Positions 1-64,000 of a DNA stretch of 64,000 bases are shown here, piece after piece. The translations under genes were made by a program, and so were the position numbers. The notes under the pieces are model-generated. The model was not told the origin of the DNA. It saw only the letters and a list, made by a program, of their open reading frames with translations, and did not search any database. The stretch spans positions 5,032,536 to 5,096,535 of the forward strand of contig NZ_CP083582.1 in assembly GCF_020091585.1 (NCBI RefSeq), in the 5' to 3' direction. Position 1 is the stretch's first letter; each line of letters starts with the position of its first letter. Source of the stretch: Kovacikia minuta CCNUW1. GTDB lineage: Bacteria > Cyanobacteriota > Cyanobacteriia > Leptolyngbyales > Leptolyngbyaceae.

Positions 1-202
1 TAAACCAGACAATTTTCCGTTTTCCACCATAAGCTTTTTCTATCGCCGCATCAAATACCCGTTGCGAGGCTGGCCAGAGATCAATACCCGTTCCATCCCC
101 CCGTATATACGGAATGATGGGATTATCTGAAACAACAGGTTCACCATTCTGAAACGTCACCTGAGAACCTGTATCAGGGGGAGAAAGCTTCTCATAAGTC
201 AT
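1..202 (-). CDS. icd: NADP-dependent isocitrate dehydrogenase, N-terminal part (gene runs off the window)
   Basis: The first 67 codons are visible, beginning MTYEKLSPPDTGSQ and containing NPIIPYIRGDGTGIDLWPAS, the conserved start of bacterial Icd with the nucleotide/substrate-loop motif RGDGTG. The enzyme oxidises isocitrate to 2-oxoglutarate and, in cyanobacteria, supplies the carbon skeleton for ammonium assimilation. The ATG at 202 is preceded by a good AGGAGT ribosome site about 8 bases upstream. The rest lies outside the window, so activity cannot be judged. Confidence 0.93.
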   Translation of the reverse strand, partial: MTYEKLSPPDTGSQVTFQNGEPVVSDNPIIPYIRGDGTGIDLWPASQRVFDAAIEKAYGGKRKIVWF

Positions 203-802
203 CAATAGCAACTCCTGGTAATAATGGGGTAGTGAGCGATCGGATATTAGAAATGGGAAGAATTTTAGAGGTATTCTCTAGAACAGAGAGAAAGGTGGGA
301 TACGTTTTTCTCACCTTCTTCTAACCATCTCCAAACCAAAGTTCTGTGATGCTGCAAAGCAGATTGAATCACATGAAGGATGATTGATAAAGATTACACG
401 AATAATTTCCTCACTGGATGGTTACTCCATAACTACCACTGGACAATTAAAGATGACAATCACAACGATTTTAGATGGATTAGCTACCGCCCTGTAATTT
501 AAGGGTGGGGTGGAGGGTGTGGGGTTTGCTCAATACAATTAAAAACAGTTATAGGCGTCGATCGTGAGAACCAATCGTCAGTTTTAGAACCTTTTTCATA
601 AACTCTTGATAATCCGTCCTTTCCACCGTGCCACTCTCTGGGAACTCTAGAATGAGAACGATAGAGAACTCAACCAATCCAAACGACTTTAGTAACGGGA
701 CTTTCCATTCATCACCCCCCTAGCCTGTTTGTTTATAGAAGGTCGCTTAATACGGATTAGCGTCAGTGAGTGCATGCCTGTCTTACCTGGGTGAGAACCT
801 CG
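203..802. other. intergenic region between divergent icd and the response regulator
   Basis: This 600-base gap should carry the promoters of both divergent genes. I see no open frame with coding character, no RNA gene and no clear operator. A short purine-rich run (about 500-525) and A+T-rich patches are present. I cannot place a promoter with confidence. Confidence 0.4.
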
Positions 803-1483
803 ATGAAAAAAATTCTAGTGGTTGACGATGACACGACTCTCCGCATGGCTTTAACCCGCTATCTGGAGAAACGGGGGTACTTGATTCAGGATGTCGGTTC
901 GGGAATCGAAGCTCTGACAATATTTGAACAAGATCCACCCGATATAGTGGTATCTGACGTGATGATGCCAGAGATGGATGGGTTTGAGTTTTGCCGTCGC
1001 CTACGGGCAACCCGTTCTGGGCAATTGGTGCCGTTCATTTTTCTATCCAGTCGGGGGGAAGTAGAAGATCGGGTTCAGGGGCACTCCATTGGGGCGGATG
1101 ACTATCTCATTAAGCCGTTTGAACCCAGGGAACTGCTGGCAAAAATTGAAGCCCAACTGGAACGAACCCGTCGCATTCACTCCGAAATTGTACGGCTGAT
1201 GCAAAAGACCGAGTCGAATGGAGCCTCCTTGGCGGAAGCTCAGGCTACAACCGCATCCCCCACCCCTTTACCCCTTACTCCTGCTGAAGAAAAAGTCTTT
1301 TGGGAAGTCATTCAGGGTTACACCAATAAACAAATTGGCGATCGCCTCTTTGTCAGCCCCCGTACCGTACAAACCCACCTCAGCAACATCCTCAGCAAAC
1401 TCCAGTTAGAAAATCGCTCCCAACTTGTTCGCTTTGCCTTTGAACGGGGCTACAAACTACCCGTCGAGGAACCTTCAGAGTAG
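803..1483 (+). CDS. NarL/LuxR-type response regulator
   Basis: This is a 226-residue two-domain regulator. The N-terminal receiver domain (about 1-120) starts MKKILVVDDD, has the phospho-acceptor Asp in DIVVSDVMMPEMDGF and the conserved Lys in DYLIKPFEP. The C-terminal LuxR-type HTH (about 155-220) reads TNKQIGDRLFVSPRTVQTHL. The architecture matches the Ycf29-like group of cyanobacteria and plastids. I chose ATG 803 because the receiver fold starts there; the frame stays open to 770 but adds residues unlike the family. No kinase gene is adjacent, so its partner is unknown. Confidence 0.85.
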   Translation: MKKILVVDDDTTLRMALTRYLEKRGYLIQDVGSGIEALTIFEQDPPDIVVSDVMMPEMDGFEFCRRLRATRSGQLVPFIFLSSRGEVEDRVQGHSIGADDYLIKPFEPRELLAKIEAQLERTRRIHSEIVRLMQKTESNGASLAEAQATTASPTPLPLTPAEEKVFWEVIQGYTNKQIGDRLFVSPRTVQTHLSNILSKLQLENRSQLVRFAFERGYKLPVEEPSE

Positions 1484-1628
1484 AGTTGAAGTGAGGAGGG
1501 AGGAGTCAGAAATCAGAAGAGGAGGAAGGGAAATGGGGAAGGAAGGAGAGATGATGAGATGATGGGGTAAGGGGGTGATGAGAGTGTTTTATCCTTCATC
1601 CTTTATCCTTTATCCTTTATCCGCTCCC
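1484..1628. repeat. heptanucleotide-type repeat stretch
   Basis: The stretch is purine-rich, followed by ATCCTTT/ATCCTTC heptamers in tandem (about 1591-1622). The array runs into the 5' end of the next gene, so that gene's first residues ([10 protein letters not shown]) are repeat-encoded. Confidence 0.6.
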
Positions 1629-2126
1629 TTGCCCTCCGGTCTTTACACTTTAGACGAACTTAAGCGGGCGATCGCGGCTAACCCAGAGAGTTGGCGACCG
1701 CTCGTTCTTACCAATGGTTGCTTTGACCTGTTGCATGCTGGTCATGTACGGTATTTACAGGCAGCCAAAAATTTGGGGTACGCACTGGTTGTGGGATTAA
1801 ACAGTGATCAATCCGTGCGAACCATTAAACCCCAGGCACCAGGGCTACCCTCCCGACCGATCGTGCCAGAAACCCAACGCGCTGAGGTTCTGGCTGCCCT
1901 CAAGCCTGTAGACGGGGTTGTGATTTTTGCTGAGCCAACCGCCTGTCAGTTGGTTGAAGCACTGAAACCAGACATCTATGTTAAAGGGGGAGACTATAAA
2001 ATAGAAACCTTGCCAGAAGCGCGCGTTGTTCAAACCTATGGAGGGCGTGTTGAGTTAATCTCGATCGAAATTCCTAGCTCTACATCCGCTATCATCAATC
2101 AAATCCTGGCTTCCACTCCACCCTAG
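1575..2126 (+). CDS. rfaE2: adenylyltransferase of the heptose-1-phosphate type (RfaE domain II)
   Basis: The core of about 155 residues is a cytidylyltransferase-like nucleotidyl transferase. LTNGCFDLLHAGHVRYLQ carries the HxGH-type nucleotide-binding motif, YVKGGDY is the second conserved block and SSTSAII the third. These match the C-terminal half of HldE/RfaE, which makes ADP-heptose from heptose 1-phosphate for lipopolysaccharide core. Only this domain is present; the kinase half is absent. The start is uncertain: GTG 1575 and ATG 1578 lie in a heptamer repeat, and TTG 1629 immediately before the conserved region is equally possible. No other heptose gene is nearby. Confidence 0.82.
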   Translation: MMRVFYPSSFILYPLSAPLPSGLYTLDELKRAIAANPESWRPLVLTNGCFDLLHAGHVRYLQAAKNLGYALVVGLNSDQSVRTIKPQAPGLPSRPIVPETQRAEVLAALKPVDGVVIFAEPTACQLVEALKPDIYVKGGDYKIETLPEARVVQTYGGRVELISIEIPSSTSAIINQILASTPP

Positions 2127-2238
2127 GCATCTCACCCAGATATTCTCTCCCCTATCCCACCCTCACCCCACACCCTTTTTCCTCCACTCCCTACTCCCCT
2201 TTCCCCATCTCCCTACTGTCCCATTCCTGTTTTGATTC

Positions 2239-2778
2239 ATGAGTAGCTTGCAACAATCGAATGCAGACAATTCTCCCAACCCTGCGATCGTGACCTTTAC
2301 AACCAATACTCCAGATTCCACCCCGATCCCCCTAAACTCTGAAGCAGGAATTGACTACGCTCCCCTGGAACATCTGTTGGCGAAACAAAACTTTCAAGCG
2401 GCAGATCAACTAACACTGCAAAAGATGTGTGAGCTGGCAGGTCCAGCAGCAGTTCAGCGCAAATGGATTTACTTTACTGAAGTTGAGCAGTTTCCGATTA
2501 CCGATTTGCAGACCATCAACCATCTCTGGTTAGTCTATTCCGATGGAAAATTCGGTTTCTCTGTTCAACGGGAAATCTGGCTTGGTGTAGCCAAAAATTG
2601 GGAGAAATTCTGGTCAAAAATCGGCTGGAAAAGCGGCAACACCTGGACGCGCTATCCTCAGGAGTTTACCTGGGATTTGACCGCGCCCAAGGGTCATCTG
2701 CCCCTATCGAATCAGCTGCGGGGCGTCCGTGTGATTGCGTCCCTGTTTGCCCATCCTGCGTTCTCTAAGAAGCAGTAA
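2239..2778 (+). CDS. GUN4 domain protein
   Basis: This is a 179-residue protein. Residues 1-40 are low in complexity and probably flexible. The rest is a GUN4 core: [17 protein letters not shown], then a [20 protein letters not shown]-like block and [13 protein letters not shown]4 proteins bind porphyrins; the founding member stimulates Mg-chelatase in chlorophyll synthesis. Cyanobacteria carry several GUN4-domain paralogues, and genuine Gun4 is longer with an N-terminal helical domain. This one is therefore more likely a paralogue than the chelatase partner. No tetrapyrrole gene is adjacent. Confidence 0.85.
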
Positions 2779-3060
2779 GGAGTGTGTTCATTAGCCTTCA
2801 GCTATTAGCCTTTTACTGCCCCTGATAGCCGCTAGTGTCATGAGCATTTAATTTTGCAACATCACAACTCTATCGCTGTTGGGTTTCGCTGACGCTTCAG
2901 TAATCATTCCTGAGTTCGGTTAAGCTCGTTTCAAAAATTCAGTATTCTCCGCTGTCCCTTCAGCGTTCACCGCTGCGAATGTTAGGGAATTCTGTAATAA
3001 TTAACACCCCTTGAAACAATATCAAGGTCTTACGGTGATACACGGGGGCTACGGAGCAGA

Positions 3061-4584
3061 ATGATCAACCATGACAATAGGCTTTTTTGTCGGCTCGATA
3101 ATTTGACTGTAGCCACCCGTGAGCAGCAGCGCATGCTGATTATGGAAGAGCTTGGGTTACTGGAGTCTGAAAGTCTCCGCGTTTGGGAGGAAGCGGTTCA
3201 AACTGCGGCGCACTTTTTGGATATCCCTATCTGTTTCTTGGGGTTAATGGAACCAGGGCAGCAACGGGTTAAGTCGGCTGTTGGTTTGTCTCGATTGGGG
3301 TTGATGAATGAACTGGCAACGTCTCGTCAGTTTCCCCGATTCGAATCATTCTGTACTCATGTTGTTGATAGCCATCAGGTTCTATCGATCGAAAATACCC
3401 TCACTCATCCAGCGTTTGCCAACAGTACCTTGACCTACCGCTATGGTATCCAGTCCTATCTGGGGGTTCCACTTATTACCACCTGTGGTTTTTGTATCGG
3501 TACGCTTGCTGTGATGGATTTAACACCCCGCCAGTTTACAGAGCGGGATGTTGAATTTTTAGAGTTGGTGGCTCGCTGGGTTATGAGTGAGTGCGAGCGC
3601 AGCCAGTCGAGGAGACTTCCTCTGCCGCCCCCGTTGGAACTTGCCACCCCTGATCGGCTTCCTCCTCCCAGTCCCCCTGCTGATGCCAGTCTTGCGATCG
3701 CCGATCAACTTCGAGTCAAGCTGCTGGGTCAGCTGACCCAGGAGTTACGCACCCCCTTGACTTCGGTAATGGGGATGGCAAGCGTCCTGACTCGTGAAAT
3801 CTACGGACCGTTAACTGATAAACAAAAAGAATACCTGGGGATCATCCATAACAGTGGGCAGTATTTGCTGTCGCTGGTCAACGAAATTCTGGAACTGTCT
3901 GCGTCAAAAGACAATAGCCAGCGGTTGAATCTTGCTTCCGTCGATATTGAAATGTTGTGCCAGCAAGCCATCAATACCCTGGAACAAGCAGCACTCCGGC
4001 GCGAGCAACAAATTCGTCTATCGGTAGAGCCGGGTCGCCGGATCTGGCTGTTAGACAAGGACAAAATCAGACAGATGCTCTACCATCTGGTTTTTAGCGT
4101 CATTCAAGCTTCTAGTGCTGGAAGTATTGTTCGGCTTCATGTTTCCCATCGCAGCGGCAGCCTCACAATCACAATTTGGGTGTCCCATCCCTGGCTTGGG
4201 GAAGGACTGCCCTATGTCGAACTCTACTCCCAACCCGCTCCAAAATCAGCGGGAGTTACGGCTTTAGAAGAAGCAGTGTTTGCTAATTACGAACTATCCG
4301 GGTCTGAGTCCCACGGAGTACCTGTGTTAAGAGCAGGGGTATCGACAACAGAATTAGCTGTATCCGACCTGGCAGGACTCCAGACAGAAGAACCGGGAAG
4401 CTTTCTGTCTCAGAGGTTTAATCCTACCCTGATGGAGGGAACTTATCAGCATTTAGGGTTGCTTTTAAGTCAGTATCTGGCGGAGATTCACAACGGGTAC
4501 GTGGCAATTCAAGGGTCAGCAGAGTCCGGCTATCGCTATATTATTGACCTGCCACAAATTACCGAGTCGAATGAAGCTGGATGA
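3061..4584 (+). CDS. GAF protein with a degenerate histidine-kinase module (probable pseudokinase)
   Basis: The protein has 507 residues. A GAF domain spans about 45-180, a Pro-rich linker follows, then a DHp-like helix pair at about 215-290. The phospho-acceptor site reads LTQELRTPLTSV, so Gln227 (codon CAG at 3739) replaces the His of HELRTPL. The ATPase-like part is also eroded: the N-box reads LYHLVFSVIQ where active kinases have two Asn, and the G1-like block reads SHPWLGEG instead of DTGIG. It should therefore not autophosphorylate by the usual route. It may act as a dimerising sensor or allosteric partner. The frame is intact over 1.5 kb, arguing for selection on the protein. It lies 67 bases before sepF on the same strand. 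Confidence 0.8.
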   Translation: MINHDNRLFCRLDNLTVATREQQRMLIMEELGLLESESLRVWEEAVQTAAHFLDIPICFLGLMEPGQQRVKSAVGLSRLGLMNELATSRQFPRFESFCTHVVDSHQVLSIENTLTHPAFANSTLTYRYGIQSYLGVPLITTCGFCIGTLAVMDLTPRQFTERDVEFLELVARWVMSECERSQSRRLPLPPPLELATPDRLPPPSPPADASLAIADQLRVKLLGQLTQELRTPLTSVMGMASVLTREIYGPLTDKQKEYLGIIHNSGQYLLSLVNEILELSASKDNSQRLNLASVDIEMLCQQAINTLEQAALRREQQIRLSVEPGRRIWLLDKDKIRQMLYHLVFSVIQASSAGSIVRLHVSHRSGSLTITIWVSHPWLGEGLPYVELYSQPAPKSAGVTALEEAVFANYELSGSESHGVPVLRAGVSTTELAVSDLAGLQTEEPGSFLSQRFNPTLMEGTYQHLGLLLSQYLAEIHNGYVAIQGSAESGYRYIIDLPQITESNEAG

Positions 4585-4651
4585 GATTTTCGTGCAGAAG
4601 TGTTTTTCTCGGTTAAAATGGAACGCATGAACTATGTAGGTTGGTGATGCT

Positions 4652-5173
4652 ATGAACATCTTCCGACGCATGTGGGATACGGTTGGTTTGGGCGATCGCT
4701 TTGACGACGAGTACGAGTACGAGTACGAAGAAGAATTGCCTGAGGGGTTTTATGCTTCCAACGGCAACTATCCCGCAGAACAACGACCAACCCCTCCAAG
4801 TAACGTAGTAGGCATGCCCAATCGCAATCTGGGGCATACCGAAATGTGCCTGATGGAGCCTCGGACATTTGAAGAAATGCCGCAAGCGGTAATTGCGCTA
4901 CGGGAAAGGAAGTCTATCATCCTGAGCTTAGGATTGATGGACCCGGACACGGCACAGCGATGTGTCGATTTTGTGGCGGGTGCTGCCTTTGCGGTTGATG
5001 GTCACCAGGAACGACTGGGTGAGCATATTTTTCTGTTTACTCCCAGCTTTGTGCAAATCAGCAGTTATCCCTCAGCAAGTACGGATACTGCCCGTTCCCC
5101 TGTTCCCCCTCCGACCCAAATTAACCCCCCTGCCCCCAACTGGAATGGGGACAAATCACGAATTGTGCAATAG
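4652..5173 (+). CDS. sepF: cell division protein SepF
   Basis: The 173-residue protein starts [15 protein letters not shown], an amphipathic membrane-targeting helix, followed by an acidic linker ([13 protein letters not shown]) and a SepF/DUF552 core at about 70-150 (REPRTFEE-like block, then [20 protein letters not shown]). SepF anchors and bundles FtsZ at the membrane; in cyanobacteria (also called Cdv2) it is important for division. The linker contains three tandem GAGTAC units, a small coding microsatellite. A Pro-rich tail follows the core. ftsZ lies 33 kb away in this window. Confidence 0.93.
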
Positions 5174-5248
5174 TTAAGCCTTACAAACAAAGTATTGAAA
5201 TCTCTGCTTTTGGTAGACAAAGCTTGTGCTGCTTTAGAAGCTGATACT

Positions 5249-5317
5249 GATTTAAATGAACTTCTGGGCAAATGCGAACAATCGTAGGGGCGGGTTTCGT
5301 TGAGATGGTTGGTTTAG
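5249..5317. repeat. dispersed repeat, copy 1 (partner at 31757-31825, inverted)
   Basis: These 69 bases match the reverse complement of 31757-31825 at 66 positions by direct comparison. Around it, GTAGGGGCGGGTTT at 5284-5297 pairs with 5335-5348 (one mismatch in 14), giving a hairpin. The whole looks like a MITE-type element between sepF and the phosphoesterase gene. Confidence 0.75.
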
Positions 5318-5404
5318 ATGAATCGGTACGGACTAAACCCGCCCTTACAGACATCTGTCCTATTCTCAATTTAATTTGGTATGAGATTTTGGTGTAGCTT
5401 GGAA

Positions 5405-6229
5405 CTAAACTAACGTAATTACAGTGACTTCTGGTGGGCAAAACAAGCGACCAGGGGCATGGGTTCCCAAACCCCGATTAACATAAAGGTGATTGTTGCC
5501 AATGGGATGAAGTCCTGCTGCCCAATTCCAATGCTTAACGGTGATGTAGAACGATCGCATCCAGGGAAAGAAGCGCTTGAACCGTTTGGGTATTTTTCCA
5601 TATAGCTTTGCCAGGTATTTGGCAGGGGTGCCAATTCCAGGCAGAATGACCTGCCCTCCGTGGGTGTGTCCTGACAGTTGCAAATCGACGCGCCACGATC
5701 GCAACCTTTCAGCCGTATCGGGATTGTGGGAAAGAACAATTCGGGGAGTGTTTTGATCGATCTGCTCCATGACAGGGGCAGGTCTAAATTCTGGGGACCA
5801 AAAATCCGCCAGACCAACGAGTGCCAGTCCTGCTCCCACAGGGTAAGTAACTTCGTTCCATAACACTTTGATCCCAATCTCGCTCAGCGCCTGGGTAATT
5901 TCCGATCGCGAGCGGCGGTAGCGGAGGTCGTGATTTCCTAGAATTGCGTAAATTCCATACTGACTTTGTAAGCCTTTGAGCCAGGGCACCAGGTTGTGAA
6001 TTGCAATCGGATCATCGTTAACCAGATCACCCGTGAGCACAACTAGATCGGGTTCAGCTTCATTGCTGGCTGCGATCGCTTTTGCCAAAAGGGTTTCAGA
6101 AAGCCGTTTGCCATCAAAATGAAAATCTGACAACTGGACGAGCTTCAAACCTTGAAGAGAGTTAGAAAGGGTAGAAATTTTAATATTTAATCGTTCTACC
6201 TTCAGGGGGCCCGTCAAAAATCTGTGCAT
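5405..6229 (-). CDS. calcineurin-like metallophosphoesterase (YkuE type)
   Basis: The 274-residue protein contains the five-block dimetal phosphoesterase signature: VQLSDFHFD (block I), LVVLTGDLVNDD (II), AILGNHDLRY (III, GNHD), VLSHNPD (IV) and LSGHTHGGQV (V, GHTHGGQ). These residues bind two metal ions and hydrolyse phosphoesters. The family includes YkuE/YaeI-type enzymes acting on lipid or envelope phosphoesters, but the substrate here cannot be read from sequence. There is no clear signal peptide in the first 30 residues. The gene is convergent with sepF, and a repeat element lies between them. Confidence 0.88.
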   Translation of the reverse strand: MHRFLTGPLKVERLNIKISTLSNSLQGLKLVQLSDFHFDGKRLSETLLAKAIAASNEAEPDLVVLTGDLVNDDPIAIHNLVPWLKGLQSQYGIYAILGNHDLRYRRSRSEITQALSEIGIKVLWNEVTYPVGAGLALVGLADFWSPEFRPAPVMEQIDQNTPRIVLSHNPDTAERLRSWRVDLQLSGHTHGGQVILPGIGTPAKYLAKLYGKIPKRFKRFFPWMRSFYITVKHWNWAAGLHPIGNNHLYVNRGLGTHAPGRLFCPPEVTVITLV

Positions 6230-6309
6230 ACACTCAACCAGAAAAGCACTTCCAGCCTAACAAAGGACATGGAAAGTCCAAGCTGAAAGGGGAAGCGTTA
6301 ATCGGACAG

Positions 6310-6425
6310 TTTAAAAAATAGGGAGTAGAGAGTCGGGAAGAATTTTGAATTTTGAATTTCCTTCTGGCTCGTGGCTCCTGGCTCCTGACTCCTAGCCCCT
6401 AGCTCCTAGCTCCTATATCCTTTCA
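6310..6425. repeat. heptanucleotide repeat patch
   Basis: Tandem seven-base units with drift are visible: GAATTTT units, then GGCTCCT, AGCCCCT and AGCTCCT. It lies between two minus-strand genes, with no coding character. Confidence 0.65.
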
Positions 6426-6435
6426 ATACCGTTAA

Positions 6436-7008
6436 TTAGGTCTGGGGCGAGAGTTTTGGGTTGAGTGCCAGGGCGATCGCTGCAATTGCACCCAGAATTG
6501 CCACGTCCCCTTGCTGTACGGCGCTCAGGATCTGTTCAGGTGTCATCAGGAGGATTTTAATCTCTTCCAAATCTCCAGATTGGGGTGCGGCAACGGGTTG
6601 GGCATTGTTAGCGGTGAAAATGTGCGCCTTCCCCCCTCCATAGTTGGCGTTGTTGACAAAGTTACCCTGGCTTTGCCAATTTTCAGCGATATAGCCTGTT
6701 TCTTCCAACAATTCCCGTTTTGCAGCAGCGAGGGGGTCTTCTCCAGGTTCGATCGCCCCTCCGGGTAAGGTGAGACTGACTCGTCCTAAACCGTGCTTGT
6801 ATTGTTGCTCGATGATAATGCGCCCATCTGTTGTTTGAGCCACAATTACGGCGTACTCCTGTAAGGCAATCTGGTAGTAATCATCCACAATTTTGCCGTC
6901 GGGTAGGGCAACTTGCTGCACCGAAAGCGTGATCCACGGTTTGGCGACAAAAACTTCCTGGGTTTTCAGGATTTTCCAAGGTTTAAGCTGGTTTTGTTCA
7001 GATTCCAT
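6436..7008 (-). CDS. Nudix hydrolase, ADP-ribose pyrophosphatase-like
   Basis: The 190-residue protein has the full Nudix box: GGAIEPGEDPLAAAKRELLE followed by ETGY, that is G-x5-E-x7-REU-x-EE-x-G. The box binds the divalent metal that helps cleave nucleoside diphosphates linked to another moiety. The N-terminal strand region (TLSVQQVALPDG) resembles the ADP-sugar pyrophosphatase group. The ATG at 7008 is preferred; an upstream in-frame GTG would add 14 unlikely residues. It is divergent from the FAD oxidoreductase, with about 100 bases between. Confidence 0.85.
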   Translation of the reverse strand: MESEQNQLKPWKILKTQEVFVAKPWITLSVQQVALPDGKIVDDYYQIALQEYAVIVAQTTDGRIIIEQQYKHGLGRVSLTLPGGAIEPGEDPLAAAKRELLEETGYIAENWQSQGNFVNNANYGGGKAHIFTANNAQPVAAPQSGDLEEIKILLMTPEQILSAVQQGDVAILGAIAAIALALNPKLSPQT

Positions 7009-7112
7009 CGAGCCATCGTAATCTAACCGAGACCTGAGGACAATAGACACAGCACAGGATCTTCGCTAGTGTAAGCTGAGATCAGATGCTTAGCTGAACA
7101 AAGGGGAATGCA

Positions 7113-8690
7113 GTGGAATTGCAAAGCCCAAAAGTTGTTGTGATTGGGGCGGGCTGGGCTGGGTTAGGAGCAACCTATCACCTAGCCAAACAGGGATATG
7201 ATGTCACGCTTTTAGAGGCGGGTTCCTACCCCGGTGGGCTGGTGGCTGGTTGGAAAACGGCTCAGGGGAGATCGGTAGAAGCGGGAATTCATGGGTTCTG
7301 GTATCCGTATCGCAATATCTTCTCGCTCATCAATGAATTGGGAATCAATCCTTTTACAACCTGGACCCGTTCTTCTCAATATTCTCCCGCCGGATTAGAA
7401 GTAGAGTCACCGATTTTCCAGGATTTACCCCGTCTTCCGACTCCACTTGGCACCTTTCTTTATCCCCAGTTTCAGCGGTTGCCCTTGAGCGATCGCCTTT
7501 CCGCTCTGCCCTTGCTCTCGGCGCTGGTGGATTTTGATAACTCCGATGATGCCTGGCAGCGCTATGACCCGGTGACTGCCCGTGAACTGTTCAAAACCTT
7601 TGGTGTTTCCGCCCGCCTTTACCGTGACTCCTTTGAACCAATGTTGCTCGTTGGTTTGTTTGCTCCTGGTGAACAATGTTCCGCTGCGGCTGCTTTAGGA
7701 ATGCTCTACTTCTTTATCCTGGCGCACCAGTCTGATTTTGATGTGGTCTGGTGCCGAGGCACTGTGGGTGAGCAAATCTTTCGCCCCTGGATCGATCGCA
7801 TTCAGCAGGCTGGGGGGAAAGTGCTGACCAATCGGCGGGTGACGGATCTAATTTTGGGGAACCAGGAGTCAGCAGTCAGCAGTCAGGAGGCAATTCAACA
7901 TTCAAAATCCAACATTCAAAATTCTCCCCCCGCCCACCTCCCCATTACTGGTGTTGTCTGTGGCGATGAAGTTTTCGATGCAGATGCCGTGATTTTTGCT
8001 GTGGGTGTCACAGGAATGCAGAAAATTGTCAGCAACAGCCTGACACTTCAAAGTCGGCGGGAGTTTCGGGAGGTCATGAATCTAGGGGCGATCGATGTGC
8101 TGGCAACACGGCTATGGTTTGATCGTAAAATTTCCATCCCACGCCCTTCCAATGCATGCTTTGGTTTTGATGCCACCACAGGTTGGACGTTTTTTGACTT
8201 GAATGCCTTGCACGATGAATACCTGAACGAACCTGGGAGTGTGGTTGAGGTAGATTTTTACCATGCTAATCAGTTTTTGCCTCTGGATGACGAAACAATT
8301 GGGGCGATCGCCCACCGTTATCTGGCAACCTGTGTTCCTGCTTTCCAAACCGCCACTGTAATTGACCGTAGCGTGATTCGCCTGCCCAAAGCTGTGACTC
8401 ACTTTGCCCCTGGCAGTTACCGCTCCCTGTTGCCTGCTGTCACAAGTTTTGAAAATGTATTTATGAGTGGCGATTGGGTCATTACCCGCCACGGTTCCTG
8501 GTCCCAGGAGAAAGCCTACGTCACAGGTCTAGAAGCGGCAAACCTGATCATCGATCGCTTTCAATTTGGCACCAAAGCGACCATTATCCCCATAGAACCC
8601 GACGAACCGCATATTCAAATCGCCCGATCGCTAACCCGTTGGGTGCGCGGTTGGGGCAAAGCGCTTTTGCCTGACTTCTGGCTACCGTAA
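7113..8690 (+). CDS. FAD-dependent oxidoreductase, carotenoid desaturase-like
   Basis: The 525-residue protein opens with the dinucleotide-binding motif VVVIGAGWAGLGATYHLA and an acidic end of the second strand (LLEAGSYPGG), as in phytoene/zeta-carotene desaturases and related amine oxidases. It ends with the FAD-contacting block FMSGDWVITRHGSWSQEKAY. The exact substrate is unclear. The GTG start at 7113 follows an AAAGGGG site; an ATG at 7108 is out of frame. Residues about 249-277 (7858-7945) are an insertion encoded by heptamer-type repeat DNA, rich in Ser, Gln, Asn and His, probably a surface loop. Confidence 0.8.
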   Translation: MELQSPKVVVIGAGWAGLGATYHLAKQGYDVTLLEAGSYPGGLVAGWKTAQGRSVEAGIHGFWYPYRNIFSLINELGINPFTTWTRSSQYSPAGLEVESPIFQDLPRLPTPLGTFLYPQFQRLPLSDRLSALPLLSALVDFDNSDDAWQRYDPVTARELFKTFGVSARLYRDSFEPMLLVGLFAPGEQCSAAAALGMLYFFILAHQSDFDVVWCRGTVGEQIFRPWIDRIQQAGGKVLTNRRVTDLILGNQESAVSSQEAIQHSKSNIQNSPPAHLPITGVVCGDEVFDADAVIFAVGVTGMQKIVSNSLTLQSRREFREVMNLGAIDVLATRLWFDRKISIPRPSNACFGFDATTGWTFFDLNALHDEYLNEPGSVVEVDFYHANQFLPLDDETIGAIAHRYLATCVPAFQTATVIDRSVIRLPKAVTHFAPGSYRSLLPAVTSFENVFMSGDWVITRHGSWSQEKAYVTGLEAANLIIDRFQFGTKATIIPIEPDEPHIQIARSLTRWVRGWGKALLPDFWLP

Positions 8691-8930
8691 AAGGGGAAGT
8701 GAGGAGAATGATGCGTTTTGAATGTTGAATGATGAATTGCAATGGTTTTCCTAATTCTCAATTCTCAATTTTTAGTTCCAATTCCCTACTCCCTAACCCA
8801 TCACCGACCACCGACCACCGACTTATCCTTTCCCTAGCTCCTAGCCCCTAGCCCCTGATACCTGACACCACCACCTACCACCTATCACCTTTCATCCCCT
8901 ATCCTTCATCCTTCATCCTTTCCCCAGCCA
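8691..8930. repeat. heptanucleotide repeat region
   Basis: Runs of CCTAGCC, CACCTAC, GACCACC and CTTCATC seven-base units fill the gap and continue into the 3' end of pyrE, which therefore ends in the repeat-encoded residues MKDEG. Confidence 0.7.
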
Positions 8931-9540
8931 ACTCTGCGAATCGCTGTTGAATTTCGTGAATTGAGAAGACGGTTTGAAAAGGTAAGCCTGCCTGCTGATA
9001 CAATTCGGCTCCGCCCTGGTGACGATCGACGAGGGCAACCACCCCATTGACGCGGTAGCCTGCCTGTTGCAACCGTTCAGCAGCTTTCAGGGCTGACCCA
9101 CCCGTTGTTACCACGTCCTCCAGCACGGTGATGGTGCTTGCTTCAGCCAAAAGGGGACCTTCGATATAGGCACGGGTGCCATGCCCCTTGGGTTCTTTGC
9201 GGATAATCAGGGCGGGTAACGAACGCCCCTCATAGGCTGCGACCACACTCACCGCAGTTACGATCGGGTCTGCCCCAAGGGTTAATCCGGCAACCGCTTC
9301 GGTTTCAGAGGGCAGCATCGACTGCAACAGGCGTCCAACTGCCAGGCCACCCCAGGCATGTAATGTCACCTGTTTGCCATTAATGTAATAGGAACTCCGC
9401 TGACCCGAAGAAAGTAAAAAATCCCCTTCCTGATAGGCAACCTGACAAAATAAGTCTAAAAGTTGTTGACGGAGCTTGTCTAAATCTAGGGTTGCAATTG
9501 AATCAGAGGAATCCATTAATGATTGACGAATTTTAGTCAT
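8899..9540 (-). CDS. pyrE: orotate phosphoribosyltransferase
   Basis: The protein has about 213 residues. It joins orotate to PRPP, giving OMP in pyrimidine synthesis. Visible motifs are LLSSGQRSSYYINGKQV (orotate/phosphate contact), the catalytic loop IRKEPKGHGT and the PRPP-binding block VLEDVVTTGGSALKAAE. The ATG at 9540 is preferred; a TTG four codons upstream is possible. The last residues (ERMKDEG) come from a neighbouring heptamer array and are not part of the fold. Confidence 0.94.
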   Translation of the reverse strand: MTKIRQSLMDSSDSIATLDLDKLRQQLLDLFCQVAYQEGDFLLSSGQRSSYYINGKQVTLHAWGGLAVGRLLQSMLPSETEAVAGLTLGADPIVTAVSVVAAYEGRSLPALIIRKEPKGHGTRAYIEGPLLAEASTITVLEDVVTTGGSALKAAERLQQAGYRVNGVVALVDRHQGGAELYQQAGLPFQTVFSIHEIQQRFAELAGERMKDEG

Positions 9541-9671
9541 CTTTTTGGGCAAACTCAGTAAAATTGTTACAGGCTAATTCCGGGTTCAGGTAAATTCTAC
9601 GCAGGTTTCTCCAGTCCTGATTTTAGTCTGAAAACCGACCAACGACCTGTCAACAAATGAGGAGTGATCCT

Positions 9672-10194
9672 ATGAGAATGGGCTACAAAATTGCGATCGC
9701 GGGGTTAGTTGTTTCTATTGTTTCAATGGGGGCTTCAGCTGCGATCGCGCAGGAAGCTGTCATCATTAGAAGCCCTGCTCCGGTCAGTCCCTGATGGGGT
9801 TCTCAGGAAATTTGATGAAGCCTTTTTTGATAATGAACACGAGTTCTTTAGAACCCGGACAATCCCCGAACAAGTTGACTTTATTATTGGTTTGACTGGT
9901 TTTCCTGAACAGAAGATTACCTGGGATGGCAAAAGAATTTTTGAAGTTTATCGTGAGACATTGGATCGTCAGGTCGGGGGGTCCCCTGTCATTCGGACCG
10001 CCGATTTACCTAATCCTTTCTGTCAATCCCTATTGACCTCTGGTTGTCTCTCCGGTTGTGGAGGTCCTGTTTGTACTGCTCCAACCCCTCCTCCAGCCGC
10101 TGCCCCTGTCTATATTCCCCCCGCTGTTGAAGCTCCCATTCCCGTGCAACCCCAACAGCCTGTGCCTGAACCAAAGGTTCCTGCTTTGTGGTAG
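9672..10194 (+). pseudogene. secreted protein of unknown function, interrupted by a +1 frameshift
   Basis: A start at 9672 follows AGGAGTGATCCT and encodes a signal peptide (MRMGYKIAIAGLVVSIVSMG, cleavage near AIA-QEA), then stops at 9794. The next frame continues immediately as PDGVLRKFDEAFFDNEHEFF and runs to 10194. Removing one C from CCCT near 9789-9792 joins them as ...PAPVSPDGVLRKF. The mature part has a domain of about 65 residues (an FF..R.IPEQVDFIIGLTG block), four Cys near FCQSLLTSGCLSGCGGPVC and a Pro-rich tail. I do not recognise the family. Total length is 3n+1. Confidence 0.65.
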
Positions 10195-10307
10195 GCAGAT
10201 GGTGGCAACTAAGGAATGGTCTTAAAGTGGTTTGCTGCCAGCCATTAGCCGCCAGAGTTTCTCCAAATTTCTGACAGCTAACAGTTGGCAGCTTTCGAGC
10301 CGCAAAA

Positions 10308-10380
10308 TCCAGGGTGCAGGAGTTGAACCTGCCTTGGGCGAATTATGAGTTCGCTGCCTCAACCGCTCGGCCAACCCTGG
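10308..10380 (-). tRNA. tRNA with CAT anticodon (Met, or lysidine-modified Ile2)
   Basis: A complete 73-base cloverleaf can be drawn: acceptor CCAGGGT/ACCCTGG, a D-arm with GCC/GGC stem, anticodon stem GCGAA/TTCGC with loop CTCATAA, five-base variable loop CCAAG, T-arm GCAGG-TTCAACT-CCTGC, and discriminator A. The anticodon CAT lies at 10345-10347 on the complement. CCA is not encoded. The D-arm and CTCATAA loop resemble the plastid/cyanobacterial trnI-CAU, so Ile2 is as likely as elongator Met; sequence alone does not settle it. Confidence 0.88.
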
Positions 10381-10610
10381 TTGAGTTTTATTGTATCTTG
10401 ATTCGTTAAAACGACTGCTTGCAAAATTTCCGGATCTAAGCGTTGTAGATTCGTTAGTGCTTATTGGGGTTCGTTAGTGCTTCCGGACATTCTGCCCTGT
10501 ATTTAGCGGTTTGTAATTTTTATCGTGCATAATCAGCGTCCCTATATAAAATTAGGGGCTAGGGAAAAGATAAACCCCTCACCCATGATCTCACCCCCAC
10601 TCCCTGCCCT

Positions 10611-11258
10611 ATGAAACTAAATTCGACTGTAGCGCTGACCCTGATTCTGCTCGCCTTAATGGTTGGAGCGGGGCTTGTCAGTGCTGCCTGGGGAATTGCT
10701 CTAGGACGAGATGCCCTAAAAGGAGTCACCCAACCTGATACCCGTCCGACTAATAATTTGGCGAAGCGTCAAGGGACAACCACCCGCCATGAAGAGTTTA
10801 CGATTCTACGTGAAGAGGATATTGTTGCGAGCGCCAAGTCACGCATTAATGGAACAGCCAAAGCCAGCGCTCCTGCTGTAAACAAGCTTGCGTCTAACAG
10901 CGGCAGCAGCAAAACCAAGTTCCCAATGGTGAGCCAGAGTGAGAATATTGTATTGGAGGTCAATTCTGCTCAAAAACAGGGAGATTCATTGGTTTTGCGG
11001 GTGAACTTACGAAATGATGGCGACCAACCCGTTAAATTTGATGCAACATCCTTGAATGTGGCGGATGACAACGGCCAAACGGTGGACAACAAGGTTAGTG
11101 GTTTACCCTCCGAGTTACCTTCCGCCAGCGGAACTGTTTCCAGTACTGTCACAATTCCGATCGCTGCGCTTAAACAAACGGAGAATATCTCGCTCAACCT
11201 GAAAGATCAGGATGAACAAATTGAGTTAGACGTTCCTGATATCCCAGTTCCCCGGTAG
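10611..11258 (+). CDS. membrane-anchored protein of unknown function
   Basis: The 215-residue protein has one N-terminal hydrophobic segment (about 7-30, TVALTLILLALMVGAGLVSA), which is either an uncleaved anchor or a signal peptide. A Ser/Ala/Lys-rich linker follows. A beta-rich domain at about 110-215 contains VLEVNSAQKQGDSLVLRVNL and LRNDGDQPVKFDATSL, which looks like the immunoglobulin-like fold of DUF4352-type extracytoplasmic proteins. It sits 36 bases before the CorC-like gene on the same strand, so co-transcription is likely. No specific function can be assigned. Confidence 0.7.
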   Translation: MKLNSTVALTLILLALMVGAGLVSAAWGIALGRDALKGVTQPDTRPTNNLAKRQGTTTRHEEFTILREEDIVASAKSRINGTAKASAPAVNKLASNSGSSKTKFPMVSQSENIVLEVNSAQKQGDSLVLRVNLRNDGDQPVKFDATSLNVADDNGQTVDNKVSGLPSELPSASGTVSSTVTIPIAALKQTENISLNLKDQDEQIELDVPDIPVPR

Positions 11259-11294
11259 GAGGGTATCTATCGCTTCCCCCGGACATGCCGCTAG

Positions 11295-12746
11295 ATGGGT
11301 GTACGAATGATAGCCTCTCTGCTGGTTGTTCTGATAACTGGCTTGGGCTTGACTCCCCCTGCCATGCACTTTACCTGGTCAGAATCCCTGTTAAGGGTGC
11401 TGTCGGTATTGTTGTTGATTACAATTAATGCCTTCTTTGTCGCGGCTGAGTTTTCGATCGTGTCGGTGCGGCGATCGCGGATCAATCAACTGGTTGATGC
11501 CGGAGACACCCAGGCAAAGACCGTTCAGAGTTTACAGCAAAGTATCGATCGGCTCCTCTCTACAACCCAGTTGGGGATCACGCTTTCCAGTCTGGCATTA
11601 GGTTGGATTGGAGAGAGTGCGATGGCAGTTCTAATTGCAGATTGGCTGACCCAACTGCCAATTTCACCCAATCTGCGGGCAACGATCGCCCATTCCTTCT
11701 CCATTCCCATTGCCTTTTTTCTGATTGCCTATCTGCAAATTGTTTTGGGTGAACTTTGCCCTAAGTCGGTTGCGTTGCTTTATTCAGAACAATTGGCAAG
11801 GTTTTTGGCAGCGCCCAGTCAGGCGATCGCCCGATTGTTTAATCCATTTATCTGGATTCTAAATACATCCACCCGTTTACTGCTCCGTCTGAGTGGAATT
11901 CAGTACACAGAACAGGGCTGGTACAACCAGGTTACGCCTGAAGAATTGCAGCGGATTATTACAACCAGTAGCGAATCTCCAGGGTTGGAAGCCGAAGAGC
12001 GGCAACTGCTGAGAAACGTGATTGAATTTGGCGATGTTTCCGCTGGGGAAGTGATGATTCCCCGAACTAACATTGCAGCGATAACGAGTGATGCCACTTT
12101 TCAATCATTGCTGGAAGAGGTTGCTAACTCTGGGCATTCTCGCTATCCAGTGATTGGAGAATCCCTGGATGATGTGCGGGGCATCATTCACTTTAAAGAA
12201 TTGGCAGAACCTCTAGCGCAGGGGGCACTTTCCGTGGAGGACCCCATTCAAGCCTGGGTTCGCCCTGCCCGTTTTGTTCCGGAATATATGGTGCTGAGTG
12301 AACTGCTGCCCTTGATGCAACGATCGCGCCAACCTATGGTGATGGTAGTTGATGAATACGGAGGTACCGCAGGTCTCGTCACGATTGAAGATCTGGTTAG
12401 CGAAATCTTGGGTGACACGATCGAACCCTCCAGTTCTGATGAACTGAGTATGCAAATCCTGGATGACCAAACCTTTATCGTTCAGGCGCAAATGGATTTG
12501 GAAGAAGTGAATGAACTTTTGAACTTAGATTTACCCCTAACCGATGACTACCAGACCATAGGCGGATTCATTCTATATCGCCTCCAGAAAATACCTCAAC
12601 CCGGCGAAATCTTGCACTATCAGGATTATGAATTCACCGTTATTTCCGCTGAAGGTCCCCGCCTGCACCAGATTCAAATTCATCGGCAGGAGGCTCCCGA
12701 AGTTAGTCCAGATGAGGAAAGTTCAACTGAGATTGAGATGGAATAA
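11295..12746 (+). CDS. CNNM/CorC (HlyC) family membrane protein
   Basis: The 483-residue protein shows the full family layout. A DUF21 transmembrane domain at about 25-200 has several hydrophobic spans (LLLITINAFFVAAEFSIVSV; LGITLSSLALGWIGESAM). A CBS pair follows at about 215-345 (VMIPRTNIAAI, GTAGLVTIEDLVSEILGD), then a CorC_HlyC domain at about 370-455 (DLPLTDDYQTIGGFIL). Homologues export or gate Mg2+/Co2+; the older hemolysin name is historical. ATG 11295 is used, and ATG 11307 is an alternative. A small acidic tail ends the protein. Confidence 0.88.
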   Translation: MGVRMIASLLVVLITGLGLTPPAMHFTWSESLLRVLSVLLLITINAFFVAAEFSIVSVRRSRINQLVDAGDTQAKTVQSLQQSIDRLLSTTQLGITLSSLALGWIGESAMAVLIADWLTQLPISPNLRATIAHSFSIPIAFFLIAYLQIVLGELCPKSVALLYSEQLARFLAAPSQAIARLFNPFIWILNTSTRLLLRLSGIQYTEQGWYNQVTPEELQRIITTSSESPGLEAEERQLLRNVIEFGDVSAGEVMIPRTNIAAITSDATFQSLLEEVANSGHSRYPVIGESLDDVRGIIHFKELAEPLAQGALSVEDPIQAWVRPARFVPEYMVLSELLPLMQRSRQPMVMVVDEYGGTAGLVTIEDLVSEILGDTIEPSSSDELSMQILDDQTFIVQAQMDLEEVNELLNLDLPLTDDYQTIGGFILYRLQKIPQPGEILHYQDYEFTVISAEGPRLHQIQIHRQEAPEVSPDEESSTEIEME

Positions 12747-12870
12747 AAGGGGTTAGGTGCAGGTGCCAGGTGTCAAGTGTCAGGTAAAGGATGAAAAAAC
12801 TTCTTACCCCTCACCTTCCCCACCTTCTCATCCCTTCATCCTTCATCCCTCATCCTTCATCCCTCATCCT
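12747..12870. repeat. heptanucleotide repeat region
   Basis: GGTGCCA/GGTGTCA-type units are followed by CCTTCAT/CCTCATC seven-base units. The array overlaps the 3' end of larC, whose last residues (RVRDEG) it encodes. Confidence 0.7.
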
Positions 12871-14498
12871 TCATCTCTCACCCGATGCCACGCTGCCAGG
12901 GCAAGGCGATGCACCTCGATCCAGGGAAGGTTATGTTGGCGGGCAATTTGGGCGCAGTCTTCGTACTCAGGCTGGACGTTCACTGGTTTGTCTGTTCCAG
13001 CCCCTGCTACTTTCACTCGAATGGTTCCGTACTCTGTTTGCACTGGCTGAAGCTGGCGCGGCAGAATCTGACGATGCTGGGTCGATCGCCGGATTCCCAA
13101 CGTTGTCGTCTCCCGAAAAATCGTTGTTTCACAGGCTGGTACAGCCTCCAGATGGCAAAGAACCGTCAGTAAAATCCCTGGTCGTGACTTTTTCATTGCG
13201 ATCGCCTGAGTAAACACGTCCAAAGCACCCACGGCAAACAATTCGTCATAGAGATAGCCAATCGCCTGGGGATTGAGGTCATCAATCTGGGTTTCGAGAA
13301 CGACGATCGTCTCTTCAAGAGAATAGGGGGTGGGGAATGGAGTTTTGAGTTCTAAGTTTTGAGTTTTGAGTTCTAAGTTTTGAGTTGAATCCAAGTGCTG
13401 AGTGCTAAGAGAATTTTGAATTTTGAATTTTGAATTTTGAATTGAAGTTAAGTGCTGAGTGCTGACTGCTGAGTGCTGAGTATTATCTTCTAGCTTCTGT
13501 CTCCTGGTTCCTGACTCCTGACTCCGACCTTCTGCCCTCTGCCCTTTGCCCTCTGCCTTCCTCTCCCCAATCCACAGACGGAGAATGTTTGGAATGGGCA
13601 GATCGATCGCCCCTGCTCCCAACCCAACCCGCAGTAACGTCATCGTTGGTGGGGGACCAAACTGCACGGCTAACGTGGTTGCGATCGCCGCTCCAGTAGG
13701 AGTCACCAGTTCACGTTCAATGCCATTGTGATAAATGGGCAGTTGGACTAGCTCAAACAACTTCAACACCGCAGGGGCGGGAACGGGTAACCGACCATGT
13801 GCTGCCCAAACCGTACCGCCCCCCGTTGGCAGGGGAGAACAGTAAATCCTTTCAACCCCCAACCAATCTAAACCCAGGCAGATTCCCACAATATCCACGA
13901 TCGCATCCACTGCCCCCACTTCATGGAAATGAACCTTTTCGGGAGGAATGCCATGTACTGCCGCCTCTGCCTCCGCCAGCCTGCGAAACACTGCCAGGCT
14001 CCAGGCTTCTGTCCGTTTGGGAAATCCTGCCTCCAGAATTAATTGCTCAATCTCCGGCAAATGGCGGGATGAACCGTGATTAGGCAAATCAGAATTTGTA
14101 TGGGGGGCATGCTGATGGGTGCCAGAGGAATGGGGATGGGGGTGGTGAGGATCAGAATGGGGATGAAAGTGTCCTTCCTGCGGATGAGCCAGACTGTCTG
14201 CTTCTGTTGCAAAATAAGCAGGGGGATCGCTCAAATGGTACGCTGTTGGGGCAATTGGTGCTGAGATTCCCTCTTGGCTTCTGGAACGGGTTGGGCTGAA
14301 TAAATCGACATGAACTTTCGTAGCCCGCTGTCCATTTCGATGGACATCCTCCGCCCACAGTTGATATTCCCCCGAAACACCCAACCGAGCCAATGCTTCA
14401 ACCAGATAATTCAGAGGCACTCCCGCATCCACGATCGCACCCAGGCACATATCACCAGCAATTCCAGTCGGACATTCAAGATAGGCAATTTTCGTCAT
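12864..14498 (-). CDS. larC: nickel pincer cofactor biosynthesis protein LarC, with a repeat-encoded insertion
   Basis: LarC (DUF111) inserts nickel into the pincer cofactor of lactate racemase and related enzymes. The N-terminus [20 protein letters not shown], the block [31 protein letters not shown] and the C-terminal half ([20 protein letters not shown]) are all typical. At 544 residues it is much longer than the usual 400 or so. Two things explain this: a His-rich stretch at about 105-145 (metal-binding in many LarC proteins), and an insertion at about 313-393 encoded by heptanucleotide repeats. No larA, larB or larE is visible here. The ATG at 14498 matches family starts. Confidence 0.9.
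13321..13560. repeat. heptanucleotide array translated inside larC
   Basis: Tandem units AGTTTTG, TTCTAAG, GAATTTT, GTGCTGA and CTGACTC run across about 240 bases in the coding frame. On the coding strand they give seven-residue repeats such as FKIQNSK, QNLELKT and TQHL/STQ blocks. A seven-base unit read in triplets repeats every 21 bases, so the peptide has a period of seven residues. Confidence 0.85.
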
Positions 14499-14738
14499 GT
14501 TGGGGATGGGGATAAAGGATGAAGGATGAAGGATGAAGGATGAAGGAGCAACCCCAATCCGAAATTCCTATTCCTATTTTCCATCCTCAACGCAACAGCA
14601 TTCTCACAATGTTCTCTCTATTGCTCCCCTCTCTTCTTCAGTCTTCACCCTCTTCCTCTCTCCGCTCACGCTCTCCCCTCCCACTGCCCACTCCTCCCAC
14701 TCTTCACCCTTTTATCCTTCATCCTTCATCCTTTCCCA
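14499..14738. repeat. heptanucleotide and pyrimidine-rich repeat region
   Basis: Tandem GGATGAA units lie at about 14516-14546, followed by a pyrimidine-rich tract and then CCTTCAT units at about 14707-14730. It separates divergent larC and the YciO-like gene. No promoter is evident in the repeat itself. Confidence 0.7.
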
Positions 14739-15410
14739 ATGGCAACTCTCTATTCCATCCACCCAGACAATCCCCAAAGCAGGACAATTGACCAAATCAA
14801 AAACGCGCTTCAGGGTGGAGCAGTCATGCTTTATCCAACTGATACGGTCTATGCGATCGGCTGCGATTTGTTTTCCAAAAGTGCTGTACAACGGGTGCGC
14901 CAGATTAAGCAATTGTCCAACGACAAGCCTTTGACTTTTCTGTGTTCCTCCCTATCTAGCATTGCCCAGTATGCGGTAGTACATGATTCTGCCTATCGCA
15001 TCATGCGGCGGTTGATTCCAGGTCCATATACTTTTTTGTTACCAGCAACGAAGCTAGTTCCCAAATTAGTGATGAATCCCAGGCGGAGAACAACAGGAAT
15101 CCGGGTGCCTGATCATCCCATTAGCATGGCATTGCTTGAGGCTTTGGGAAATCCGATTATTTCGACTTCTGCCCCCTTGCTGATGAATGGAGACCTGGTG
15201 AATGAGCCAGTTGCCAAGCCCGACTCCGGCACCAGTCGATTCGATTTATTTGACTGTTTAGAAAAATTAGTGGATGTGATTGTAGACAGCGGCACAGAAC
15301 CAGGGTTTCACGTTTCGACAATTCTTGACCTTACCGAGGAGGAACCAATCATTGTGCGGCGGGGTCTAGGATGGGAGGAGGTTTCTTCGTGGCTAGTTGA
15401 GGCTGGTTGA
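14739..15410 (+). CDS. YciO/YrdC-family (Sua5-like) RNA-binding protein, putative threonylcarbamoyl-AMP synthase
   Basis: The 223-residue protein shows VMLYPTDTVYAIGCDLFSKS, IKQLSNDKPLTFLCSSLSSI and TGIRVPDHPISMALLEALG, the Sua5/YrdC/YciO fold that binds ATP and threonine or RNA. The KPLTFLC form and STSAPL block fit the YciO branch, whose role in tRNA t6A formation is less certain than that of TsaC. The ATG at 14739 is preceded only by repeat DNA, so the ribosome site is poor. Cyanobacteria often carry both a TsaC and a YciO protein. Confidence 0.82.
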   Translation: MATLYSIHPDNPQSRTIDQIKNALQGGAVMLYPTDTVYAIGCDLFSKSAVQRVRQIKQLSNDKPLTFLCSSLSSIAQYAVVHDSAYRIMRRLIPGPYTFLLPATKLVPKLVMNPRRRTTGIRVPDHPISMALLEALGNPIISTSAPLLMNGDLVNEPVAKPDSGTSRFDLFDCLEKLVDVIVDSGTEPGFHVSTILDLTEEEPIIVRRGLGWEEVSSWLVEAG

Positions 15411-15571
15411 GCCAAAAACGGAAGCCTGCCGACTTCTAATTTCTGTTACTGATGAAGAAAATTATTAGCCAAGTCGGTATAAATATGTAACTATCTGAAA
15501 AAGTGACATAACATTGCCTGAGTTTAACCGTAGCGGTCTAATTCCAGCGTGTAGACAGTAGGGACAGCCAA

Positions 15572-15651
15572 TTTAAGTTATGAGTTTTAAGTTATGAGTC
15601 TTAAGTTTTGAATTATGAATTTTGAACTCAAAACTTAAAACTTAAAACTTT
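15572..15651. repeat. heptanucleotide array that folds on itself
   Basis: Units of TTAAGTT/ATGAGTT and TTTTGAA run rightward, and complementary units (ACTCAAA, ACTTAAA) follow. The two halves could pair into a long hairpin directly upstream of the hetZ-like gene. Confidence 0.65.
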
Positions 15652-15693
15652 TGTTGCTTCCCTGCGGTTCTATATTCCGTGCACTACCCAACC

Positions 15694-16992
15694 ATGAATA
15701 TCGAATCTACCTCCTTTCGTCCTGAGGCAGTCCCTCCCGCAGACCTGACACCAGAGATTTCTGCCAACATTCATGGAGCAATCTCGTCGCCGGTCACAGA
15801 TGCAAACCAGCCCCAAAACTTGTTCCAGGAAGCGGAATCATTTGAGACGCATACCTCAACCGAGTTTTTGGATCTCCCAACGTTGACCCAACTGCTTGTC
15901 CAGGAGTTGCGATCGGAGATAAAGGATTCTACCAGTAATGTTGAAACATTAGCCCACCGAATTGCGGCTGAGGTCGATCGCATCTGTCAAAAAAGTGGAC
16001 GGATTCAGACCTCAGGTGAAGTCCAATCCTGGCAATTATCACTGGCACGGCACCGGCTCCAAAAGTGCCTGAACTATTATCAACTTGGCTCCAAACGGGG
16101 ACGGGTAGACTTGCACAGTACGCTGGGGGCAATGATCTACCGATACGTTGCGCCGAACCGGATGCAACTTGGGTTTCATGCCCGTTACAGTTTAATTGAA
16201 GACTTTCTACAGGGGTTTTACACGGAATCCCTGAAAGCCTTTCGACGGGAGAATGAACTACCGGAGAACTACCAACCCCGCACCCGTCTGGAACTGGCGG
16301 AGTATATGGCCTTTACCGAACAGTATGCCAAGCGCCGCATCAACCTACCCCAGGGACAAAACCAGCAGTTGATTGTGCTACGGGCACAACGATTTGGGAA
16401 GCGTCAACCTTTAGAAGTTTCGGTAGATATTGAGCAGGCGCTGGAGTCCCCCAAAAATGAGGAGGCAGAGGCGCACAATCGATCGCCCCTGGCGCAACAG
16501 TTACGGGAACACATGGTACTCGATGCGATGGATTCGCCATCGGAAGCGGTGTTGCGCGATCGAGTCATTGCCGAACTGATTAACTATCTGGAAGCTCAGG
16601 GACAGACAGACTGTGTTAACTATCTGACACTGAAACTCCAAGACCTTTCTGCGCCAGAAATTGACGAAATTCTTGGACTTTCTGCCCGCCAGCGGGATTA
16701 TTTACAGCAGCGCTTCAAATACCACGTTGAAAAGTTCACCCTCTCCCAGAATTGGAAGCTGGTACATCAATGGCTAGGAGCAGATTTAGACCAAAATTTA
16801 GGGCTATCTACCCATCAGTGGCAAATCTTTACCAGTCAACTTTCTCCAGACCAGCAGCAACTTCTGAACCTCAAAAAGGCGCATGCAAGCGACCAGGAGA
16901 TTATGCAAGCGCTCAAATGCACACCCAAGCAATTGCATAAACGCTGGGGACAACTTTTGGAACTTGCACGCCAAACGAGGAATCAGAATTGA
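15694..16992 (+). CDS. hetZ: HetZ-like regulatory protein
   Basis: The 432-residue protein has a variable N-terminus (1-65) and then a long helical body. Recognisable blocks are RICQKSGRIQTSGEVQSW, CLNYYQLGSKRGRVDLHSTL, YSLIEDFLQGFYTESLKAFR, LELAEYMAFTEQYAKRRI and LSARQRDYLQQRFKYHVEKF. From memory these agree with HetZ of heterocyst-forming cyanobacteria; homologues also occur in filamentous strains without heterocysts. HetZ acts early in heterocyst commitment in Anabaena and has a sigma-like helix-turn-helix (here near EIDEILGLSARQRDYL). ATG 15694 is preferred over an upstream in-frame GTG at 15679. No PatU or other pattern gene is adjacent. Confidence 0.62.
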   Translation: MNIESTSFRPEAVPPADLTPEISANIHGAISSPVTDANQPQNLFQEAESFETHTSTEFLDLPTLTQLLVQELRSEIKDSTSNVETLAHRIAAEVDRICQKSGRIQTSGEVQSWQLSLARHRLQKCLNYYQLGSKRGRVDLHSTLGAMIYRYVAPNRMQLGFHARYSLIEDFLQGFYTESLKAFRRENELPENYQPRTRLELAEYMAFTEQYAKRRINLPQGQNQQLIVLRAQRFGKRQPLEVSVDIEQALESPKNEEAEAHNRSPLAQQLREHMVLDAMDSPSEAVLRDRVIAELINYLEAQGQTDCVNYLTLKLQDLSAPEIDEILGLSARQRDYLQQRFKYHVEKFTLSQNWKLVHQWLGADLDQNLGLSTHQWQIFTSQLSPDQQQLLNLKKAHASDQEIMQALKCTPKQLHKRWGQLLELARQTRNQN

Positions 16993-17215
16993 GTAGGTGG
17001 TAGGTGTCGGGGGTCAGGGGTCAGGGGTCAGGGGTCAGGGGTCAGGGGTCAGGGGTCAGAGAAAGGATAAAGGATGAAGGATGAAGGATAAAACACTCTC
17101 ATCACCCTCTTACCCCATCATCTCATCATCTCTCCTTCCTTCCCCATTTCCCTACCTCCCCACTCCCTACTCCCTCCTCCCCAACTTAAAACTCAAAACT
17201 TAAAACTTCCTCACC
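16993..17215. repeat. heptanucleotide repeat region
   Basis: GGGGTCA is repeated about seven times at 17009-17058. AAGGATG units, CATCTCAT-type units and ACTTAAA units follow. The last units form the 3' end of the YihY-like gene. Confidence 0.8.
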
Positions 17216-18150
17216 CCTTCCCGCTTTACCCGTCGCTGCCGCTGCTTTTGCTCCGATCGCATGGCGGCTCCCACAGTAACATTTAATTGCGCGCCAATTA
17301 GCAACGCCAGAGCGCAGAGGTAGAGCCAGAGCAATAACACAATCACCGCGCCGATCGCGCCATAAATCCGACTGTATTGACCAAACTGGGAAACATAAAA
17401 ACGAAAAAAGCTGGAGAGAATTGCCCAAAATGCTGCTGCCAGAATTGCACCGGGAAGAATAGGGGTACCTGAAGTCCAGCGGCTAGGTCCATAGCGATAG
17501 ATAAACGCGAAGGCGAGGATCACAATCCCCAGTGCCAGGGGTAGGCTCAATAGCTGCCAACCATTCAGCAAACTCCACCGCAACCCACCACTGCGAACCG
17601 CCACAGTTTGAACCGCCACATCACTGATAAAAACCACCGTTGAAGCCAGGATCAAAAACAAGATGGTGCCGATCGTCAACCCTAAGGAGACAAGCTTTGC
17701 CTTCCAGAACGGGCGCATTCTGGATGGAGGAACTTGATGGATCTGGTCAAGGGCACTCATAGCAGCACTCAGGACACTGGAAGCAGCCCAAAGTGACACC
17801 ACAAAACTGATCGAGAAAAGCCCCTGATTGCTGGTTTGAGAGACCTCCTGAATAAAGTTTTGAATCAGTGTCAGTACATCAACAGGAATCACCTGTGCCA
17901 GCTGGTCGGCAAGTTTCAGCAGGGTTTGCTCAGAGGATCTCACCAGACCAAAGGAAGCCAGGATTGCAACAATGGCTGGAAATAGAGCCAGAATGGCGTT
18001 ATAAGCCATTTCAGCAGCCAGACCGGGCAACCGTTGGCTGCCAGTACGCTTCAAAATCTCCCAGATGATGGCAGGAGTGAGATATTTCCAGAACCGGAAG
18101 AAGCGTCTAGTCAGCGTTTTCTCCTCAGCTTGAAAGTGGGCAAGAAGCAC
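17200..18150 (-). CDS. YihY/BrkB family inner-membrane protein
   Basis: The 316-residue protein has six hydrophobic spans. The family signature sits around LPGLAAEMAYNAILALFPAI near the first span, and FWAILSSFFRFYVSQFG and YGAIGAVIVLLLWLYLCALA near the last two. It was once mislabelled RNase BN; its real function is unknown, with proposed roles in transport or envelope maintenance. Its first 26 bases overlap the end of the upstream response-regulator gene, so the two are translationally coupled. The basic C-terminal tail ends in repeat-derived DNA. Confidence 0.87.
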   Translation of the reverse strand: MLLAHFQAEEKTLTRRFFRFWKYLTPAIIWEILKRTGSQRLPGLAAEMAYNAILALFPAIVAILASFGLVRSSEQTLLKLADQLAQVIPVDVLTLIQNFIQEVSQTSNQGLFSISFVVSLWAASSVLSAAMSALDQIHQVPPSRMRPFWKAKLVSLGLTIGTILFLILASTVVFISDVAVQTVAVRSGGLRWSLLNGWQLLSLPLALGIVILAFAFIYRYGPSRWTSGTPILPGAILAAAFWAILSSFFRFYVSQFGQYSRIYGAIGAVIVLLLWLYLCALALLIGAQLNVTVGAAMRSEQKQRQRRVKREGVRKF

Positions 18151-18544
18151 TGAGATAACGATAAATCACCGTTTCCAAACTCTCAAGTTCGTAAGGCTTC
18201 CGCAGATAATCGTCATAACCTGCCTGAAGTGCCAGTTCCTCATCCTGCAACCGCGCCATTGCCGTTACTGCTACGACTGGAATGGATCTCGTCAACGGGT
18301 CTTGTTTGAGTCGGTGTACCACTTGAAACCCATCTATATCAGGTAGCATTATATCCAACAGGATTAGATCGGGTTGAAGCTCTTTTGCTAGAGATAAGGC
18401 TGAGAAACCATCAGTTGCGTTTGTTACAGAACAATCAATCAGTAACGAAACCTGATGCGTCAGCAACAGCAGGTTATCTGGATCATCATCAACAACTAGA
18501 ATCATTGCCTGACTGCTGCGATCGACGGTAAGCGGCATATTCAT
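18125..18544 (-). CDS. single-domain response regulator (CheY-like)
   Basis: The 139-residue protein consists of one receiver domain. MILVVDDDPDNLLLL holds the acidic pocket, DLILLDIMLPDIDGF the phospho-acceptor Asp, VVAVTAMA the conserved Thr/Ala switch and YLRKPYELE the Lys. No output domain follows, so it would act by protein contact, like PatA-independent or hybrid-kinase-fed receivers. It overlaps the YihY-like gene by 26 bases. No kinase is adjacent. Confidence 0.88.
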   Translation of the reverse strand: MNMPLTVDRSSQAMILVVDDDPDNLLLLTHQVSLLIDCSVTNATDGFSALSLAKELQPDLILLDIMLPDIDGFQVVHRLKQDPLTRSIPVVAVTAMARLQDEELALQAGYDDYLRKPYELESLETVIYRYLSASCPLSS

Positions 18545-19188
18545 CTATCCTCCATCAGGGAAAATCGCGATAACAGCGGATTCCAAAGAAGAACAGACGA
18601 AAGTCTTCCTCAGCGGCGAGTTCGGCACTTTGGATAGGCTGTTCGTACTTCCCCTACCAGGTTGTTGACCTGAGACCCATCATGCCCAACTTGCTTCAGG
18701 GCAGAAGTCCACAAGCTGATGGGGACTGCTCAAAACATTTGTCAGTATCACTTTCTTAGTATGACTGGTTTCATAGAATTTTGGTTAACCTTTTGTAGCA
18801 ATCTTAAAAAAAGATAAAGAATTGACTCGAAAGTTACTCATTTCTTGGAAAGTACCTATTACAACCCATAACGACGGCAACTTTAACGAGAACAGACGTA
18901 TCTAAGAAAGGGTGCAAAGAAAGGGTGCAATTTTTTTTGGTCAGGATCTATTTTTTGAACATCCGCGAAGATCTCTGGTATCGGGGTCTGGTAAGCTATA
19001 CGATGCTGCTTTTTTGTTGACGCTGAGATTCGGAATTTTGCGTACAAGTCTTTTTTAGGGCAGCTTTTGACCGATCGAAAGAGTTGCCTCCTAGAGCCAT
19101 GAAGCCCCCTCAGATAAATTAAGGGAATTTTTCCAGCAATTTATACAGGTATCTTCAGCTACAAATCCTATTCGCTAAAGTTATTCCT
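18545..19188. other. 644-base intergenic region between divergent genes
   Basis: No coding frame or RNA gene is convincing. A 13-base unit containing AGAAAGGGTGCAA occurs twice in tandem at about 18904-18930, followed by a run of eight T. A+T-rich sequence at 18780-18850 could hold a promoter. The gap should drive both the response regulator (minus) and the DUF2294 gene (plus). Confidence 0.4.
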
Positions 19189-19626
19189 ATGACAGATTCT
19201 TTCCCCACTCGAGGACAACTAGAACGGACCCTTTCCCAAAGAATTCAAGCCCTTTACCGCAAGCAGTTGGGACACCGGGTTGGTCAGGTTGATTGTCAAA
19301 TCATTGACCAAAAGATTGTCATTGTCCTGGAAAACGCAGTAACGCAGCCAGAACAGCTTTTGGCGAATGAGGGCAAGGCAGAACTGCTAGAAGAAGTCCA
19401 TGCCAACCTAAAGGAAGCGATCCAACCCCAACTGAAGGAATTGATTGAGGCTGTGCTTGGCGTCCCCGTGGTGGATCTTTTGAGTGATACGACCCTAGAA
19501 ACTGAGCGCACAGGCATGATTGCGGTACTCGCAGAACACCCCCGCATTCGCGATGCAAACGGTTCTGCGTCACGCAATCCGCCCTCCCCCAACAAGCCTC
19601 CAAGTGATAGTCGAGCCGCTTCATAA
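19189..19626 (+). CDS. DUF2294 (MpsC-like) family protein
   Basis: The 145-residue protein shows RIQALYRKQLGHRVGQVDCQ, an IVIVLENAVTQPEQLL strand-helix, and EAVLGVPVVDLLSDTTLETE near the end, the pattern of the DUF2294 family. In some bacteria the domain is linked to a sodium-dependent membrane-potential system (MpsC), but most cyanobacterial copies are soluble and uncharacterised. The Ser/Pro-rich C-terminus is probably disordered. Confidence 0.75.
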   Translation: MTDSFPTRGQLERTLSQRIQALYRKQLGHRVGQVDCQIIDQKIVIVLENAVTQPEQLLANEGKAELLEEVHANLKEAIQPQLKELIEAVLGVPVVDLLSDTTLETERTGMIAVLAEHPRIRDANGSASRNPPSPNKPPSDSRAAS

Positions 19627-19706
19627 ATGAGGGTAGGCTAAAAATTGTTGTGCAGTGCTGTTAGCGACTGATTTAATTGCCATTCCCAAGTTGACAAATT
19701 GCCAGT

Positions 19707-20270
19707 TTATGCCCTTTCGGATTCCAGCACTTGCTGCCGTTTGGCGTAGATATTCTTCATGTGCTTCTTGACCGTATTGGGGGTGATATGGAGTTCTAAG
19801 CCGATGTTTTTGTAGCTGTAGTTAGCCCGATAGCGGAGCCAAACATCTGCTTCGCGGGGCGTTAGTCCATATTTTTGTCCTTCTGCGATCGCCGCATTTT
19901 GGACAGACTGAATCCGGTCTTCAAGCGTTACCAGAACGCATGGGCGCTGAATCGTGTCCAGGTTGAGCCATTGCGCCCGTACCCGGTAGGATGCGGATTT
20001 GCTGGTTGTAATTTCGTCTTCGATCGTAACGGATTCATTCGGATGCAGGTGAAGGTTATCGATCAGGCATTTGCAGGCATGCCAGATTTCCTGCGGAACC
20101 CGATCGGATTGGGCAACCCCTGTTGTTAATTGATGGCAGATTCGACGGGCACAATCATTGGCGTGCACCCATTCTCCCTGATCTGTCAGAATCAGGATGC
20201 CATCGATAAACCCTTCGAGTACCGCCTGAAACAGTGAGGGTTGTTTGAAGTTCGTAGTTAGAGTATTCAT
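19707..20270 (-). CDS. PAS-like sensor with LuxR-type DNA-binding domain
   Basis: The 187-residue protein has an N-terminal PAS-like domain at about 12-120 (AVLEGFIDGILILTDQGEWV HAN). A C-terminal LuxR HTH follows at about 133-180 (YGLTPREADVWLRYRANYSY, then KNIGLELHITPNTVKKH). There is no receiver domain, so the signal is probably a small molecule or protein sensed by the PAS-like part. The ATG at 20270 opens the sensor domain. It stands alone, with long flanks. Confidence 0.78.
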   Translation of the reverse strand: MNTLTTNFKQPSLFQAVLEGFIDGILILTDQGEWVHANDCARRICHQLTTGVAQSDRVPQEIWHACKCLIDNLHLHPNESVTIEDEITTSKSASYRVRAQWLNLDTIQRPCVLVTLEDRIQSVQNAAIAEGQKYGLTPREADVWLRYRANYSYKNIGLELHITPNTVKKHMKNIYAKRQQVLESERA

Positions 20271-20280
20271 CGACGTTCAT

Positions 20281-20768
20281 GGGGGGCTAAATGAACAGGA
20301 GAGAAATTCGTTGAATTCACGTTTACCGAATGTTGAATATGAATTCGACAGGCATTTATCCTATTCCGGAAGGAAAGGCGAGTTAATCAGGAGCCTGGGT
20401 TTGACCATTCCCTGTGGGCAAAGCAAATAGGGCTTTCATTTGCCCAGTCTGCAAGTCGGATGCCTGAGCAACTCAAACTATTTCACTGTTCTCTTGCTCC
20501 TGTCTCAGGCACGCTGATCCATTCTGTGATGCCCCCTCTACCTGTAGGTCGAGGTCAAGGGCATTGCCCGTGCTGCATCCGGTGGCTGGCAACAATCTGG
20601 GTTCCGTTCAGAAGCAGCGATCACCCCTGGATAGTCATATTTCCTGTTCGATCGTTCGGATGGGGATTTTGTTTTGTCAGAGGTTTGAAGACAGCTTCCG
20701 ATCATGCAGAATTAAAATTGGCTCTTCCCAACCTCCCCATCTGCCCCCTCTTTCAACCACTGAACCCA
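20281..20768. other. intergenic region upstream of ureF
   Basis: About 490 bases hold no supported gene. The ureF frame stays open upstream to 20460, but the predicted residues are rich in Pro, Trp, Cys and His without resemblance to UreF or UreE, so I treat it as non-coding. No promoter is assigned. Confidence 0.45.
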
Positions 20769-21467
20769 ATGTCCAACCAGTCCCTACTCCCTCTCCTTCA
20801 GCTGGCAAATCCGACCTTACCTGTTGGTGGGTACAACTACTCCGAGGGAATTGAGTCCCTGGTGGAAACAGGCAAAATTTACAGTCTGCAAACCTTAGAG
20901 GATTGGTTGGTGCAGGAGTTGCGGTTTGGAGCAATCCGCCTGGAAGCAGCCGTAATGGTGCGTGCTCATCGGCTTACCCAAGCCGAAGATTTAGGCGGGC
21001 TGCGGCGATGGAATTGGTGGCTATCGGCGGCGCGGGAAACGGAGGAATTACGATCGCAGAGTCTGCAAATGGGGCGATCGCTGTTGCGCTTATTTCTGGA
21101 GTTGCAGACGAATGCACCAGAAACACGATTAATTGCGCCTCCAGAATCGATCGCAGCTTTGGAGGAAGAGTGCCATTTTGCGATCGCCTTTGGTATGGTT
21201 TCTGCCCATTGGCAAATCGAGTTACAGTCTGCCCTCCTGGGATATCTACATAGTTGGGCAACGAATCTGGTCAGCGCCGGAGTCAAACTCATTCCCCTGG
21301 GGCAAACAGCAGGACAGCAGTTAATTTGGAATTTACAACCTGGGATTGAGCAAGCAAGGGAAGAAATTTTGACCCTACAGGATGATGATTTGAGTAGCTG
21401 TAGCTGGGGTTTAGCGCTTGCCAGTATGACGCACGAAACCCAATACAGCCGTTTGTTTCGCAGCTAA
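20769..21467 (+). CDS. ureF: urease accessory protein UreF
   Basis: The 232-residue protein starts [20 protein letters not shown], with the family block [20 protein letters not shown] helical body ([40 protein letters not shown]) leads to the conserved end [13 protein letters not shown]. UreF joins UreG, UreH/D and UreE to deliver nickel to urease. Here it stands without any other urease gene within the window, as is common in cyanobacteria where ure genes are scattered. ATG 20769 matches family starts. Confidence 0.92.
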
Positions 21468-21513
21468 TCAAACTTAAATGAGACGACAACTGTTCTTCCA
21501 CAAGGAACTTGCT

Positions 21514-22203
21514 TCAACCAAAAAGGAGATGCCAGCCGACCAGGGCGATTGCCCAATCTGCCATTAAATGGCTGATATAGCAGGTCCAAATCGATCGATA
21601 AATGAGATAACAACCAGACCAGATTGCTCCGGCTGCAAACACTGCTAAACTGCCCAGGCCAACCACCCGCCAGTCGCTAAAATAAACCGACAATTCAATC
21701 ATGTGATGCAGCGTGAAACAAAAAGCAGAAAGTGCAACCGCAAGCATCCCCGGCACCAGAACTTCACACTGACGGAAAACAAACCAGCGCCAGACGTATT
21801 CTTCCAATAGGGAATTGATCACTGTCCAGTAAATCGAACCAGCCAGAAAAACTAGCGGCGTCACAATTCCAACCTGTTGGGCTTTAGCCCGAACTTCCAC
21901 AGGATTGATCCACTGTTTGCCCAACAACCCATAGGCAGCAAGAATCGTTGTAAACATGAGTGCCCCGACGATCGCCCCATCAAATAATTCCCGTACTCCT
22001 GGTTTGGGAATTCGGATCTTTTCCCGATCGCTCCACACCAGCCAGATCAGGGGCAGCAGCAGCATCCAGATCTTCGTCACAACCAGAACAGCTTGACCGA
22101 TCGCCCCTGGTGCAACCATCAATGCCATGATTGCGCCCACACTGGAAGCAGGCACCAGCAGTAACAACGCCAGCAATGCACACCTTCGAGGCGATCGCTG
22201 CAT
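21514..22203 (-). CDS. CPBP-family intramembrane metalloprotease
   Basis: The 229-residue protein is very hydrophobic, with about seven spans. It carries the two motifs of the CAAX-protease/bacteriocin-processing family: the Glu pair in LLEEYVWRWFVFRQ (EExxxR) and the His in FTLHHMIELS. The fold cleaves peptides within the membrane; the substrate is unknown. The ATG at 22203 has AGGAG eight bases upstream, better than GTG 22212. Confidence 0.82.
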   Translation of the reverse strand: MQRSPRRCALLALLLLVPASSVGAIMALMVAPGAIGQAVLVVTKIWMLLLPLIWLVWSDREKIRIPKPGVRELFDGAIVGALMFTTILAAYGLLGKQWINPVEVRAKAQQVGIVTPLVFLAGSIYWTVINSLLEEYVWRWFVFRQCEVLVPGMLAVALSAFCFTLHHMIELSVYFSDWRVVGLGSLAVFAAGAIWSGCYLIYRSIWTCYISHLMADWAIALVGWHLLFG

Positions 22204-22263
22204 CACAAACACTCCTCACGCCTGAAGTTTATACCGATCTAAACGGTTGTATGGGCAAATCAG

Positions 22264-22284
22264 GGGCTTGGCAGTGCCAAGCCC
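22264..22284. repeat. perfect short hairpin
   Basis: GGGCTTGGC at 22264-22272 pairs perfectly with 22276-22284 across the loop AGT. The same arm sequence occurs at 31872-31881. There is no T-run after it, so it is more like a dispersed palindrome than a terminator. Confidence 0.7.
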
Positions 22285-22451
22285 ATACAAGCAGATGCTG
22301 CATTTCCAATTCAAATTGCTCCGAAAATAGTCATTTTTATTCCTTGGAGTGCTAAAACTTAGCCTGGACGATTGGTATCGGTTGAAATCAAACCTTGAAG
22401 CTTATACTAATTTGGATTGAAAACGTGACAGATTGGGTAGCGATTGTCTTG

Positions 22452-23630
<1,179 letters not shown>

Positions 23631-24073
23631 CACCAGGGGCAATCTGGCTTGCCACGCCTTCTTTAACTTACAGGCACCCACGCTACGCAACGATGTTTCT
23701 TTCACCTTAGGGGCGTCGGGTTACCTTCCCTCAACATACAAGGGGCGTTTGGCCAAACGCCCTTACAGGATATTGATGGCCACGAAGACTATCTAATTTG
23801 GTATTACCTTAAACTGCCAGCGAATCATCCTGTGCAAAACGATTGCCACTTTTTGAGCTGTTATAGCAGGTGATAGGTGTCAGGTGTCAGGGAAGAAATT
23901 TCCGGGAGCAAAGGGTTCTAGCGACTTCCCCCACTCCCCACCCTCTACTCTCCATTCCTGGAGTTTGGCAAATTGAGTGCAACAATTGATACTTTGCCGT
24001 GTAACATATACCATTACCTTCAAAGCTTTTTAACAAAACCCCAAACGCTGCCAGGTATTCTTACAAAAGTAAG
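23631..24073. other. intergenic region with palindrome and repeats, upstream of the SLOG gene
   Basis: GGGCGTTTGG at 23743-23752 is followed directly by its complement to 23762, a perfect 20-base palindrome. Heptamer units (GGTGTCA type) lie at about 23870-23895. The last 100 bases before 24074 are A+T-rich and may hold the promoter of the SLOG-SLATT genes. No gene is supported. Confidence 0.5.
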
Positions 24074-24823
24074 ATGCTCCTCATGGAACACCCCTTCGAA
24101 ATTATCTTTCCCAACGGCTCCACCGCAGAGGTTATCCAGCTTCATTCATCTGCTGACTTAGATTTCATTTTGCAGAAATTGGGGATTGATGATCAGCGTC
24201 CGGCAATGGTTGTAATTGGGGGTGCCAGCAAGCTCAGCGAAGCAGACTTTAATCGAGTCCGCCAACTGTTTGCTAAGGTTTTAGCCCCTCTAGCACAGAA
24301 ATGGCGGGCAGCAGTGGTGGATGGCGGCACTGATGCAGGGGTAATGCGGCTCATGGGGCAAGCAAGGATGGAAATTGGCGCAGATTTTCCCCTAGTTGGT
24401 GTCATTCCGATCGGTCTGGCGACCCTGCCTAATCAAACTGCCCCTTCCCCAGAAGCTGCTCCCCTGGAAGCAAACCACACCCATTTTGTGCTGGTTCCTG
24501 GCTCCCGTTGGGGAGATGAGTCGATGTGGATTGCCTCGATCGCCAGTGCCATTGCCGATGCCACCGCTTCCGTAACCGTCCTGGTTAACGGTGGTGAGGT
24601 TGCCTGGAGAGATGCTTCAGAAAGCGTCGAAGCCGATCGCTCCCTGATTGTGGTTGCTGGCAGCGGACGCACAGCAGATATCCTGGCAAAGGCTGTGCGC
24701 GGTCAATCAACAGATCAACGGGCAGATGAAATTGTTTCCTCCGGACTTGTGCAGGCGATCGATCTGGAAGCTGGAGCCAGTGCTTTTGCCATTATGATCG
24801 AGGAAATTTTCGCAGCTAGGTGA
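24074..24823 (+). CDS. SLOG-superfamily (LSDAT-type) putative nucleotide-sensing protein
   Basis: The 249-residue protein is a Rossmannoid fold of the SLOG/LSDAT type. Visible nucleotide-binding blocks are MVVIGGASKLSEADF, RAAVVDGGTDAGVMRLMG (the GGxxxGxM-like loop), FVLVPGSRWGDES, VTVLVNGGEVAWRDA and LIVVAGSGRTADILA. This domain is shared with the N-terminus of TRPM channels and the LOG/DprA group. Prokaryotic members are predicted to bind or cleave a nucleotide-derived ligand in conflict or signalling systems. It is followed by a SLATT-type membrane protein, the expected partner. ATG 24074 or 24083 may be the start. Confidence 0.78.
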   Translation: MLLMEHPFEIIFPNGSTAEVIQLHSSADLDFILQKLGIDDQRPAMVVIGGASKLSEADFNRVRQLFAKVLAPLAQKWRAAVVDGGTDAGVMRLMGQARMEIGADFPLVGVIPIGLATLPNQTAPSPEAAPLEANHTHFVLVPGSRWGDESMWIASIASAIADATASVTVLVNGGEVAWRDASESVEADRSLIVVAGSGRTADILAKAVRGQSTDQRADEIVSSGLVQAIDLEAGASAFAIMIEEIFAAR

Positions 24824-24945
24824 AAATGGGATGTGGGGAGTGGGGAGTGAGAAAATTTTGAATTTTGAATTGGGACTAGTGCTAAGTACTATTCTCCAGT
24901 ACCTACCACCTACCACCTACCACCTACCATCTGCCATCTGCGATC
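24824..24945. repeat. heptanucleotide repeat between the SLOG and SLATT genes
   Basis: GAATTTT units are followed by CTACCAC repeated about five times (24904-24930). The array lies within the presumed two-gene unit. Confidence 0.75.
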
Positions 24946-26073
24946 ATGACCAACGCATCCGATCCCAATCAAGTCAGTCGGAGCCAAATTCTTGAAGATG
25001 CCTGGTTTCGATTTGCTAAGTATGACAAAAATGCCACGATCGCCCAAAAGCGCTTCATTCGACAGCGAAAGTGGACACTAATTTTAGGGGTTGCAGCCAC
25101 AACACTGGCTGTTTTGTATTCAGTCCTGGAGGGTTACTTAAATTCTAAAATGACTGTTTTTCCTACCTGGACTGATGAAAAGCGGTTGCGGAACTTTCTA
25201 GATAGCTTTCATAACCTGGTCGTGGTGATTCCAATCCTGATCACGATTCTGGTAGCATTTTCGGTCAAATTTAATATGGGCATCAATTGGGTGATGCTGC
25301 GAAGTAGCGCCGAAGCATTAAAAAAGGAAATTTTTCGCTACCGGATGCAGGTGGATGAATATAGCCCTTCAAAGGTAACGGTTCAAGAATCGCGGGATGT
25401 TCGATTAGCCAAGAAGGTGAAGACCATCAGTAAGCGGTTGATGGAAACTCCCGTCAACCAAACCGATCTGCTACCCTACAAAGGAAACCTTCCCCCTGTT
25501 TACAGCATCTCCGCCAATGACGATGGCTTTAGTGACCTGACGGCTGAGCAATATCTGATCTGGCGTGTTGAAGACCAATTCAGCTATTACCAAAAGAAGG
25601 CAGCCCGACTGGGTAGGGAATATCGCCATTCCCAGGCGTTAATCATTATTTTGGGTGGCGTTGGAGCATTGTTGGCTGCATTAAAGTTTGATGTTTGGAT
25701 TGCAGTCAGCAACGCCCTGGCAGCCGCATTCACCAGCTACCTGGAGTTTAAGCGTGTAGAAACCAATGTCATTGCTTGCAACATATCGGCAGCAGATTTG
25801 TATGATATTCGCGTCTGGTGGCATTCTCTTTCGCCCGAAATCAGAAAACTCCAAACCAGTGTAGAAACCCTGGTTAGCAGCACTGAGGCAGTTCTGCAAA
25901 CAGAGAATTCCGGGTGGCTTCAGGAAATGCGTGAGGCATTATCCGAAATATACGGCGAGAAAAAGGACACCAAAAAGGAGATTCACCCTGCCCACAATGG
26001 TCAACCGTTGGATGATCCGGTGCTGGCACCACTTCAACCGGAAGCAAAAAGGGGAGAAGGGAGTAAGGAGTAG
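24946..26073 (+). CDS. SLATT/DUF4231-type four-span membrane protein (putative effector)
   Basis: The 375-residue protein has two separated pairs of transmembrane helices: about 43-62 and 91-108, then 229-247 and 250-268. Each pair is preceded and followed by charged helices (RFAKYDKNATIAQKRFIRQR before the first; EFKRVETNVIACNISAADLY after the last). This two-helix module is the SLATT/DUF4231 pattern. It has been predicted to form pores or membrane-perturbing assemblies controlled by SLOG or SMODS nucleotide modules. The C-terminal tail is charged and low in complexity. Its position behind the SLOG gene supports a functional pair. No cytotoxicity can be inferred from sequence alone. Confidence 0.72.
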   Translation: MTNASDPNQVSRSQILEDAWFRFAKYDKNATIAQKRFIRQRKWTLILGVAATTLAVLYSVLEGYLNSKMTVFPTWTDEKRLRNFLDSFHNLVVVIPILITILVAFSVKFNMGINWVMLRSSAEALKKEIFRYRMQVDEYSPSKVTVQESRDVRLAKKVKTISKRLMETPVNQTDLLPYKGNLPPVYSISANDDGFSDLTAEQYLIWRVEDQFSYYQKKAARLGREYRHSQALIIILGGVGALLAALKFDVWIAVSNALAAAFTSYLEFKRVETNVIACNISAADLYDIRVWWHSLSPEIRKLQTSVETLVSSTEAVLQTENSGWLQEMREALSEIYGEKKDTKKEIHPAHNGQPLDDPVLAPLQPEAKRGEGSKE

Positions 26074-26181
26074 GGGAGAGGATGACACGATCGCGAACTC
26101 CAGGGATGAGCGGGACCAATAAAATCCCAGATTGAAGGGGGTGGATGGGTGGATGAGTGGATGAAAGCGGGATGTTATTGC

Positions 26182-27294
<1,113 letters not shown>

Positions 27295-27477
27295 TTAATC
27301 TACCTGAACAATTTCCGCCATTCTAATTCTGACAGAGTACCGTCCAATCAGTTTTTCATAATAAACCTGTGTGCCTATCACCAGATCCCCGGTTTCTGGT
27401 CATCCATCAGCCCCACCCATAAAGCTTCGCCACAGAAACCGGGATCTTAGTCGCTCAGTCAGGATGATCGCATTTCC

Positions 27478-27936
27478 TTAGAACGAAAAATGCTCTTCGT
27501 CATCAATTTGGACATCCCAATTTGCCGACAGCACTTCAGCAACAACCGCTTCTAGAGCCGCAACATTGAGACGATGGTTGGCTTGTTCCTGTAAGGGATT
27601 GGAGAGTGGGATTAACCGCAGTTGGCGATCGTCCTGGATCAGATTAAACCAGGATTCCTGGTCATCGGATTGACCCAGTTCTAGATAATCAAAGCTATGA
27701 ACGTTGATATAGAGGGTGTGATTTGCAATCAATGTCGATCGCTGCGGATCGGCAAAGACTTCAACGACATAGCCCTCGCCCTCGCTCGTGAGCACGCCGT
27801 CCTGTTGGTGAATGTAACGGACACGGCTCAAATCAGCCAGTACCCGATGCATATCCTGCTTGTTAACAATTGTTCCGGTATCAACAATGCAGGGAGCGGG
27901 AATCCGCTGGCTGCGGGGAAGTGGATCATGACTCAT
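27478..27936 (-). CDS. conserved cyanobacterial protein of unknown function
   Basis: The 152-residue soluble protein is predicted alpha/beta. Segments such as APCIVDTGTIVNKQDMHRVL and TLYINVHSFDYLELGQSDDQ look well ordered, and the C-terminus is acidic (DVQIDDEEHFSF). I recognise it as a conserved cyanobacterial hypothetical but cannot name a function. ATG 27936 is favoured over an upstream start at 27993. It lies between tgt and cobS. Confidence 0.65.
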   Translation of the reverse strand: MSHDPLPRSQRIPAPCIVDTGTIVNKQDMHRVLADLSRVRYIHQQDGVLTSEGEGYVVEVFADPQRSTLIANHTLYINVHSFDYLELGQSDDQESWFNLIQDDRQLRLIPLSNPLQEQANHRLNVAALEAVVAEVLSANWDVQIDDEEHFSF

Positions 27937-28193
27937 GGAGAGAATGCCTCTGGTCGAATTCAACCTATGCTCGGATGAGAAATTTCTCATCAACAGGGAA
28001 AAACTTTTGATCCTGAAAAAGTCTGACGGTACGCTTGAGCGCGGTTATTACTGAATGAGTGATGTACGAAACAATTTTATCCTATGTTTTTAAGGGAATT
28101 CCTAATGGAATTTACTGAATTGCTAGAAACGGAACTGAGTTGCTCGAAAAAGGCTATGGGGTAAGGAATACAGCGTATAGGGAAAGGAGAACG

Positions 28194-29006
28194 ATGCCAA
28201 GACTTTCGAGTATGCAGATTTGGGGAGACCTGAAAGCATCGCTCCAAACATCCGTTTTTACACTGTTGGGAGCAATTGCCTTCTACACCTGCATCCCCAT
28301 TCCCCATCAGTGGCGACTGGAGTTTAATGGGATTGCTCGCTGGGCTCCCCTGATAGGACTTGCGATCGGAGGGTTATTGGGATTGTTGGACAGCGGATTG
28401 CATGGTTTGGGCATGCCCGTGCTGGTTCGTAGTGCTGTGGTTGTGGCGGTGTGGGTGGGCATTACTGGTGGGCTACACCTGGATGGGGCAATGGATACTG
28501 CTGATGGGTTAGCCGTGATCGATCCCCAACGCCGTTTAGAGGTCATGGCAGATAGCCATACAGGGGCTTTTGGGAGCATGGTGGCAGTCCTGATTTTGCT
28601 CCTGAAGACAACAGCACTGGCAACCTTAAGCAGCGATCGATGCCTGGCATTGATGGTCGTTGCCGCCTGGAGACGATGGGGACAATTGCTTGCGATCGTC
28701 CGCTATCCCTACTTGAAAGCAACGGGCAAAGGGGCATTTCACAAAATTGCGATTTGTTCCGTTTGGGAAACCGTTCCGACCCTGCTGCTGCTGCTTAGCT
28801 TCAGCATTCTGACTCTGGGGTGGGGCCAAAATCGTTGGCTGGTGGGGAGCTTGATGGGAATCGGAGGATGCACGATCTCCCTTCTAACTGGAGCCTGGTT
28901 CAACCACAAGCTGGGTGGACACACGGGAGACACCTATGGCGCAGTCGTGGAATGGACAGAAGCACTCTTGCTGTGTGCTCTGACCTTGAAGGGGTGGTCA
29001 GTGTGA
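28194..29006 (+). CDS. cobS: adenosylcobinamide-GDP ribazoletransferase (cobalamin synthase)
   Basis: The 270-residue integral membrane enzyme joins alpha-ribazole to adenosylcobinamide-GDP, the last joining step of B12 (pseudo-B12 in cyanobacteria). Recognition rests on [11 protein letters not shown], the conserved block [17 protein letters not shown] and [19 protein letters not shown], plus five to six hydrophobic spans. ATG 28194 has an excellent AAGGAG site. Its stop overlaps the next start by one base (TGATG), so the pentapeptide gene is coupled. No B12 riboswitch is visible upstream. Confidence 0.92.
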
Positions 29007-29506
29007 TGAAGCTGAAAGGGTTCCTGATTTTGGGGGTACTTATGGTTGCTGGAGTAGCGCTCAGTCAGCGGCTTGAAGTGAAGGTATTCTGGTTACTCAA
29101 CACCAAACAATGCCCTGGTTGCGACTTGAAAGGAGCGAAATTAGCCGGGGCAGATCTGCAAGGGGCAAATTTGAAGGCGGCTAATTTGAGCAACGCCAAT
29201 TTGAGTGAAGCAATCCTGTCAAAAAGTAATCTGGCAGGAGCAAATTTTCAACAAACGGATTTGAGTCTGGTGGACTTGACAGAGGCGGAGATGGCAGGTG
29301 CAGATTTGAGGGGTGCAAATTTAAGCGGAGCGAATTTGATTCGGGCTAATTTGCAACGGACAGATTTGAAACGGGCAAATCTGTTGTTTACCGAACTAAC
29401 AGGCGCAAATTTGAAGGGGGCTGATTTACGGCAAGCGGAGATTTACGGAGCAAATTTGTCCAGGGAACAACTCAGGCAAACGGTTGTGCCCGATCGCAAC
29501 CAATAA
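29006..29506 (+). CDS. pentapeptide-repeat protein with N-terminal anchor
   Basis: The 166-residue protein has a hydrophobic N-terminus (LKGFLILGVLMVAGVALS) and, after a CPGC motif, about twenty A(N/D)LxG pentapeptides that form a right-handed quadrilateral beta helix. Such proteins are abundant in cyanobacteria and most have no known role. The CxxC before the repeats could bind metal or form a disulfide. It is translationally coupled to cobS through TGATG, but a functional link to B12 synthesis is only inferred from that. Confidence 0.88.
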   Translation: MKLKGFLILGVLMVAGVALSQRLEVKVFWLLNTKQCPGCDLKGAKLAGADLQGANLKAANLSNANLSEAILSKSNLAGANFQQTDLSLVDLTEAEMAGADLRGANLSGANLIRANLQRTDLKRANLLFTELTGANLKGADLRQAEIYGANLSREQLRQTVVPDRNQ

Positions 29507-29518
29507 ACGCTAGAATCG

Positions 29519-31669
29519 CTACTCCTCCTGACTTCTGCCTCGTGGTTTCTGACTTCTCTGTTGAATTTGGCGGATTGGCTTGAGTTGAAGCAGACCCGGA
29601 GCTACCCCGGTTTGAGGTTCTCCCAACATAATGACCGAACAGGTCAACCGTTGGGTCACCTGGGCGGTTATATCGCTGACTGCCAATCCGCCAGCGCTGG
29701 TGCGCCGGGGAGAGGATCTTAAAATCACCAGATCATAGGATTTCGCGGTTGCTACAATCGCCCGCACCACATCATCCTCTGGCTTGACCTGAATATCAGG
29801 GGGAATGTTGGTCGTGAGTTTGCTAACCAGCAATTCAAGTTGGGAATGTGCCCAGGAAATCCGACCCGGAGAAGCGGTGCGATCGCAGATATTGAGCAGC
29901 GTCACCTGAGCCTGGGTCGCTTCCGCTAGAACATGGGTAAACTGCAACAACCAGAGCGATTTCTGGGTCAAATTTTCGATCGGAACCAGGATTCTTTGAA
30001 CGGTTGTGGGCGACTCCAGCAATCGGGAAATCGCAACCGGACAATGGGACCCCCAAAGAACACTATCAATCACATTGCCAAACAAGCGGGCTTGAAATCC
30101 ACTGCGTCGTCCCCATCCCATTACCACCAGGCTGGCATTTTGCTCCCGACTGGCGCGATTAATGCCCTGGGCAATGCTGTCGTCAATTCGGGTTAATGGA
30201 GTTGCTTCGACACCAACTTCCCGGCTCAACTCTACCGCCGCCGCCAGCAGCGAATCCCCCCGTTTCAGGGCTGTCGTAAGTTGCGGATCGTTCATATGGA
30301 TGTGCCCAGGGACAATTGCCAGCGGAACAATCTGTCCTGGTTGCTGACGCACCAACAACGCTGCCAGTTCGATTAAGAACCGCTCTGTTTTAGGGTTATA
30401 GACTGGAACCACGACCCTATAGGGTTTACGGTCTTCCTTGCCCCTCCAGACCAACGGGTTCACAAAATCTTCCGGCTCAACCTCTGGCACAGCTAACCCC
30501 GGTGCAAAACGAGCGGTCAGAATTGGTCCCAGCGTTGATGTAACCAACATCAGAACAATGACACTGTTTAAGACCTCTTCAGTCAGTAACTTAGCCCGAT
30601 AACCAACCAGGGTGGCGGCTAACGTTGCTGCCACCTGTGGCAGGGACAAAGACCACATGACAATCTGCTCTCGCCAGTTGTAGCGGTACAGTAACTTTGC
30701 CAACAAAGCAGCCAGAAACTTGCTGGCAATGAGTCCAAAGACGATCGCCAGGGTTAGCGCTAGCGATTGCGGTGTCGTCAAACTGCGAACAAAGGCGGGG
30801 ACATCAATCAACAGCCCCATATCCACAAAAAAGATGGGAATGAAGAGAACACTGCCGACAAACATTACCTTTTCTTTGACGGGACCCTCTCCGACTGCCC
30901 CATTGACTGCCAACCCTGCCAGAAAAGCGCCCACAATCTTCTCTACCCCGATTAATTGCGCTCCTACAGCGGCAAGAAAAACTGCCAGCAACACAAACAA
31001 GAACTGATTGCCTTCCTCATCGCCAGAGCGGCGAAAATACTGCCGCCCTGCCCAATCAAAACCAAGCAGCACGATCGCCGTATAAATGGCCAGTGACCCG
31101 ATTAAAGTAACCAGTTTGATGGCAGAAAAGTCGCCCGCATGGATGCCAATACAAACGGCTAAAATAAGCAATGCTCCGATGTCCGTAAAGATGGTTGCAC
31201 CAATGGTAATGGTCACCGCTTCATTGGCAACCACTCCCAAACGGCTCACGATCGGGTAAGCCAGGAGGGTATGGGAAGCAAACAAAGAGCCGATCAGAAT
31301 CGAAGCATTCCAACCAAAGCCGAACATACGCCCGACGATCGTTCCAAAGATTAAAGGCACCAGAAAAGTAAAACTGCCAAATCCGGCGGAGCGATGTTTG
31401 GTTTGGCGAAACTGATCCAGGTCTACTTCTAGTCCTGCGACAAACATCAGATAGACCAGTCCAATATCCGACAACAGCTTCATTGCCTGGGATTCTTCCT
31501 GAATTAGCGTTAAGCCATTTGGCCCAAGCACCACCCCAGCAGCCAATAGCCCCACCAATCCTGGCAGGCGAATGCGTTCAAACAGAGGTGGAACCACCAA
31601 AATAATTGCCAACAACACCACAAAAGGAGCGATCGGCTCCTCCTGGAAGATTTTCAGCACAGATTCCAT
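29519..31669 (-). CDS. Kef/CPA2-type cation:proton antiporter with universal-stress domains
   Basis: The 716-residue protein has an N-terminal antiporter domain of about 12 spans (1-400), with the exchanger-type motifs SDIGLVYLMFVAGLEVDLDQ and FTDIGALLILAVCIG. Two UspA-like cytosolic domains follow at about 420-550 and 555-690; the first has the ATP-type loop VVMGWGRRSGF..GNVIDSVLWGSHCPV. It probably exchanges Na+ or K+ for H+ under nucleotide control. The C-terminal tail (RSQKPRGRSQEE) is partly encoded by a repeat patch. It is convergent with the pentapeptide gene. Confidence 0.87.
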   Translation of the reverse strand: MESVLKIFQEEPIAPFVVLLAIILVVPPLFERIRLPGLVGLLAAGVVLGPNGLTLIQEESQAMKLLSDIGLVYLMFVAGLEVDLDQFRQTKHRSAGFGSFTFLVPLIFGTIVGRMFGFGWNASILIGSLFASHTLLAYPIVSRLGVVANEAVTITIGATIFTDIGALLILAVCIGIHAGDFSAIKLVTLIGSLAIYTAIVLLGFDWAGRQYFRRSGDEEGNQFLFVLLAVFLAAVGAQLIGVEKIVGAFLAGLAVNGAVGEGPVKEKVMFVGSVLFIPIFFVDMGLLIDVPAFVRSLTTPQSLALTLAIVFGLIASKFLAALLAKLLYRYNWREQIVMWSLSLPQVAATLAATLVGYRAKLLTEEVLNSVIVLMLVTSTLGPILTARFAPGLAVPEVEPEDFVNPLVWRGKEDRKPYRVVVPVYNPKTERFLIELAALLVRQQPGQIVPLAIVPGHIHMNDPQLTTALKRGDSLLAAAVELSREVGVEATPLTRIDDSIAQGINRASREQNASLVVMGWGRRSGFQARLFGNVIDSVLWGSHCPVAISRLLESPTTVQRILVPIENLTQKSLWLLQFTHVLAEATQAQVTLLNICDRTASPGRISWAHSQLELLVSKLTTNIPPDIQVKPEDDVVRAIVATAKSYDLVILRSSPRRTSAGGLAVSDITAQVTQRLTCSVIMLGEPQTGVAPGLLQLKPIRQIQQRSQKPRGRSQEE

Positions 31670-31756
31670 AAATTAAGGGGGAGTAAAAGGCAACGCAGGA
31701 AAAGAGTACAGGAATTTTGCAGAAGGGTCATCCGTCATGGGTCAGGGCTGAATTTT

Positions 31757-31825
31757 CTAAACCAACAATTTCAACGAAACCCACCCCTACGATTGTTCGC
31801 ATTTGCCCAGAAGTTCATTTAAATC
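31757..31825. repeat. dispersed repeat, copy 2 (inverted partner of 5249-5317)
   Basis: Reverse complement matches 5249-5317 at 66 of 69 positions. It lies in a 381-base gap without genes. Confidence 0.75.
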
Positions 31826-31868
31826 GGGATAACCCTCAGGAACAAGAACAAAATAAAGTCGGTAATTT

Positions 31869-31940
31869 GTAGGGGCTTGGCATGTGGGCAAAAACCTTTA
31901 CCCTAGCCGCCAACCTATCTGCCGGATGCCAAGCCCTTAC
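31869..31940. repeat. inverted repeat (long-loop hairpin)
   Basis: GTAGGGGCTTGGCAT at 31869-31883 pairs with 31926-31940 with one mismatch in 15, around a 42-base loop. The arm includes the GGGCTTGGC also seen at 22264. The rest of the gap up to 32050 shows no gene. Confidence 0.65.
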
Positions 31941-32050
31941 GACTGGAATTGGCATTATTGTTTAACCAGCATTATTTCATTCGAGATTCTTACCGAATCA
32001 GCCTTTACTGGATGATATACGACTTAACTGCTTCCCATATACCTCCATAC

Positions 32051-32707
32051 CTAGAGGTGAATCTGGTTCAGAATCAAGCGGAGGCGATCGTAGTCATCCT
32101 TAAGCAATAAGCTGAGTGTTCGTCCTGCCTGCACCAGCCATGTTCGGTCTGCCCGTCGGAGTTGATAAATTTCTCTCACCGTAGCAGCAACGAGCGCATC
32201 GACAGGTGCCCCACTTAGTAACAATAACGTGCGCAAAAAATCGAGTTTTTCAGTGAAGTCAATCACCTCGTCTGGTTCGCAACGGTAAACTGCCTGATGC
32301 ACCTGGGGTGGACGCGGAGGAAGGTGCTGATAAACGGCACCCGAACCGCTTCCGATGTCAGCCACCCCACGAAAACCCACGATCGCCCCTCGAAACTCGG
32401 TCTTCAACATGGCAAAAATTTGGGGCTGCTGCTCTCTCAGTTCTTCCAGAGACAGCCCCAATGCCCGCGCCCGATGTACCGAATCGATCGGTCCCGTCGT
32501 CGCGTGGTAAACCACTGCATAAATTTGGTTTCCCGTCTCCTCATCTACCGCCTTAACCCAACTACCAAAAGCTGGCATCGCCGGAAAACTCAAGCTCTCC
32601 GGTTCCAGACATTGCGCCAGAAACTCCGTCGTCGCTGTCTCAATTACCTCTGCGATGTGATCAGGATGACGGTTATGGGTAGCAAATTGTGGAAGAGGAA
32701 GACGCAT
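32051..32707 (-). CDS. HAS-barrel domain protein
   Basis: The 218-residue protein begins MRLPLPQFATHNRHPDHIAE. Its first half resembles the HAS-barrel (HerA-ATP-synthase) domain: FGSWVKAVDEETGNQIYAVV and HRARALGLSLEELREQQPQI. A helical second half ends LKDDYDRLRLILNQIHL. In cyanobacteria this stand-alone protein is conserved but its role is unknown. Related barrels are found in HerA DNA-processing ATPases. No HerA gene is adjacent. Confidence 0.65.
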   Translation of the reverse strand: MRLPLPQFATHNRHPDHIAEVIETATTEFLAQCLEPESLSFPAMPAFGSWVKAVDEETGNQIYAVVYHATTGPIDSVHRARALGLSLEELREQQPQIFAMLKTEFRGAIVGFRGVADIGSGSGAVYQHLPPRPPQVHQAVYRCEPDEVIDFTEKLDFLRTLLLLSGAPVDALVAATVREIYQLRRADRTWLVQAGRTLSLLLKDDYDRLRLILNQIHL

Positions 32708-32791
32708 AGGAGAGCGATGAATGATGAATGATGAGTTTTAAGTTGCTTTCATTCATAACTCAAAATCGATAACTTAAAACTCAAAATTCAC

Positions 32792-32990
32792 TTATTTCCC
32801 CTTCTTCTTACCGGCTGTCACATCAACTTCTTCTAGTTCACTCAGACGAAAAGTAACCAGTTTGTCCCAGTTGCCCCCCTCGAAACAAAACGGCGGCTTT
32901 GCCATCGCTAATACGCTGAACCAAACCCTGGAAGGCGTAGTAAGTATCTTGAGAATTAACGACTTTCACCGCTGAACCTGGCAGAATCAT
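32792..32990 (-). pseudogene. ndhS: NAD(P)H dehydrogenase subunit NdhS, interrupted by a +1 frameshift
   Basis: NdhS is the SH3-like subunit that helps ferredoxin dock to the photosynthetic complex I. From ATG 32990 the frame reads [20 protein letters not shown], then [16 protein letters not shown]. It then goes out of frame near 32885. The next frame continues exactly as the family does: [20 protein letters not shown], ending GKKKGK at 32792. One extra base in TTTCGAGGGGGGC (coding strand) explains it. Length is 3n+1. The frame is open upstream to 33083, but those residues are not part of NdhS. Confidence 0.8.
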
Positions 32991-33382
32991 ACGTTTATCA
33001 GTAAAAATGTCCACTTCAATAGGGTACTCGGAGTTAGGGATAGGAAACCAGCCTTCAGCATAGAAGTTTTCTAGGCAAACCAAAGAAATAAAGCTTTACA
33101 TACACTTTCATCATCTGAAGCAACCGCACGGGCACACTAGATGAAGCCCGTAAGTTCTTAAAACTAGGTAAAAAGTAAAACACAATCCTCGATAATGCTT
33201 CAGCAGGGGAGGGGGTTGAATTATAAACTATGAATTATGAATTTTGAATGGTTAGGGTTACTGGAAGATTTATTCATTCCTTTACCAACTAATTCCCCAT
33301 CCCCATCCCCCATTCCTTCATCCCTCTCTGTAAAAAGTCAATTTACGATTCCCAGGAATTGACAAGACGCTCTATTCATTAG
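32991..33382. other. intergenic region between divergent ndhS and the sensor kinase
   Basis: About 390 bases. A short TATGAAT/TTTTGAA heptamer-like patch lies near 33225-33247 and a pyrimidine-rich tract near 33285-33330. No RNA gene or operator is visible. Promoters for both genes should lie here. Confidence 0.4.
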
Positions 33383-36355
33383 ATGAGACGTTTAACCCTA
33401 CCCGATCAAGCTACTCTGCGTTTGGCTCAGTCAGACTTTCTGCTTCTGTTTCAGGCGTTGCATCGCTCGATTGGGGGCGGGAGCGAATGGGAGAGCGTTA
33501 TATTCTGGGGGTACGATCGCGCCCTTTGCAAAGACTTGCAGCACGTTTGGCAACAATCCCTGGCGCAATATTCAACGCCAACCAGCCCTTTAGAAGCTAG
33601 ATTCCCGGAAACAATTATTCCAGGTCAGCCCGAATCGTTGGCTAGTCAGCGAAACGAAAATCCGAATGGAACCCATCGTTCCACTTCAGGGTTGTCTCCA
33701 AACTTTATATTTGCTGATCCAGAAACCATATCCACTCTTGAGGATGGAATTTCTCCTTTCCGAATCTCAAATGATGTGGGTCAAACTGAAGCCGTTTGCC
33801 GCCAACTACATGCCAAAGTGGCACATTTGCCTGAGCCGCTTTCTGAGGAAAGGATGATTTATGCTGACGGAAGTCCTGCAAATCTGCTGGTTTTGGCTGC
33901 CTCGCTTCAGATCTGGATTCAGGTTAAACCAGTAAATAGGGAGACCCCGACAAAAATCGCAGATTCTACACCGCCACCAAATTCTCCAATTGATTCATCA
34001 GCGCCCCCGGACGATCGTCCCTGGCAGGCTGTGCTTTCCTGCAACCCAGAAGAAATTGCTAGATTGCTGAGAATTCCGGCGATCGCTGTCTTGCTTCCAT
34101 CTGAAACTCGTGTTACCCGGCAAAAAAAGGGTTCGCTTACTATCCTCCGCCAATTTTGGGCAACGCTCTTACAATTACCCCCATCCTCTTTGGAAGATCA
34201 ATTTTCCGCCGCTACCATTACTCCCCCAGTGCCCTCGCTCTCAATTGATTTCTTCCTGAGACAAGCACCGATTGGGATTCTTCAATTGGGTCTGGATGGG
34301 GGGATCTCAAAAGCAAATCTAGCTTTCTGCCAGCTCATCGGATATACGGAAACCGAACTGCGGCATCTGGATAACCAGTCAATTTCCTTTCCACAGGATT
34401 TTGTGGCTGAGGTAAGGCTAATTCAACAGTTGGTGGATGGGGGATGCTCTCAGCAGACATTGCGAAAGCGCTATCTCTGTCAAGACGGTTCCTTGCTATG
34501 GGCGGAGGTAAAGCTGTCTCTGGTTGGAGAGGCTGAAACGGGGGAGCGTTCAGTTTTCGCCTTTGTGACCGACTTAAGCGCCCAGATTCTGGCAGAGCAA
34601 GAAATTCTGCAAAGTCGGGAACGGGAAGCCGTCATCAACGATATCTCCACGCAAATTCGGACGAAGCTGGATTTTCAAACTATCCTCCAGATCGCTGTTG
34701 AACGCCTGCGACTCGCCCTGGATAGCGATCGGGTAATTGCCTATCAACTCTTTCCCGATTACAGCGGTATTTGCCTTGCAGAGGATATTGCCCCAACCTA
34801 TCCCAGGATGTTAGGGCAAAAATTTTCCTCACAATGTATTCCTCCTGCCTACCTGGAGGCATATCAACGAGGACGAATATGGAGCGTAGCAGACATCCAC
34901 TCATCTGAGTTAGCTGAGTGTTTCCAGGAAATGCTGCAACAGTTTCGGGTTCACAGCCTGATGACGACTGCCGTTGTCAGTATGGATGATGCTCTGAAGC
35001 CCCAAAACCGTACCCTTTGGGGTTTACTAGTGGTTCATCATTGTCGCGGTCCCCGACAGTGGACTAAAGACGAAAAACAACTGATGCAGGCAGTTGCCAA
35101 CCTGGTCGCCACAGCTCTGGAACAAGCCCAGCTCCTACAACACCTGCAACTTCACACCCAAGAATTAGAAAATCGAGAATGCGAACAACGGCTGAGTGCT
35201 GAACATTTCCGCTCATTTCTGGAAAAATCTACGGATGTCTTTGTTGAGTACGACACTCAACTTCGCTACCTGTCGATTAATCCGGCTGGCTGCGCTTTTT
35301 TGGGTTTGCCCTCTAACCAGGTGATTGGCAAAACTAATCGAGAATTGCTGGGTTCCACTGGCGAGAATCTGGAAACATTAATTCAGCACGCATTTGATAC
35401 GGGCACAAAAGTTTTTGTTGACCATGAGTTTCACCTGCCGACTGGAGTCAGAGTTTTTGAAATCGTCTACGCACCTGTTGCCAATTCCACTGGTACTGTG
35501 CAGCGGGTGATTGGGATTGCCCGCGACGTTACCGAACTGAAACAGCACTGGCAACGTCTCGAAACCCAAAATCATCAGTTGACTGAAACAACTCGCCTAA
35601 AAGAAGAGTTTGTCGCAACAACCAGCCATGAACTACGCACTCCCCTAACAGCAATTTTAGGCTTCTCCAATGTTCTGCTCCAGGAATTTTTTGGCAAGCT
35701 GAACCCAAAGCAAAAGGACTATCTGGAACGAATTCATACCAGTGGTCAACATTTGCTTGATTTGATCAACGATATTTTAGATTTGTCCCGTCTGGAAGCC
35801 GATCGCCTGGAGCTAGACCTGCAAACCATCTTTGTTCCTGACGTTTGCGAAGGAGTCATTAGCCTGATTCAGGAACGGACGCTCAACCAGGGATTATGCC
35901 TGGAAGTTGATCTTGATCCCCAGGTTGATTGGATCGTTGCCGATCCCAGACGCTTAAAACAAATGTTGCTAAACCTCCTGACCAATGCCGTTAAATTCAC
36001 CCAGGAGGGAACCATCGGACTCAAGGTTTACCGTCAAACAAATCCAACCCATCTCGGTAGGTCCAGCGATTCTTCCCCTCTTCCCAACAAGCAACCCGGT
36101 TTCTTCCCCAGGGATACCGTTCACTTCCAGATCTGGGATACCGGAATCGGCATTAATGAAACCGATCAAAAACGGCTCTTCGCCCCCTTCGCCCAAATTG
36201 ATAGCTCTCTTTCTCGAAAATACCAGGGAACCGGACTCGGACTGGTGATTACGCGCAAGCTTGCAGAACTTCATGGGGGCACCGTCTCCCTGGAATCCAG
36301 CCCCAATCAAGGCGCACGATTTACCATTTCGCTACCCTTGCAGAAAGGCGGCTAA
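33383..36355 (+). CDS. PAS-GAF-PAS sensor histidine kinase
   Basis: The 990-residue protein has an unassigned N-terminal region (1-280), PAS at about 287-400, a phytochrome-like GAF at about 428-575, PAS at about 610-725, HisKA near 740-810 (phospho-acceptor His749 in TSHELRTPLTAILGF) and a HATPase domain near 850-985 (NLLTNAVKFT, DTGIGI, GTGLGL). All kinase motifs are intact. In the GAF domain, Cys513 in SELAECFQEMLQQF sits where cyanobacteriochromes carry the bilin-binding Cys, followed by Phe instead of His. No transmembrane segment is seen, so it is cytosolic. No response regulator is adjacent. Confidence 0.9.
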   Translation: MRRLTLPDQATLRLAQSDFLLLFQALHRSIGGGSEWESVIFWGYDRALCKDLQHVWQQSLAQYSTPTSPLEARFPETIIPGQPESLASQRNENPNGTHRSTSGLSPNFIFADPETISTLEDGISPFRISNDVGQTEAVCRQLHAKVAHLPEPLSEERMIYADGSPANLLVLAASLQIWIQVKPVNRETPTKIADSTPPPNSPIDSSAPPDDRPWQAVLSCNPEEIARLLRIPAIAVLLPSETRVTRQKKGSLTILRQFWATLLQLPPSSLEDQFSAATITPPVPSLSIDFFLRQAPIGILQLGLDGGISKANLAFCQLIGYTETELRHLDNQSISFPQDFVAEVRLIQQLVDGGCSQQTLRKRYLCQDGSLLWAEVKLSLVGEAETGERSVFAFVTDLSAQILAEQEILQSREREAVINDISTQIRTKLDFQTILQIAVERLRLALDSDRVIAYQLFPDYSGICLAEDIAPTYPRMLGQKFSSQCIPPAYLEAYQRGRIWSVADIHSSELAECFQEMLQQFRVHSLMTTAVVSMDDALKPQNRTLWGLLVVHHCRGPRQWTKDEKQLMQAVANLVATALEQAQLLQHLQLHTQELENRECEQRLSAEHFRSFLEKSTDVFVEYDTQLRYLSINPAGCAFLGLPSNQVIGKTNRELLGSTGENLETLIQHAFDTGTKVFVDHEFHLPTGVRVFEIVYAPVANSTGTVQRVIGIARDVTELKQHWQRLETQNHQLTETTRLKEEFVATTSHELRTPLTAILGFSNVLLQEFFGKLNPKQKDYLERIHTSGQHLLDLINDILDLSRLEADRLELDLQTIFVPDVCEGVISLIQERTLNQGLCLEVDLDPQVDWIVADPRRLKQMLLNLLTNAVKFTQEGTIGLKVYRQTNPTHLGRSSDSSPLPNKQPGFFPRDTVHFQIWDTGIGINETDQKRLFAPFAQIDSSLSRKYQGTGLGLVITRKLAELHGGTVSLESSPNQGARFTISLPLQKGG

Positions 36356-36432
36356 GAACCCATTCCCTACCGTCCATCCTCCACTCATCATTCATCACTC
36401 ATCACCTATCACTCACACCGTTCTCCCCTGCC

Positions 36433-36879
36433 ATGCTCCTCCCCCTCTTCCGTTGCTGGAATCTTTTGTCCTTGCTTCTGGTTTCTCTTTTGCTGTGGCT
36501 CAGTTTCAATGGCATGGCACTGGGTGTAACCCTGGAGTCACTGGGTTCCGCTAGTAATTCTGAACCGCTGACTGAACAGATTGTGCCCAATCGGTATGGG
36601 CTTGATCCCAGCAACATTCCATCCGAAAAGGTCAGTCAATTTGTCCATGCCTGTTTGCAGGTAGTCGCGCTAATTGAGCGGCGAGAAGGAGAGTTGCAGG
36701 GAGCCGAAACCGAGTCGGAATCGCTCCGGATTGAGCAGGAAATTGAAGCAGAGGCTCTGGCGATTATTGAAATGGCTGGACTGACACGGCAGGAATATTT
36801 GCAGCTGTTAGGTTTGGCAAATACCGATCCGGAGTTTGGAGAGCGGATTGCCGTTCAGCTTCAAGAAGCGACCAGTTAA
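36433..36879 (+). CDS. DUF4168 family secreted protein
   Basis: The 148-residue protein has an N-terminal signal or anchor (LLSLLLVSLLLWLSFNGMAL). The mature part has the DUF4168 helical pattern: QFVHACLQVVALIERREGEL, then EIEAEALAIIEMAGLTRQEY. The domain occurs in exported proteins of cyanobacteria and proteobacteria, function unknown. It follows the kinase gene by 77 bases. Confidence 0.72.
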   Translation: MLLPLFRCWNLLSLLLVSLLLWLSFNGMALGVTLESLGSASNSEPLTEQIVPNRYGLDPSNIPSEKVSQFVHACLQVVALIERREGELQGAETESESLRIEQEIEAEALAIIEMAGLTRQEYLQLLGLANTDPEFGERIAVQLQEATS

Positions 36880-37406
<527 letters not shown>

Positions 37407-38273
37407 ATGACGAGTAGTATTGAGACGGTCTCCCAAACAGAGTTAGCTCAACGACGACAAAGGCTCCGCTATCGTCGTCGAGTGCGATCGCTGCAAACCG
37501 TATGGAGGGTACTGGCGGTTAGTGGCCTGGCGGCTGGGCTGGTGTGGGTTGCAACCTTACCTGCCTGGGTCATTCGGCGTCCAGACCAGGTCATTATTGA
37601 GGGAAATCGCTATCTTTCTAGTCAGACCATTCGGGCGTTGTTGCCCATTCCCTATCCCCAATCGTTATTGCGGATTGAACCTCAATCGATTATGCGGGAA
37701 CTAACCACCAAAGCACCGATTGCCAAAGTAACGGTAGGTCGGCGGTTGTTTCCTCCCAGTCTGATTGTGCAGGTACAGGAGCGGTTCCCGGTGGCGATCG
37801 CCGTATCCCTCGCTTCAAATACCCCAGGTACCTTTCCCAATCCATCTAAAGCCCAGCTTGTTCCCCTCAAGGCAGGATTATTAGACGAAGCTGGGGTTTG
37901 GATTCCGTTGGAGGTTTATACCTCTTTAAATCAGTCGTTGAAGTTACCTGAATTGAAGGTGATTGGCAATTTAGAGCTGTACCGCCCTTACTGGTCAAAA
38001 CTCTATCGTGAAGTTACTCAAAGTCCGGTTAGAATCACCGAAGTGAATTTGCAAGACCCTGCTAACGTCATTCTTAAAACTGAATTAGGGATTGTTCATT
38101 TCGGTCCCTACAGCGCTCAGTTTACGTATCAGCTCAGCACTTTAGATCGGATGCGAAAACTTTCCTCTGATGCAAATTTTAGTCAAATTGCCCACATCGA
38201 CCTGCGGAACCCGGATTCACCGATAGTACAAATGGTTAAATCTAAAGACCTTGTAAAATCAAGTACTCCTTAG
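37407..38273 (+). CDS. ftsQ: cell division protein FtsQ/DivIB
   Basis: The 288-residue protein has a basic cytosolic N-terminus (RRQRLRYRRRVRSLQ), one transmembrane helix at about 35-52 (VLAVSGLAAGLVWVATLPAW), and a POTRA domain at about 58-130 (QVIIEGNRYLSSQTIRALL; VTVGRRLFPPSLIVQVQERF). The beta domain follows. FtsQ links early and late division proteins. It lies 307 bases upstream of ftsZ, the usual cyanobacterial order. ATG 37407 is used. Confidence 0.9.
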   Translation: MTSSIETVSQTELAQRRQRLRYRRRVRSLQTVWRVLAVSGLAAGLVWVATLPAWVIRRPDQVIIEGNRYLSSQTIRALLPIPYPQSLLRIEPQSIMRELTTKAPIAKVTVGRRLFPPSLIVQVQERFPVAIAVSLASNTPGTFPNPSKAQLVPLKAGLLDEAGVWIPLEVYTSLNQSLKLPELKVIGNLELYRPYWSKLYREVTQSPVRITEVNLQDPANVILKTELGIVHFGPYSAQFTYQLSTLDRMRKLSSDANFSQIAHIDLRNPDSPIVQMVKSKDLVKSSTP

Positions 38274-38580
38274 TTTGCAAGGTATGCGAACATAAATAGC
38301 TAATAAAAGGGAGGGTTAAGTTGGTTGTGTTCTCAACAGGTGGGAATTATCCGTAAAAGTGTTTTATTTGATGTCTTGATGAGATGCAAACAACCAGGTC
38401 TGAAACACTACCGACTAAATGTAGCCAAAACAGATACATCTGTTTCAGGCTGTTGCAAATCCATGATTGGCGTTGGTTTTTTCAAGGACTTAGCCTATAG
38501 TTAACAAGGTCTAGAGTTAAGAGGCTGTTATAACTGTTGCAATTCCACGGTCACTTATTAGTAAATCGGCTGCTATTCCA
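38274..38580. other. ftsQ-ftsZ intergenic region
   Basis: 307 bases with no gene. The length suggests an independent ftsZ promoter, as known in other cyanobacteria. CTGAAAC near 38400 and GTTTCAG near 38440 form a loose inverted repeat. I cannot place a promoter with confidence. Confidence 0.45.
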
Positions 38581-39852
38581 ATGACACTTAATAATAATTT
38601 AGAGCGCAACCACGACGGCTCCCACTCTGAAGGGCAATCTGATTTTCCATCAGCAATCAATGCTTCTAACCGATTGGGCAACTCCGGACTACACTTAAGT
38701 CAAACTTCTAGTGTGAAAGGGCTGTCTGGGGAAGAAGCAAGGAGTGGTGAGATCGTGCCAGGTAGTGTAGCCAAGATTAAGGTCATTGGTGTCGGTGGTG
38801 GTGGTGGAAATGCAGTCAACCGTATGGTGGCGAGTGATGTTTCAGGCATTGAGTTCTGGTCAATTAATACGGATGCCCAGGCATTAACCCAATCAGCCGC
38901 AACCCATTGCCTACAGATGGGGCAGAAGCTGACGCGCGGCCTAGGGGCGGGAGGAAATCCGGCGATCGGACAAAAAGCCGCTGAAGAGTCCCGTGATGAG
39001 ATTGCAACTGCCCTGGAAAATGCTGACCTGGTTTTCATTACGGCTGGCATGGGCGGTGGTACCGGCACGGGAGCAGCCCCAATTGTGGCAGAAGTGGCAA
39101 AGGAAATCGGAGCGTTGACGGTGGGAGTTGTCACCCGTCCGTTCACGTTTGAAGGAAGACGCCGAACTTCCCAGGCAGAAGAGGGGATCGCGGCTCTGCA
39201 AAGCCGGGTTGATACCCTGATTATTATTCCCAACGACAAACTGTTATCCGTTATTTCTGAACAAACGCCTGTTCAGGAAGCATTTCGGGTTGCCGATGAT
39301 ATTTTGCGGCAGGGAGTACAGGGGATTTCGGATATCATCACGATCCCTGGTTTGGTGAATGTGGACTTTGCTGATGTGCGCGCAGTGATGGCAGATGCAG
39401 GTTCTGCGTTGATGGGGATCGGTATTGGTTCTGGCAAATCGAGAGCCAGGGAAGCCGCGATCGCCTCTATCTCTTCGCCCTTACTCGAGTCTTCGATCGA
39501 AGGAGCCAGAGGTGTTGTTTTCAACATCACCGGAGGGACTGATCTGACCCTGCACGAGGTCAATGCTGCGGCTGAGATCATCTATGAAGTGGTTGATCCC
39601 GAAGCAAACATTATCTTTGGAGCAGTGATTGATGAACGCATGCAGGGCGAAATCCGGATTACTGTCATCGCGACTGGTTTTACGGGAGACTCTCGTCCCC
39701 AACAGGTAATGGCAGCCAAGCCAACCCCGATCCGGCGTCCCGTTGCACCTCCAAGTGTAGGTCCGGCACCAACTCCCCCTGAGCCAAAAGGAAAATCAAC
39801 GGGTGGTCTGGATATCCCCGAATTTCTTCAGCGGCGGCGTCCACCCCGGTAG
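38581..39852 (+). CDS. ftsZ: cell division GTPase FtsZ
   Basis: The 423-residue tubulin homologue polymerises into the division ring. The GTP-binding signature is [16 protein letters not shown]. Other conserved blocks are [30 protein letters not shown], and [15 protein letters not shown] in the T7 loop region. A variable N-terminal extension of about 60 residues is typical of cyanobacterial FtsZ. The C-terminal peptide [14 protein letters not shown] binds SepF, ZipN and similar partners; sepF is present at 4.65 kb. Confidence 0.97.
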
Positions 39853-39876
39853 TGGTTGACTGTTATTTCCCAGCTT

Positions 39877-39985
39877 AGGAATGAGAATTAAATAATTGCA
39901 CTTTTGTAGGTTGGGTTTCGCGAACTCAACCAATGTTTTAGGGAATGCTGAGTTTCATTCTGCAACCCAATTGCAGTCGGAGTAA
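39877..39985. repeat. MITE-like repeat, degenerate copy
   Basis: The start (GAGAATTAAATAATTGCACT, then TTTGTAGGTTGGGTT) closely matches 61066-61110, and the later GAGTTTCATTCTGCAACCCA resembles the right arm there. It fills the gap between ftsZ and the hydrolase gene. Confidence 0.6.
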
Positions 39986-40008
39986 TCCATAATTCATAAA
40001 TTGAAGGT

Positions 40009-40935
40009 TTGAGAAGAAAAAAGATTGTCGGACAGAAGCAAGCTTGGATTTGTGCAAGACGTTTTGTGCTTGTTTACCTTTCTCTGTGTTTGGGTTTCTT
40101 CTTTTTCCAACAGCGCTTAATCTTTTTTCCCTCCTCAACCTTAAAGCACACGCCTGCTCTTTATCAGTTGCGCTACCAGGATCTCTGGATTCCTGTAGCG
40201 ACAAAAGACGGTAGGGTTGAGCGTATCAATGCCTGGTGGATTCCCGCAGACAATCCCGCAGACAATCCTCAAACACCAGTGATGGTTTACTTTCACCACA
40301 ATGCCCTCAACATTGGAGCCAATGTCAGTCAGGCTGAGAAATTTCGTAGAATGGGGTGTTCTATCCTGCTGTTCGACTACCGGGGATTTGGTCGCAGTGA
40401 GGGTAGTTTTCCGACAGAGACTCAGGTTTACGAAGATGCTGAAGTTGTCTGGAAATACCTAACCCAGGAACGGAAAATACCTGCTCATCAGATTTTTATC
40501 TATGGTCATTCTGTCGGAGGTGCGATCGCGATCAACCTAGCAGTCAAACATCCAGAAGCCGCCGGACTAATTACCCAAAACTCCTTTACTAGTCTGCGGG
40601 ACATGACCAAACGATTTGGCTTATTCTGGCTATTTCCGGTGGATCTGCTACTTACCCAGCGATTTGAATCCTTGAAGAAAATCAGTTTGTTACGAATCCC
40701 AGTTCTCTTTATTCATGGAATGGAAGATCCACAAATTCCGGTCGATATGGGGAAAGCCTTATTTGCTGCTGCTTCTGAACCCAAACAACTCCTGCTGATT
40801 CCCAAAGCAGGACATGACAACAACATGGAGCCTCCCTATTACGAAGTAGTGAAGAAATTTATGCAGCGTCATTCATGCTGCAATGGGTTCAGGTCTGGTT
40901 CACCTGTCTACTCCACATTCGGTGAATCAGGATGA
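40009..40935 (+). CDS. alpha/beta hydrolase, membrane-anchored
   Basis: The 308-residue protein has an N-terminal hydrophobic helix (FVLVYLSLCLGFFFFQQRLI) and an alpha/beta hydrolase domain. It has an oxyanion strand near VMVYFHHNALN, LLFDYRGFGRSEG, the nucleophile elbow IYGHSVGGAIAIN (Ser), an Asp in GMEDPQIPV and the His in KAGHDNN. This is the YqkD/BEM46-like group. The apparent start is TTG 40009; a start inside the hydrophobic segment is less likely. Its last 47 bases overlap the convergent permease gene. Confidence 0.82.
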   Translation: MRRKKIVGQKQAWICARRFVLVYLSLCLGFFFFQQRLIFFPSSTLKHTPALYQLRYQDLWIPVATKDGRVERINAWWIPADNPADNPQTPVMVYFHHNALNIGANVSQAEKFRRMGCSILLFDYRGFGRSEGSFPTETQVYEDAEVVWKYLTQERKIPAHQIFIYGHSVGGAIAINLAVKHPEAAGLITQNSFTSLRDMTKRFGLFWLFPVDLLLTQRFESLKKISLLRIPVLFIHGMEDPQIPVDMGKALFAAASEPKQLLLIPKAGHDNNMEPPYYEVVKKFMQRHSCCNGFRSGSPVYSTFGESG

Positions 40936-42215
40936 GGATTAGTCCCGCACCGATGAAACCTGCTGCAAGAATGTGACTTTCGCGGGAAGCAAACGCCATC
41001 AGGATAATGTTAGAAATCAACGCCAATGCGGGAATTAGGACAGGAACCCTAAATCCAGTCGTCTGCTGCTCTCGGCGTTTAATCACCAGCAACGAAAGAT
41101 TGACCAGACAAAACATGAGCAGGATCAGGGTAGCAGTAGTGCCTGCCAAAAATTGGAGGGTGCCGGAAAGCGCCAGAATAATCACGATCGGCAGAATCAC
41201 TAACAGCGTGCGGTAGGGGGTTGCCCGACGGGGGTGCAACTTCCCCAACCAGGCTGGTAGCAGCCCTTCCCGCGACATCCCAAACAGCAAGCGGGATGCG
41301 GTCACAAAGTTGAGGAGTGCGGTATTCAGGACGGCAAACAACCGCAATAAACGTAAAGATTACAGGTGGGAAATTTGGTTGGGCACGTTTCACCACATCC
41401 AAAAGGGGGGCCTGGGAAGCCTGAAGTTCAGCCGGACTCAGCACCTGAGTTGCCAACCAGGAAACCAGAATATAAATGACGCCAGCAATCCCAAGCGCTA
41501 ACAAAATCGCCTTTGGTACAGTGACTCCAGGGTTTTTGACCTCTTCTGAGACATTCACAATGTCCTCAAATCCAATAAAGGCATAGAAAGCAAGGGCTGC
41601 TCCCTGGAGAATGGGTGTCCAAAGCATGCCCGTTTGAACTGGAGAGACAGGGGGGATTGTGCCACCGCCGCCTGCCCCCGACCCATTTAACAAAAAGAGA
41701 GCGGAGACAATGATGACAATCATCAGCCCTGTTACTTCCAGGCAGGTGCAAAAGATATTGAGCGCCGAAGATTCTTCCATTCCCCGGAAGTTTACCACCG
41801 CCAACCCTGCAAATAGGGCAATCACAATTAACCAGGGTGGAACGATCGGAACGAAGGTATTAAAGTAACCCGCAAAGGCTTTTGAGAGGGTTGCCATCGA
41901 AACGATGCAGGTGCAAAACATGAGCCAGCCAACCAGAAGCGAAAGCCAATCGGTGTTGAAGGCTTTTTGCACAAAGTAGGCAACCCCTCCGCTTTTAGGA
42001 AAACGCCCCCCCAACTCGGCGTAGCTTAGGGCTGTTAAGGCCGCAACGATCATGGCAAGCAGGAAAGATAACCAAACCAGAGAACCGGAAACTCCTGCGA
42101 TTTTTCCGACTACGGCATAGATTCCAGCCCCAAGAATGTCACCCACGCCATAAATGACGAGGGTTTTGAGTCCAAAGACTTGCTTCAGTGATGGAGGTTC
42201 GGCGTTGTTTTCCAT
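40889..42215 (-). pseudogene. APC-family amino-acid permease, interrupted by a +1 frameshift
   Basis: The first part (42215 to about 41340) has LVIYGVGDILGAGIYAVVGK, YAELGGRFPKSGGVAYF and FYAFIGFEDIVNVSEEVKNP, typical of APC transporters with unwound helices 1 and 6. The frame breaks at FTFIAVV. The next frame resumes at once with FAVLNTALLNFVTASRLLFG MSREG and runs to 40889. Removing one base near 41340 restores a normal 12-span protein of about 441 residues. The total length is 3n+1. Substrate is unknown. The 3' end overlaps the convergent hydrolase gene. Confidence 0.8.
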
Positions 42216-42275
42216 AACAGTTTGTATTTCCAGTTCCTCTGTTTTTCTTTTGTGATTTAACTTTATAGCGGGGGG

Positions 42276-43083
42276 TTAGGGGTTAGGGGGTAAGTTGTCG
42301 TCCTCTGCCACAGATTCCAGTTCCACTGTTTCACCGGGAGCAGGAACCAGGAATTTTGTCGGTAAATTCGCAGCAATCAGCCGATCGCGAAATTCCTCTA
42401 CACTGCCAATCGATTGGATGAACAATGGCAAAATGCCCGTGATCCGAATATCTCCCATTGTCGTTGGCAAAAAATAGCGCGGCGTCGAGGATTTCAACCA
42501 GTTGCAAAGCCTGTTCTGGCCCCATAATGACCTGCCCCAACAACGGAAACCGTTGCCCAATCACAGGGGCGATCGCCACATCTACCTGCCCCAGCCGTTG
42601 CTTCAAGGATTCTTGAAACGGAGCCTGGTGGGGTTCGTAGTAAAGCGTCTCGCCCGTGGTCAGGTCCCGTAGCAGGTAGCCATTCTCCACCTGCCCTGGT
42701 TGAAGCTCCGCCCCCAACACAGCGGTAATTTGAAGTGTGTCAGTCACCTCAACGTCCTGCCAGTGGGACAGCGAAACTACCTTGTGGAAGCCCAAATTTC
42801 TGACTACCTTAGCTGCCGAGGGGGAAGCAACGACTGGAATGCTGTGATCCAGTCTTTCTAACGTCGGTTTATGACAGTGGTCATCAACTCCCTGCGATAA
42901 CAGAATCAGATCAATCGGTGGCAGGGTTTCGGGGGTAAATACCAGCGGCGTATTGTGATATGCCAGGTACAGCCAAGGCAACCCGTAGAACGCTAAGGGG
43001 TCTACCAACCAGGGATCAACCAGAATCGTATGTCCACCGATACGAAAGATCCAGCTATTCAGGTCAATTCGGGTGAGTTTCAT
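42276..43083 (-). pseudogene. metallo-beta-lactamase-fold hydrolase, interrupted by a +1 frameshift
   Basis: The N-terminal part (MKLTRIDLNSWIFRIGGHTI, then LVDPWLVDP) and LILLSQGVDDHCHKPTLERL are typical of UlaG/YcbX-like metal-dependent hydrolases, with DDHCH in place of the usual HxDHxD. Near 42483 the frame shifts. The continuation RYFLPTTMGDIRITGILPLF and the tail to 42276 lie one frame over, and removing one base within GACGCCGCGC (coding strand) joins them. Length is 3n+1. Confidence 0.75.
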
Positions 43084-43186
43084 AGCGTCCAGGATGGGTG
43101 CGATCGATTCTTCTCTATGATAGGGAGTAACCTATTGTCTTCTTGTTAAAGTTGTCGCACCTCGTTAGATTTGGCCGATCGTATCT

Positions 43187-43768
43187 ATGAGTCAAGCCGC
43201 CTCATCTAAGACTAAATTTCTCACCTTTGAAGAGTATCTTGCTTATGACGATGGCACAGATACCCGCCACGAACTGGTAGATGGGGAACTCGTTGAGATG
43301 CCACCCGAATCTGATCAGAATAACGACATCGCTAGAATACTCCTGTTTGAGCTTGCTAAACACTTTCCAGCTTCTCTTCTAGCCTATAAAGATACTGAAA
43401 TTGAGGTTACAGGACGACGGGCGCGGTGTCGATTACCAGATTTGCTTGTGCACACAAAAGACTCGAAAGCGGCACTGGCAGGCACCCGCCGCGCCACAAT
43501 CACCCGCGATATGCCGCCTCCCGCACTGGTGATTGAGGTGGTGAGTCCAGGTCAAACAAACCGCGATCGGGACTATCGCTACAAACACACTGAATATGCA
43601 GCACGGGAAATTCTAGAGTACTGGATCGTAGACCCGGAAACCAAACAAGTCACCGTTTGTCAGTGGAACAACGGACTGTATGAGGACGCTGTGTATGGAG
43701 AGTCCGATCCAATTCAATCAGCGATCGTGCCAAATTTCGCCCTTACCCCAGCAGAGATTTTTGCTTAA
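43187..43768 (+). CDS. Uma2-family restriction-endonuclease-fold protein, copy 1
   Basis: The 193-residue protein is a PD-(D/E)XK-like Uma2 (DUF820) member. [20 protein letters not shown] is the conserved N-terminal block, RLPDLLVHT carries the Asp, and [20 protein letters not shown] holds the Glu and catalytic Lys region. These are very abundant in cyanobacteria; biological role is unsettled (transposon- or selfish-element-linked nucleases are proposed). The C-terminal 125 residues are nearly identical to the copy at 45205. ATG 43187 follows no strong ribosome site. Confidence 0.87.
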
Positions 43769-43821
43769 ACATCAATATTCGCAGAGGTGTAGAGAGCAAG
43801 AACGGTATCCCAGGGACAAAC

Positions 43822-44247
43822 TTAATCAACAAGCTGCGTTACCCAAATTGGTTCTCCAGCTTCATTTGTTTGTAGCCGTGCCACTCTCCAGGTTTTCCCT
43901 TCCTTCTGACGCTGGAGGTAAACCTCAAATGGGTTTTGCCGTTGAGTAACTCGTTGAGACGGTAATTTAACGGTGTAGTCGTAGGTGCCCATAACGCGAA
44001 AGGAGGGCAAATCCTGAATCTTTAGGGGGGTCTGTTCCGTAATATTGACCCGTTTAACGACCAAATCCGTTGGCTGGGAGCCAAGCCGCAGTTGCTGGCT
44101 TAACTCCTGTTGCGTTTGGCTCAGTTGCAATGCGATCGCCCGCTCTACCACTTGAGAGCTAGGTCCATTCATCGCACTACAGCCGACCAGCACAATTGCC
44201 AACCCAATCACCCAAATCATTCGTAATATTGACTTTCCCACTGCCAT
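43822..44247 (-). CDS. lipoprotein of unknown function
   Basis: The 141-residue protein has a signal sequence with a lipobox (IGLAIVLVGCSAM, Cys near position 23). The mature part is Gln-rich then beta-rich (RVMGTYDYTVKLPSQRVTQR, KEGKTWRVARLQ). I do not recognise a named domain. ATG 44247 or the internal ATG 44220 may be the start. It lies between the first Uma2 gene and the O-methyltransferase. Confidence 0.7.
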   Translation of the reverse strand: MAVGKSILRMIWVIGLAIVLVGCSAMNGPSSQVVERAIALQLSQTQQELSQQLRLGSQPTDLVVKRVNITEQTPLKIQDLPSFRVMGTYDYTVKLPSQRVTQRQNPFEVYLQRQKEGKTWRVARLQTNEAGEPIWVTQLVD

Positions 44248-44388
44248 AATCCCACTTCTCCAGGTCCCTCAGCGATAGTATAAGGCTGAGAGTGCTTTGA
44301 TTCCGATCTGAGTCTATAACGGTTTTCCCTTGCCTCTCCAAACCCTAGCCTCTGCACCTCACCCCTTACCTGAGTCGGTATATAACCA

Positions 44389-45051
44389 ATGTCTAAAAAA
44401 ACACTTAACCTCACCGATCGCCTCTACGATTACCTGTTATCCATCTCCTTACGAGAACCAGAAATCCTATCCGAGTTGCGCCAGGAAACCGCCCAACATC
44501 CCAGCAGCGGGATGCAAATTGCTCCCGAACAGGGACAGTTTATGGCGCTGTTGATCCAACTTCTGGGAGCGACAAAAGCGCTGGAAGTTGGGGTGTTTAC
44601 AGGCTACAGTGCCCTTTGCGTAGCAATGGCACTCCCACCTCAGGGTAAGCTGGTTGCCTGTGATGTCAGTGAACAATACACCACGATCGCCCGCCGCTAT
44701 TGGCAACGAGCAGGGGTGGCAGACAAGATTGATTTACGCATTGCACCCGCCCTCAATACCCTGGAACAGCTTCTAACCGCAGGGCAGGCAGAAACCTTCG
44801 ACTTTGCCTTCATTGATGCGGACAAGCAAAATTACCTCAACTACTACGATCGTGCCCTGCAACTGATTCGCCCCGGTGGCTTGATTGCGATCGACAATGT
44901 GCTCTGGTCCGGTCAGGTTGCCAATCCGCTCGTGCAAGATGCCAGCACCCAGGCAATCCGCAAGTTTAATCAAACACTGCATGAAGACGATCGGATTACG
45001 CTTAGTCTGCTGCCGATCGCCGATGGGCTGACGCTGGCGAGGAAGAAGTAG
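44389..45051 (+). CDS. class I SAM-dependent O-methyltransferase (caffeoyl-CoA type)
   Basis: The 220-residue protein fits the O-methyltransferase family 3. KALEVGVFTGYSALCVAMAL binds SAM, VACDVSEQYTTIARRYWQRA follows, DFAFIDADKQNYLNYYDRAL contains the metal-binding DADK, and GGLIAIDNVLWSGQV is the later conserved block. The family methylates catechol-like substrates with a divalent metal. The substrate here is unknown. It sits between the two Uma2 paralogues. Confidence 0.9.
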   Translation: MSKKTLNLTDRLYDYLLSISLREPEILSELRQETAQHPSSGMQIAPEQGQFMALLIQLLGATKALEVGVFTGYSALCVAMALPPQGKLVACDVSEQYTTIARRYWQRAGVADKIDLRIAPALNTLEQLLTAGQAETFDFAFIDADKQNYLNYYDRALQLIRPGGLIAIDNVLWSGQVANPLVQDASTQAIRKFNQTLHEDDRITLSLLPIADGLTLARKK

Positions 45052-45204
45052 GGGTCAGGTGATAGGTGGTAGGTGTCAGGTGGTAGGTGGTAGGTGTCAG
45101 GTGGTAGGTGGTAGGTGGTAGGTGTCAGGTTTTATCCCTCATCCCTCATCCCTCATCCCTCATCCCCATCCCTCATCCCTCATCCCCCATTCCCCCTCTT
45201 ACCT
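45052..45204. repeat. heptanucleotide repeat region
   Basis: GGTGGTA/GGTGTCA units (45056-45128) are followed by CCTCATC units (45136-45183). The array precedes the second Uma2 gene and extends its open frame upstream artificially. Confidence 0.8.
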
Positions 45205-45783
45205 ATGAGTCAATCTGCCTCATCCAAACCCCAATTTCTCACCTTTGAAGCGTACCTTGCCTATGACGATGGCCCAGATGCCCGCTATGAACTGGTCGAT
45301 GGAGCGCTCGTTGAAATTCCGCCTGAAAGTGATGAAAATCTTGGGATTGCCAGGAAATTACTGTTAGAGCTAATCAAGCATGTTCCAGCAGAATGGGTCG
45401 CCTGGGGAACTGAAATTGAGGTTACAGGACGACGGGCGCGGTGTCGATTACCCGATTTGCTTGTTCACACAGAAGCTTCAAAAGCAGCATTGACAGGCAC
45501 CCGTCGCGCCACGATTACCCGCGATATGCCACCCCCGGCGCTGGTGATTGAGGTGGTAAGTCCAGGTCAAATGAACCGAGATCGGGACTATCGCTACAAA
45601 CACACCGAATATGCAGCACGGGAAATCATAGAGTACTGGATCGTTGACCCGGAAACCAGGCAAATCACCGTTTGCCAGTGGAACAACGGACTGTATGAGG
45701 ACACTCTGTATGGAGAGTCCGATCGAATTCAGTCAACGCTTGTGCCAAATTTCGCCCTTACCCCAGCAGAGATTTTTGCTTGA
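45205..45783 (+). CDS. Uma2-family restriction-endonuclease-fold protein, copy 2
   Basis: The 192-residue protein has the same motifs as copy 1: [32 protein letters not shown] and [20 protein letters not shown]. The 3' part (from about 45410) is almost identical in DNA to 43395-43768, including the 14 residues before the stop, while residues 45-75 differ strongly. ATG 45205 is chosen; the longer frame from 45115 translates repeat DNA. This pattern suggests duplication followed by local divergence or gene conversion. Confidence 0.87.
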   Translation: MSQSASSKPQFLTFEAYLAYDDGPDARYELVDGALVEIPPESDENLGIARKLLLELIKHVPAEWVAWGTEIEVTGRRARCRLPDLLVHTEASKAALTGTRRATITRDMPPPALVIEVVSPGQMNRDRDYRYKHTEYAAREIIEYWIVDPETRQITVCQWNNGLYEDTLYGESDRIQSTLVPNFALTPAEIFA

Positions 45784-45844
45784 AGATCAGCGATCGCCTC
45801 ATTTCTCCTGTACTTCCAAATTTAGAACTGACCTCAACCCAGAG

Positions 45845-45983
45845 GTTACAAACAGACTCAGCTTAATTCCTAATTCCTAACTCCTAACTCCTAACTCCTA
45901 ACTCCTAACTCCTAACTCCTAACTTCTAACTCCTAACTCCTAACTCCTAACTCCTAATTCCTAATCCCTAACTCTCTCCCCCT
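45845..45983. repeat. CTCCTAA heptanucleotide array
   Basis: About 15 tandem copies of CTCCTAA with single-base variants lie at 45867-45970, one of the cleanest arrays in the window. It ends just at the 3' end of the CHASE2-GGDEF-EAL gene. Confidence 0.9.
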
Positions 45984-48536
45984 TCACCACTCCGGATCTG
46001 CCTTCAGTAATTTTTCTGCGGCTTCCACGGTCAACGGTTTGGAGAAGAAATAGCCCTGACCATACTCGCAGCCGAGCGATCGCAGGGCTGCCAGTTGTTC
46101 AGCGGTTTCCACACCCTCTGCCACAATGTCCATCCCCAGGTTATGCCCCAGCACAATGATCGTCTGGACAATTTGGGCATCCTCACTGCCGTCTCCCATC
46201 CGGCTAACGAAGGATCGATCGACCTTAATTGTGTTGGTTGGGAACCGATGCAGGTAGCTGAGGGAAGAGTAGCCCGTGCCAAAATCATCAATGCTGAGTT
46301 GCAGGTTCAGGGACTTCAGACGTTGCAACAGGGCGATCGTTGATTCCACATCCGTCATCGCCGTAGTTTCCGTAATCTCCAGTTTTAAGCCGCGCCCATC
46401 TAAATTGGATTCCTGCAACGTTTGCTCAATTTGTTCCACCAGGTCTGATTGGGAAAACTGTCTGCCGGAAAAGTTGACACTCACAATCAAGGGGGGTTCT
46501 TTAGGGAACTGCTGCTGCCATCCTTTCAATTGATGGCAGGCGGCTTTAATAATCCACTGGCTCAGGGGAAGAATCAGGTCAGTTTCTTCTGCGATCGGAA
46601 TGAACTCCACAGGAGGCACCAACCCCCGTTGGGGATGTTGCCAGCGAACCAGTGCCTCAAACCCAGCCAGTTTTCCCGTTTTTAAGTGAACAATCGGTTG
46701 GTAATGCAACTGAAATTCCTGGCGATCGATCGCCCGTCGCAAATCGGTTTCAAGCTGCAAGCGGTTGATGACCTGAACCCGCATCCCGGTTGCAAATACT
46801 TCGTGGCGGGCTTTACCCGCTGCCTTTGCCTGATTCATTGCCGTATGGGCATCCCGTAAAATATCCTCCGCCTCATAGTCAGAATTCGCTCGTCCCAGGA
46901 CAATCCCCACACTGGCGGAGGTAAACACTTCCTGTCCACCCAACTTAAACGGTTGGGTAATCTGCTGCTGAAGCTGATCTGCCAGTTGGGTCACCTCATC
47001 CGTGTTCCAGACTTCCCGCCGCAAAACAGCAAACTCATCACCACCCACTCGTGCCAGTTGATCTCCAGAACACAGGCAAGCCTTTAAGCGCTGGGTCATT
47101 GTTACCAGCATTTGGTCGCCCAGCCGATGACCAAAGCTATCGTTAATGGCTTTAAACCCATCCAGTCCCAGGAAAAGAACGGCGATCGCAGGAACTCCCA
47201 ACGGTTCCGCATCCTTTTCTAAGGGTATAGCAGAACTTTCACGGGCATGAAGCACGCCCTGAAGCCGCTTTGTAAACAAAGCCCGGTTGGGCAACCCGGT
47301 CAGCGCATCATGAAACGTATCATAAAGGAGCCTGTAAACAATTACCCCTGCCCCAGCAACAATCAGCCCGATCGCCGCTGGGGCAAACGGCACCCAACCT
47401 GCCTTTAAAAGAATAACCAGACAGATACCGTAAAGTCCCCCGACCACCACAACCAGGGTAAAGCTCAACGATAGGGGATGTCTCAGTTGCCACGCCAAAA
47501 CCCCTCCAATCAGAGTCCATGCCCAAATCCATGCCGCTTCCCCCGGTTTTGACCAGAACCAGAATGATGGCCGTTCATCAAATACCTGGCTCAAAATCTG
47601 GCTGACCATCTGAGCGTGAACCATTACCCCTGGAGTTTTAGGGCTTTTCTCAGAGGACAGATTAAAGGGTGTTAAGAATAAATCTTTAGCACTGGGAGCC
47701 GTGGTTCCAATCAGGATGATCTTCCCACGTACCTGTTCAGGAGCAATCTTGCCCGTAAGCACCTGGGTCAGGGTCACCAACTCGGCTCCATTGCTGGCAG
47801 AGCGGTAATTCAGCAACACCTGATAGCCGCGATCGTCCAATCCCTCATATCCACCCGAATCTGCATTGAGGGGATGAAACACCGTGTCACCAATCTTCAA
47901 ATAATCGGGGGTGACCTGAAACGGAATCTTTTGTTTTGCCAGGTAGGCAAGGCTTAACCGCAAAGAGAAGGACGAAAGGGCTTCCGTTTCTGATTTTGCA
48001 TACAACAGGTTACGCCGAACCACCGCATCCGGGTCCAGCAAAATGTCGCTAAAGCCAACCCGCGCGGGAGGAACACCCGCAGGGGCAGCAACGCCATCAT
48101 TTTCACCATCGGTCAGTAGCCTGACAGCAATCACATTATTGGCTTGAAGCTGCCTTACCAACGCAGCAGAACCGGGCGGTTGGGGAACATCCCGATAGAC
48201 ATCCAGACCAATCACACTGGGCTGAAACCGTTGCAACTTTGCCAGCAACTCCGCCATTACCTGGTCTGAAATGGGCCAGCGATTCTGCATCCGAATGTCT
48301 GCTTCCGTAATTGCCACAATCAGAAGCCTGGGATCAGATCCTGCATCAGGACGCAACCGCAGCATGTGGTCAAATGCCATCAACTCTAGAGGTTGAAAAC
48401 CGCCCATGTGCCGGATTCCCAGCAGCAACCCGGCCACCAAAATGCTTGTCACAAAGGTAGGGTGTTTCAGGGTCATGGCAAGTAAGCGGCGACCGTTGTT
48501 TGCCATGCCTGCAATACTGAATTGGAAATCCGTCAT
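45984..48536 (-). CDS. CHASE2-GGDEF-EAL protein (cyclic-di-GMP turnover)
   Basis: The 850-residue protein has a CHASE2 extracellular sensor at about 45-330 after the first span, three more spans at about 335-410, GGDEF at about 425-580 (RVGGDEFAVLR intact near 500) and EAL at about 590-845 (AGFEALVRWQHP near 625, NFSGRQF, DDFGTGYSSLSY, KVDRSF, EGVETAEQL all intact). Both cyclase and phosphodiesterase sites look complete. The inhibitory RxxD site before GGDEF is absent (CSGD). Activity direction cannot be told from sequence. ATG 48536 starts the frame. Confidence 0.92.
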   Translation of the reverse strand: MTDFQFSIAGMANNGRRLLAMTLKHPTFVTSILVAGLLLGIRHMGGFQPLELMAFDHMLRLRPDAGSDPRLLIVAITEADIRMQNRWPISDQVMAELLAKLQRFQPSVIGLDVYRDVPQPPGSAALVRQLQANNVIAVRLLTDGENDGVAAPAGVPPARVGFSDILLDPDAVVRRNLLYAKSETEALSSFSLRLSLAYLAKQKIPFQVTPDYLKIGDTVFHPLNADSGGYEGLDDRGYQVLLNYRSASNGAELVTLTQVLTGKIAPEQVRGKIILIGTTAPSAKDLFLTPFNLSSEKSPKTPGVMVHAQMVSQILSQVFDERPSFWFWSKPGEAAWIWAWTLIGGVLAWQLRHPLSLSFTLVVVVGGLYGICLVILLKAGWVPFAPAAIGLIVAGAGVIVYRLLYDTFHDALTGLPNRALFTKRLQGVLHARESSAIPLEKDAEPLGVPAIAVLFLGLDGFKAINDSFGHRLGDQMLVTMTQRLKACLCSGDQLARVGGDEFAVLRREVWNTDEVTQLADQLQQQITQPFKLGGQEVFTSASVGIVLGRANSDYEAEDILRDAHTAMNQAKAAGKARHEVFATGMRVQVINRLQLETDLRRAIDRQEFQLHYQPIVHLKTGKLAGFEALVRWQHPQRGLVPPVEFIPIAEETDLILPLSQWIIKAACHQLKGWQQQFPKEPPLIVSVNFSGRQFSQSDLVEQIEQTLQESNLDGRGLKLEITETTAMTDVESTIALLQRLKSLNLQLSIDDFGTGYSSLSYLHRFPTNTIKVDRSFVSRMGDGSEDAQIVQTIIVLGHNLGMDIVAEGVETAEQLAALRSLGCEYGQGYFFSKPLTVEAAEKLLKADPEW

Positions 48537-49243
48537 GAATGCTGAGAAACCTAAACCTTTTGCAACAGCGATCGTTGGGGTGCAAAAATCACCTTTCCGA
48601 TCTACGCTTCCATCCTACTTGGCAGAATACCCAGGTCAACCCTAGACCTGGACTTATAGACGATCGACTCTGAGCTATAGACCCGCAGGTATCGGAAGCC
48701 CCTGCTAACTGCTCAAATGACTTAAAGTTCAGGGTTTAGGGTCTACAGGCAGAGTCGGGCAGACGCTCCAGTCGGCAAACTGTCACTAAATGTAATTTAT
48801 AAGTCTCGCGCTTGATGATTTGATAGTGATAGCAACCCTACTTGGATTGTAATCGTTATCTTTCAGAAGGCCCATTTCTTCCTTATTCGCAAATCTTGCC
48901 GGTTGCCCGCAGAAACCCTGTTCAAGTCATGGAACCGAAGCATCCGCCAAAAGATTAGAAGGATTCACCCAGTCAGGTGAGTCCAACGGATGAGGTAGAA
49001 AATTCCAGAAAATCTTACTCTATTACTGTTCCGGAAAAGATCCGGAGAGGTGTGTAGCTAACCGCAACCAAGTTTAGTTCGATCGCTCCTAGACAGGAAA
49101 GTTCAACCAAGACTTGGCTGTTAGTGCAGTGCCGGAGGTATTCCCTTTGGAAAAGTCCTGCTTTGGGGAAAGGTAAAATTGCCCGTTTTGTTGATTATTC
49201 AGCCGAACGCTGGTCATTTTCAAACCCCCACCTTAAAAATCCG
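48537..49243. other. 707-base intergenic region
   Basis: It divides the divergent CHASE2 gene and the secreted protein. I see no RNA gene, repeat or operator. Ordinary mixed-composition DNA is interrupted by short A+T-rich patches at about 48785-48860. Confidence 0.4.
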
Positions 49244-49792
49244 ATGAATCAAAGCAGACGAGAAACCATTATGAACAACCCATCTACCAACCTCCGCTCA
49301 CGCTGGTCTACCGTTTCAAATTGGTCTGGTAGGCTTCTGGCAGGCTCTCTGGCAGTTGGCACAGCCCTTATCGGTTGTTTGCCGGTTCTTGCTGCCCAAC
49401 CAGAAAATTCTTCCCAGGTTTCTAGCCAGTTGCCCGATGGCGTTTATCTGTATGGACAATCCTCCAAGCCAGAGCAGATCGGACAGGGGTACTTCGTGTT
49501 CGAAGTCAACCAGGGGAACGTTGTTGGGGCGTTATATATGCCCCGTTCATCATTTGACTGTGCTTCTGGAACCTTTCAAAATAACCAACTGGCACTGACG
49601 GTCGTCAATAGTTACGATCGCACGACCAACCCCTACGAAAACGCTGTGGAAAAAAACTCCACCGTTGCCAGTAGAAACAATCCCACTCCCCAGGAAATTG
49701 GACTGCAAGGCTTCCATCGCCTTCCCACCGTCAGCGAAAACGATCAGCGAATTTTGAATGTTTGTAAAGCCGACTTTCAGAAGCGAAATTAA
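49244..49792 (+). CDS. secreted protein of unknown function
   Basis: The 182-residue protein has a signal peptide (SGRLLAGSLAVGTALIGCLP, cleavage near VLAAQ). The mature part holds LPDGVYLYGQSSKPEQIGQG, a YFVFEVNQGNVVGALYMPRS beta block, and two Cys (FDCASGTF and LNVCKADF). I recognise the general cyanobacterial pattern (DGxYLYG...YxVFE...GxYxPxSSFxC) but not a function. ATG 49244 or ATG 49271 may be the start; neither has a strong ribosome site. Confidence 0.65.
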   Translation: MNQSRRETIMNNPSTNLRSRWSTVSNWSGRLLAGSLAVGTALIGCLPVLAAQPENSSQVSSQLPDGVYLYGQSSKPEQIGQGYFVFEVNQGNVVGALYMPRSSFDCASGTFQNNQLALTVVNSYDRTTNPYENAVEKNSTVASRNNPTPQEIGLQGFHRLPTVSENDQRILNVCKADFQKRN

Positions 49793-49909
49793 CCAGGGGG
49801 TTGTGAGAAAGCATCCCGTTATTTTTTAACCAACCCCAAGTGTAATTTGGCTGCCCTCTGGGGGAATCTTATAGGGGAGAACTCCACCCACCCCCAGTGG
49901 TTTTGCCCC

Positions 49910-50740
49910 ATGAGAACGCAGTCCAAGAAGATCATCATTCGTCCTGGCAGGCAGCCCTTAGCGGAAGCAGTCCAAGAATTTTGGGACTATCGGGATCTGC
50001 TCTGGATGCTGACAGTCCGGCAGGTCAGTGTCCGCTACAAACAAACTGCCATTGGAATTGCCTGGGTTTTACTCCAACCCCTGGCAGCAATGGTAATCTT
50101 CACCATCATTTTTGGCTACTTTGCGAAACTGCCAACCGATGGGCTGCCGTACCCGATTTTTGTTTACTCAGCCCTGGTGCTGTGGACTTTATTTTCGGAA
50201 GGCTTATCACGGGCAGGCACCAGCCTGATTGCCGATGAAAAGCTGATTACAAAAGTTTATTTTCCCCGCCTAATTATTCCATTAGCTGCGGTCGGCTCCG
50301 CCTGGATTGACTTTACCATCTCCTTACTGGTGCTCCTGCCGCTGACCTACCTGTATGGTCTGCGACCAACCTGGAGTTTGCTGCTGATCCCCGTTGCAAT
50401 GGTTATCACGATGGTGCTGTCGTCCGGAGTTGCGATGCTGCTGGCAGCGTTAAACATCAAATACCGGGATTTTCAGTACACTGTTCCGTTTCTGATTCAA
50501 ATCTGGTTGTATGCGTCGCCTGTGGTTTATTCCACCAGTATTGTGCCAGAGCCAATTCGCCCGTTCTACTACCTGAACCCAATGGCAGGGCTGATTGGGT
50601 TATCGCGGTTCGCCGTCACCGGGCAGGGCAGTATTCCCTGGATGGGGTTGGGGGTTTCGGTAGGCGTGGCGATCGCGTTTTTCCTGCTTGGCTCCACCGT
50701 TTTCCGGCAAGTTGAACGTAGTTTTGCAGACGTGATTTAG
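49910..50740 (+). CDS. ABC-2 transporter permease for polysaccharide export
   Basis: The 276-residue protein is a Wzm/TagG-type permease with about six spans. RDLLWMLTVRQVSVRYKQTA and IGIAWVLLQPLAAMVIFTII form the conserved start, FSEGLSRAGTSLIADEKLIT lies in the middle and AALNIKYRDFQYTVPFLIQI near the end. It moves an undecaprenyl-linked glycan across the inner membrane together with the ATPase encoded 7 bases downstream. ATG 49910 is chosen. It opens the glycan cluster. Confidence 0.92.
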   Translation: MRTQSKKIIIRPGRQPLAEAVQEFWDYRDLLWMLTVRQVSVRYKQTAIGIAWVLLQPLAAMVIFTIIFGYFAKLPTDGLPYPIFVYSALVLWTLFSEGLSRAGTSLIADEKLITKVYFPRLIIPLAAVGSAWIDFTISLLVLLPLTYLYGLRPTWSLLLIPVAMVITMVLSSGVAMLLAALNIKYRDFQYTVPFLIQIWLYASPVVYSTSIVPEPIRPFYYLNPMAGLIGLSRFAVTGQGSIPWMGLGVSVGVAIAFFLLGSTVFRQVERSFADVI

Positions 50741-50747
50741 AGCAGGT

Positions 50748-51989
50748 ATGGAACCCATCATTTCAGCAAGAGGACTGGGAAAATCCTACCAGATCCGGAC
50801 AGGTGAAAGGAAACGCTATCACACGCTGCGGGACGATCTGATTGAGGCGGCGCGTAATTTGACCCAGGGTAAATGGGGGCGATCGCCCACGGAAGAGTTT
50901 TGGGCACTCAAAGACATTGACCTGGATATCTATCCGGGGGAAGTCGTGGGCATCATTGGTCGCAACGGTGCAGGCAAAAGTACCCTGCTAAAAATCCTGT
51001 CGCGGGTTGTGCAACCTACCACGGGAGAAGCCGCTTTACACGGTCGAGTTGCGTCTCTGCTAGAAGTGGGAACGGGCTTTCATCCAGAGTTGACCGGACG
51101 CGAAAACATTTTCATGAGCGGTGCCGTTTTGGGCATGCAAAAAGCTGAGATCCGGCGCAAGTTTGATGAAATTGTGGCATTTGCGGAAGTCGAGAAGTTT
51201 TTGGATACCCCCGTTAAACGCTACTCCTCTGGAATGTATGTGCGCTTAGCCTTTGCCGTAGCAGCCCACCTGGAACCAGATATTCTGCTGGTGGATGAAG
51301 TCCTGGCAGTGGGGGATGCCGCCTTTCAAAAGAAATGCCTGGGCAGAATGGAAGATGTGGCGACAAAAGGGCGAACAGTACTATTTGTTAGCCACAATAT
51401 GAGCATTATGCAATCGCTATGTGAAAAAACCTTTTTATTAGACAAAGGAAAGCTGATTGAGCAGGGTTCAACCTCAGAAGTGATTAATCACTATTTGCAA
51501 TCCGAAATTTCAAAAGAAGTTGTTCCCCTTACAGAACGAAACGATCGTTCCGGTGATGGCAGTGTAAGGCTGACCTTCCTTGAAATTGAAAGCACAGATG
51601 AAGACAAGATTATCCGCTCTAATAGTCGGCTAAAACTAACGATTCACTATAGGAGTGAAAATGATCTGCTGCATCCTCAATTTCTTGTCGGCATCTACGA
51701 TTACTCCAATACAGGTATTTTTCTGTTAGATAGTGATGCTGTTGGAAAGTTACCAGAATCCCTTCCGGCTGTGGGAAGTGTCAGTTGCATAACCGATCCA
51801 ATCAATATGACTCCAGGGCAATGCTATGTCAACGTTGCCTTACTTAAAGGGAAAGTCATGGCTGACTACATTCAGTACGCAGCACAATTCGATGTGGAGT
51901 TTGGCGATATTTATGAATCTGGTAAAGTTCCTCCACGCAGTTGGGTAATGTGTGTCCTAAAACATGAGTGGTCAATTCATGAAAACTAA
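50748..51989 (+). CDS. ABC transporter ATPase with C-terminal carbohydrate-binding-type domain (Wzt-like)
   Basis: The 413-residue protein has an N-terminal ATPase with Walker A GRNGAGKST, signature YSSGMYVRLAFAVA and Walker B ILLVDEVLAVGD. Residues about 270-413 form an extra beta-rich domain (RLTFLEIES..., SRLKLTIHYRSEN, GSVSCITDPINMTPGQCYVN), the position and pattern of the Wzt C-terminal domain. That domain recognises a modified non-reducing end before export. It couples to Wzm upstream and overlaps the kinase-like/methyltransferase gene downstream. Confidence 0.92.
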   Translation: MEPIISARGLGKSYQIRTGERKRYHTLRDDLIEAARNLTQGKWGRSPTEEFWALKDIDLDIYPGEVVGIIGRNGAGKSTLLKILSRVVQPTTGEAALHGRVASLLEVGTGFHPELTGRENIFMSGAVLGMQKAEIRRKFDEIVAFAEVEKFLDTPVKRYSSGMYVRLAFAVAAHLEPDILLVDEVLAVGDAAFQKKCLGRMEDVATKGRTVLFVSHNMSIMQSLCEKTFLLDKGKLIEQGSTSEVINHYLQSEISKEVVPLTERNDRSGDGSVRLTFLEIESTDEDKIIRSNSRLKLTIHYRSENDLLHPQFLVGIYDYSNTGIFLLDSDAVGKLPESLPAVGSVSCITDPINMTPGQCYVNVALLKGKVMADYIQYAAQFDVEFGDIYESGKVPPRSWVMCVLKHEWSIHEN

Positions 51990-53415
51990 TCTGGCTAAAA
52001 ATCGAATTCCTAGTGAAGAAATTACATTTCACCCTTTATCCTATGCCGATCGCAGTGGCAGACTTTTCTATTGGCGTGGCGAACTTTATCGTGCTGTATC
52101 CACTCAGCGCGCTTCTTTATATCGCAGCTTGTTTGAAAAGGGCATTGTACAGAATCTAGTCGAGAAGGGCTTGCTAGTAGAAACACAACTAACAACCCTG
52201 GAAATTGACCATTATGATCTTGTTCTAAAACATAAGTTAATTCACTCTGTTTCCTATGCCTATGAGTGGTGCGCTGCAATGCTTAAAGATGCAGCACTTT
52301 TGATGATTGAACTCAACCTAGAACTTGCAAAGTTTGATTTGTGTCTCCAAGATGCCCATCCCTGGAATATTTTGTTTGATGGTGCTACTCCACGCTACAT
52401 AGACTTCGGATCAATCATTCCTTTGCAATCACTTTCGCTGTTTCCTGCGGAAGAGGAGTTTAATCGGTTCTTTCTATACCCGCTCCTTCTCATGAGTAAA
52501 GGGCATGGTCGAATTGCGCGATCGTTCCTTCAAGATGGACAGGGTGTTTACCGAGCAGATTTGGCTGTCCTTACTCACCAACCCCTTAAAGGATTAAAAC
52601 CTAGGGATTTGAGTAAAACGATCCTTTCAACCTTTAGGAAAAAACTACCTAAACAATACTTAAAGTTAAAGGAATACTTTACGACTAACCATAAATCCAC
52701 TGTCTTTGGTCTTTCAATACAAGCTAGGACAATCTATTTTCAAAGTTTAAGGCAAAAAATTGAAAGTATTTCTCTGGCTAAGCCCAGAACAGAATGGTCA
52801 AACTACTATGAGGATTATTTTCCCGCGTTTCAGCCCTCTGCCGAATGGACACCAAAACATCAAAGCGTAGCACAGGTCGTGCATAGACTTAACCCTGAAT
52901 CTGTTTTAGATATTGGTAGCAATCAGGGTTGGTACTCGCAATTCTCGGCACTCAATAAAAGCCAGGTAATTGCTTTTGATCTTGATGAAACTTGCATTGA
53001 AAACTTATATTTGACTGCCAAGGCAGAGAATCTGTCAATTCTTCCATTAATCATGAGCTTTAGCCGACCTTCTCCAGGTTATGGCATCTGTAATCATTGG
53101 GCTGAATCAGCAATCAATCGCTTAAAGTGCGAGATGGTTTTTGCACTTGCCCTGGTTCATCATCTTGTCTTTAAGGAACTCCTGACTTTTGAACAGATTG
53201 TTGAAGGGTTGTCGAGCTTTTCGACCCGTTGGTTGCTTGTAGAATTTGTTCCTCCCGAAGACCAGTTTGTCAGGGAGTGGATGAGTGAGGAATTTGAGTG
53301 GTATACACTTGAAAATTTCATCTCCTGTTTAGAAAAGTATTTTCCCTCTATTGAACTATTGGAGTCCGATCCATCTCCTCGTAAGATTTTACTTTGTGCA
53401 AAAGAGGGGCTGTAG
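51964..53415 (+). CDS. kinase-like plus methyltransferase fusion in the glycan-export cluster
   Basis: The 483-residue protein has two parts. Residues about 10-240 look like a small-molecule kinase fold: LCLQDAHPWNILF resembles the catalytic loop (Asp...Asn) and TPRYIDFGS the DFG metal site; SGRLFYWRGELYRAVSTQ opens the fold. Residues about 300-480 form a class I methyltransferase (SVLDIGSNQGWYSQFSAL, VIAFDLDETCIENL, ALVHHLVF). Related proteins are annotated as NoeA-like methyltransferases with a kinase-like N-terminus. It overlaps the Wzt-type gene by 26 bases (ATG 51979 would give 11). By analogy with WbdD it may cap the glycan with phosphate and methyl groups. Confidence 0.75.
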   Translation: MSGQFMKTNLAKNRIPSEEITFHPLSYADRSGRLFYWRGELYRAVSTQRASLYRSLFEKGIVQNLVEKGLLVETQLTTLEIDHYDLVLKHKLIHSVSYAYEWCAAMLKDAALLMIELNLELAKFDLCLQDAHPWNILFDGATPRYIDFGSIIPLQSLSLFPAEEEFNRFFLYPLLLMSKGHGRIARSFLQDGQGVYRADLAVLTHQPLKGLKPRDLSKTILSTFRKKLPKQYLKLKEYFTTNHKSTVFGLSIQARTIYFQSLRQKIESISLAKPRTEWSNYYEDYFPAFQPSAEWTPKHQSVAQVVHRLNPESVLDIGSNQGWYSQFSALNKSQVIAFDLDETCIENLYLTAKAENLSILPLIMSFSRPSPGYGICNHWAESAINRLKCEMVFALALVHHLVFKELLTFEQIVEGLSSFSTRWLLVEFVPPEDQFVREWMSEEFEWYTLENFISCLEKYFPSIELLESDPSPRKILLCAKEGL

Positions 53416-53489
53416 AAACTATTCTTGTGTGGATGGGACGGTTGAAAGTTTTTGGATAAATCAGGCTGGAGAAGATTTTAGTTATCTAT

Positions 53490-54323
53490 ATGAGACAGCT
53501 TAAATCATTTATTAAAGAGCTTACGCCACCAATTATATTTAGGCTCTATCGATCGCAATCTTCCAGATATGGCTTCTTTGGAAACTATCAATCCTGGCAA
53601 GACGCCAAGCAAAAAACAACTGGATATAATGACTCTGAGATTCAGAATAAAGTGAAAAAAGCTCTTCTAGCAGTCAAGCAAGGGCAGGCTGTTTATGAAC
53701 GAGACTCCGTGTTATTTGAGCGAATTTACTACCCTTTCCCACTGCTGTCTGGGCTTCTGCGCATCGCAGCCGAGAATCAGGGAAGACTTTGTGTATTAGA
53801 TTTTGGCGGTTCTCTTGGAAGTTCTTACTATCAATGCAAAGACTTCCTCTCAGTTTTACAGAACTTGAGTTGGAACATTGTCGAACAGGCAGGTTTTGTA
53901 AGGTGCGGCAAGGAGTTTTTTGAAGATGAGCAGCTCAAGTTTTTTTATGATATTGATGCATGTCTGAAGGCAAAACAACCGGATGTGATTCTCCTTTCAA
54001 GCGTCATTCAATATCTAGAAACTCCTTATGATTTCCTGAGGATATTAATTGAACATAACTTCAAATATATTATTTTTGACCGAACTGCATTTGTGAAAGA
54101 GGGGAGAGATCGCCTCACAATTCAAAAAGTCCCTCCTGAAATTTATCCAGCAAGTTATCCTTCCTGGTTCTTTAACCTGGAGAAGTTCCTTAACGTTTTC
54201 ACAGAAAGATATGACTTAATTTTTGATTTTGATGCTCTGGATGTGGCAAATATTCCCTCCCAGTACAAAGGCTTTTTCTTTAAGAGGAAAGAGACTGTTC
54301 AATCTCAAAACACTGCTGCCTAG
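53490..54323 (+). CDS. methyltransferase of the TIGR04325 type
   Basis: The 277-residue protein has VLDFGGSLGSSYYQCKDFLS as the SAM-binding motif I, then WNIVEQAGFVRCGKEFF, and VILLSSVIQYLETPYDFL. The pattern is that of the TIGR04325 family, found in polysaccharide clusters and probably sugar-modifying. The gene is A+T-rich and 74 bases after the previous one. Confidence 0.78.
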   Translation: MRQLKSFIKELTPPIIFRLYRSQSSRYGFFGNYQSWQDAKQKTTGYNDSEIQNKVKKALLAVKQGQAVYERDSVLFERIYYPFPLLSGLLRIAAENQGRLCVLDFGGSLGSSYYQCKDFLSVLQNLSWNIVEQAGFVRCGKEFFEDEQLKFFYDIDACLKAKQPDVILLSSVIQYLETPYDFLRILIEHNFKYIIFDRTAFVKEGRDRLTIQKVPPEIYPASYPSWFFNLEKFLNVFTERYDLIFDFDALDVANIPSQYKGFFFKRKETVQSQNTAA

Positions 54324-54337
54324 CCTTGGAGGAATGG

Positions 54338-55342
54338 ATGACAGATTTAGAAGCCAATGCTCAACAACTTGCCGGTGCCAACATCTTAATTACCGGTGGA
54401 TTAGGATTCATTGGTTCTTCTTTGGCTCGTCGATTGGTAAAGCTTGGTGCCCATGTCACCCTGGTGGATAGTTTAATTCCCCAATATGGTGGCAATCTGT
54501 TCAATATTCACGACATTCAACATCAGGTGAAAGTCAACATTACCGATGTACGAGACCCCTATGCGATGGCGTATTTGATCCAAGGGCAGGATGTCTTGTT
54601 TAATCTGGCAGGGCAAACCAGCCACCTTGATTCGATGAAAGATCCCAAAGCTGATTTAGAAATTAATGCATCTGCCCAGCTATCCATTCTGGAAGCCTGT
54701 CGGCAACATAATTCTGGGATCAAAATCGTGTTTGCCAGCACTCGTCAACTCTACGGCAAACCCGATTATTTGCCTGTGGACGAAGCACACCCAATTCGTC
54801 CGGTAGACGTGAACGGAATTAACAAATTGGCAGGAGAGTGGTATCACCTGCTTTACAACAATGTGTATCAGATTCGCGCCTGTGCCCTGCGGTTGACCAA
54901 CACCTACGGTCCTGGTATGCGCGTTAAGGATGCACGCCAAACATTTTTGGGCATCTGGATTCGTAACTTGATTGAAGGCAAACCAATTTTGGTCTACGGA
55001 GATGGTATGCAGTTGCGAGACTTTAACTACGTCGATGACGCGGTAGAAGCACTGCTGCTAGCAGCAATCAGTTCCGAGGCAGGTGGGGAGGTATTCAACC
55101 TGGGTAGCACGGAGTCTATCAATCTGAAAGATCTGGCAGCACTGATGGTAGAGCTATACCCCAGTGGGAACTATGAAATTGTGCCCTTTCCAGGAGAACT
55201 GAAGGCGATCGACATTGGGGACTACTATAGCGACTATACGAAGGCGCGCAAAGTGTTGGGGTGGTCGCCCCAGGTATCCCTCCGCGAAGGTCTGCAACGC
55301 AGCCTGGACTATTACATTCAGCACCATACCCACTACTGGTAA
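54338..55342 (+). CDS. NAD-dependent epimerase/dehydratase
   Basis: The 334-residue extended SDR has the NAD-binding loop ITGGLGFIGSSLARRL, the FNLAGQTSHLDSMK block, and RLTNTYGPGMRVKDARQTFL. The usual catalytic YxxxK reads NGINK (DVNGINKLAGEWYHL), so the Tyr is Asn. I recall a family with this same NGINK feature, so it may be a genuine subgroup and not a mutation. It probably makes or modifies a nucleotide sugar for the cluster. ATG 54338 has GGAGG five bases upstream; an in-frame TTG at 54326 is less likely. Confidence 0.83.
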   Translation: MTDLEANAQQLAGANILITGGLGFIGSSLARRLVKLGAHVTLVDSLIPQYGGNLFNIHDIQHQVKVNITDVRDPYAMAYLIQGQDVLFNLAGQTSHLDSMKDPKADLEINASAQLSILEACRQHNSGIKIVFASTRQLYGKPDYLPVDEAHPIRPVDVNGINKLAGEWYHLLYNNVYQIRACALRLTNTYGPGMRVKDARQTFLGIWIRNLIEGKPILVYGDGMQLRDFNYVDDAVEALLLAAISSEAGGEVFNLGSTESINLKDLAALMVELYPSGNYEIVPFPGELKAIDIGDYYSDYTKARKVLGWSPQVSLREGLQRSLDYYIQHHTHYW

Positions 55343-55349
55343 CCCCGCC

Positions 55350-56447
55350 ATGATTGGAATGAATGATTTTCGGGCAGAACCAGAGGCCCTTCGACAACAG
55401 GAGTTTGCCGCCCTTGAGCGGGTGCTGCGTTCTGGGTGGTATGTGCTGGGGCAGGAGTTGAAGACCTTTGAAACTTCCTGGGCGCAGCGATGTGGGGTTG
55501 GTTTCACGGTGGGTGTCGGCAATGGGATGGATGCGATCGAGATTGGCTTGCGGGCGATCGGGATTGGTTCTGGCGATGAAGTCATTACGACCCCCATGAC
55601 CGCATTTGCTACTGTATTAGCTGTGATTCGAGCAGGCGCAACTCCTGTCCTGGCAGATATTGACCCGGAAACAGCTTTGTTAGACCCGTTGAGTGTAGAA
55701 CGGTGTCTGTCATCCCGAACAAAGGCAGTGTTGCTGGTGCATTTGTACGGACAAATGCGGGAAATGACGGGGTGGATGGCATTGTGTGCAGGTAGGGGCA
55801 TTCATCTTCTGGAGGATTGTGCCCAGGCCCATTTAGCCAGTGTCTCTGGTAAAGTGGCGGGAAGCTTTGGCACCTGGGGCGCTTACAGTTTTTACCCAAC
55901 AAAAAACTTGGGAGCCATTGGTGATGGAGGGGCACTGGTAACGCATGTAGCAGCGATCGCCCAACAAGCCCAAATCCTACGAAATTACGGACAGACCGAA
56001 CGCTACCACCATCCAGAGTTGGGCTTAAACAGCCGTTTGGATGAGTTGCAGGCTGCTCTACTTTCTGTTCGCCTGACGTGGTTGGAAGAATTTACTGCCC
56101 GACGACAGCAAATTGCTCAGGCCTACTACGCAGGCATTAAAAACCCCCACATTCTACTTCTGGCACAGCCTGCCGCTGCTGAAAATCATGTTTATCATCT
56201 ATTTGTAATTCGCTGTCAGCAACGGCAGCGGTTGAGCGCTTATTTGACTGAAAAAGGGATTGCGAACCTGAGTCACTATCCCATCCCAATTCACCGACAG
56301 CCGCCCTGTCAGAATGTGAGATGTGACCCCAACGGTCTAGTTCAGGCTGAGGTTCACGCAGCCCAATGCCTGTCGATTCCCTGTCATCCTCAGATGAGCG
56401 ATCGTGATGTTGCTTACGTGATTGAGGTGATGAATGAATACAAGTAA
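55350..56447 (+). CDS. DegT/DnrJ/EryC1/StrS-family sugar aminotransferase
   Basis: The 365-residue PLP enzyme has FTVGVGNGMDAIEIGLRAIG (PLP phosphate), EVITTPMTAFATVLAVIRAG, HLLEDCAQAHLASVSGK (Asp of PLP) and FYPTKNLGAIGDGGAL with the Schiff-base Lys. It would aminate a nucleotide-linked keto sugar, likely fed by the epimerase 7 bases upstream. ATG 55350 is preferred to an upstream extension. It overlaps the next gene by 14 bases. Confidence 0.92.
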   Translation: MIGMNDFRAEPEALRQQEFAALERVLRSGWYVLGQELKTFETSWAQRCGVGFTVGVGNGMDAIEIGLRAIGIGSGDEVITTPMTAFATVLAVIRAGATPVLADIDPETALLDPLSVERCLSSRTKAVLLVHLYGQMREMTGWMALCAGRGIHLLEDCAQAHLASVSGKVAGSFGTWGAYSFYPTKNLGAIGDGGALVTHVAAIAQQAQILRNYGQTERYHHPELGLNSRLDELQAALLSVRLTWLEEFTARRQQIAQAYYAGIKNPHILLLAQPAAAENHVYHLFVIRCQQRQRLSAYLTEKGIANLSHYPIPIHRQPPCQNVRCDPNGLVQAEVHAAQCLSIPCHPQMSDRDVAYVIEVMNEYK

Positions 56448-57399
56448 TGCAGCGACTTCAACTGAACACTTTTGTACGTTGTTCGATCGTAACTACCTCC
56501 CCTTAGGCATGACGCTCCATGCATCGCTGATACGCCATGCCCAACCCTTTCATCTCTGGATTCTTTGCATGGATGAACAGGTTGAACAGCAGTTAAACCA
56601 AATTGCGCTGCCCCACGTCACCCTGATTCCCTTAAAGCAGGTAGAAACACCTGAATTGCTGGCAGTAAAAGCTGGACGGACAGCAGGGGAATATTGTTGG
56701 ACCCTCACACCCTTTATTTTCCAGGCAGTTTTTGAGCGAGATGCGACTGTTGAACAGGTTACCTATTTAGACGCCGACCTTTTCTTTTTCGATCATCCCC
56801 AAATTTTGTTGAATGAACTCAAGCAAAGCCAAAAGCATGTGTTGATAACGGAACATGCTTATGCTCCTGAACACGAATATCGAGTTCCAATTAATGGACG
56901 ATATTGTGTCCAGTTCGTCACTTTTCGTAGAACTAAAGCAGCTACTAAAGTGATGCGATGGTGGCAAGAGCGCTGTTTACAGTGGTGCTTTAATCGCGTT
57001 GAAGAGGAAAAGTTTGGTGATCAACGTTATCTAGATTATTGGACTGAACAGTTTGCTGAGGAAGTGCATGTAGTGCAGCAAGTTGAAAAAACGCTTGCCC
57101 CCTGGAATGTTAACTATTTTGGTCAAAACAAAGATAAATTAAAACCAGTTTTTTATCACTATCATGGATTGAGAATTGTCAGCCCAACAAAAGTTCGTTT
57201 GTATTTTGAATACCCTATTGGAAAGCAAGGATTAGCCCTATATAATTACTATCTGGCTTCTCTTTTGGATCAAAGTAAAATCCTCACCTCCCTCGGCATC
57301 CCTATTCCTTGTACTCCAGTCCCCAAACAAAGTTTTTCGGCTTTAAGACATCTAAAGTTACGCCTCAATCGGCAAATTGCCTTTCGAAGTATTGGTTGA
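56434..57399 (+). CDS. glycosyltransferase (GT-A type)
   Basis: The 321-residue protein starts its GT-A fold with FCTLFDRNYLPLGMTLHASL, has the metal-binding DxD in VTYLDADLFFFDHP (near residue 110) and a late YFGQNKDKLKPVFYHYHGLR block. It resembles nucleotide-diphospho-sugar transferases of the GT8/GT32-like kind in O-antigen clusters. It overlaps the aminotransferase gene by 14 bases. The sugar specificity cannot be told. Confidence 0.8.
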   Translation: MNTSNAATSTEHFCTLFDRNYLPLGMTLHASLIRHAQPFHLWILCMDEQVEQQLNQIALPHVTLIPLKQVETPELLAVKAGRTAGEYCWTLTPFIFQAVFERDATVEQVTYLDADLFFFDHPQILLNELKQSQKHVLITEHAYAPEHEYRVPINGRYCVQFVTFRRTKAATKVMRWWQERCLQWCFNRVEEEKFGDQRYLDYWTEQFAEEVHVVQQVEKTLAPWNVNYFGQNKDKLKPVFYHYHGLRIVSPTKVRLYFEYPIGKQGLALYNYYLASLLDQSKILTSLGIPIPCTPVPKQSFSALRHLKLRLNRQIAFRSIG

Positions 57400-57432
57400 C
57401 TTGGTTATTTCTGGAAAACCAAAATATTTTTT

Positions 57433-58359
57433 ATGAGCCTGGTGGAAGCCAATTCTGTATATCTCATTATTCCGGTTCATAACCGCAAGGAACTGACCTT
57501 GACTTGTATAGAAAATCTTAGTCGTCAGGGTGCTTTAGAAACCTACTGCGTAATTGTTGTGGATGATGGTTCAACGGATGGAACGGGTTCAGCAATTTGT
57601 ACTCTATACCCAGAAGTAATTGTTTTAAGAGGAGATGGAAATCTGTGGTGGACAGGGGCGGTTTCAATGGGTATGGAATACGCCATCTCTAAAGGTGCTA
57701 ACTATCTGATTTGGTTGAATGATGATTGTTTACCGCAAGCAGGTGCGATCGAAGTATTACTAGATATCGTCAAACAGAACTCTCAGGTAATTGCAGGCGG
57801 ACAATCTTTAGATCCCAGAACGGGTGAACCAAGTTATGGTGGTGTTCTTTTAAAACAAGGGAAAATACGACCAGTCCATGCCCCTCAAACTGTTTCTGTA
57901 CCATGTGAAGGGTTAAATGGTAATTTCGTGTGTCTGTCTAAAGCAGTTGTGCAATCAATAGGGTATCCCAATAATCAATGGTTTCCCCAGTATCATGGGG
58001 ATACTGCCTATACTCACAGGGCAAAAAAGCATGGGTACAAGCTGGTCATTGCGGGGAACGCGATCGCCCATTGTAAGAACGATCATATCTATTTGCCATC
58101 TGTAGAGTATTGGTTGCAAACCGATCGTTCTCCCTGGGATATTTGGTCCGAGCTTTTTAAGATTAAATCCGCTAATTATTGGAAAGCTGAACTTGGTCTT
58201 TACACAGAGTTTTTTGGTGGATTGGGATTTTGGTTTTATCTACGCGATCGCCTTTTCAGATTTCTAATCATTACTTTCATTATGGTCATTCTTCCACTTA
58301 AATATCGGACAAAGTTGATTCCCTTATTCACCTGGTTAAAAGCAGCTACAAATAATTAA
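57433..58359 (+). CDS. family 2 glycosyltransferase
   Basis: The 308-residue protein is a GT2 (rhamnosyltransferase-like). IIPVHNRKELTLTCIENLSR opens the fold, VVDDGSTDGTG and LIWLNDDCLPQAGA hold the nucleotide and metal Asp residues, and GLNGNFVCLSKAV follows. There is a hydrophobic C-terminal helix (FLIITFIMVILPLK) that may tether it to the membrane. It lies 33 bases after the previous gene. Confidence 0.88.
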   Translation: MSLVEANSVYLIIPVHNRKELTLTCIENLSRQGALETYCVIVVDDGSTDGTGSAICTLYPEVIVLRGDGNLWWTGAVSMGMEYAISKGANYLIWLNDDCLPQAGAIEVLLDIVKQNSQVIAGGQSLDPRTGEPSYGGVLLKQGKIRPVHAPQTVSVPCEGLNGNFVCLSKAVVQSIGYPNNQWFPQYHGDTAYTHRAKKHGYKLVIAGNAIAHCKNDHIYLPSVEYWLQTDRSPWDIWSELFKIKSANYWKAELGLYTEFFGGLGFWFYLRDRLFRFLIITFIMVILPLKYRTKLIPLFTWLKAATNN

Positions 58360-58380
58360 AGTGATTAAGCATAAAGTTCT

Positions 58381-59683
58381 ATGAAAGTTGCCTATGATAT
58401 TTCGCTTTTGGGCACAGGATATATCAACCCAAAATCAAGAACGGGTATTTTCAGAGTGGCAGAGGCACTGTTCCTGGAATTGGGGCTTCAGAAGCCTATT
58501 GATCTCTTTGCGGTTCCCCTAAATGAGCAAAGCAGTATTTGGGACAGTATCAGTGCGAAATACTACTTTCAAGCCCTCCATCCTGAACTGGAAAGTCATT
58601 TCTGCTCAATTTATTCAAGCAATTCTCACCTGGAGAGACTTTATCAAAGTGTTATCAAATTACAGCGAACTTTAATTCAAAATTCTATTCAAACAAAGCC
58701 TTTCAGTTACAAATTAGCGCTGACACTTCGGCTTCCATTTGATTGGTTAGCTGCTTGGGATGGAAATCTACAATTTGATCGCACGAGTTATGATGTTTAT
58801 CATTCTGTTTATTATGCTCTCCCTGATAGAAAAATCCTAGGAAATTTACCACGCATTCTAACTATCCATGATTTAATTCCTGTTTTATATCCTGAGTGGA
58901 TGAGCACTAAAAAAACTCGTCAATTTCAAAGGATTCTGAACAGTATTGATCGCGATCGGGATTGGATTATTTGCAATTCTCAGCATACGAAGCAGGATTT
59001 TTGTCATTACACCGGGATGGATGACGATCGGGTTTTTGTAACACCCTTAGCGGTTGCCAGTTTTTTTCAACCTGTAACCGATACAACGCTCATTGCTGAA
59101 ACGTCACAGCGCTACCATATTCCCGATCGCCCTTATTTACTCAGCCTTGCCACCCTGGAACCTCGAAAAAATTTGGCGTTTCTCATTCGCTGCTTTTCTG
59201 AACTGATTAACGATGACCCGACTCTGGACTTAAATCTGGTGCTGGTTGGAGTGAGCGGCTGGAAAAACTCAGAAATCTTTGATGCAGCCCGTCAAAACCC
59301 CCAGCTTAGTTCACGCATTATTTTCACCGGATATCTACCAGACGAGGATTTGAGCGCCATTTACAGCGGAGCGACTGCCTTTGTCTACCCCTCGCTTTAT
59401 GAAGGATTTGGCTTACCCCCATTGGAAGCAATGCAATGTGGAACCACCCGTCATCACTTCCAATACAAGCTCCCTACCAGAAGTGGTTGGGGATGCTGGA
59501 ATTTTGATTGATCCCAGTCAGGAAGAGGATCTCTGTCAGGCAATTTCAAAGGTTACTCATGACGCTCAACTACGGGCAGAATTATCTCAACGAGCAATTC
59601 ACAGAGCCAGCAAATTTAGTTGGGCAACCTGCGCTCAGCAAACCGTCGAAGTTTACCGAATCGCAGCCGCTAACCGATTGTAA
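58381..59683 (+). pseudogene. family 4 glycosyltransferase, interrupted by a +1 frameshift
   Basis: The N-terminal part (to about residue 360) is a GT4 enzyme: PRILTIHDLIPVLYPEWMS, PYLLSLATLEPRKNLAFLIR and YPSLYEGFGLPPLEAMQCGT. The conserved end of that motif goes out of frame after GGAACC. The next frame continues PVITSNTSSLPEVVGDAGIL and runs to 59683, ending in the expected helix. One extra base at about 59441-59447 explains the break. The length is 3n+1. Mid-motif placement argues against a real stop. Confidence 0.83.
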
Positions 59684-59711
59684 AAAATAGTGGTAGTTCT
59701 GAAGGTTAGAC

Positions 59712-59743
59712 TGCCCTACCACCTACCACCTACCACCTACCAC
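59712..59743. repeat. CTACCAC heptanucleotide array within the cluster
   Basis: About four tandem CTACCAC units precede the ATG of the last glycosyltransferase, so they lie in the transcribed leader or in the place of its ribosome site. Confidence 0.75.
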
Positions 59744-59749
59744 GCCCTT

Positions 59750-60934
59750 ATGCGGCTCCTTTATACCCTCACAGCTTACCCCCCCTATACTGGTGGCGCG
59801 CAGCTCCATCAACACATGCTGGCGCAGCAACTTCAGCCGCAGCATACCGTTCAAGTTGTTTGCCATTGGGACTGCCATCGGACTGATTGGCTTCTAGGGA
59901 CGACGCTCAAGGCTCCTGGGGTCGATCGCGATTACACGGTAGATGGTATCCCTGTTCATCGATTGGGGTTGTCTTTACGGGAAAAAGCGCGACTGGCTCC
60001 GTTCGTACCGTTGTATTACCCGCTGATGGGTGTGGCGTTGCCACCGATCGCGCACTGTCTGGCTCAACATCTTTCTCCCTATGCAACTCAAGCCGATTTG
60101 ATTCACAACGTCCGAATCGGACGGGAGGGATTGAGCTATGCGTCGTTGCAGGTTGCTCGAACACACCAAATTCCCTTCGTTTTAACTCCAGTTCACCATC
60201 CCCGTTGGGTCGGCTGGCGTTACCGGGCATACCTGCGCCTGTATCAGTTGGCAGATGCTGTGATTGCATTGACTCAAGTCGAAAAGAAAGTTTTGATGGG
60301 TTTGGGAGTGCCAGAAGAACGAATTGCGGTTACGGGAATTGGTCCAGTATTAGCACCAACCGCTGATCCAGTCGCATTTTTGGAGCGGTATGGGCTTGAC
60401 AAAGGGCCGATCGTTCTCTTCCTGGGGCAGCATTATTCCTATAAAGGGTATCAACAATTGCTCCTGGCAACCCCGCTGGTCTGGGAAAAGCTCCCCGACG
60501 TGCAATTTGTCTTTATCGGTCCGTCCGTTGCCCAGTCTGAACAAGCATTTGCCCAAAGGAAAGATCCCCGGATTCATCGTCTGGGTGTTGTAGATTTACA
60601 AACAAAAACCGATGCCTTGGCTGCCTGTACGCTGCTGTGTGTTCCCTCCAGCCAGGAAAGCTTTGGGGGGGTCTATACGGAAGCCTGGAGTTTTGCAAAG
60701 CCTGTGATTGGCTGCAACATTCCTGCTGTGACTGAAGTTATCACCGATGGAATGGATGGTCATCTGATTGATCAGGAACCGGCTCAGATCGCCGATCGGA
60801 TTTGTCACCTGGTGCTGAACCCCGCTCAGGCAAAGGCAATGGGAGAAGCCGGACGGGATAAAGTTCAATCTCGCTACACCTGGAGGAAGCTAGCGGAATT
60901 AACCGAACAGATCTATCAAAGAGCCGCCCAGTAA
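59750..60934 (+). CDS. family 4 glycosyltransferase
   Basis: The 394-residue protein begins MRLLYTLTAYPPYTGGAQLH (GT-B acceptor-side glycine loop). It has IVLFLGQHYSYKGYQQLLLA, LLCVPSSQESFGGVYTEAWS (EX7E-type Glu pair) and FAKPVIGCNIPAVTEVITDG. It probably completes the glycan. ATG 59750 fits the family start; the upstream open frame is repeat DNA. It is the last gene of the cluster. Confidence 0.9.
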   Translation: MRLLYTLTAYPPYTGGAQLHQHMLAQQLQPQHTVQVVCHWDCHRTDWLLGTTLKAPGVDRDYTVDGIPVHRLGLSLREKARLAPFVPLYYPLMGVALPPIAHCLAQHLSPYATQADLIHNVRIGREGLSYASLQVARTHQIPFVLTPVHHPRWVGWRYRAYLRLYQLADAVIALTQVEKKVLMGLGVPEERIAVTGIGPVLAPTADPVAFLERYGLDKGPIVLFLGQHYSYKGYQQLLLATPLVWEKLPDVQFVFIGPSVAQSEQAFAQRKDPRIHRLGVVDLQTKTDALAACTLLCVPSSQESFGGVYTEAWSFAKPVIGCNIPAVTEVITDGMDGHLIDQEPAQIADRICHLVLNPAQAKAMGEAGRDKVQSRYTWRKLAELTEQIYQRAAQ

Positions 60935-61065
60935 AACCGACCTAAGGTTAAGAAAATTCAATAACCCCGAGTTTATCCGGATGGAACTTATCCTTTCGGG
61001 AAACTGTATTAGGACTTTGAGCCAGGGAAACGCTCGTGAGGGTGGTTTATCCTGTCGTGGTACTA

Positions 61066-61190
61066 AGGAACAAGAATTAAATAACATCGACTTCTGTAGG
61101 TTGGGTTGAGTCTGCGAAACCCAACATCTGCGGGGGTGTTGGGTTTCATACTTCAACCCAACCTACGCAGGTTATTTAATTCGCGATCCT
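61066..61190. repeat. 125-base palindromic MITE-like element
   Basis: The left end (GAATTAAATAAC near 61074-61085) matches the complement of the right end (GTTATTTAATTC, 61171-61182). Inside, TGTAGGTTGGGTTGA pairs with TCAACCCAACCTACG, and AAACCCAACA with TGTTGGGTTT. The whole folds into one long hairpin. A related degenerate copy lies at 39877-39985. No transposase is present. Confidence 0.8.
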
Positions 61191-61215
61191 AACCAATGTG
61201 AGAAATCGGGAGCTT

Positions 61216-61251
61216 GATAAAAAGGGTGATGGAAAAGCCCTTTTATCACCC
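61216..61251. promoter_or_regulatory. two mutually exclusive hairpins upstream of the peptide gene
   Basis: GATAAAAAGGG (61216-61226) pairs with CCCTTTTATC (61238-61247) with one bulge. Alternatively GGGTGAT (61224-61230) pairs with ATCACCC (61245-61251). The two share bases, so only one can form. It could be an attenuator or a processed leader; function is inferred only. Confidence 0.35.
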
Positions 61252-61306
61252 AGATAGAATCACTATGTACTATCAGATCCTGCCAAATGAACGAAGGAGA
61301 TATCCC

Positions 61307-61591
61307 ATGCAAATATTTGAAAAAAACTCATTTTTTACCGAGATTCCAATTCAAGAATCTGCCCAAATCAACGGTGGTTGTTATTCCTGCGATAACTCTA
61401 GCTACTGTAATAGTTCTGGTGGTAGCTACTACGGTGATAGAAATTACGCTTCCATCAATCAAGTAACCACTGTGAATGTAATCGTTCACAAGCACAGACG
61501 CCATCGTTCACGTCTACCTGTAGGATTCTCTGGGGTGACATCGGGGGCGTTAGTCGATGAGTATTTCCGGCGTAATTATTACGGAAGTTAG
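61307..61591 (+). CDS. small peptide with a double-glycine-type leader (putative RiPP/bacteriocin precursor)
   Basis: The 94-residue protein starts at ATG 61307, seven bases after GAAGGAGAT, a strong ribosome site. Residues 1-24 (FTEIPIQESAQINGG at the end) resemble double-glycine leaders removed by C39-peptidase transporters. The remaining 70 residues contain CYSCDNSSYC, many Ser, Tyr and Gly, a basic patch (HKHRRHRSR) and a Tyr-rich end. The leader and composition suggest a secreted or modified peptide like CTB-type cyanobacterial bacteriocins. No modifying enzyme or transporter is adjacent, so maturation would rely on genes elsewhere. Confidence 0.6.
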   Translation: MQIFEKNSFFTEIPIQESAQINGGCYSCDNSSYCNSSGGSYYGDRNYASINQVTTVNVIVHKHRRHRSRLPVGFSGVTSGALVDEYFRRNYYGS

Positions 61592-61748
61592 GAAAACCAT
61601 TGAAAGCACAAATTGCGATTGGGTAAATCTGTTTTGCATTGGGCACTTAACTGATTGCACGATCGCAGTTCTACCTCATCTCTTGATTGATAATTTCGCA
61701 ACCAACACCGATTTGCAGAATAACCGCTACATAGCCAATCGTTAGATA

Positions 61749-61771
61749 AGGGCAAGGCTTTGCTTTGCCCT
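61749..61771. terminator. hairpin between convergent peptide and DUF305 genes
   Basis: AGGGCAA (61749-61755) pairs with TTGCCCT (61765-61771) around a nine-base loop. It overlaps the DUF305 stop codon and may end transcription from either side. No strong T-run follows on the plus strand. Confidence 0.4.
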
Positions 61772-62492
61772 ATTTGCCGTACCAGCTATTCCGCCACTGC
61801 TGCATCTGTTTGATCTCGGTTTGTTGAGAAGCAATAATATTTTTTGCTAACTGCAAGATCTCAGGACGTTTTGACTTTTGCAGCGCATCATTTGCCATCA
61901 CAACTGCACCTTCGTGATGGGGGATCATGGCATCAATAAAGCGCTGATCAAAATTGGCATCTGCCGTACCCAAATCCATATCCATCCGCATTGCTTTCAT
62001 GTGGTCTTCAGACATTGCCATAGAATGACCCATTTGGGCATGCCATGCAACAGGGGTACTGGGGGCTTTGGGATACCAGGCACTCCGCCACTGCTTCATT
62101 TGATTAATTTCTTTTGCCTGTGCCTGAATGATGTTTTGAGCAAGTTTTTTGAGTTCGGGACGCTGGGATTTTTGCACCACTTCCTGTGCCATGACGACTG
62201 CACCTTCATGGTGTGGAATCATGCTATCGATAAATCGCAGATCAAATTCAGCATCCGCTGGACCTAGCTCCATCGTGCTGTGATCCATCATGCCACCGGG
62301 TTTCATACCGTCGTGATGCATTCCACCCGTCGTGTTACCTGTTGGTTGACGATCGCCCGCATTGGTGGCTGTGGGGGTAGGGGCTTGAGCCTGGGTTTGG
62401 GGAGGAGTGGAGCAGCCAGCCAGAACGTGACTAGAAGCCGCGATCGCCATTGCCAAACCTAAAAATTTAGCCTTTAAGTTGAGTGATTTCAT
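61770..62492 (-). CDS. two-domain DUF305 lipoprotein
   Basis: The 240-residue protein has a lipoprotein signal (lipobox HVLAGCS) and a Met/His-rich linker (MHHDGMKPGGMMDHSTM). Two DUF305 repeats follow. The first contains RFIDSMIPHHEGAVVMAQEV, the second RFIDAMIPHHEGAVVMANDA, each ending NxIxxQ...QMxQWR. DUF305 is a four-helix ferritin-like domain often linked to metal handling. Divergent copper genes 300 bases away and the Met/His-rich segment suggest periplasmic or outer-face copper binding. The internal duplication is clear at the protein level. Confidence 0.86.
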   Translation of the reverse strand: MKSLNLKAKFLGLAMAIAASSHVLAGCSTPPQTQAQAPTPTATNAGDRQPTGNTTGGMHHDGMKPGGMMDHSTMELGPADAEFDLRFIDSMIPHHEGAVVMAQEVVQKSQRPELKKLAQNIIQAQAKEINQMKQWRSAWYPKAPSTPVAWHAQMGHSMAMSEDHMKAMRMDMDLGTADANFDQRFIDAMIPHHEGAVVMANDALQKSKRPEILQLAKNIIASQQTEIKQMQQWRNSWYGK

Positions 62493-62740
62493 AATCTCTA
62501 GCGACTCAGAGTTGGGTAAATCGTTTCTTTGATTTTGTCTTCTCCAGCTAACTGGAAAGTCAAGGGTATAAGAAGAATCGGTTAAAGTTTTTGTTCCACA
62601 AGCTCCGCAAACATTCGAACCCTACTGGTTTCCAGTGTTCCATAAATAAATAAAACCAGGATGAAATGTTCCACACTTGAGCACACAGGGATAAGGCTGA
62701 AGACATCTCAAATTTTATTTGAAAAACATATAATATCCCC

Positions 62741-62772
62741 TTGACTCTCCAGTCCCCTGGAGCCTTCAAGAT
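62741..62772 (+). promoter_or_regulatory. MerR-type operator/promoter for the copper genes
   Basis: TTGACT (62741-62746) is followed by the dyad CTCCAG-TCCC-CTGGAG (62747-62762) and CAAGAT as a possible -10 with a 20-base spacer (19 for TCAAGA). A long spacer around a dyad is the hallmark of MerR-family activators such as CueR. The site is 30 bases upstream of the chaperone ATG. The regulator gene is not in this window. The rest of the 62493-62801 gap shows no other feature. Confidence 0.6.
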
Positions 62773-62801
62773 GGAATTAACCTTACTCAGGATTTGTACC
62801 C

Positions 62802-62999
62802 ATGACTTTGCAACTTAAAGTTCCCAATATGGCGTGTTCGGCTTGCAGTGACACGATTACAAAAGCAATTAAGGCGATCGATCCGGCGGCAACCGTACAG
62901 GCAGACCCCAAAACGAAGCGCGTTGAAGTGGACACCCAGGCATCGGAAACGATCATTCGAGATGCCATCACCACCGCTGGCTATACGGTTTCTGACTAG
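62802..62999 (+). CDS. copper chaperone (CopZ/Atx1-like heavy-metal-associated protein)
   Basis: The 65-residue protein is one HMA domain. The metal site reads NMACSACSDTITKAI (MxCxxC) and the end TTAGYTVSD completes the ferredoxin-like fold. Such proteins carry Cu(I) to P-type ATPases; the ATPase gene follows 150 bases downstream. The ATG lies downstream of a MerR-type promoter. Confidence 0.92.
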   Translation: MTLQLKVPNMACSACSDTITKAIKAIDPAATVQADPKTKRVEVDTQASETIIRDAITTAGYTVSD

Positions 63000-63135
63000 A
63001 AAAAGGCAGAAGGCAGAGGGCAGAGGGCAGAAGGAAGGAGTCAGGAGTCAGGAGCTAGGGAAGATAGAATCAATCTCCAATCTTCAACCTCCAATCTTCA
63101 ATCTCTTCCCCCACTCCCCACTCCCCACCCTTTAA
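63000..63135. repeat. heptanucleotide repeat region between the chaperone and the ATPase
   Basis: AGGCAGA/GGGCAGA units are followed by GAGTCAG units, then CTCCAAT-type and CACTCCC units. The array lies within the presumed copper operon. Confidence 0.75.
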
Positions 63136-63149
63136 TAGGAGAGCAACTG

Positions 63150-64000
63150 ATGGAAAACATTACATTGAAGCTGAAAGGGATGAGTTGTGCTTCCTGCGCG
63201 AACAATATTGAGGCGGCAATCCGCTCGGTCCCTGGTGTGAGTGAATGCGCGGTCAATTTTGCCACTGAGCAGGCAACGGTAAGCTACGACCCACACCGTA
63301 CCGATATTCAGGCGATTCAAACTGCTGTGGATGAAGCGGGATACGTGGCTTCTCCCCTGGAACAGGGCAGTTTGAATGAAGCAGAGGACGAGGAAAAAAC
63401 ATCCCGGCAGGCAGAAAACCAGGATTTGACCCGTAAAGTTTGGGTGGGGGGCATGATCAGCATCATTTTGCTGGTAGGTTCATTGCCCGCCATGATGGGA
63501 CTACCGATTCCGTTCATCCCCGGTTGGTTACACAACTTCTGGTTACAGGCAATCCTCACCGCTCCGGTGCAGTTCTGGTGTGGCAAAACCTTTTACATCA
63601 ACGCCTGGAAAGCCCTCAAGCGTCACACCGCAACAATGGATACTTTGATTGCCCTGGGAACCCTGGCAGCTTACTTCTATTCCTTATTTGTGACAATCAA
63701 TCCGGGCTTCCTGACCCAGCAAGGAATCACCCCCGGCGTTTATTTTGAGGTCTCGGCGATCGTCGTGACGCTGATTTTGTTGGGACGGTTGTTTGAGAAT
63801 CGGGCGAAGGGGCAAACCTCCGAAGCCATTCGCAAATTGATTGGGTTACAAGCCAAAACTGCCCGTGTGGTTCGTAACAATCAGGAAATGGATATCCCGA
63901 TCGCAGAAGTGGTTCTTGGCGATGTGATTCTAGTCCGTCCAGGGGAGAAAGTTCCAGTGGATGGGGAAATCATAGATGGTTCCTCCACCCTGGATGAATC
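63150..64000 (+). CDS. copper-translocating P-type ATPase, N-terminal part (gene runs off the window)
   Basis: 283 codons are visible. An N-terminal HMA domain has KGMSCASCANNIEAAI (GMxCxxC). The first transmembrane spans follow (VWVGGMISIILLVGSLPAMM, QAILTAPVQFWCGKTFYINA), the block RHTATMDTLIALGTLAAYFY, and the start of the actuator domain (EVVLGDVILVRPGEKVPVDG). The ATPase pumps Cu(I) out of the cytosol or into thylakoids (CopA/CtaA/PacS group; which one cannot be told here). ATG 63150 has an AGGAGA site. The CPx motif and P-domain lie beyond the window. Confidence 0.93.
   Translation, partial: MENITLKLKGMSCASCANNIEAAIRSVPGVSECAVNFATEQATVSYDPHRTDIQAIQTAVDEAGYVASPLEQGSLNEAEDEEKTSRQAENQDLTRKVWVGGMISIILLVGSLPAMMGLPIPFIPGWLHNFWLQAILTAPVQFWCGKTFYINAWKALKRHTATMDTLIALGTLAAYFYSLFVTINPGFLTQQGITPGVYFEVSAIVVTLILLGRLFENRAKGQTSEAIRKLIGLQAKTARVVRNNQEMDIPIAEVVLGDVILVRPGEKVPVDGEIIDGSSTLDE

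Follow-up and report, generated by a model that had tools for sequence, protein, structure and literature searches.

How a conserved gene can carry some 80 codons built of seven-base repeats, a unit that is not a multiple of three, is the question raised by larC in the 64,000-nucleotide stretch of the Kovacikia minuta CCNUW1 genome analyzed here (the window; Table 1). LarC, a nickel pincer cofactor biosynthesis protein that inserts nickel, was identified by PF01969 (residues 5 to 530), TIGR00299, and NF052512 and by sequence matches to the solved LarC structures 12bi and 6bwo. LarC1 and LarC2 are present in a single chain, both above the NCBIfam cutoff, and LarC2 has a Foldseek match to 6bwq (E 2.5e-14). 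A cyanobacterial LarC, that of Synechocystis, is active in an E. coli Duet system (PMC11796402). The heptamer insert falls exactly between LarC1 and LarC2, and in the solved LarC 12bi merely a few residues separate the corresponding matched regions. In an AlphaFold2 model based on an alignment of 25 sequences, pLDDT values below 50 were confined to a His-rich loop (residues 71 to 141) and to residues 318 to 392, which are flanked by strands (305 to 312 and 396 to 406) and two well-predicted domains; residues 318 to 392 are therefore predicted to form a disordered linker. An intein-like explanation, named at the outset as one that would overturn the original prediction, was rejected, since the insert consists of about 80 low-complexity residues modeled as disordered, and Pfam and NCBIfam searches of LarC returned LarC families only and no splicing domain. 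Inverted arrays of a single family flank the gene itself, with TCATCCT downstream (12828-12880) and GGATGAA upstream (14510-14547).

The repeat character of the insert is evident from its self-identity at a shift of seven bases, which amounts to 158/239, whereas none of 5000 codon shuffles exceeded 89. On the coding strand, between 13566 and 13321, the heptads are in turn AAGGCAG AGGGCAA AGGGCAG AGGGCAG, then GAGTCAG GAGTCAG GAACCAG, then CACTCAG CAGTCAG CACTCAG, then four TTCAAAA, and finally CTCAAAA/CTTAGAA. The seven-base register is unbroken between 13559 and 13448, over about 16 units in a row, and slips thereafter, and unit copies change gradually along the array. In the last block (TRF period 21, 100% matches; lag-3 identity 1.0), one 21-bp triplet of units is duplicated, a step that preserves the frame. 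The used frame was open in merely 13/2000 composition shuffles of the 246-bp stretch, and the mosaic contains 2 and 4 stops in the remaining coding-strand frames and 5 to 9 per frame on the opposite strand. The intact frame suggests that the insert is translated.

Table 1. Features of larC and related heptanucleotide arrays in the window
Feature	Position	Strand	Basis or remark
larC, intact ORF, 544 aa	12864..14498	minus	PF01969, E 2.4e-143
LarC1 domain, residues 145-310, stops shortly before insert	13569..14066	minus	TIGR00299, E 1.3e-64
LarC2 domain, residues 398-516, begins directly after insert	12951..13307	minus	NF052512, E 1.1e-43
Composite heptanucleotide insert, ~80 codons, residues ~315-394	~13317..13556	minus	Self-match, register, low pLDDT
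AGAGGGC/AAGGCAG block, 11-residue peptide	13528..13557	minus	Heptad reading
GAGTCAG block, peptide RSQESGTR	13502..13525	minus	Heptad reading
CAGCACT/CAGCAGT block, 10-residue peptide	13451..13481	minus	Heptad reading
TTCAAAA block, 4.7 perfect copies, 11-residue peptide	13411..13443	minus	Repeat finding
CTCAAAA/CTTAGAA block, perfect 21-bp (3 x 7) higher-order repeat, 15-residue peptide	13340..13386	minus	TRF
Intergenic composite of AGAGGGC, GAGTCAG, ACTCCCC; same families, same order	63003..63128	plus	
CAGTCAG-unit array within amine-oxidase-family ORF 7113-8690, peptide NQESAVSSQEAIQHSKSNIQNS	7863..7886	plus	Second in-gene array of the window

Since 7 is coprime to 3, a pure heptamer array reads as one and the same cyclic heptapeptide in each frame of a strand, e.g., FKIQNSK for TTCAAAA, the complement of which is closed by a stop in all three frames. 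With one heptapeptide per strand, it is the strand rather than the frame that sets whether an array is open, and the frame downstream is set by the total length of the insert. The seven-residue peptide period that had been derived from coprimality is thus borne out, as is the tandem-repeat origin of some 80 LarC residues. The used frame is indeed without stops, as had been stated, but in pure arrays this depends on strand orientation and not on the choice of frame.

Identical or related heptamers lie between genes at four sites of the window (6340-6415, 24833-24871, 36895-36972, and 63003-63128), in agreement with the claim that the larC repeats are of an intergenic kind. The highest-copy array of the window comprises about 16 TAACTCC units (45864-45974) and adjoins an 850-aa ORF (45984-48536). 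Both strands of a TAACTCC array contain stops. Several ORFs (1575-2126, 45115-45783, and 59690-60934) start in or beside heptamer arrays, and their predicted starts may be wrong or repeat derived.

The genome assembly (8.56 Mb in 3 contigs, rated 100% complete) was surveyed in two spaced samples of 864 kb and a fresh 800 kb (1.66 Mb together), from which all rates were taken; loci L078 to L097 were left out of the rates because they had been chosen for matching the LarC insert. In the 864-kb sample, runs of period 7 that are 21 bp or longer number 124 (143.5/Mb), compared with 0 to 9 runs (0 to 10/Mb) for each of the remaining periods between 2 and 13; a Markov control gave no period-7 runs. 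Smaller samples of the relatives G025, G013, and G022 gave 35, 20, and 0 period-7 runs per Mb, respectively. Among 188 arrays in the sample, 106 are intergenic, 45 lie in ORF interiors, and 37 at ORF edges, with about 78% of the sample being ORF; tandem 7-bp units are thus found in dispersed arrays placed mostly between genes, as in repeats of the STRR type. Counting as hosts those ORFs in which an array has at least 60 codons on both sides, 21 were found in the 864 kb and 13 in the fresh 800 kb, i.e., 34 in 1.66 Mb or 20 per Mb, from which about 175 genes genome-wide (Poisson 95% about 120 to 245) are estimated to carry internal arrays. The larC insert is thus one case of a genome-wide spread and not a single event. 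The composite peptide was found at an E value of ≤1e-7 in 4 of 388 genomes of the class, namely the present genome and three from a single further genus, and looks lineage limited, with the proviso that a low-complexity query may miss diverged forms.

Pfam families were matched, often on both sides of the array, by 18/19 non-LarC host ORFs scanned from the first sample. Hosts identified by Pfam include enzymes (Fd-GOGAT, IleRS, pantothenate kinase, proline dehydrogenase/aldehyde dehydrogenase, and Orn/Lys/Arg decarboxylase) as well as Mfd, RecG, RecJ-like, SbcC-like, PHO4, ABC, and histidine kinase proteins. Placement between domains only was considered and rejected, as about half of the hosts carry the array in an intradomain loop (IleRS, type III pantothenate kinase, HATPase, and PHO4). 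The largest number of arrays in any host seen, twelve, occurs in a 1563-aa ORF with WD-repeat-like sequence between them (L093:2866-7557, minus strand), and a hydantoinase A/B fusion ORF (L080:1816-6225, minus strand) has nine arrays in four places, one of which reads as a long TPHTPHP run.

Orthologous sites were compared in genomes of genera other than that of the host; among these, neither a pre-insertion allele nor a recent change in copy number was seen, and no empty orthologous site was similar enough in DNA sequence to mark the insertion boundaries. IleRS, which is single in the genome (next best match, 29% identity), carries LQSSEFSVLSSQLEDNSKLKTQNSK (L063:14110-17016) at a position where the loop of ten relatives is just a few residues long; the enzyme of relative G003 (L213) has VGRGQEAEGRRQEATPLTPYSSL, made of other heptamers, at the equivalent loop. 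Judging from these sequences, the loop is a recurrent permissive site that holds different heptamer inserts in two genera. In Fd-GOGAT, the insert separates GATase_2 from the central domain and occupies a loop whose length varies among relatives. The alignment of LarC with that of relatives, which had been suggested as a check, showed a shorter or different segment: the linker measures 24 aa in most Nostocales and 20 to 100 aa overall, and several lineages have filled it with heptamers of their own, e.g., GIGNWELGIGNWEL in a Symploca MAG and SGQRSAVSGQQLAVSGQRSAV in genome G032. Rather than a fresh one-off insertion, this is indicative of a recurrent site with turnover. The view that larC directly displays intergenic repeats colonizing a gene holds in that arrays of intergenic type lie in frame and form a new low-complexity segment, but the insertion and its direction are what we infer and not what is directly seen.

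With respect to selection, 36/43 genic arrays are fully open on the coding strand versus 57/115 intergenic arrays on the strand of the nearest gene (p 1e-4), a difference that is partly forced because stop-bearing arrays would break the ORF and escape detection. Genic arrays are also more hydrophilic than intergenic ones (p 7e-5), and for arrays without stops on either strand, the coding strand gave the more hydrophilic peptide in 13/17 cases (p 0.05), which hints weakly at selection acting on the peptide. Lag-3 identity, which corresponds to frame-preserving steps of three units, was best in 4/23 genic versus 2/39 intergenic arrays, albeit with few cases. Overall, the larC insert is very probably an STRR-like heptanucleotide composite that occupies a permissive interdomain linker and is translated as a disordered, hydrophilic, tolerated spacer. 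It most likely takes no part in nickel insertion and would be tolerated without having a function.

The blocks of such composites are often chained in a preferred order. In genes, they tend to appear on the coding strand in the order AGAGGGC, GAGTCAG/GAGCCAG, GACACGG, CAGCACT/CAGTCCT, TTCAAAA/CTCAAAA, and ACACCCC/ACTCCCC. This order was recorded before the intergenic clusters were examined; the scoring in three groups was fixed afterwards, and the fresh sample was scored unchanged. Adjacent pairs followed the order in 25/31 cases in genes and in 9/15 in the fresh sample (chance 1/4), and between genes in 10/16 and 9/20 (chance 1/4; p 0.002 and 0.04). The preference is real and looser outside genes, with exceptions both in genes and between them.

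We tentatively suggest, at less than even confidence, that the ordered composite (purine-rich, then TTCAAAA/CTCAAAA, then C-rich) may itself be a DNA element that disperses by some copying process within one cyanobacterial family and has rebuilt loops and linkers of an estimated 120 to 240 proteins, and that the frame independence of a period of seven would make it tolerable in genes. The main explanation, in which the larC insert is a tolerated spacer, goes less far. Here known heptanucleotide repeats probably invade permissive loops repeatedly, arrays being copied or generated at many sites, between as well as inside genes, and those inside are kept if the strand is open, so that a hydrophilic linker is read, the total length is a multiple of three, and the site is a surface loop or linker. 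The exact landing place is immaterial to the peptide of a pure array and affects only the downstream frame, and slippage, i.e., the local gain and loss of units, would then remodel the arrays.

Slippage is well accepted as a way in which such arrays arise, and it might be the only process at work, so that each array expanded locally from a chance sequence within a linker that was already of low complexity, with no dispersal between loci. The gradual drift of unit copies along the larC array fits this explanation, as does the small number of exact multi-block matches between loci (32 shared 22-mers, pure period 7 excluded). However, identical units turn up at many loci that are not linked (ACACCCC in 23/188 arrays, AAAATTC in 12/188), and the order of blocks on one strand is biased in genes and, to a lesser degree, in intergenic DNA. 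Since independent growth is expected to give neither recurring units nor a preferred order, we regard slippage without dispersal as unlikely.

A function of the insert, which might tune linker length or solubility or act as a slippage switch that shifts the frame between LarC1 and LarC2, is improbable. Its position precisely at the domain junction would suit such a role, and a change by one unit would lead to a stop within 9 or 39 codons past the insert, but the inserted sequence is not conserved between genera, identical repeats occur in unrelated genes, and a switch would equally hit essential genes such as that of IleRS, where it would be harmful. Tandem repeats are prone to misassembly, but an assembly or annotation artefact can be practically dismissed, because chimeras would be needed in dozens of arrays with open frames across conserved genes of a complete three-contig assembly and again at the matching LarC and IleRS sites of independently sequenced relatives.

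The heptamer insert of LarC and its counterparts have several known analogues. Rickettsia palindromic elements, palindromes of about 100 to 150 bp, occur as in-frame repeats in many unrelated protein-coding genes, to which they add peptide segments; in-frame gene insertion is the common trait, whereas these elements are palindromes and not heptamer arrays, and no homology is claimed. The STRR heptanucleotides of Calothrix, Nostoc, and Anabaena are alike in their seven-base unit, their several families, and their dispersed few-copy arrays in mostly intergenic positions. The likeness concerns unit length and distribution, whereas many of the present arrays are located within conserved genes and joined into ordered composites. 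Three heptanucleotide repeats have been described in Calothrix PCC 7601, together with an over-representation in Nostoc (Rehm 2015, PMC4692102). The same study reported G-rich GGGNATC heptamers in Xanthomonas and Nostoc that are of the quadruplex type, prefer about four units, and are over-represented in noncoding DNA (Rehm 2015); they are likewise heptamer arrays, but the in-gene arrays found here are mostly of other units. The strand logic was previously laid out for one heptamer found in a few ORFs, the TAACTGA repeat of Beggiatoaceae and cyanobacteria, which has stops in all frames of one strand and reads LSVISYQ on the other; 11 ORFs carry the reverse repeats, mostly at protein ends (MacGregor 2015, PMC4679880). 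The frame logic is shared, but the single unit of that system contrasts with the many units, protein interiors, and estimated 120 to 240 genes of the present one. No ordered in-gene heptamer composites were found in a search of mainly open-access literature. Heptamer repeats themselves are known, and what seems to be new here is the scale, the interior placement in essential genes, and the ordered composites.

Our observations suggest how units of seven bases, which do not divide into whole codons, can persist within genes: whichever frame of a given strand is read, the peptide is the same. A single genome provides dozens of natural cases in which repeats of a noncoding type have turned into protein segments, essential enzymes included. 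It thereby becomes directly testable how low-complexity linkers originate and how tolerant protein loops are.

What the first reader, a model, noticed from the sequence alone, without database searches (positions are those of the whole stretch)
24074..26073. SLOG (LSDAT) plus SLATT/DUF4231 pair: candidate nucleotide-gated membrane effector
A Rossmannoid protein with GG-rich nucleotide-binding loops is followed on the same strand by a protein with two separate pairs of membrane helices. Proteins of these classes have been predicted by comparative genomics to form conflict or immunity systems in which a SLOG module senses or processes a nucleotide and a SLATT module damages or gates the membrane. 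Here the membrane protein has a doubled two-helix module, and the pair sits next to an IS110 element and repeats. The function in cyanobacteria is essentially untested.
Basis: partly seen in the sequence, partly recalled or inferred. Interest (0 to 1): 0.7.

Follow-up and report, generated by a model that had tools for sequence, protein, structure and literature searches.

The report
Nucleotide-sensor and membrane-effector gene pair
Two neighbouring cyanobacterial genes encode a free-standing copy of the nucleotide-sensing domain of TRPM ion channels and a membrane protein that travels with it; they probably form a two-part switch that alters the cell membrane when a particular nucleotide appears, but this has not been tested here.

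Summary
ORF 24074-24823(+) is LSDAT_prok (Pfam E=2.3e-68), a stand-alone TRPM MHR1/2 fold (best model pLDDT 89; Z 24 to the TRPM2 chanzyme). ORF 24946-26073(+) carries DUF4231 and SLATT_1 in tandem.

The pairing is real. Searching from the SLATT side, 6 of 6 close relatives directly follow an LSDAT gene. Fused LSDAT-SLATT proteins occur on two plasmids (Chloroflexota, Bacteroidota) and, broken, in this genome. Over 244 cyanobacteria LSDAT and strong DUF4231 co-occur (20 both, 1 and 1 alone, 222 neither). In 142 more genomes all 5 with strong DUF4231 had LSDAT. In one genome a patatin stands beside LSDAT instead.

New context: in relatives the pair is a cassette between a NAD(P)H-hydrate repair gene and a kinase-TPR gene. 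That site is empty in one genome and holds a macro plus ADPR-pyrophosphatase-like Nudix cassette in another.

Most likely mechanism, inferred: LSDAT binds an ADP-ribose-like nucleotide and switches a SLATT membrane effector, as already predicted for these families. Ligand, pore and defence are untested. IS110 is incidental. LSDAT lacks a nearby SLATT in 28 of 64 copies.

The parts
24074..24823 (+). LSDAT_prok (SLOG in TRPM) protein, 249 aa; start more likely ATG at 24083
   Evidence: Pfam 2.3e-68; AF2 best of five models pLDDT 89.2, pTM 0.89; VIA Z 24.0 to TRPM2 chanzyme 8sre, 244 residues, rmsd 2.6, 28% identity; start compared with relatives
24668..24670 (+). codon of R199 in the GSGR loop; aligns with human TRPM2 R358, which contacts ADPR phosphates
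   Evidence: invariant 53 of 53; alignment to 6mix; R358 role read in PMC6759353 passages
24946..26073 (+). tandem SLATT membrane protein, 375 aa
   Evidence: Pfam/NCBIfam over cut-off; six relatives 63-71% identical
25018..25371 (+). N-terminal DUF4231-type 2TM module (aa 25-142; hydrophobic segments from aa 43 and 91)
   Evidence: PF14015 1.4e-11; hydropathy
25552..25917 (+). C-terminal SLATT_1 2TM module (aa 203-324; hydrophobic segment from aa 232, and a weaker one further on that passes the threshold only in 4 of 6 relatives)
   Evidence: PF18181 3e-23; hydropathy
24824..24945 (.). 122-bp gap between the genes, holding a CTACCAC heptamer array (24903-24936); the gap is -29 to 55 bp in the other 10 tandem pairs

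Best explanation
A two-gene sensor/effector module. The LSDAT protein is a free-standing TRPM MHR1/2-type clamshell that binds a small nucleotide, most likely an NAD-derived one such as ADP-ribose or a cyclic or base-exchanged derivative. Binding changes its contact with the tandem SLATT protein, whose two 2TM hairpins sit in the membrane and then open or assemble a conductance that depolarises or kills the cell, most likely as an immune or stress-death response. Shown: domain identity, LSDAT fold (model), pairing in cis, co-occurrence, natural fusions, cassette-like gain or loss. Inferred: physical interaction, ligand, pore, and the biological trigger.
For: Families and fold. From the SLATT side: 6 of 6 close relatives and 8 of 10 SLATT_1 places in 244 genomes lie beside, or are fused to, LSDAT. 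In the LSDAT survey 11 unfused tandem SLATT genes lie directly downstream on the same strand, gaps -29 to 122 bp. Fusions on Chlorohelix and Hymenobacter plasmids and, broken, in this genome. Co-occurrence 20/1/1/222, Fisher 4e-27; in 142 further genomes 5/3/0/134, p=1.2e-7. G225, the one LSDAT genome lacking strong DUF4231 in the first set, has a patatin (CBASS phospholipase-effector-like) 56 bp downstream. Tandem-linked LSDATs form one clade, 98/88, 8 rows. R199 invariant, 53 of 53. NAD/ADPR context: nnr upstream in 9 of 57 loci; macro + ADPRase-like Nudix cassette at the same site; TIR-WD40 genes near LSDAT in at least L048, L065 and L104. SLATT is required for DRT10 phage defence (preprint PMC12632851, passages).
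Against: 28 of 64 LSDAT gene copies have no SLATT within the fetched flank; in five of these the operon-like partner is a GAF-histidine kinase. 5 of 28 LSDAT genomes in the order and G311 in the wider phylum draw lack any DUF4231 match. Two Embleya plasmids carry LSDAT; the one that was read shows no SLATT match. Human TRPM2 R302 lies in a stretch that does not align, and the chanzyme itself has Leu at the R358 position, so ligand identity is open. PADLOC has no good model for either protein; the window's flanks are ordinary genes; no LSDAT match in phage records and no relative of either protein in viral contigs. The nnr linkage lies mostly in one lineage and may be synteny by descent; none of eight loci added later has it. 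The patatin exchange is a single case. The SLATT model is poor, pLDDT 42.7.
Confidence: 0.6

Rival explanations
1. A physiological ligand-gated conductance rather than an immune effector: LSDAT reads NAD(P)/ADPR status or damage and the SLATT protein adjusts ion flux, much as TRPM2 reports oxidative stress.
For: Upstream neighbour nnr, an NAD(P)H-hydrate repair gene, in 7 of 8 tandem loci of the order; GAF-histidine kinases precede LSDAT in L105, L111, L121, L122, L123 and L124; fold is that of TRPM MHR1/2.
Against: Patchy gain and loss as a cassette, occupation of one site by an alternative ADPR-type module, and one exchange for patatin are more typical of conflict systems.
Confidence: 0.2
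2. LSDAT is an enzyme (LOG/DprA-like nucleotide hydrolase) that makes the signal, and SLATT is the receptor.
For: SLOG proteins include the LOG hydrolases (recalled); conserved polar residues D83 (53 of 53), D87 (51), D180 (49) and R199 (53).
Against: The LOG PGGxGTxxE motif (recalled) is not there: the loop that I take to correspond reads NGGEVAWRDA (sequence). Closest solved relatives are the MHR1/2 domains of TRPM channels.
Confidence: 0.13
3. The two genes are neighbours with unrelated housekeeping roles.
For: 28 of 64 LSDAT gene copies lack a nearby SLATT; window flanks are UreF, CAAX-protease-like, TGT and CobS genes.
Against: SLATT-led search 6 of 6 paired; fusions in three phyla, one of them broken; concordant presence and absence.
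Confidence: 0.04

Closest known systems
SLOG(LSDAT)-SLATT conflict systems predicted by Burroughs et al. 2015 (recalled; paper not held; cited in passages of PMC7159879, and PMC13143021)
   Same: LSDAT sensor next to a SLATT 2TM effector. PMC9503650 (passage) already predicts SLATT to be an ADPr-derivative-regulated effector of membrane permeability.
   Different: Here the partner is a tandem DUF4231+SLATT_1 protein; whether the 2015 paper lists this tandem form could not be checked.
TRPM2 channel and TRPM2 chanzyme (MHR1/2 + channel + NUDT9-H)
   Same: LSDAT superposes on MHR1/2 over nearly its whole length; GSGR arginine shared with human TRPM2.
   Different: Separate polypeptide, SLATT instead of a TRP pore, no Nudix in the window pair. 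In two relatives a Nudix sits in another cassette at the same site. The chanzyme lacks the GSGR arginine.
Thoeris (TIR ThsB with SIR2-SLOG or TM-macro ThsA; PMC11204291 abstract and passages; PMC10022894 passages)
   Same: A SLOG domain (binds 3'cADPR in ThsA) or TM-macro effector reads an NAD-derived signal; a macro protein with membrane segments occupies the same chromosomal site in a relative.
   Different: No TIR, SIR2 or macro domain beside the window pair; SLOG and membrane part are separate genes; the SLOG is of LSDAT type.
DRT10 RT-ncRNA-SLATT phage defence (preprint PMC12632851, passages)
   Same: SLATT as required component, proposed membrane effector.
   Different: Different partner; the DRT SLATT model of PADLOC hits the window protein only at E=0.049.

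Membership tests
LSDAT_prok (PF18171) | profile match above curated cut-off over the domain | tested here: met
   229.8 bits against 25.4, profile 1-191 of 195
LSDAT / TRPM MHR1/2 | two-lobed MHR1/2 fold | tested here: met
   Z 24.0, 244 residues, 8sre
TRPM2-type ADPR sensor | ADPR-contacting residues Y295, R302, R358 (human numbering) | tested here: inconclusive
   R358 equivalent R199 present 53 of 53; Y295/R302 region does not align; chanzyme has Leu at the R358 position
SLATT_1 (PF18181, NF033634) | profile match above cut-off | tested here: met
   82.6 against 26.3; 106.2 against 41
DUF4231 (PF14015) | profile match above cut-off | tested here: met
   45.2 against 24.7
Tandem SLATT by internal duplication | the two halves are homologous to each other | tested here: inconclusive
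   hhalign probability 1.5% between halves, shallow profiles; second half to single DUF4231 68%, first half 12.6%
Thoeris | TIR ThsB next to SIR2-SLOG or TM-macro ThsA | tested here: not met
   no TIR, SIR2 or macro domain in the window pair or the eleven neighbouring ORFs scanned
Known anti-phage system in PADLOC v2 | model match | tested here: not met
   no LSDAT match; SLATT only 0.049
Nucleotide-gated membrane effector | ligand-dependent membrane permeabilisation | not testable with these tools
   needs biochemistry

The most novel reading that the evidence does not exclude
A split bacterial counterpart of TRPM2: LSDAT reads an ADP-ribose-type or damaged-NAD(P) signal and drives a tandem-SLATT membrane effector. 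The module is carried as an exchangeable cassette at a site beside NAD(P)H-hydrate repair, where two other genomes carry a TM-macro or TIR-macro plus Nudix cassette, so that the TRPM2 parts list (SLOG, membrane part, Nudix) is assembled there gene by gene.
Probability: 0.25. Interest if true: 0.8.

Novelty: new variant of a known kind. Interest (0 to 1): 0.55.

Why it matters
The MHR1/2 domain of TRPM channels is homologous to bacterial SLOG proteins and was probably fused to the TRP channel in an early eukaryote (PMC13143021, passages). A free-standing, well-folded bacterial MHR1/2 with a regular membrane partner is small enough to assay directly. It would show whether nucleotide gating of a membrane by this domain predates TRPM channels, and what the ligand is. 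The ADPR-type cassettes found at one chromosomal site give a concrete ligand hypothesis.

Tried and rejected
IS110 as part of the module: rejected, because the seven closest pairs (L012-L017, L117) show no match to the window's IS110 or adjacent genes in the stretches read; the IS110 region has no plasmid match. Phage or viral carriage: no LSDAT match in 50,697 phage records (SLATT was not searched there) and no relative of either protein in viral contigs (close-relative scans only). Location beside tgt as a conserved site: not supported. The order tgt, 27478 ORF, cobS is shared by many relatives, but none of the 29 other tgt loci read (of 40 further tgt matches in 39 genomes) matched the pair within 1.5 kb.

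Structure of the SLATT protein: pLDDT 42.7, so no fold search was made with it. For LSDAT the five models had mean pLDDT 89.2, 82.3, 62.2, 61.5 and 55.5; only the best was used. The complex could not be modelled (single chains only). Homology between the two SLATT halves was not shown. Burroughs et al. 2015 could not be read. TIR-WD40 adjacency (at least 3 loci) was not tested against a background rate and is only suggestive; among 49 operon-like neighbours of LSDAT, PADLOC TIR models matched up to 3 and Pfam DUF4231 14 (49 of the 57 rows, leaving out seven tandem SLATT rows and one duplicate). L061 has a short ORF with a predicted membrane segment after LSDAT with no family hit.

Limits of the counts. 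The 11-of-11 figure for tandem genes in the LSDAT survey is biased, since most were read because an LSDAT was there; the SLATT-led counts (6 of 6; 8 of 10 SLATT_1 places, the two misses being G164:C8 and G054:C13:222852) are the fairer test. The 1e-15 limit for 'strong' DUF4231 was chosen after seeing and then held fixed for the 142 added genomes. At E<=1e-3 the tables are 20/1/22/201 and 7/1/9/125. I take the 386-genome draw to contain the 244, since it lists all their positives; I did not check the negatives one by one. Genomes are related, so the p-values are not those of independent trials. The tree and the conservation count left out LSDATs shorter than 220 aa (L132, L133) and the broken L010, and were made before L169-L176 were fetched. 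one search has 66 rows for 64 genes because two broken genes give two rows each.

Full report
What is there. ORF 24074-24823(+) is an LSDAT_prok protein and ORF 24946-26073(+) carries a DUF4231 module followed by a SLATT_1 module. The best LSDAT model is confident (pLDDT 89.2, pTM 0.89; the other four models 82.3 to 55.5). It superposes on the MHR1/2 region of TRPM channels over nearly its whole length: VIA Z 24.0, rmsd 2.6, 244 residues and 28% identity to the TRPM2 chanzyme 8sre. By sequence, the 20 best PDB rows are TRPM channels. The SLATT model is poor (42.7), so only its helix pattern is used. Three hydrophobic segments are strong in the window protein; a fourth passes the same threshold in 4 of the 6 closest relatives.

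Anatomy. In 53 of 53 LSDATs compared, the GSGR arginine (R199) is invariant, as are D83, G85, T86, G89, H135, P142, N172, G173 and G174. In the alignment R199 falls on R358 of human TRPM2 (numbering counted from the printed alignment). That residue contacts the phosphates of ADPR in the MHR1/2 cleft (PMC6759353, passages). Of four double mutants that include it or its equivalent, three (zebrafish, sea anemone, human R304A+R358A) lost ADPR gating and one (human R302A+R358A) was reported without effect (PMC6914804, passages). Against a simple transfer of ligand: R302 lies in a stretch that does not align, and the chanzyme has leucine at this position.

Pairing in cis. I read the surroundings of all 64 LSDAT gene copies found in 55 cyanobacterial genomes (neighbourhoods; tally). 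Tandem SLATT directly downstream: 11. Fused and frameshifted: 1 (own genome, L010). Single SLATT downstream on the same strand within 700 bp: 20. Other arrangements: 4. None in the fetched flank: 28, one of them (L058) 279 bp from a contig end. The genomes of 21 of these 28 copies carry a DUF4231 match elsewhere. The 11 tandem pairs come from the window's own family and from families f26 and f15. Because most were reached through LSDAT, the fairer test is from the SLATT side: all 6 close relatives found by the SLATT protein follow LSDAT, and 8 of 10 SLATT_1 places in 244 genomes lie beside or are fused to LSDAT. Intact fusions, recognised with profiles built here, lie on plasmids of Chlorohelix (Chloroflexota) and Hymenobacter (Bacteroidota), annotated only as DUF4231 proteins. 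These are 2 of the 4 plasmid records with LSDAT; the other two are Embleya, and the one read shows no SLATT match. In a tree of 55 LSDATs the eight then known tandem-linked ones form one clade (98/88; one change against 7.7 in shuffles).

Pairing in trans. Over 244 genomes LSDAT occurs in 21 and strong DUF4231 (E<=1e-15) in 21, with 20 shared (Fisher 4e-27). In 142 further genomes LSDAT occurs in 8 and strong DUF4231 in 5, all 5 shared (p=1.2e-7). Two of the remaining three LSDAT genomes, G315 and G378, have a weakly scoring tandem gene directly behind LSDAT. The last, G311, with a short 202-aa LSDAT ORF, has no DUF4231 match. In the window's order 28 of 42 genomes have LSDAT and 23 of these have DUF4231 at E<=1e-3; 2 have DUF4231 alone. 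As far as genomes are listed, presence and absence agree within genera g9, g16 and g20, less so in g22 because of G311. A weaker DUF4231 family is the best match in 21 genomes, none with LSDAT. These tests treat related genomes as independent, so the p-values overstate the case.

Effector exchange. G225 is the only LSDAT genome of the first 244 without strong DUF4231; there a patatin gene follows LSDAT by 56 bp on the same strand, and it matches CBASS phospholipase-effector models at 2.7e-49. One membrane-attacking partner seems to replace another, but it is one case.

A chromosomal site. In seven of the eight tandem loci of the order, nnr (YjeF_N + Carb_kinase, NAD(P)H-hydrate repair) lies upstream on the same strand, in L012 and L117 overlapping the LSDAT ORF as drawn. 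In L017 it lies 2.7 kb away. It also precedes LSDAT in L047 and L053, which belong to other LSDAT groups, making 9 of 57 loci; none of the eight loci added later has it. The own genome's nnr is elsewhere (L136). In G278 the same site is empty: nnr is followed directly by the kinase-TPR gene, and alignment of L013 to it breaks at 4708 and resumes at 7284, a stretch that holds the pair and no other ORF over 100 aa. In G275 that site instead holds a macro protein with two or three membrane segments and a Nudix protein, and L017 carries a TIR-macro plus Nudix cassette as well as the pair. The G275 Nudix matches ADP-ribose pyrophosphatases and NudK (3.8e-27 and 3.7e-27). TM-macro proteins are ADPR-binding Thoeris effectors (PMC11204291, abstract and passages). 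This is the main reason for proposing an NAD-derived ligand; a published prediction points the same way for SLATT in general (PMC9503650, passage). It rests on few genomes of one lineage, where the shared site may reflect common descent.

Mechanism. I take it as a sensor/effector pair: ligand binding closes the LSDAT clamshell, as ADPR does in TRPM2 (PMC6759353, passages), and this switches a SLATT membrane assembly. SLATT is required for phage defence in DRT10 (preprint PMC12632851, passages), which makes an immune role plausible but not shown here. The alternative that it serves ordinary NAD or redox signalling is real: five solo LSDATs sit 8-28 bp behind GAF-histidine kinases, and the window's neighbours are ordinary genes.

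Known or new. The LSDAT-SLATT pair type was predicted in 2015 (Burroughs et al., recalled, cited by papers whose passages I saw; the paper itself was not held). Paper searches for SLATT with SLOG (20 of 47 listed), LSDAT (all 15), SLATT domain with anti-phage and membrane (20 of 1,043), SLATT with cyanobacteria (all 6), SLATT with defence and pore terms (12 of 98) and TRPM with SLOG domain (both) listed no title or abstract that I recognised as an experimental study of such a pair; the library holds open-licence papers only. What is added here is the tandem variant with its fusions, the trans co-occurrence, the patatin case and the cassette site.

Noticed in passing
own genome C1:1478529-1479108 and on to 1477485 (L010:7402-9226, - strand): A second LSDAT-DUF4231-SLATT_1 gene in fused form, interrupted by a frameshift inside LSDAT; a two-partner-secretion (ShlB/POTRA) gene lies upstream.
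   Followed up: partly
own genome C1:164000-178000 (L137:4685-8568, - strand): Two adjacent large DUF4231/SLATT genes (749 and 542 aa) without LSDAT nearby; a similar two-gene set sits beside LSDAT in L066, L130 and L050. A possible trans partner of the solo LSDAT at C1:1631415.
   Followed up: partly
L134:4400-6074 and L017:2834-4667: Macro gene with membrane segments (L134) or TIR-macro gene (L017), each paired with a Nudix gene (the L134 one ADP-ribose-pyrophosphatase-like) in the nnr/kinase-TPR site.
   Followed up: partly
L105, L121, L122, L123, L124: GAF-HisKA-HATPase histidine kinase ending 8-28 bp before LSDAT on the same strand; no SLATT nearby.
   Followed up: partly
L065:8229-12182, L048:4124-7330, L104:7127-9436: TIR-WD40 proteins next to or near LSDAT genes (one with three TIR stretches, ending 17 bp before LSDAT).
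   Followed up: no
L119:5962-6891, L127:5941-6933: Alpha/beta-hydrolase gene 59-85 bp upstream of LSDAT on the same strand in two genomes of one genus (G245, G246).
   Followed up: no
window 24903-24936, 37092-37139, 45067-45128, 59716-59742: CTACCAC heptamer arrays at several places; one lies in the gap between the two genes.
   Followed up: partly
window 26000-26073: The C-terminal tail of the window SLATT protein is 57-74 aa shorter than in the six closest relatives and ends in purine-rich sequence. Tandem proteins of L169-L171 (345-357 aa) are short as well, so the tail is not universal.
   Followed up: partly
L053:7503-9817: One single SLATT gene sandwiched between two different LSDAT genes in one operon-like run.
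   Followed up: no
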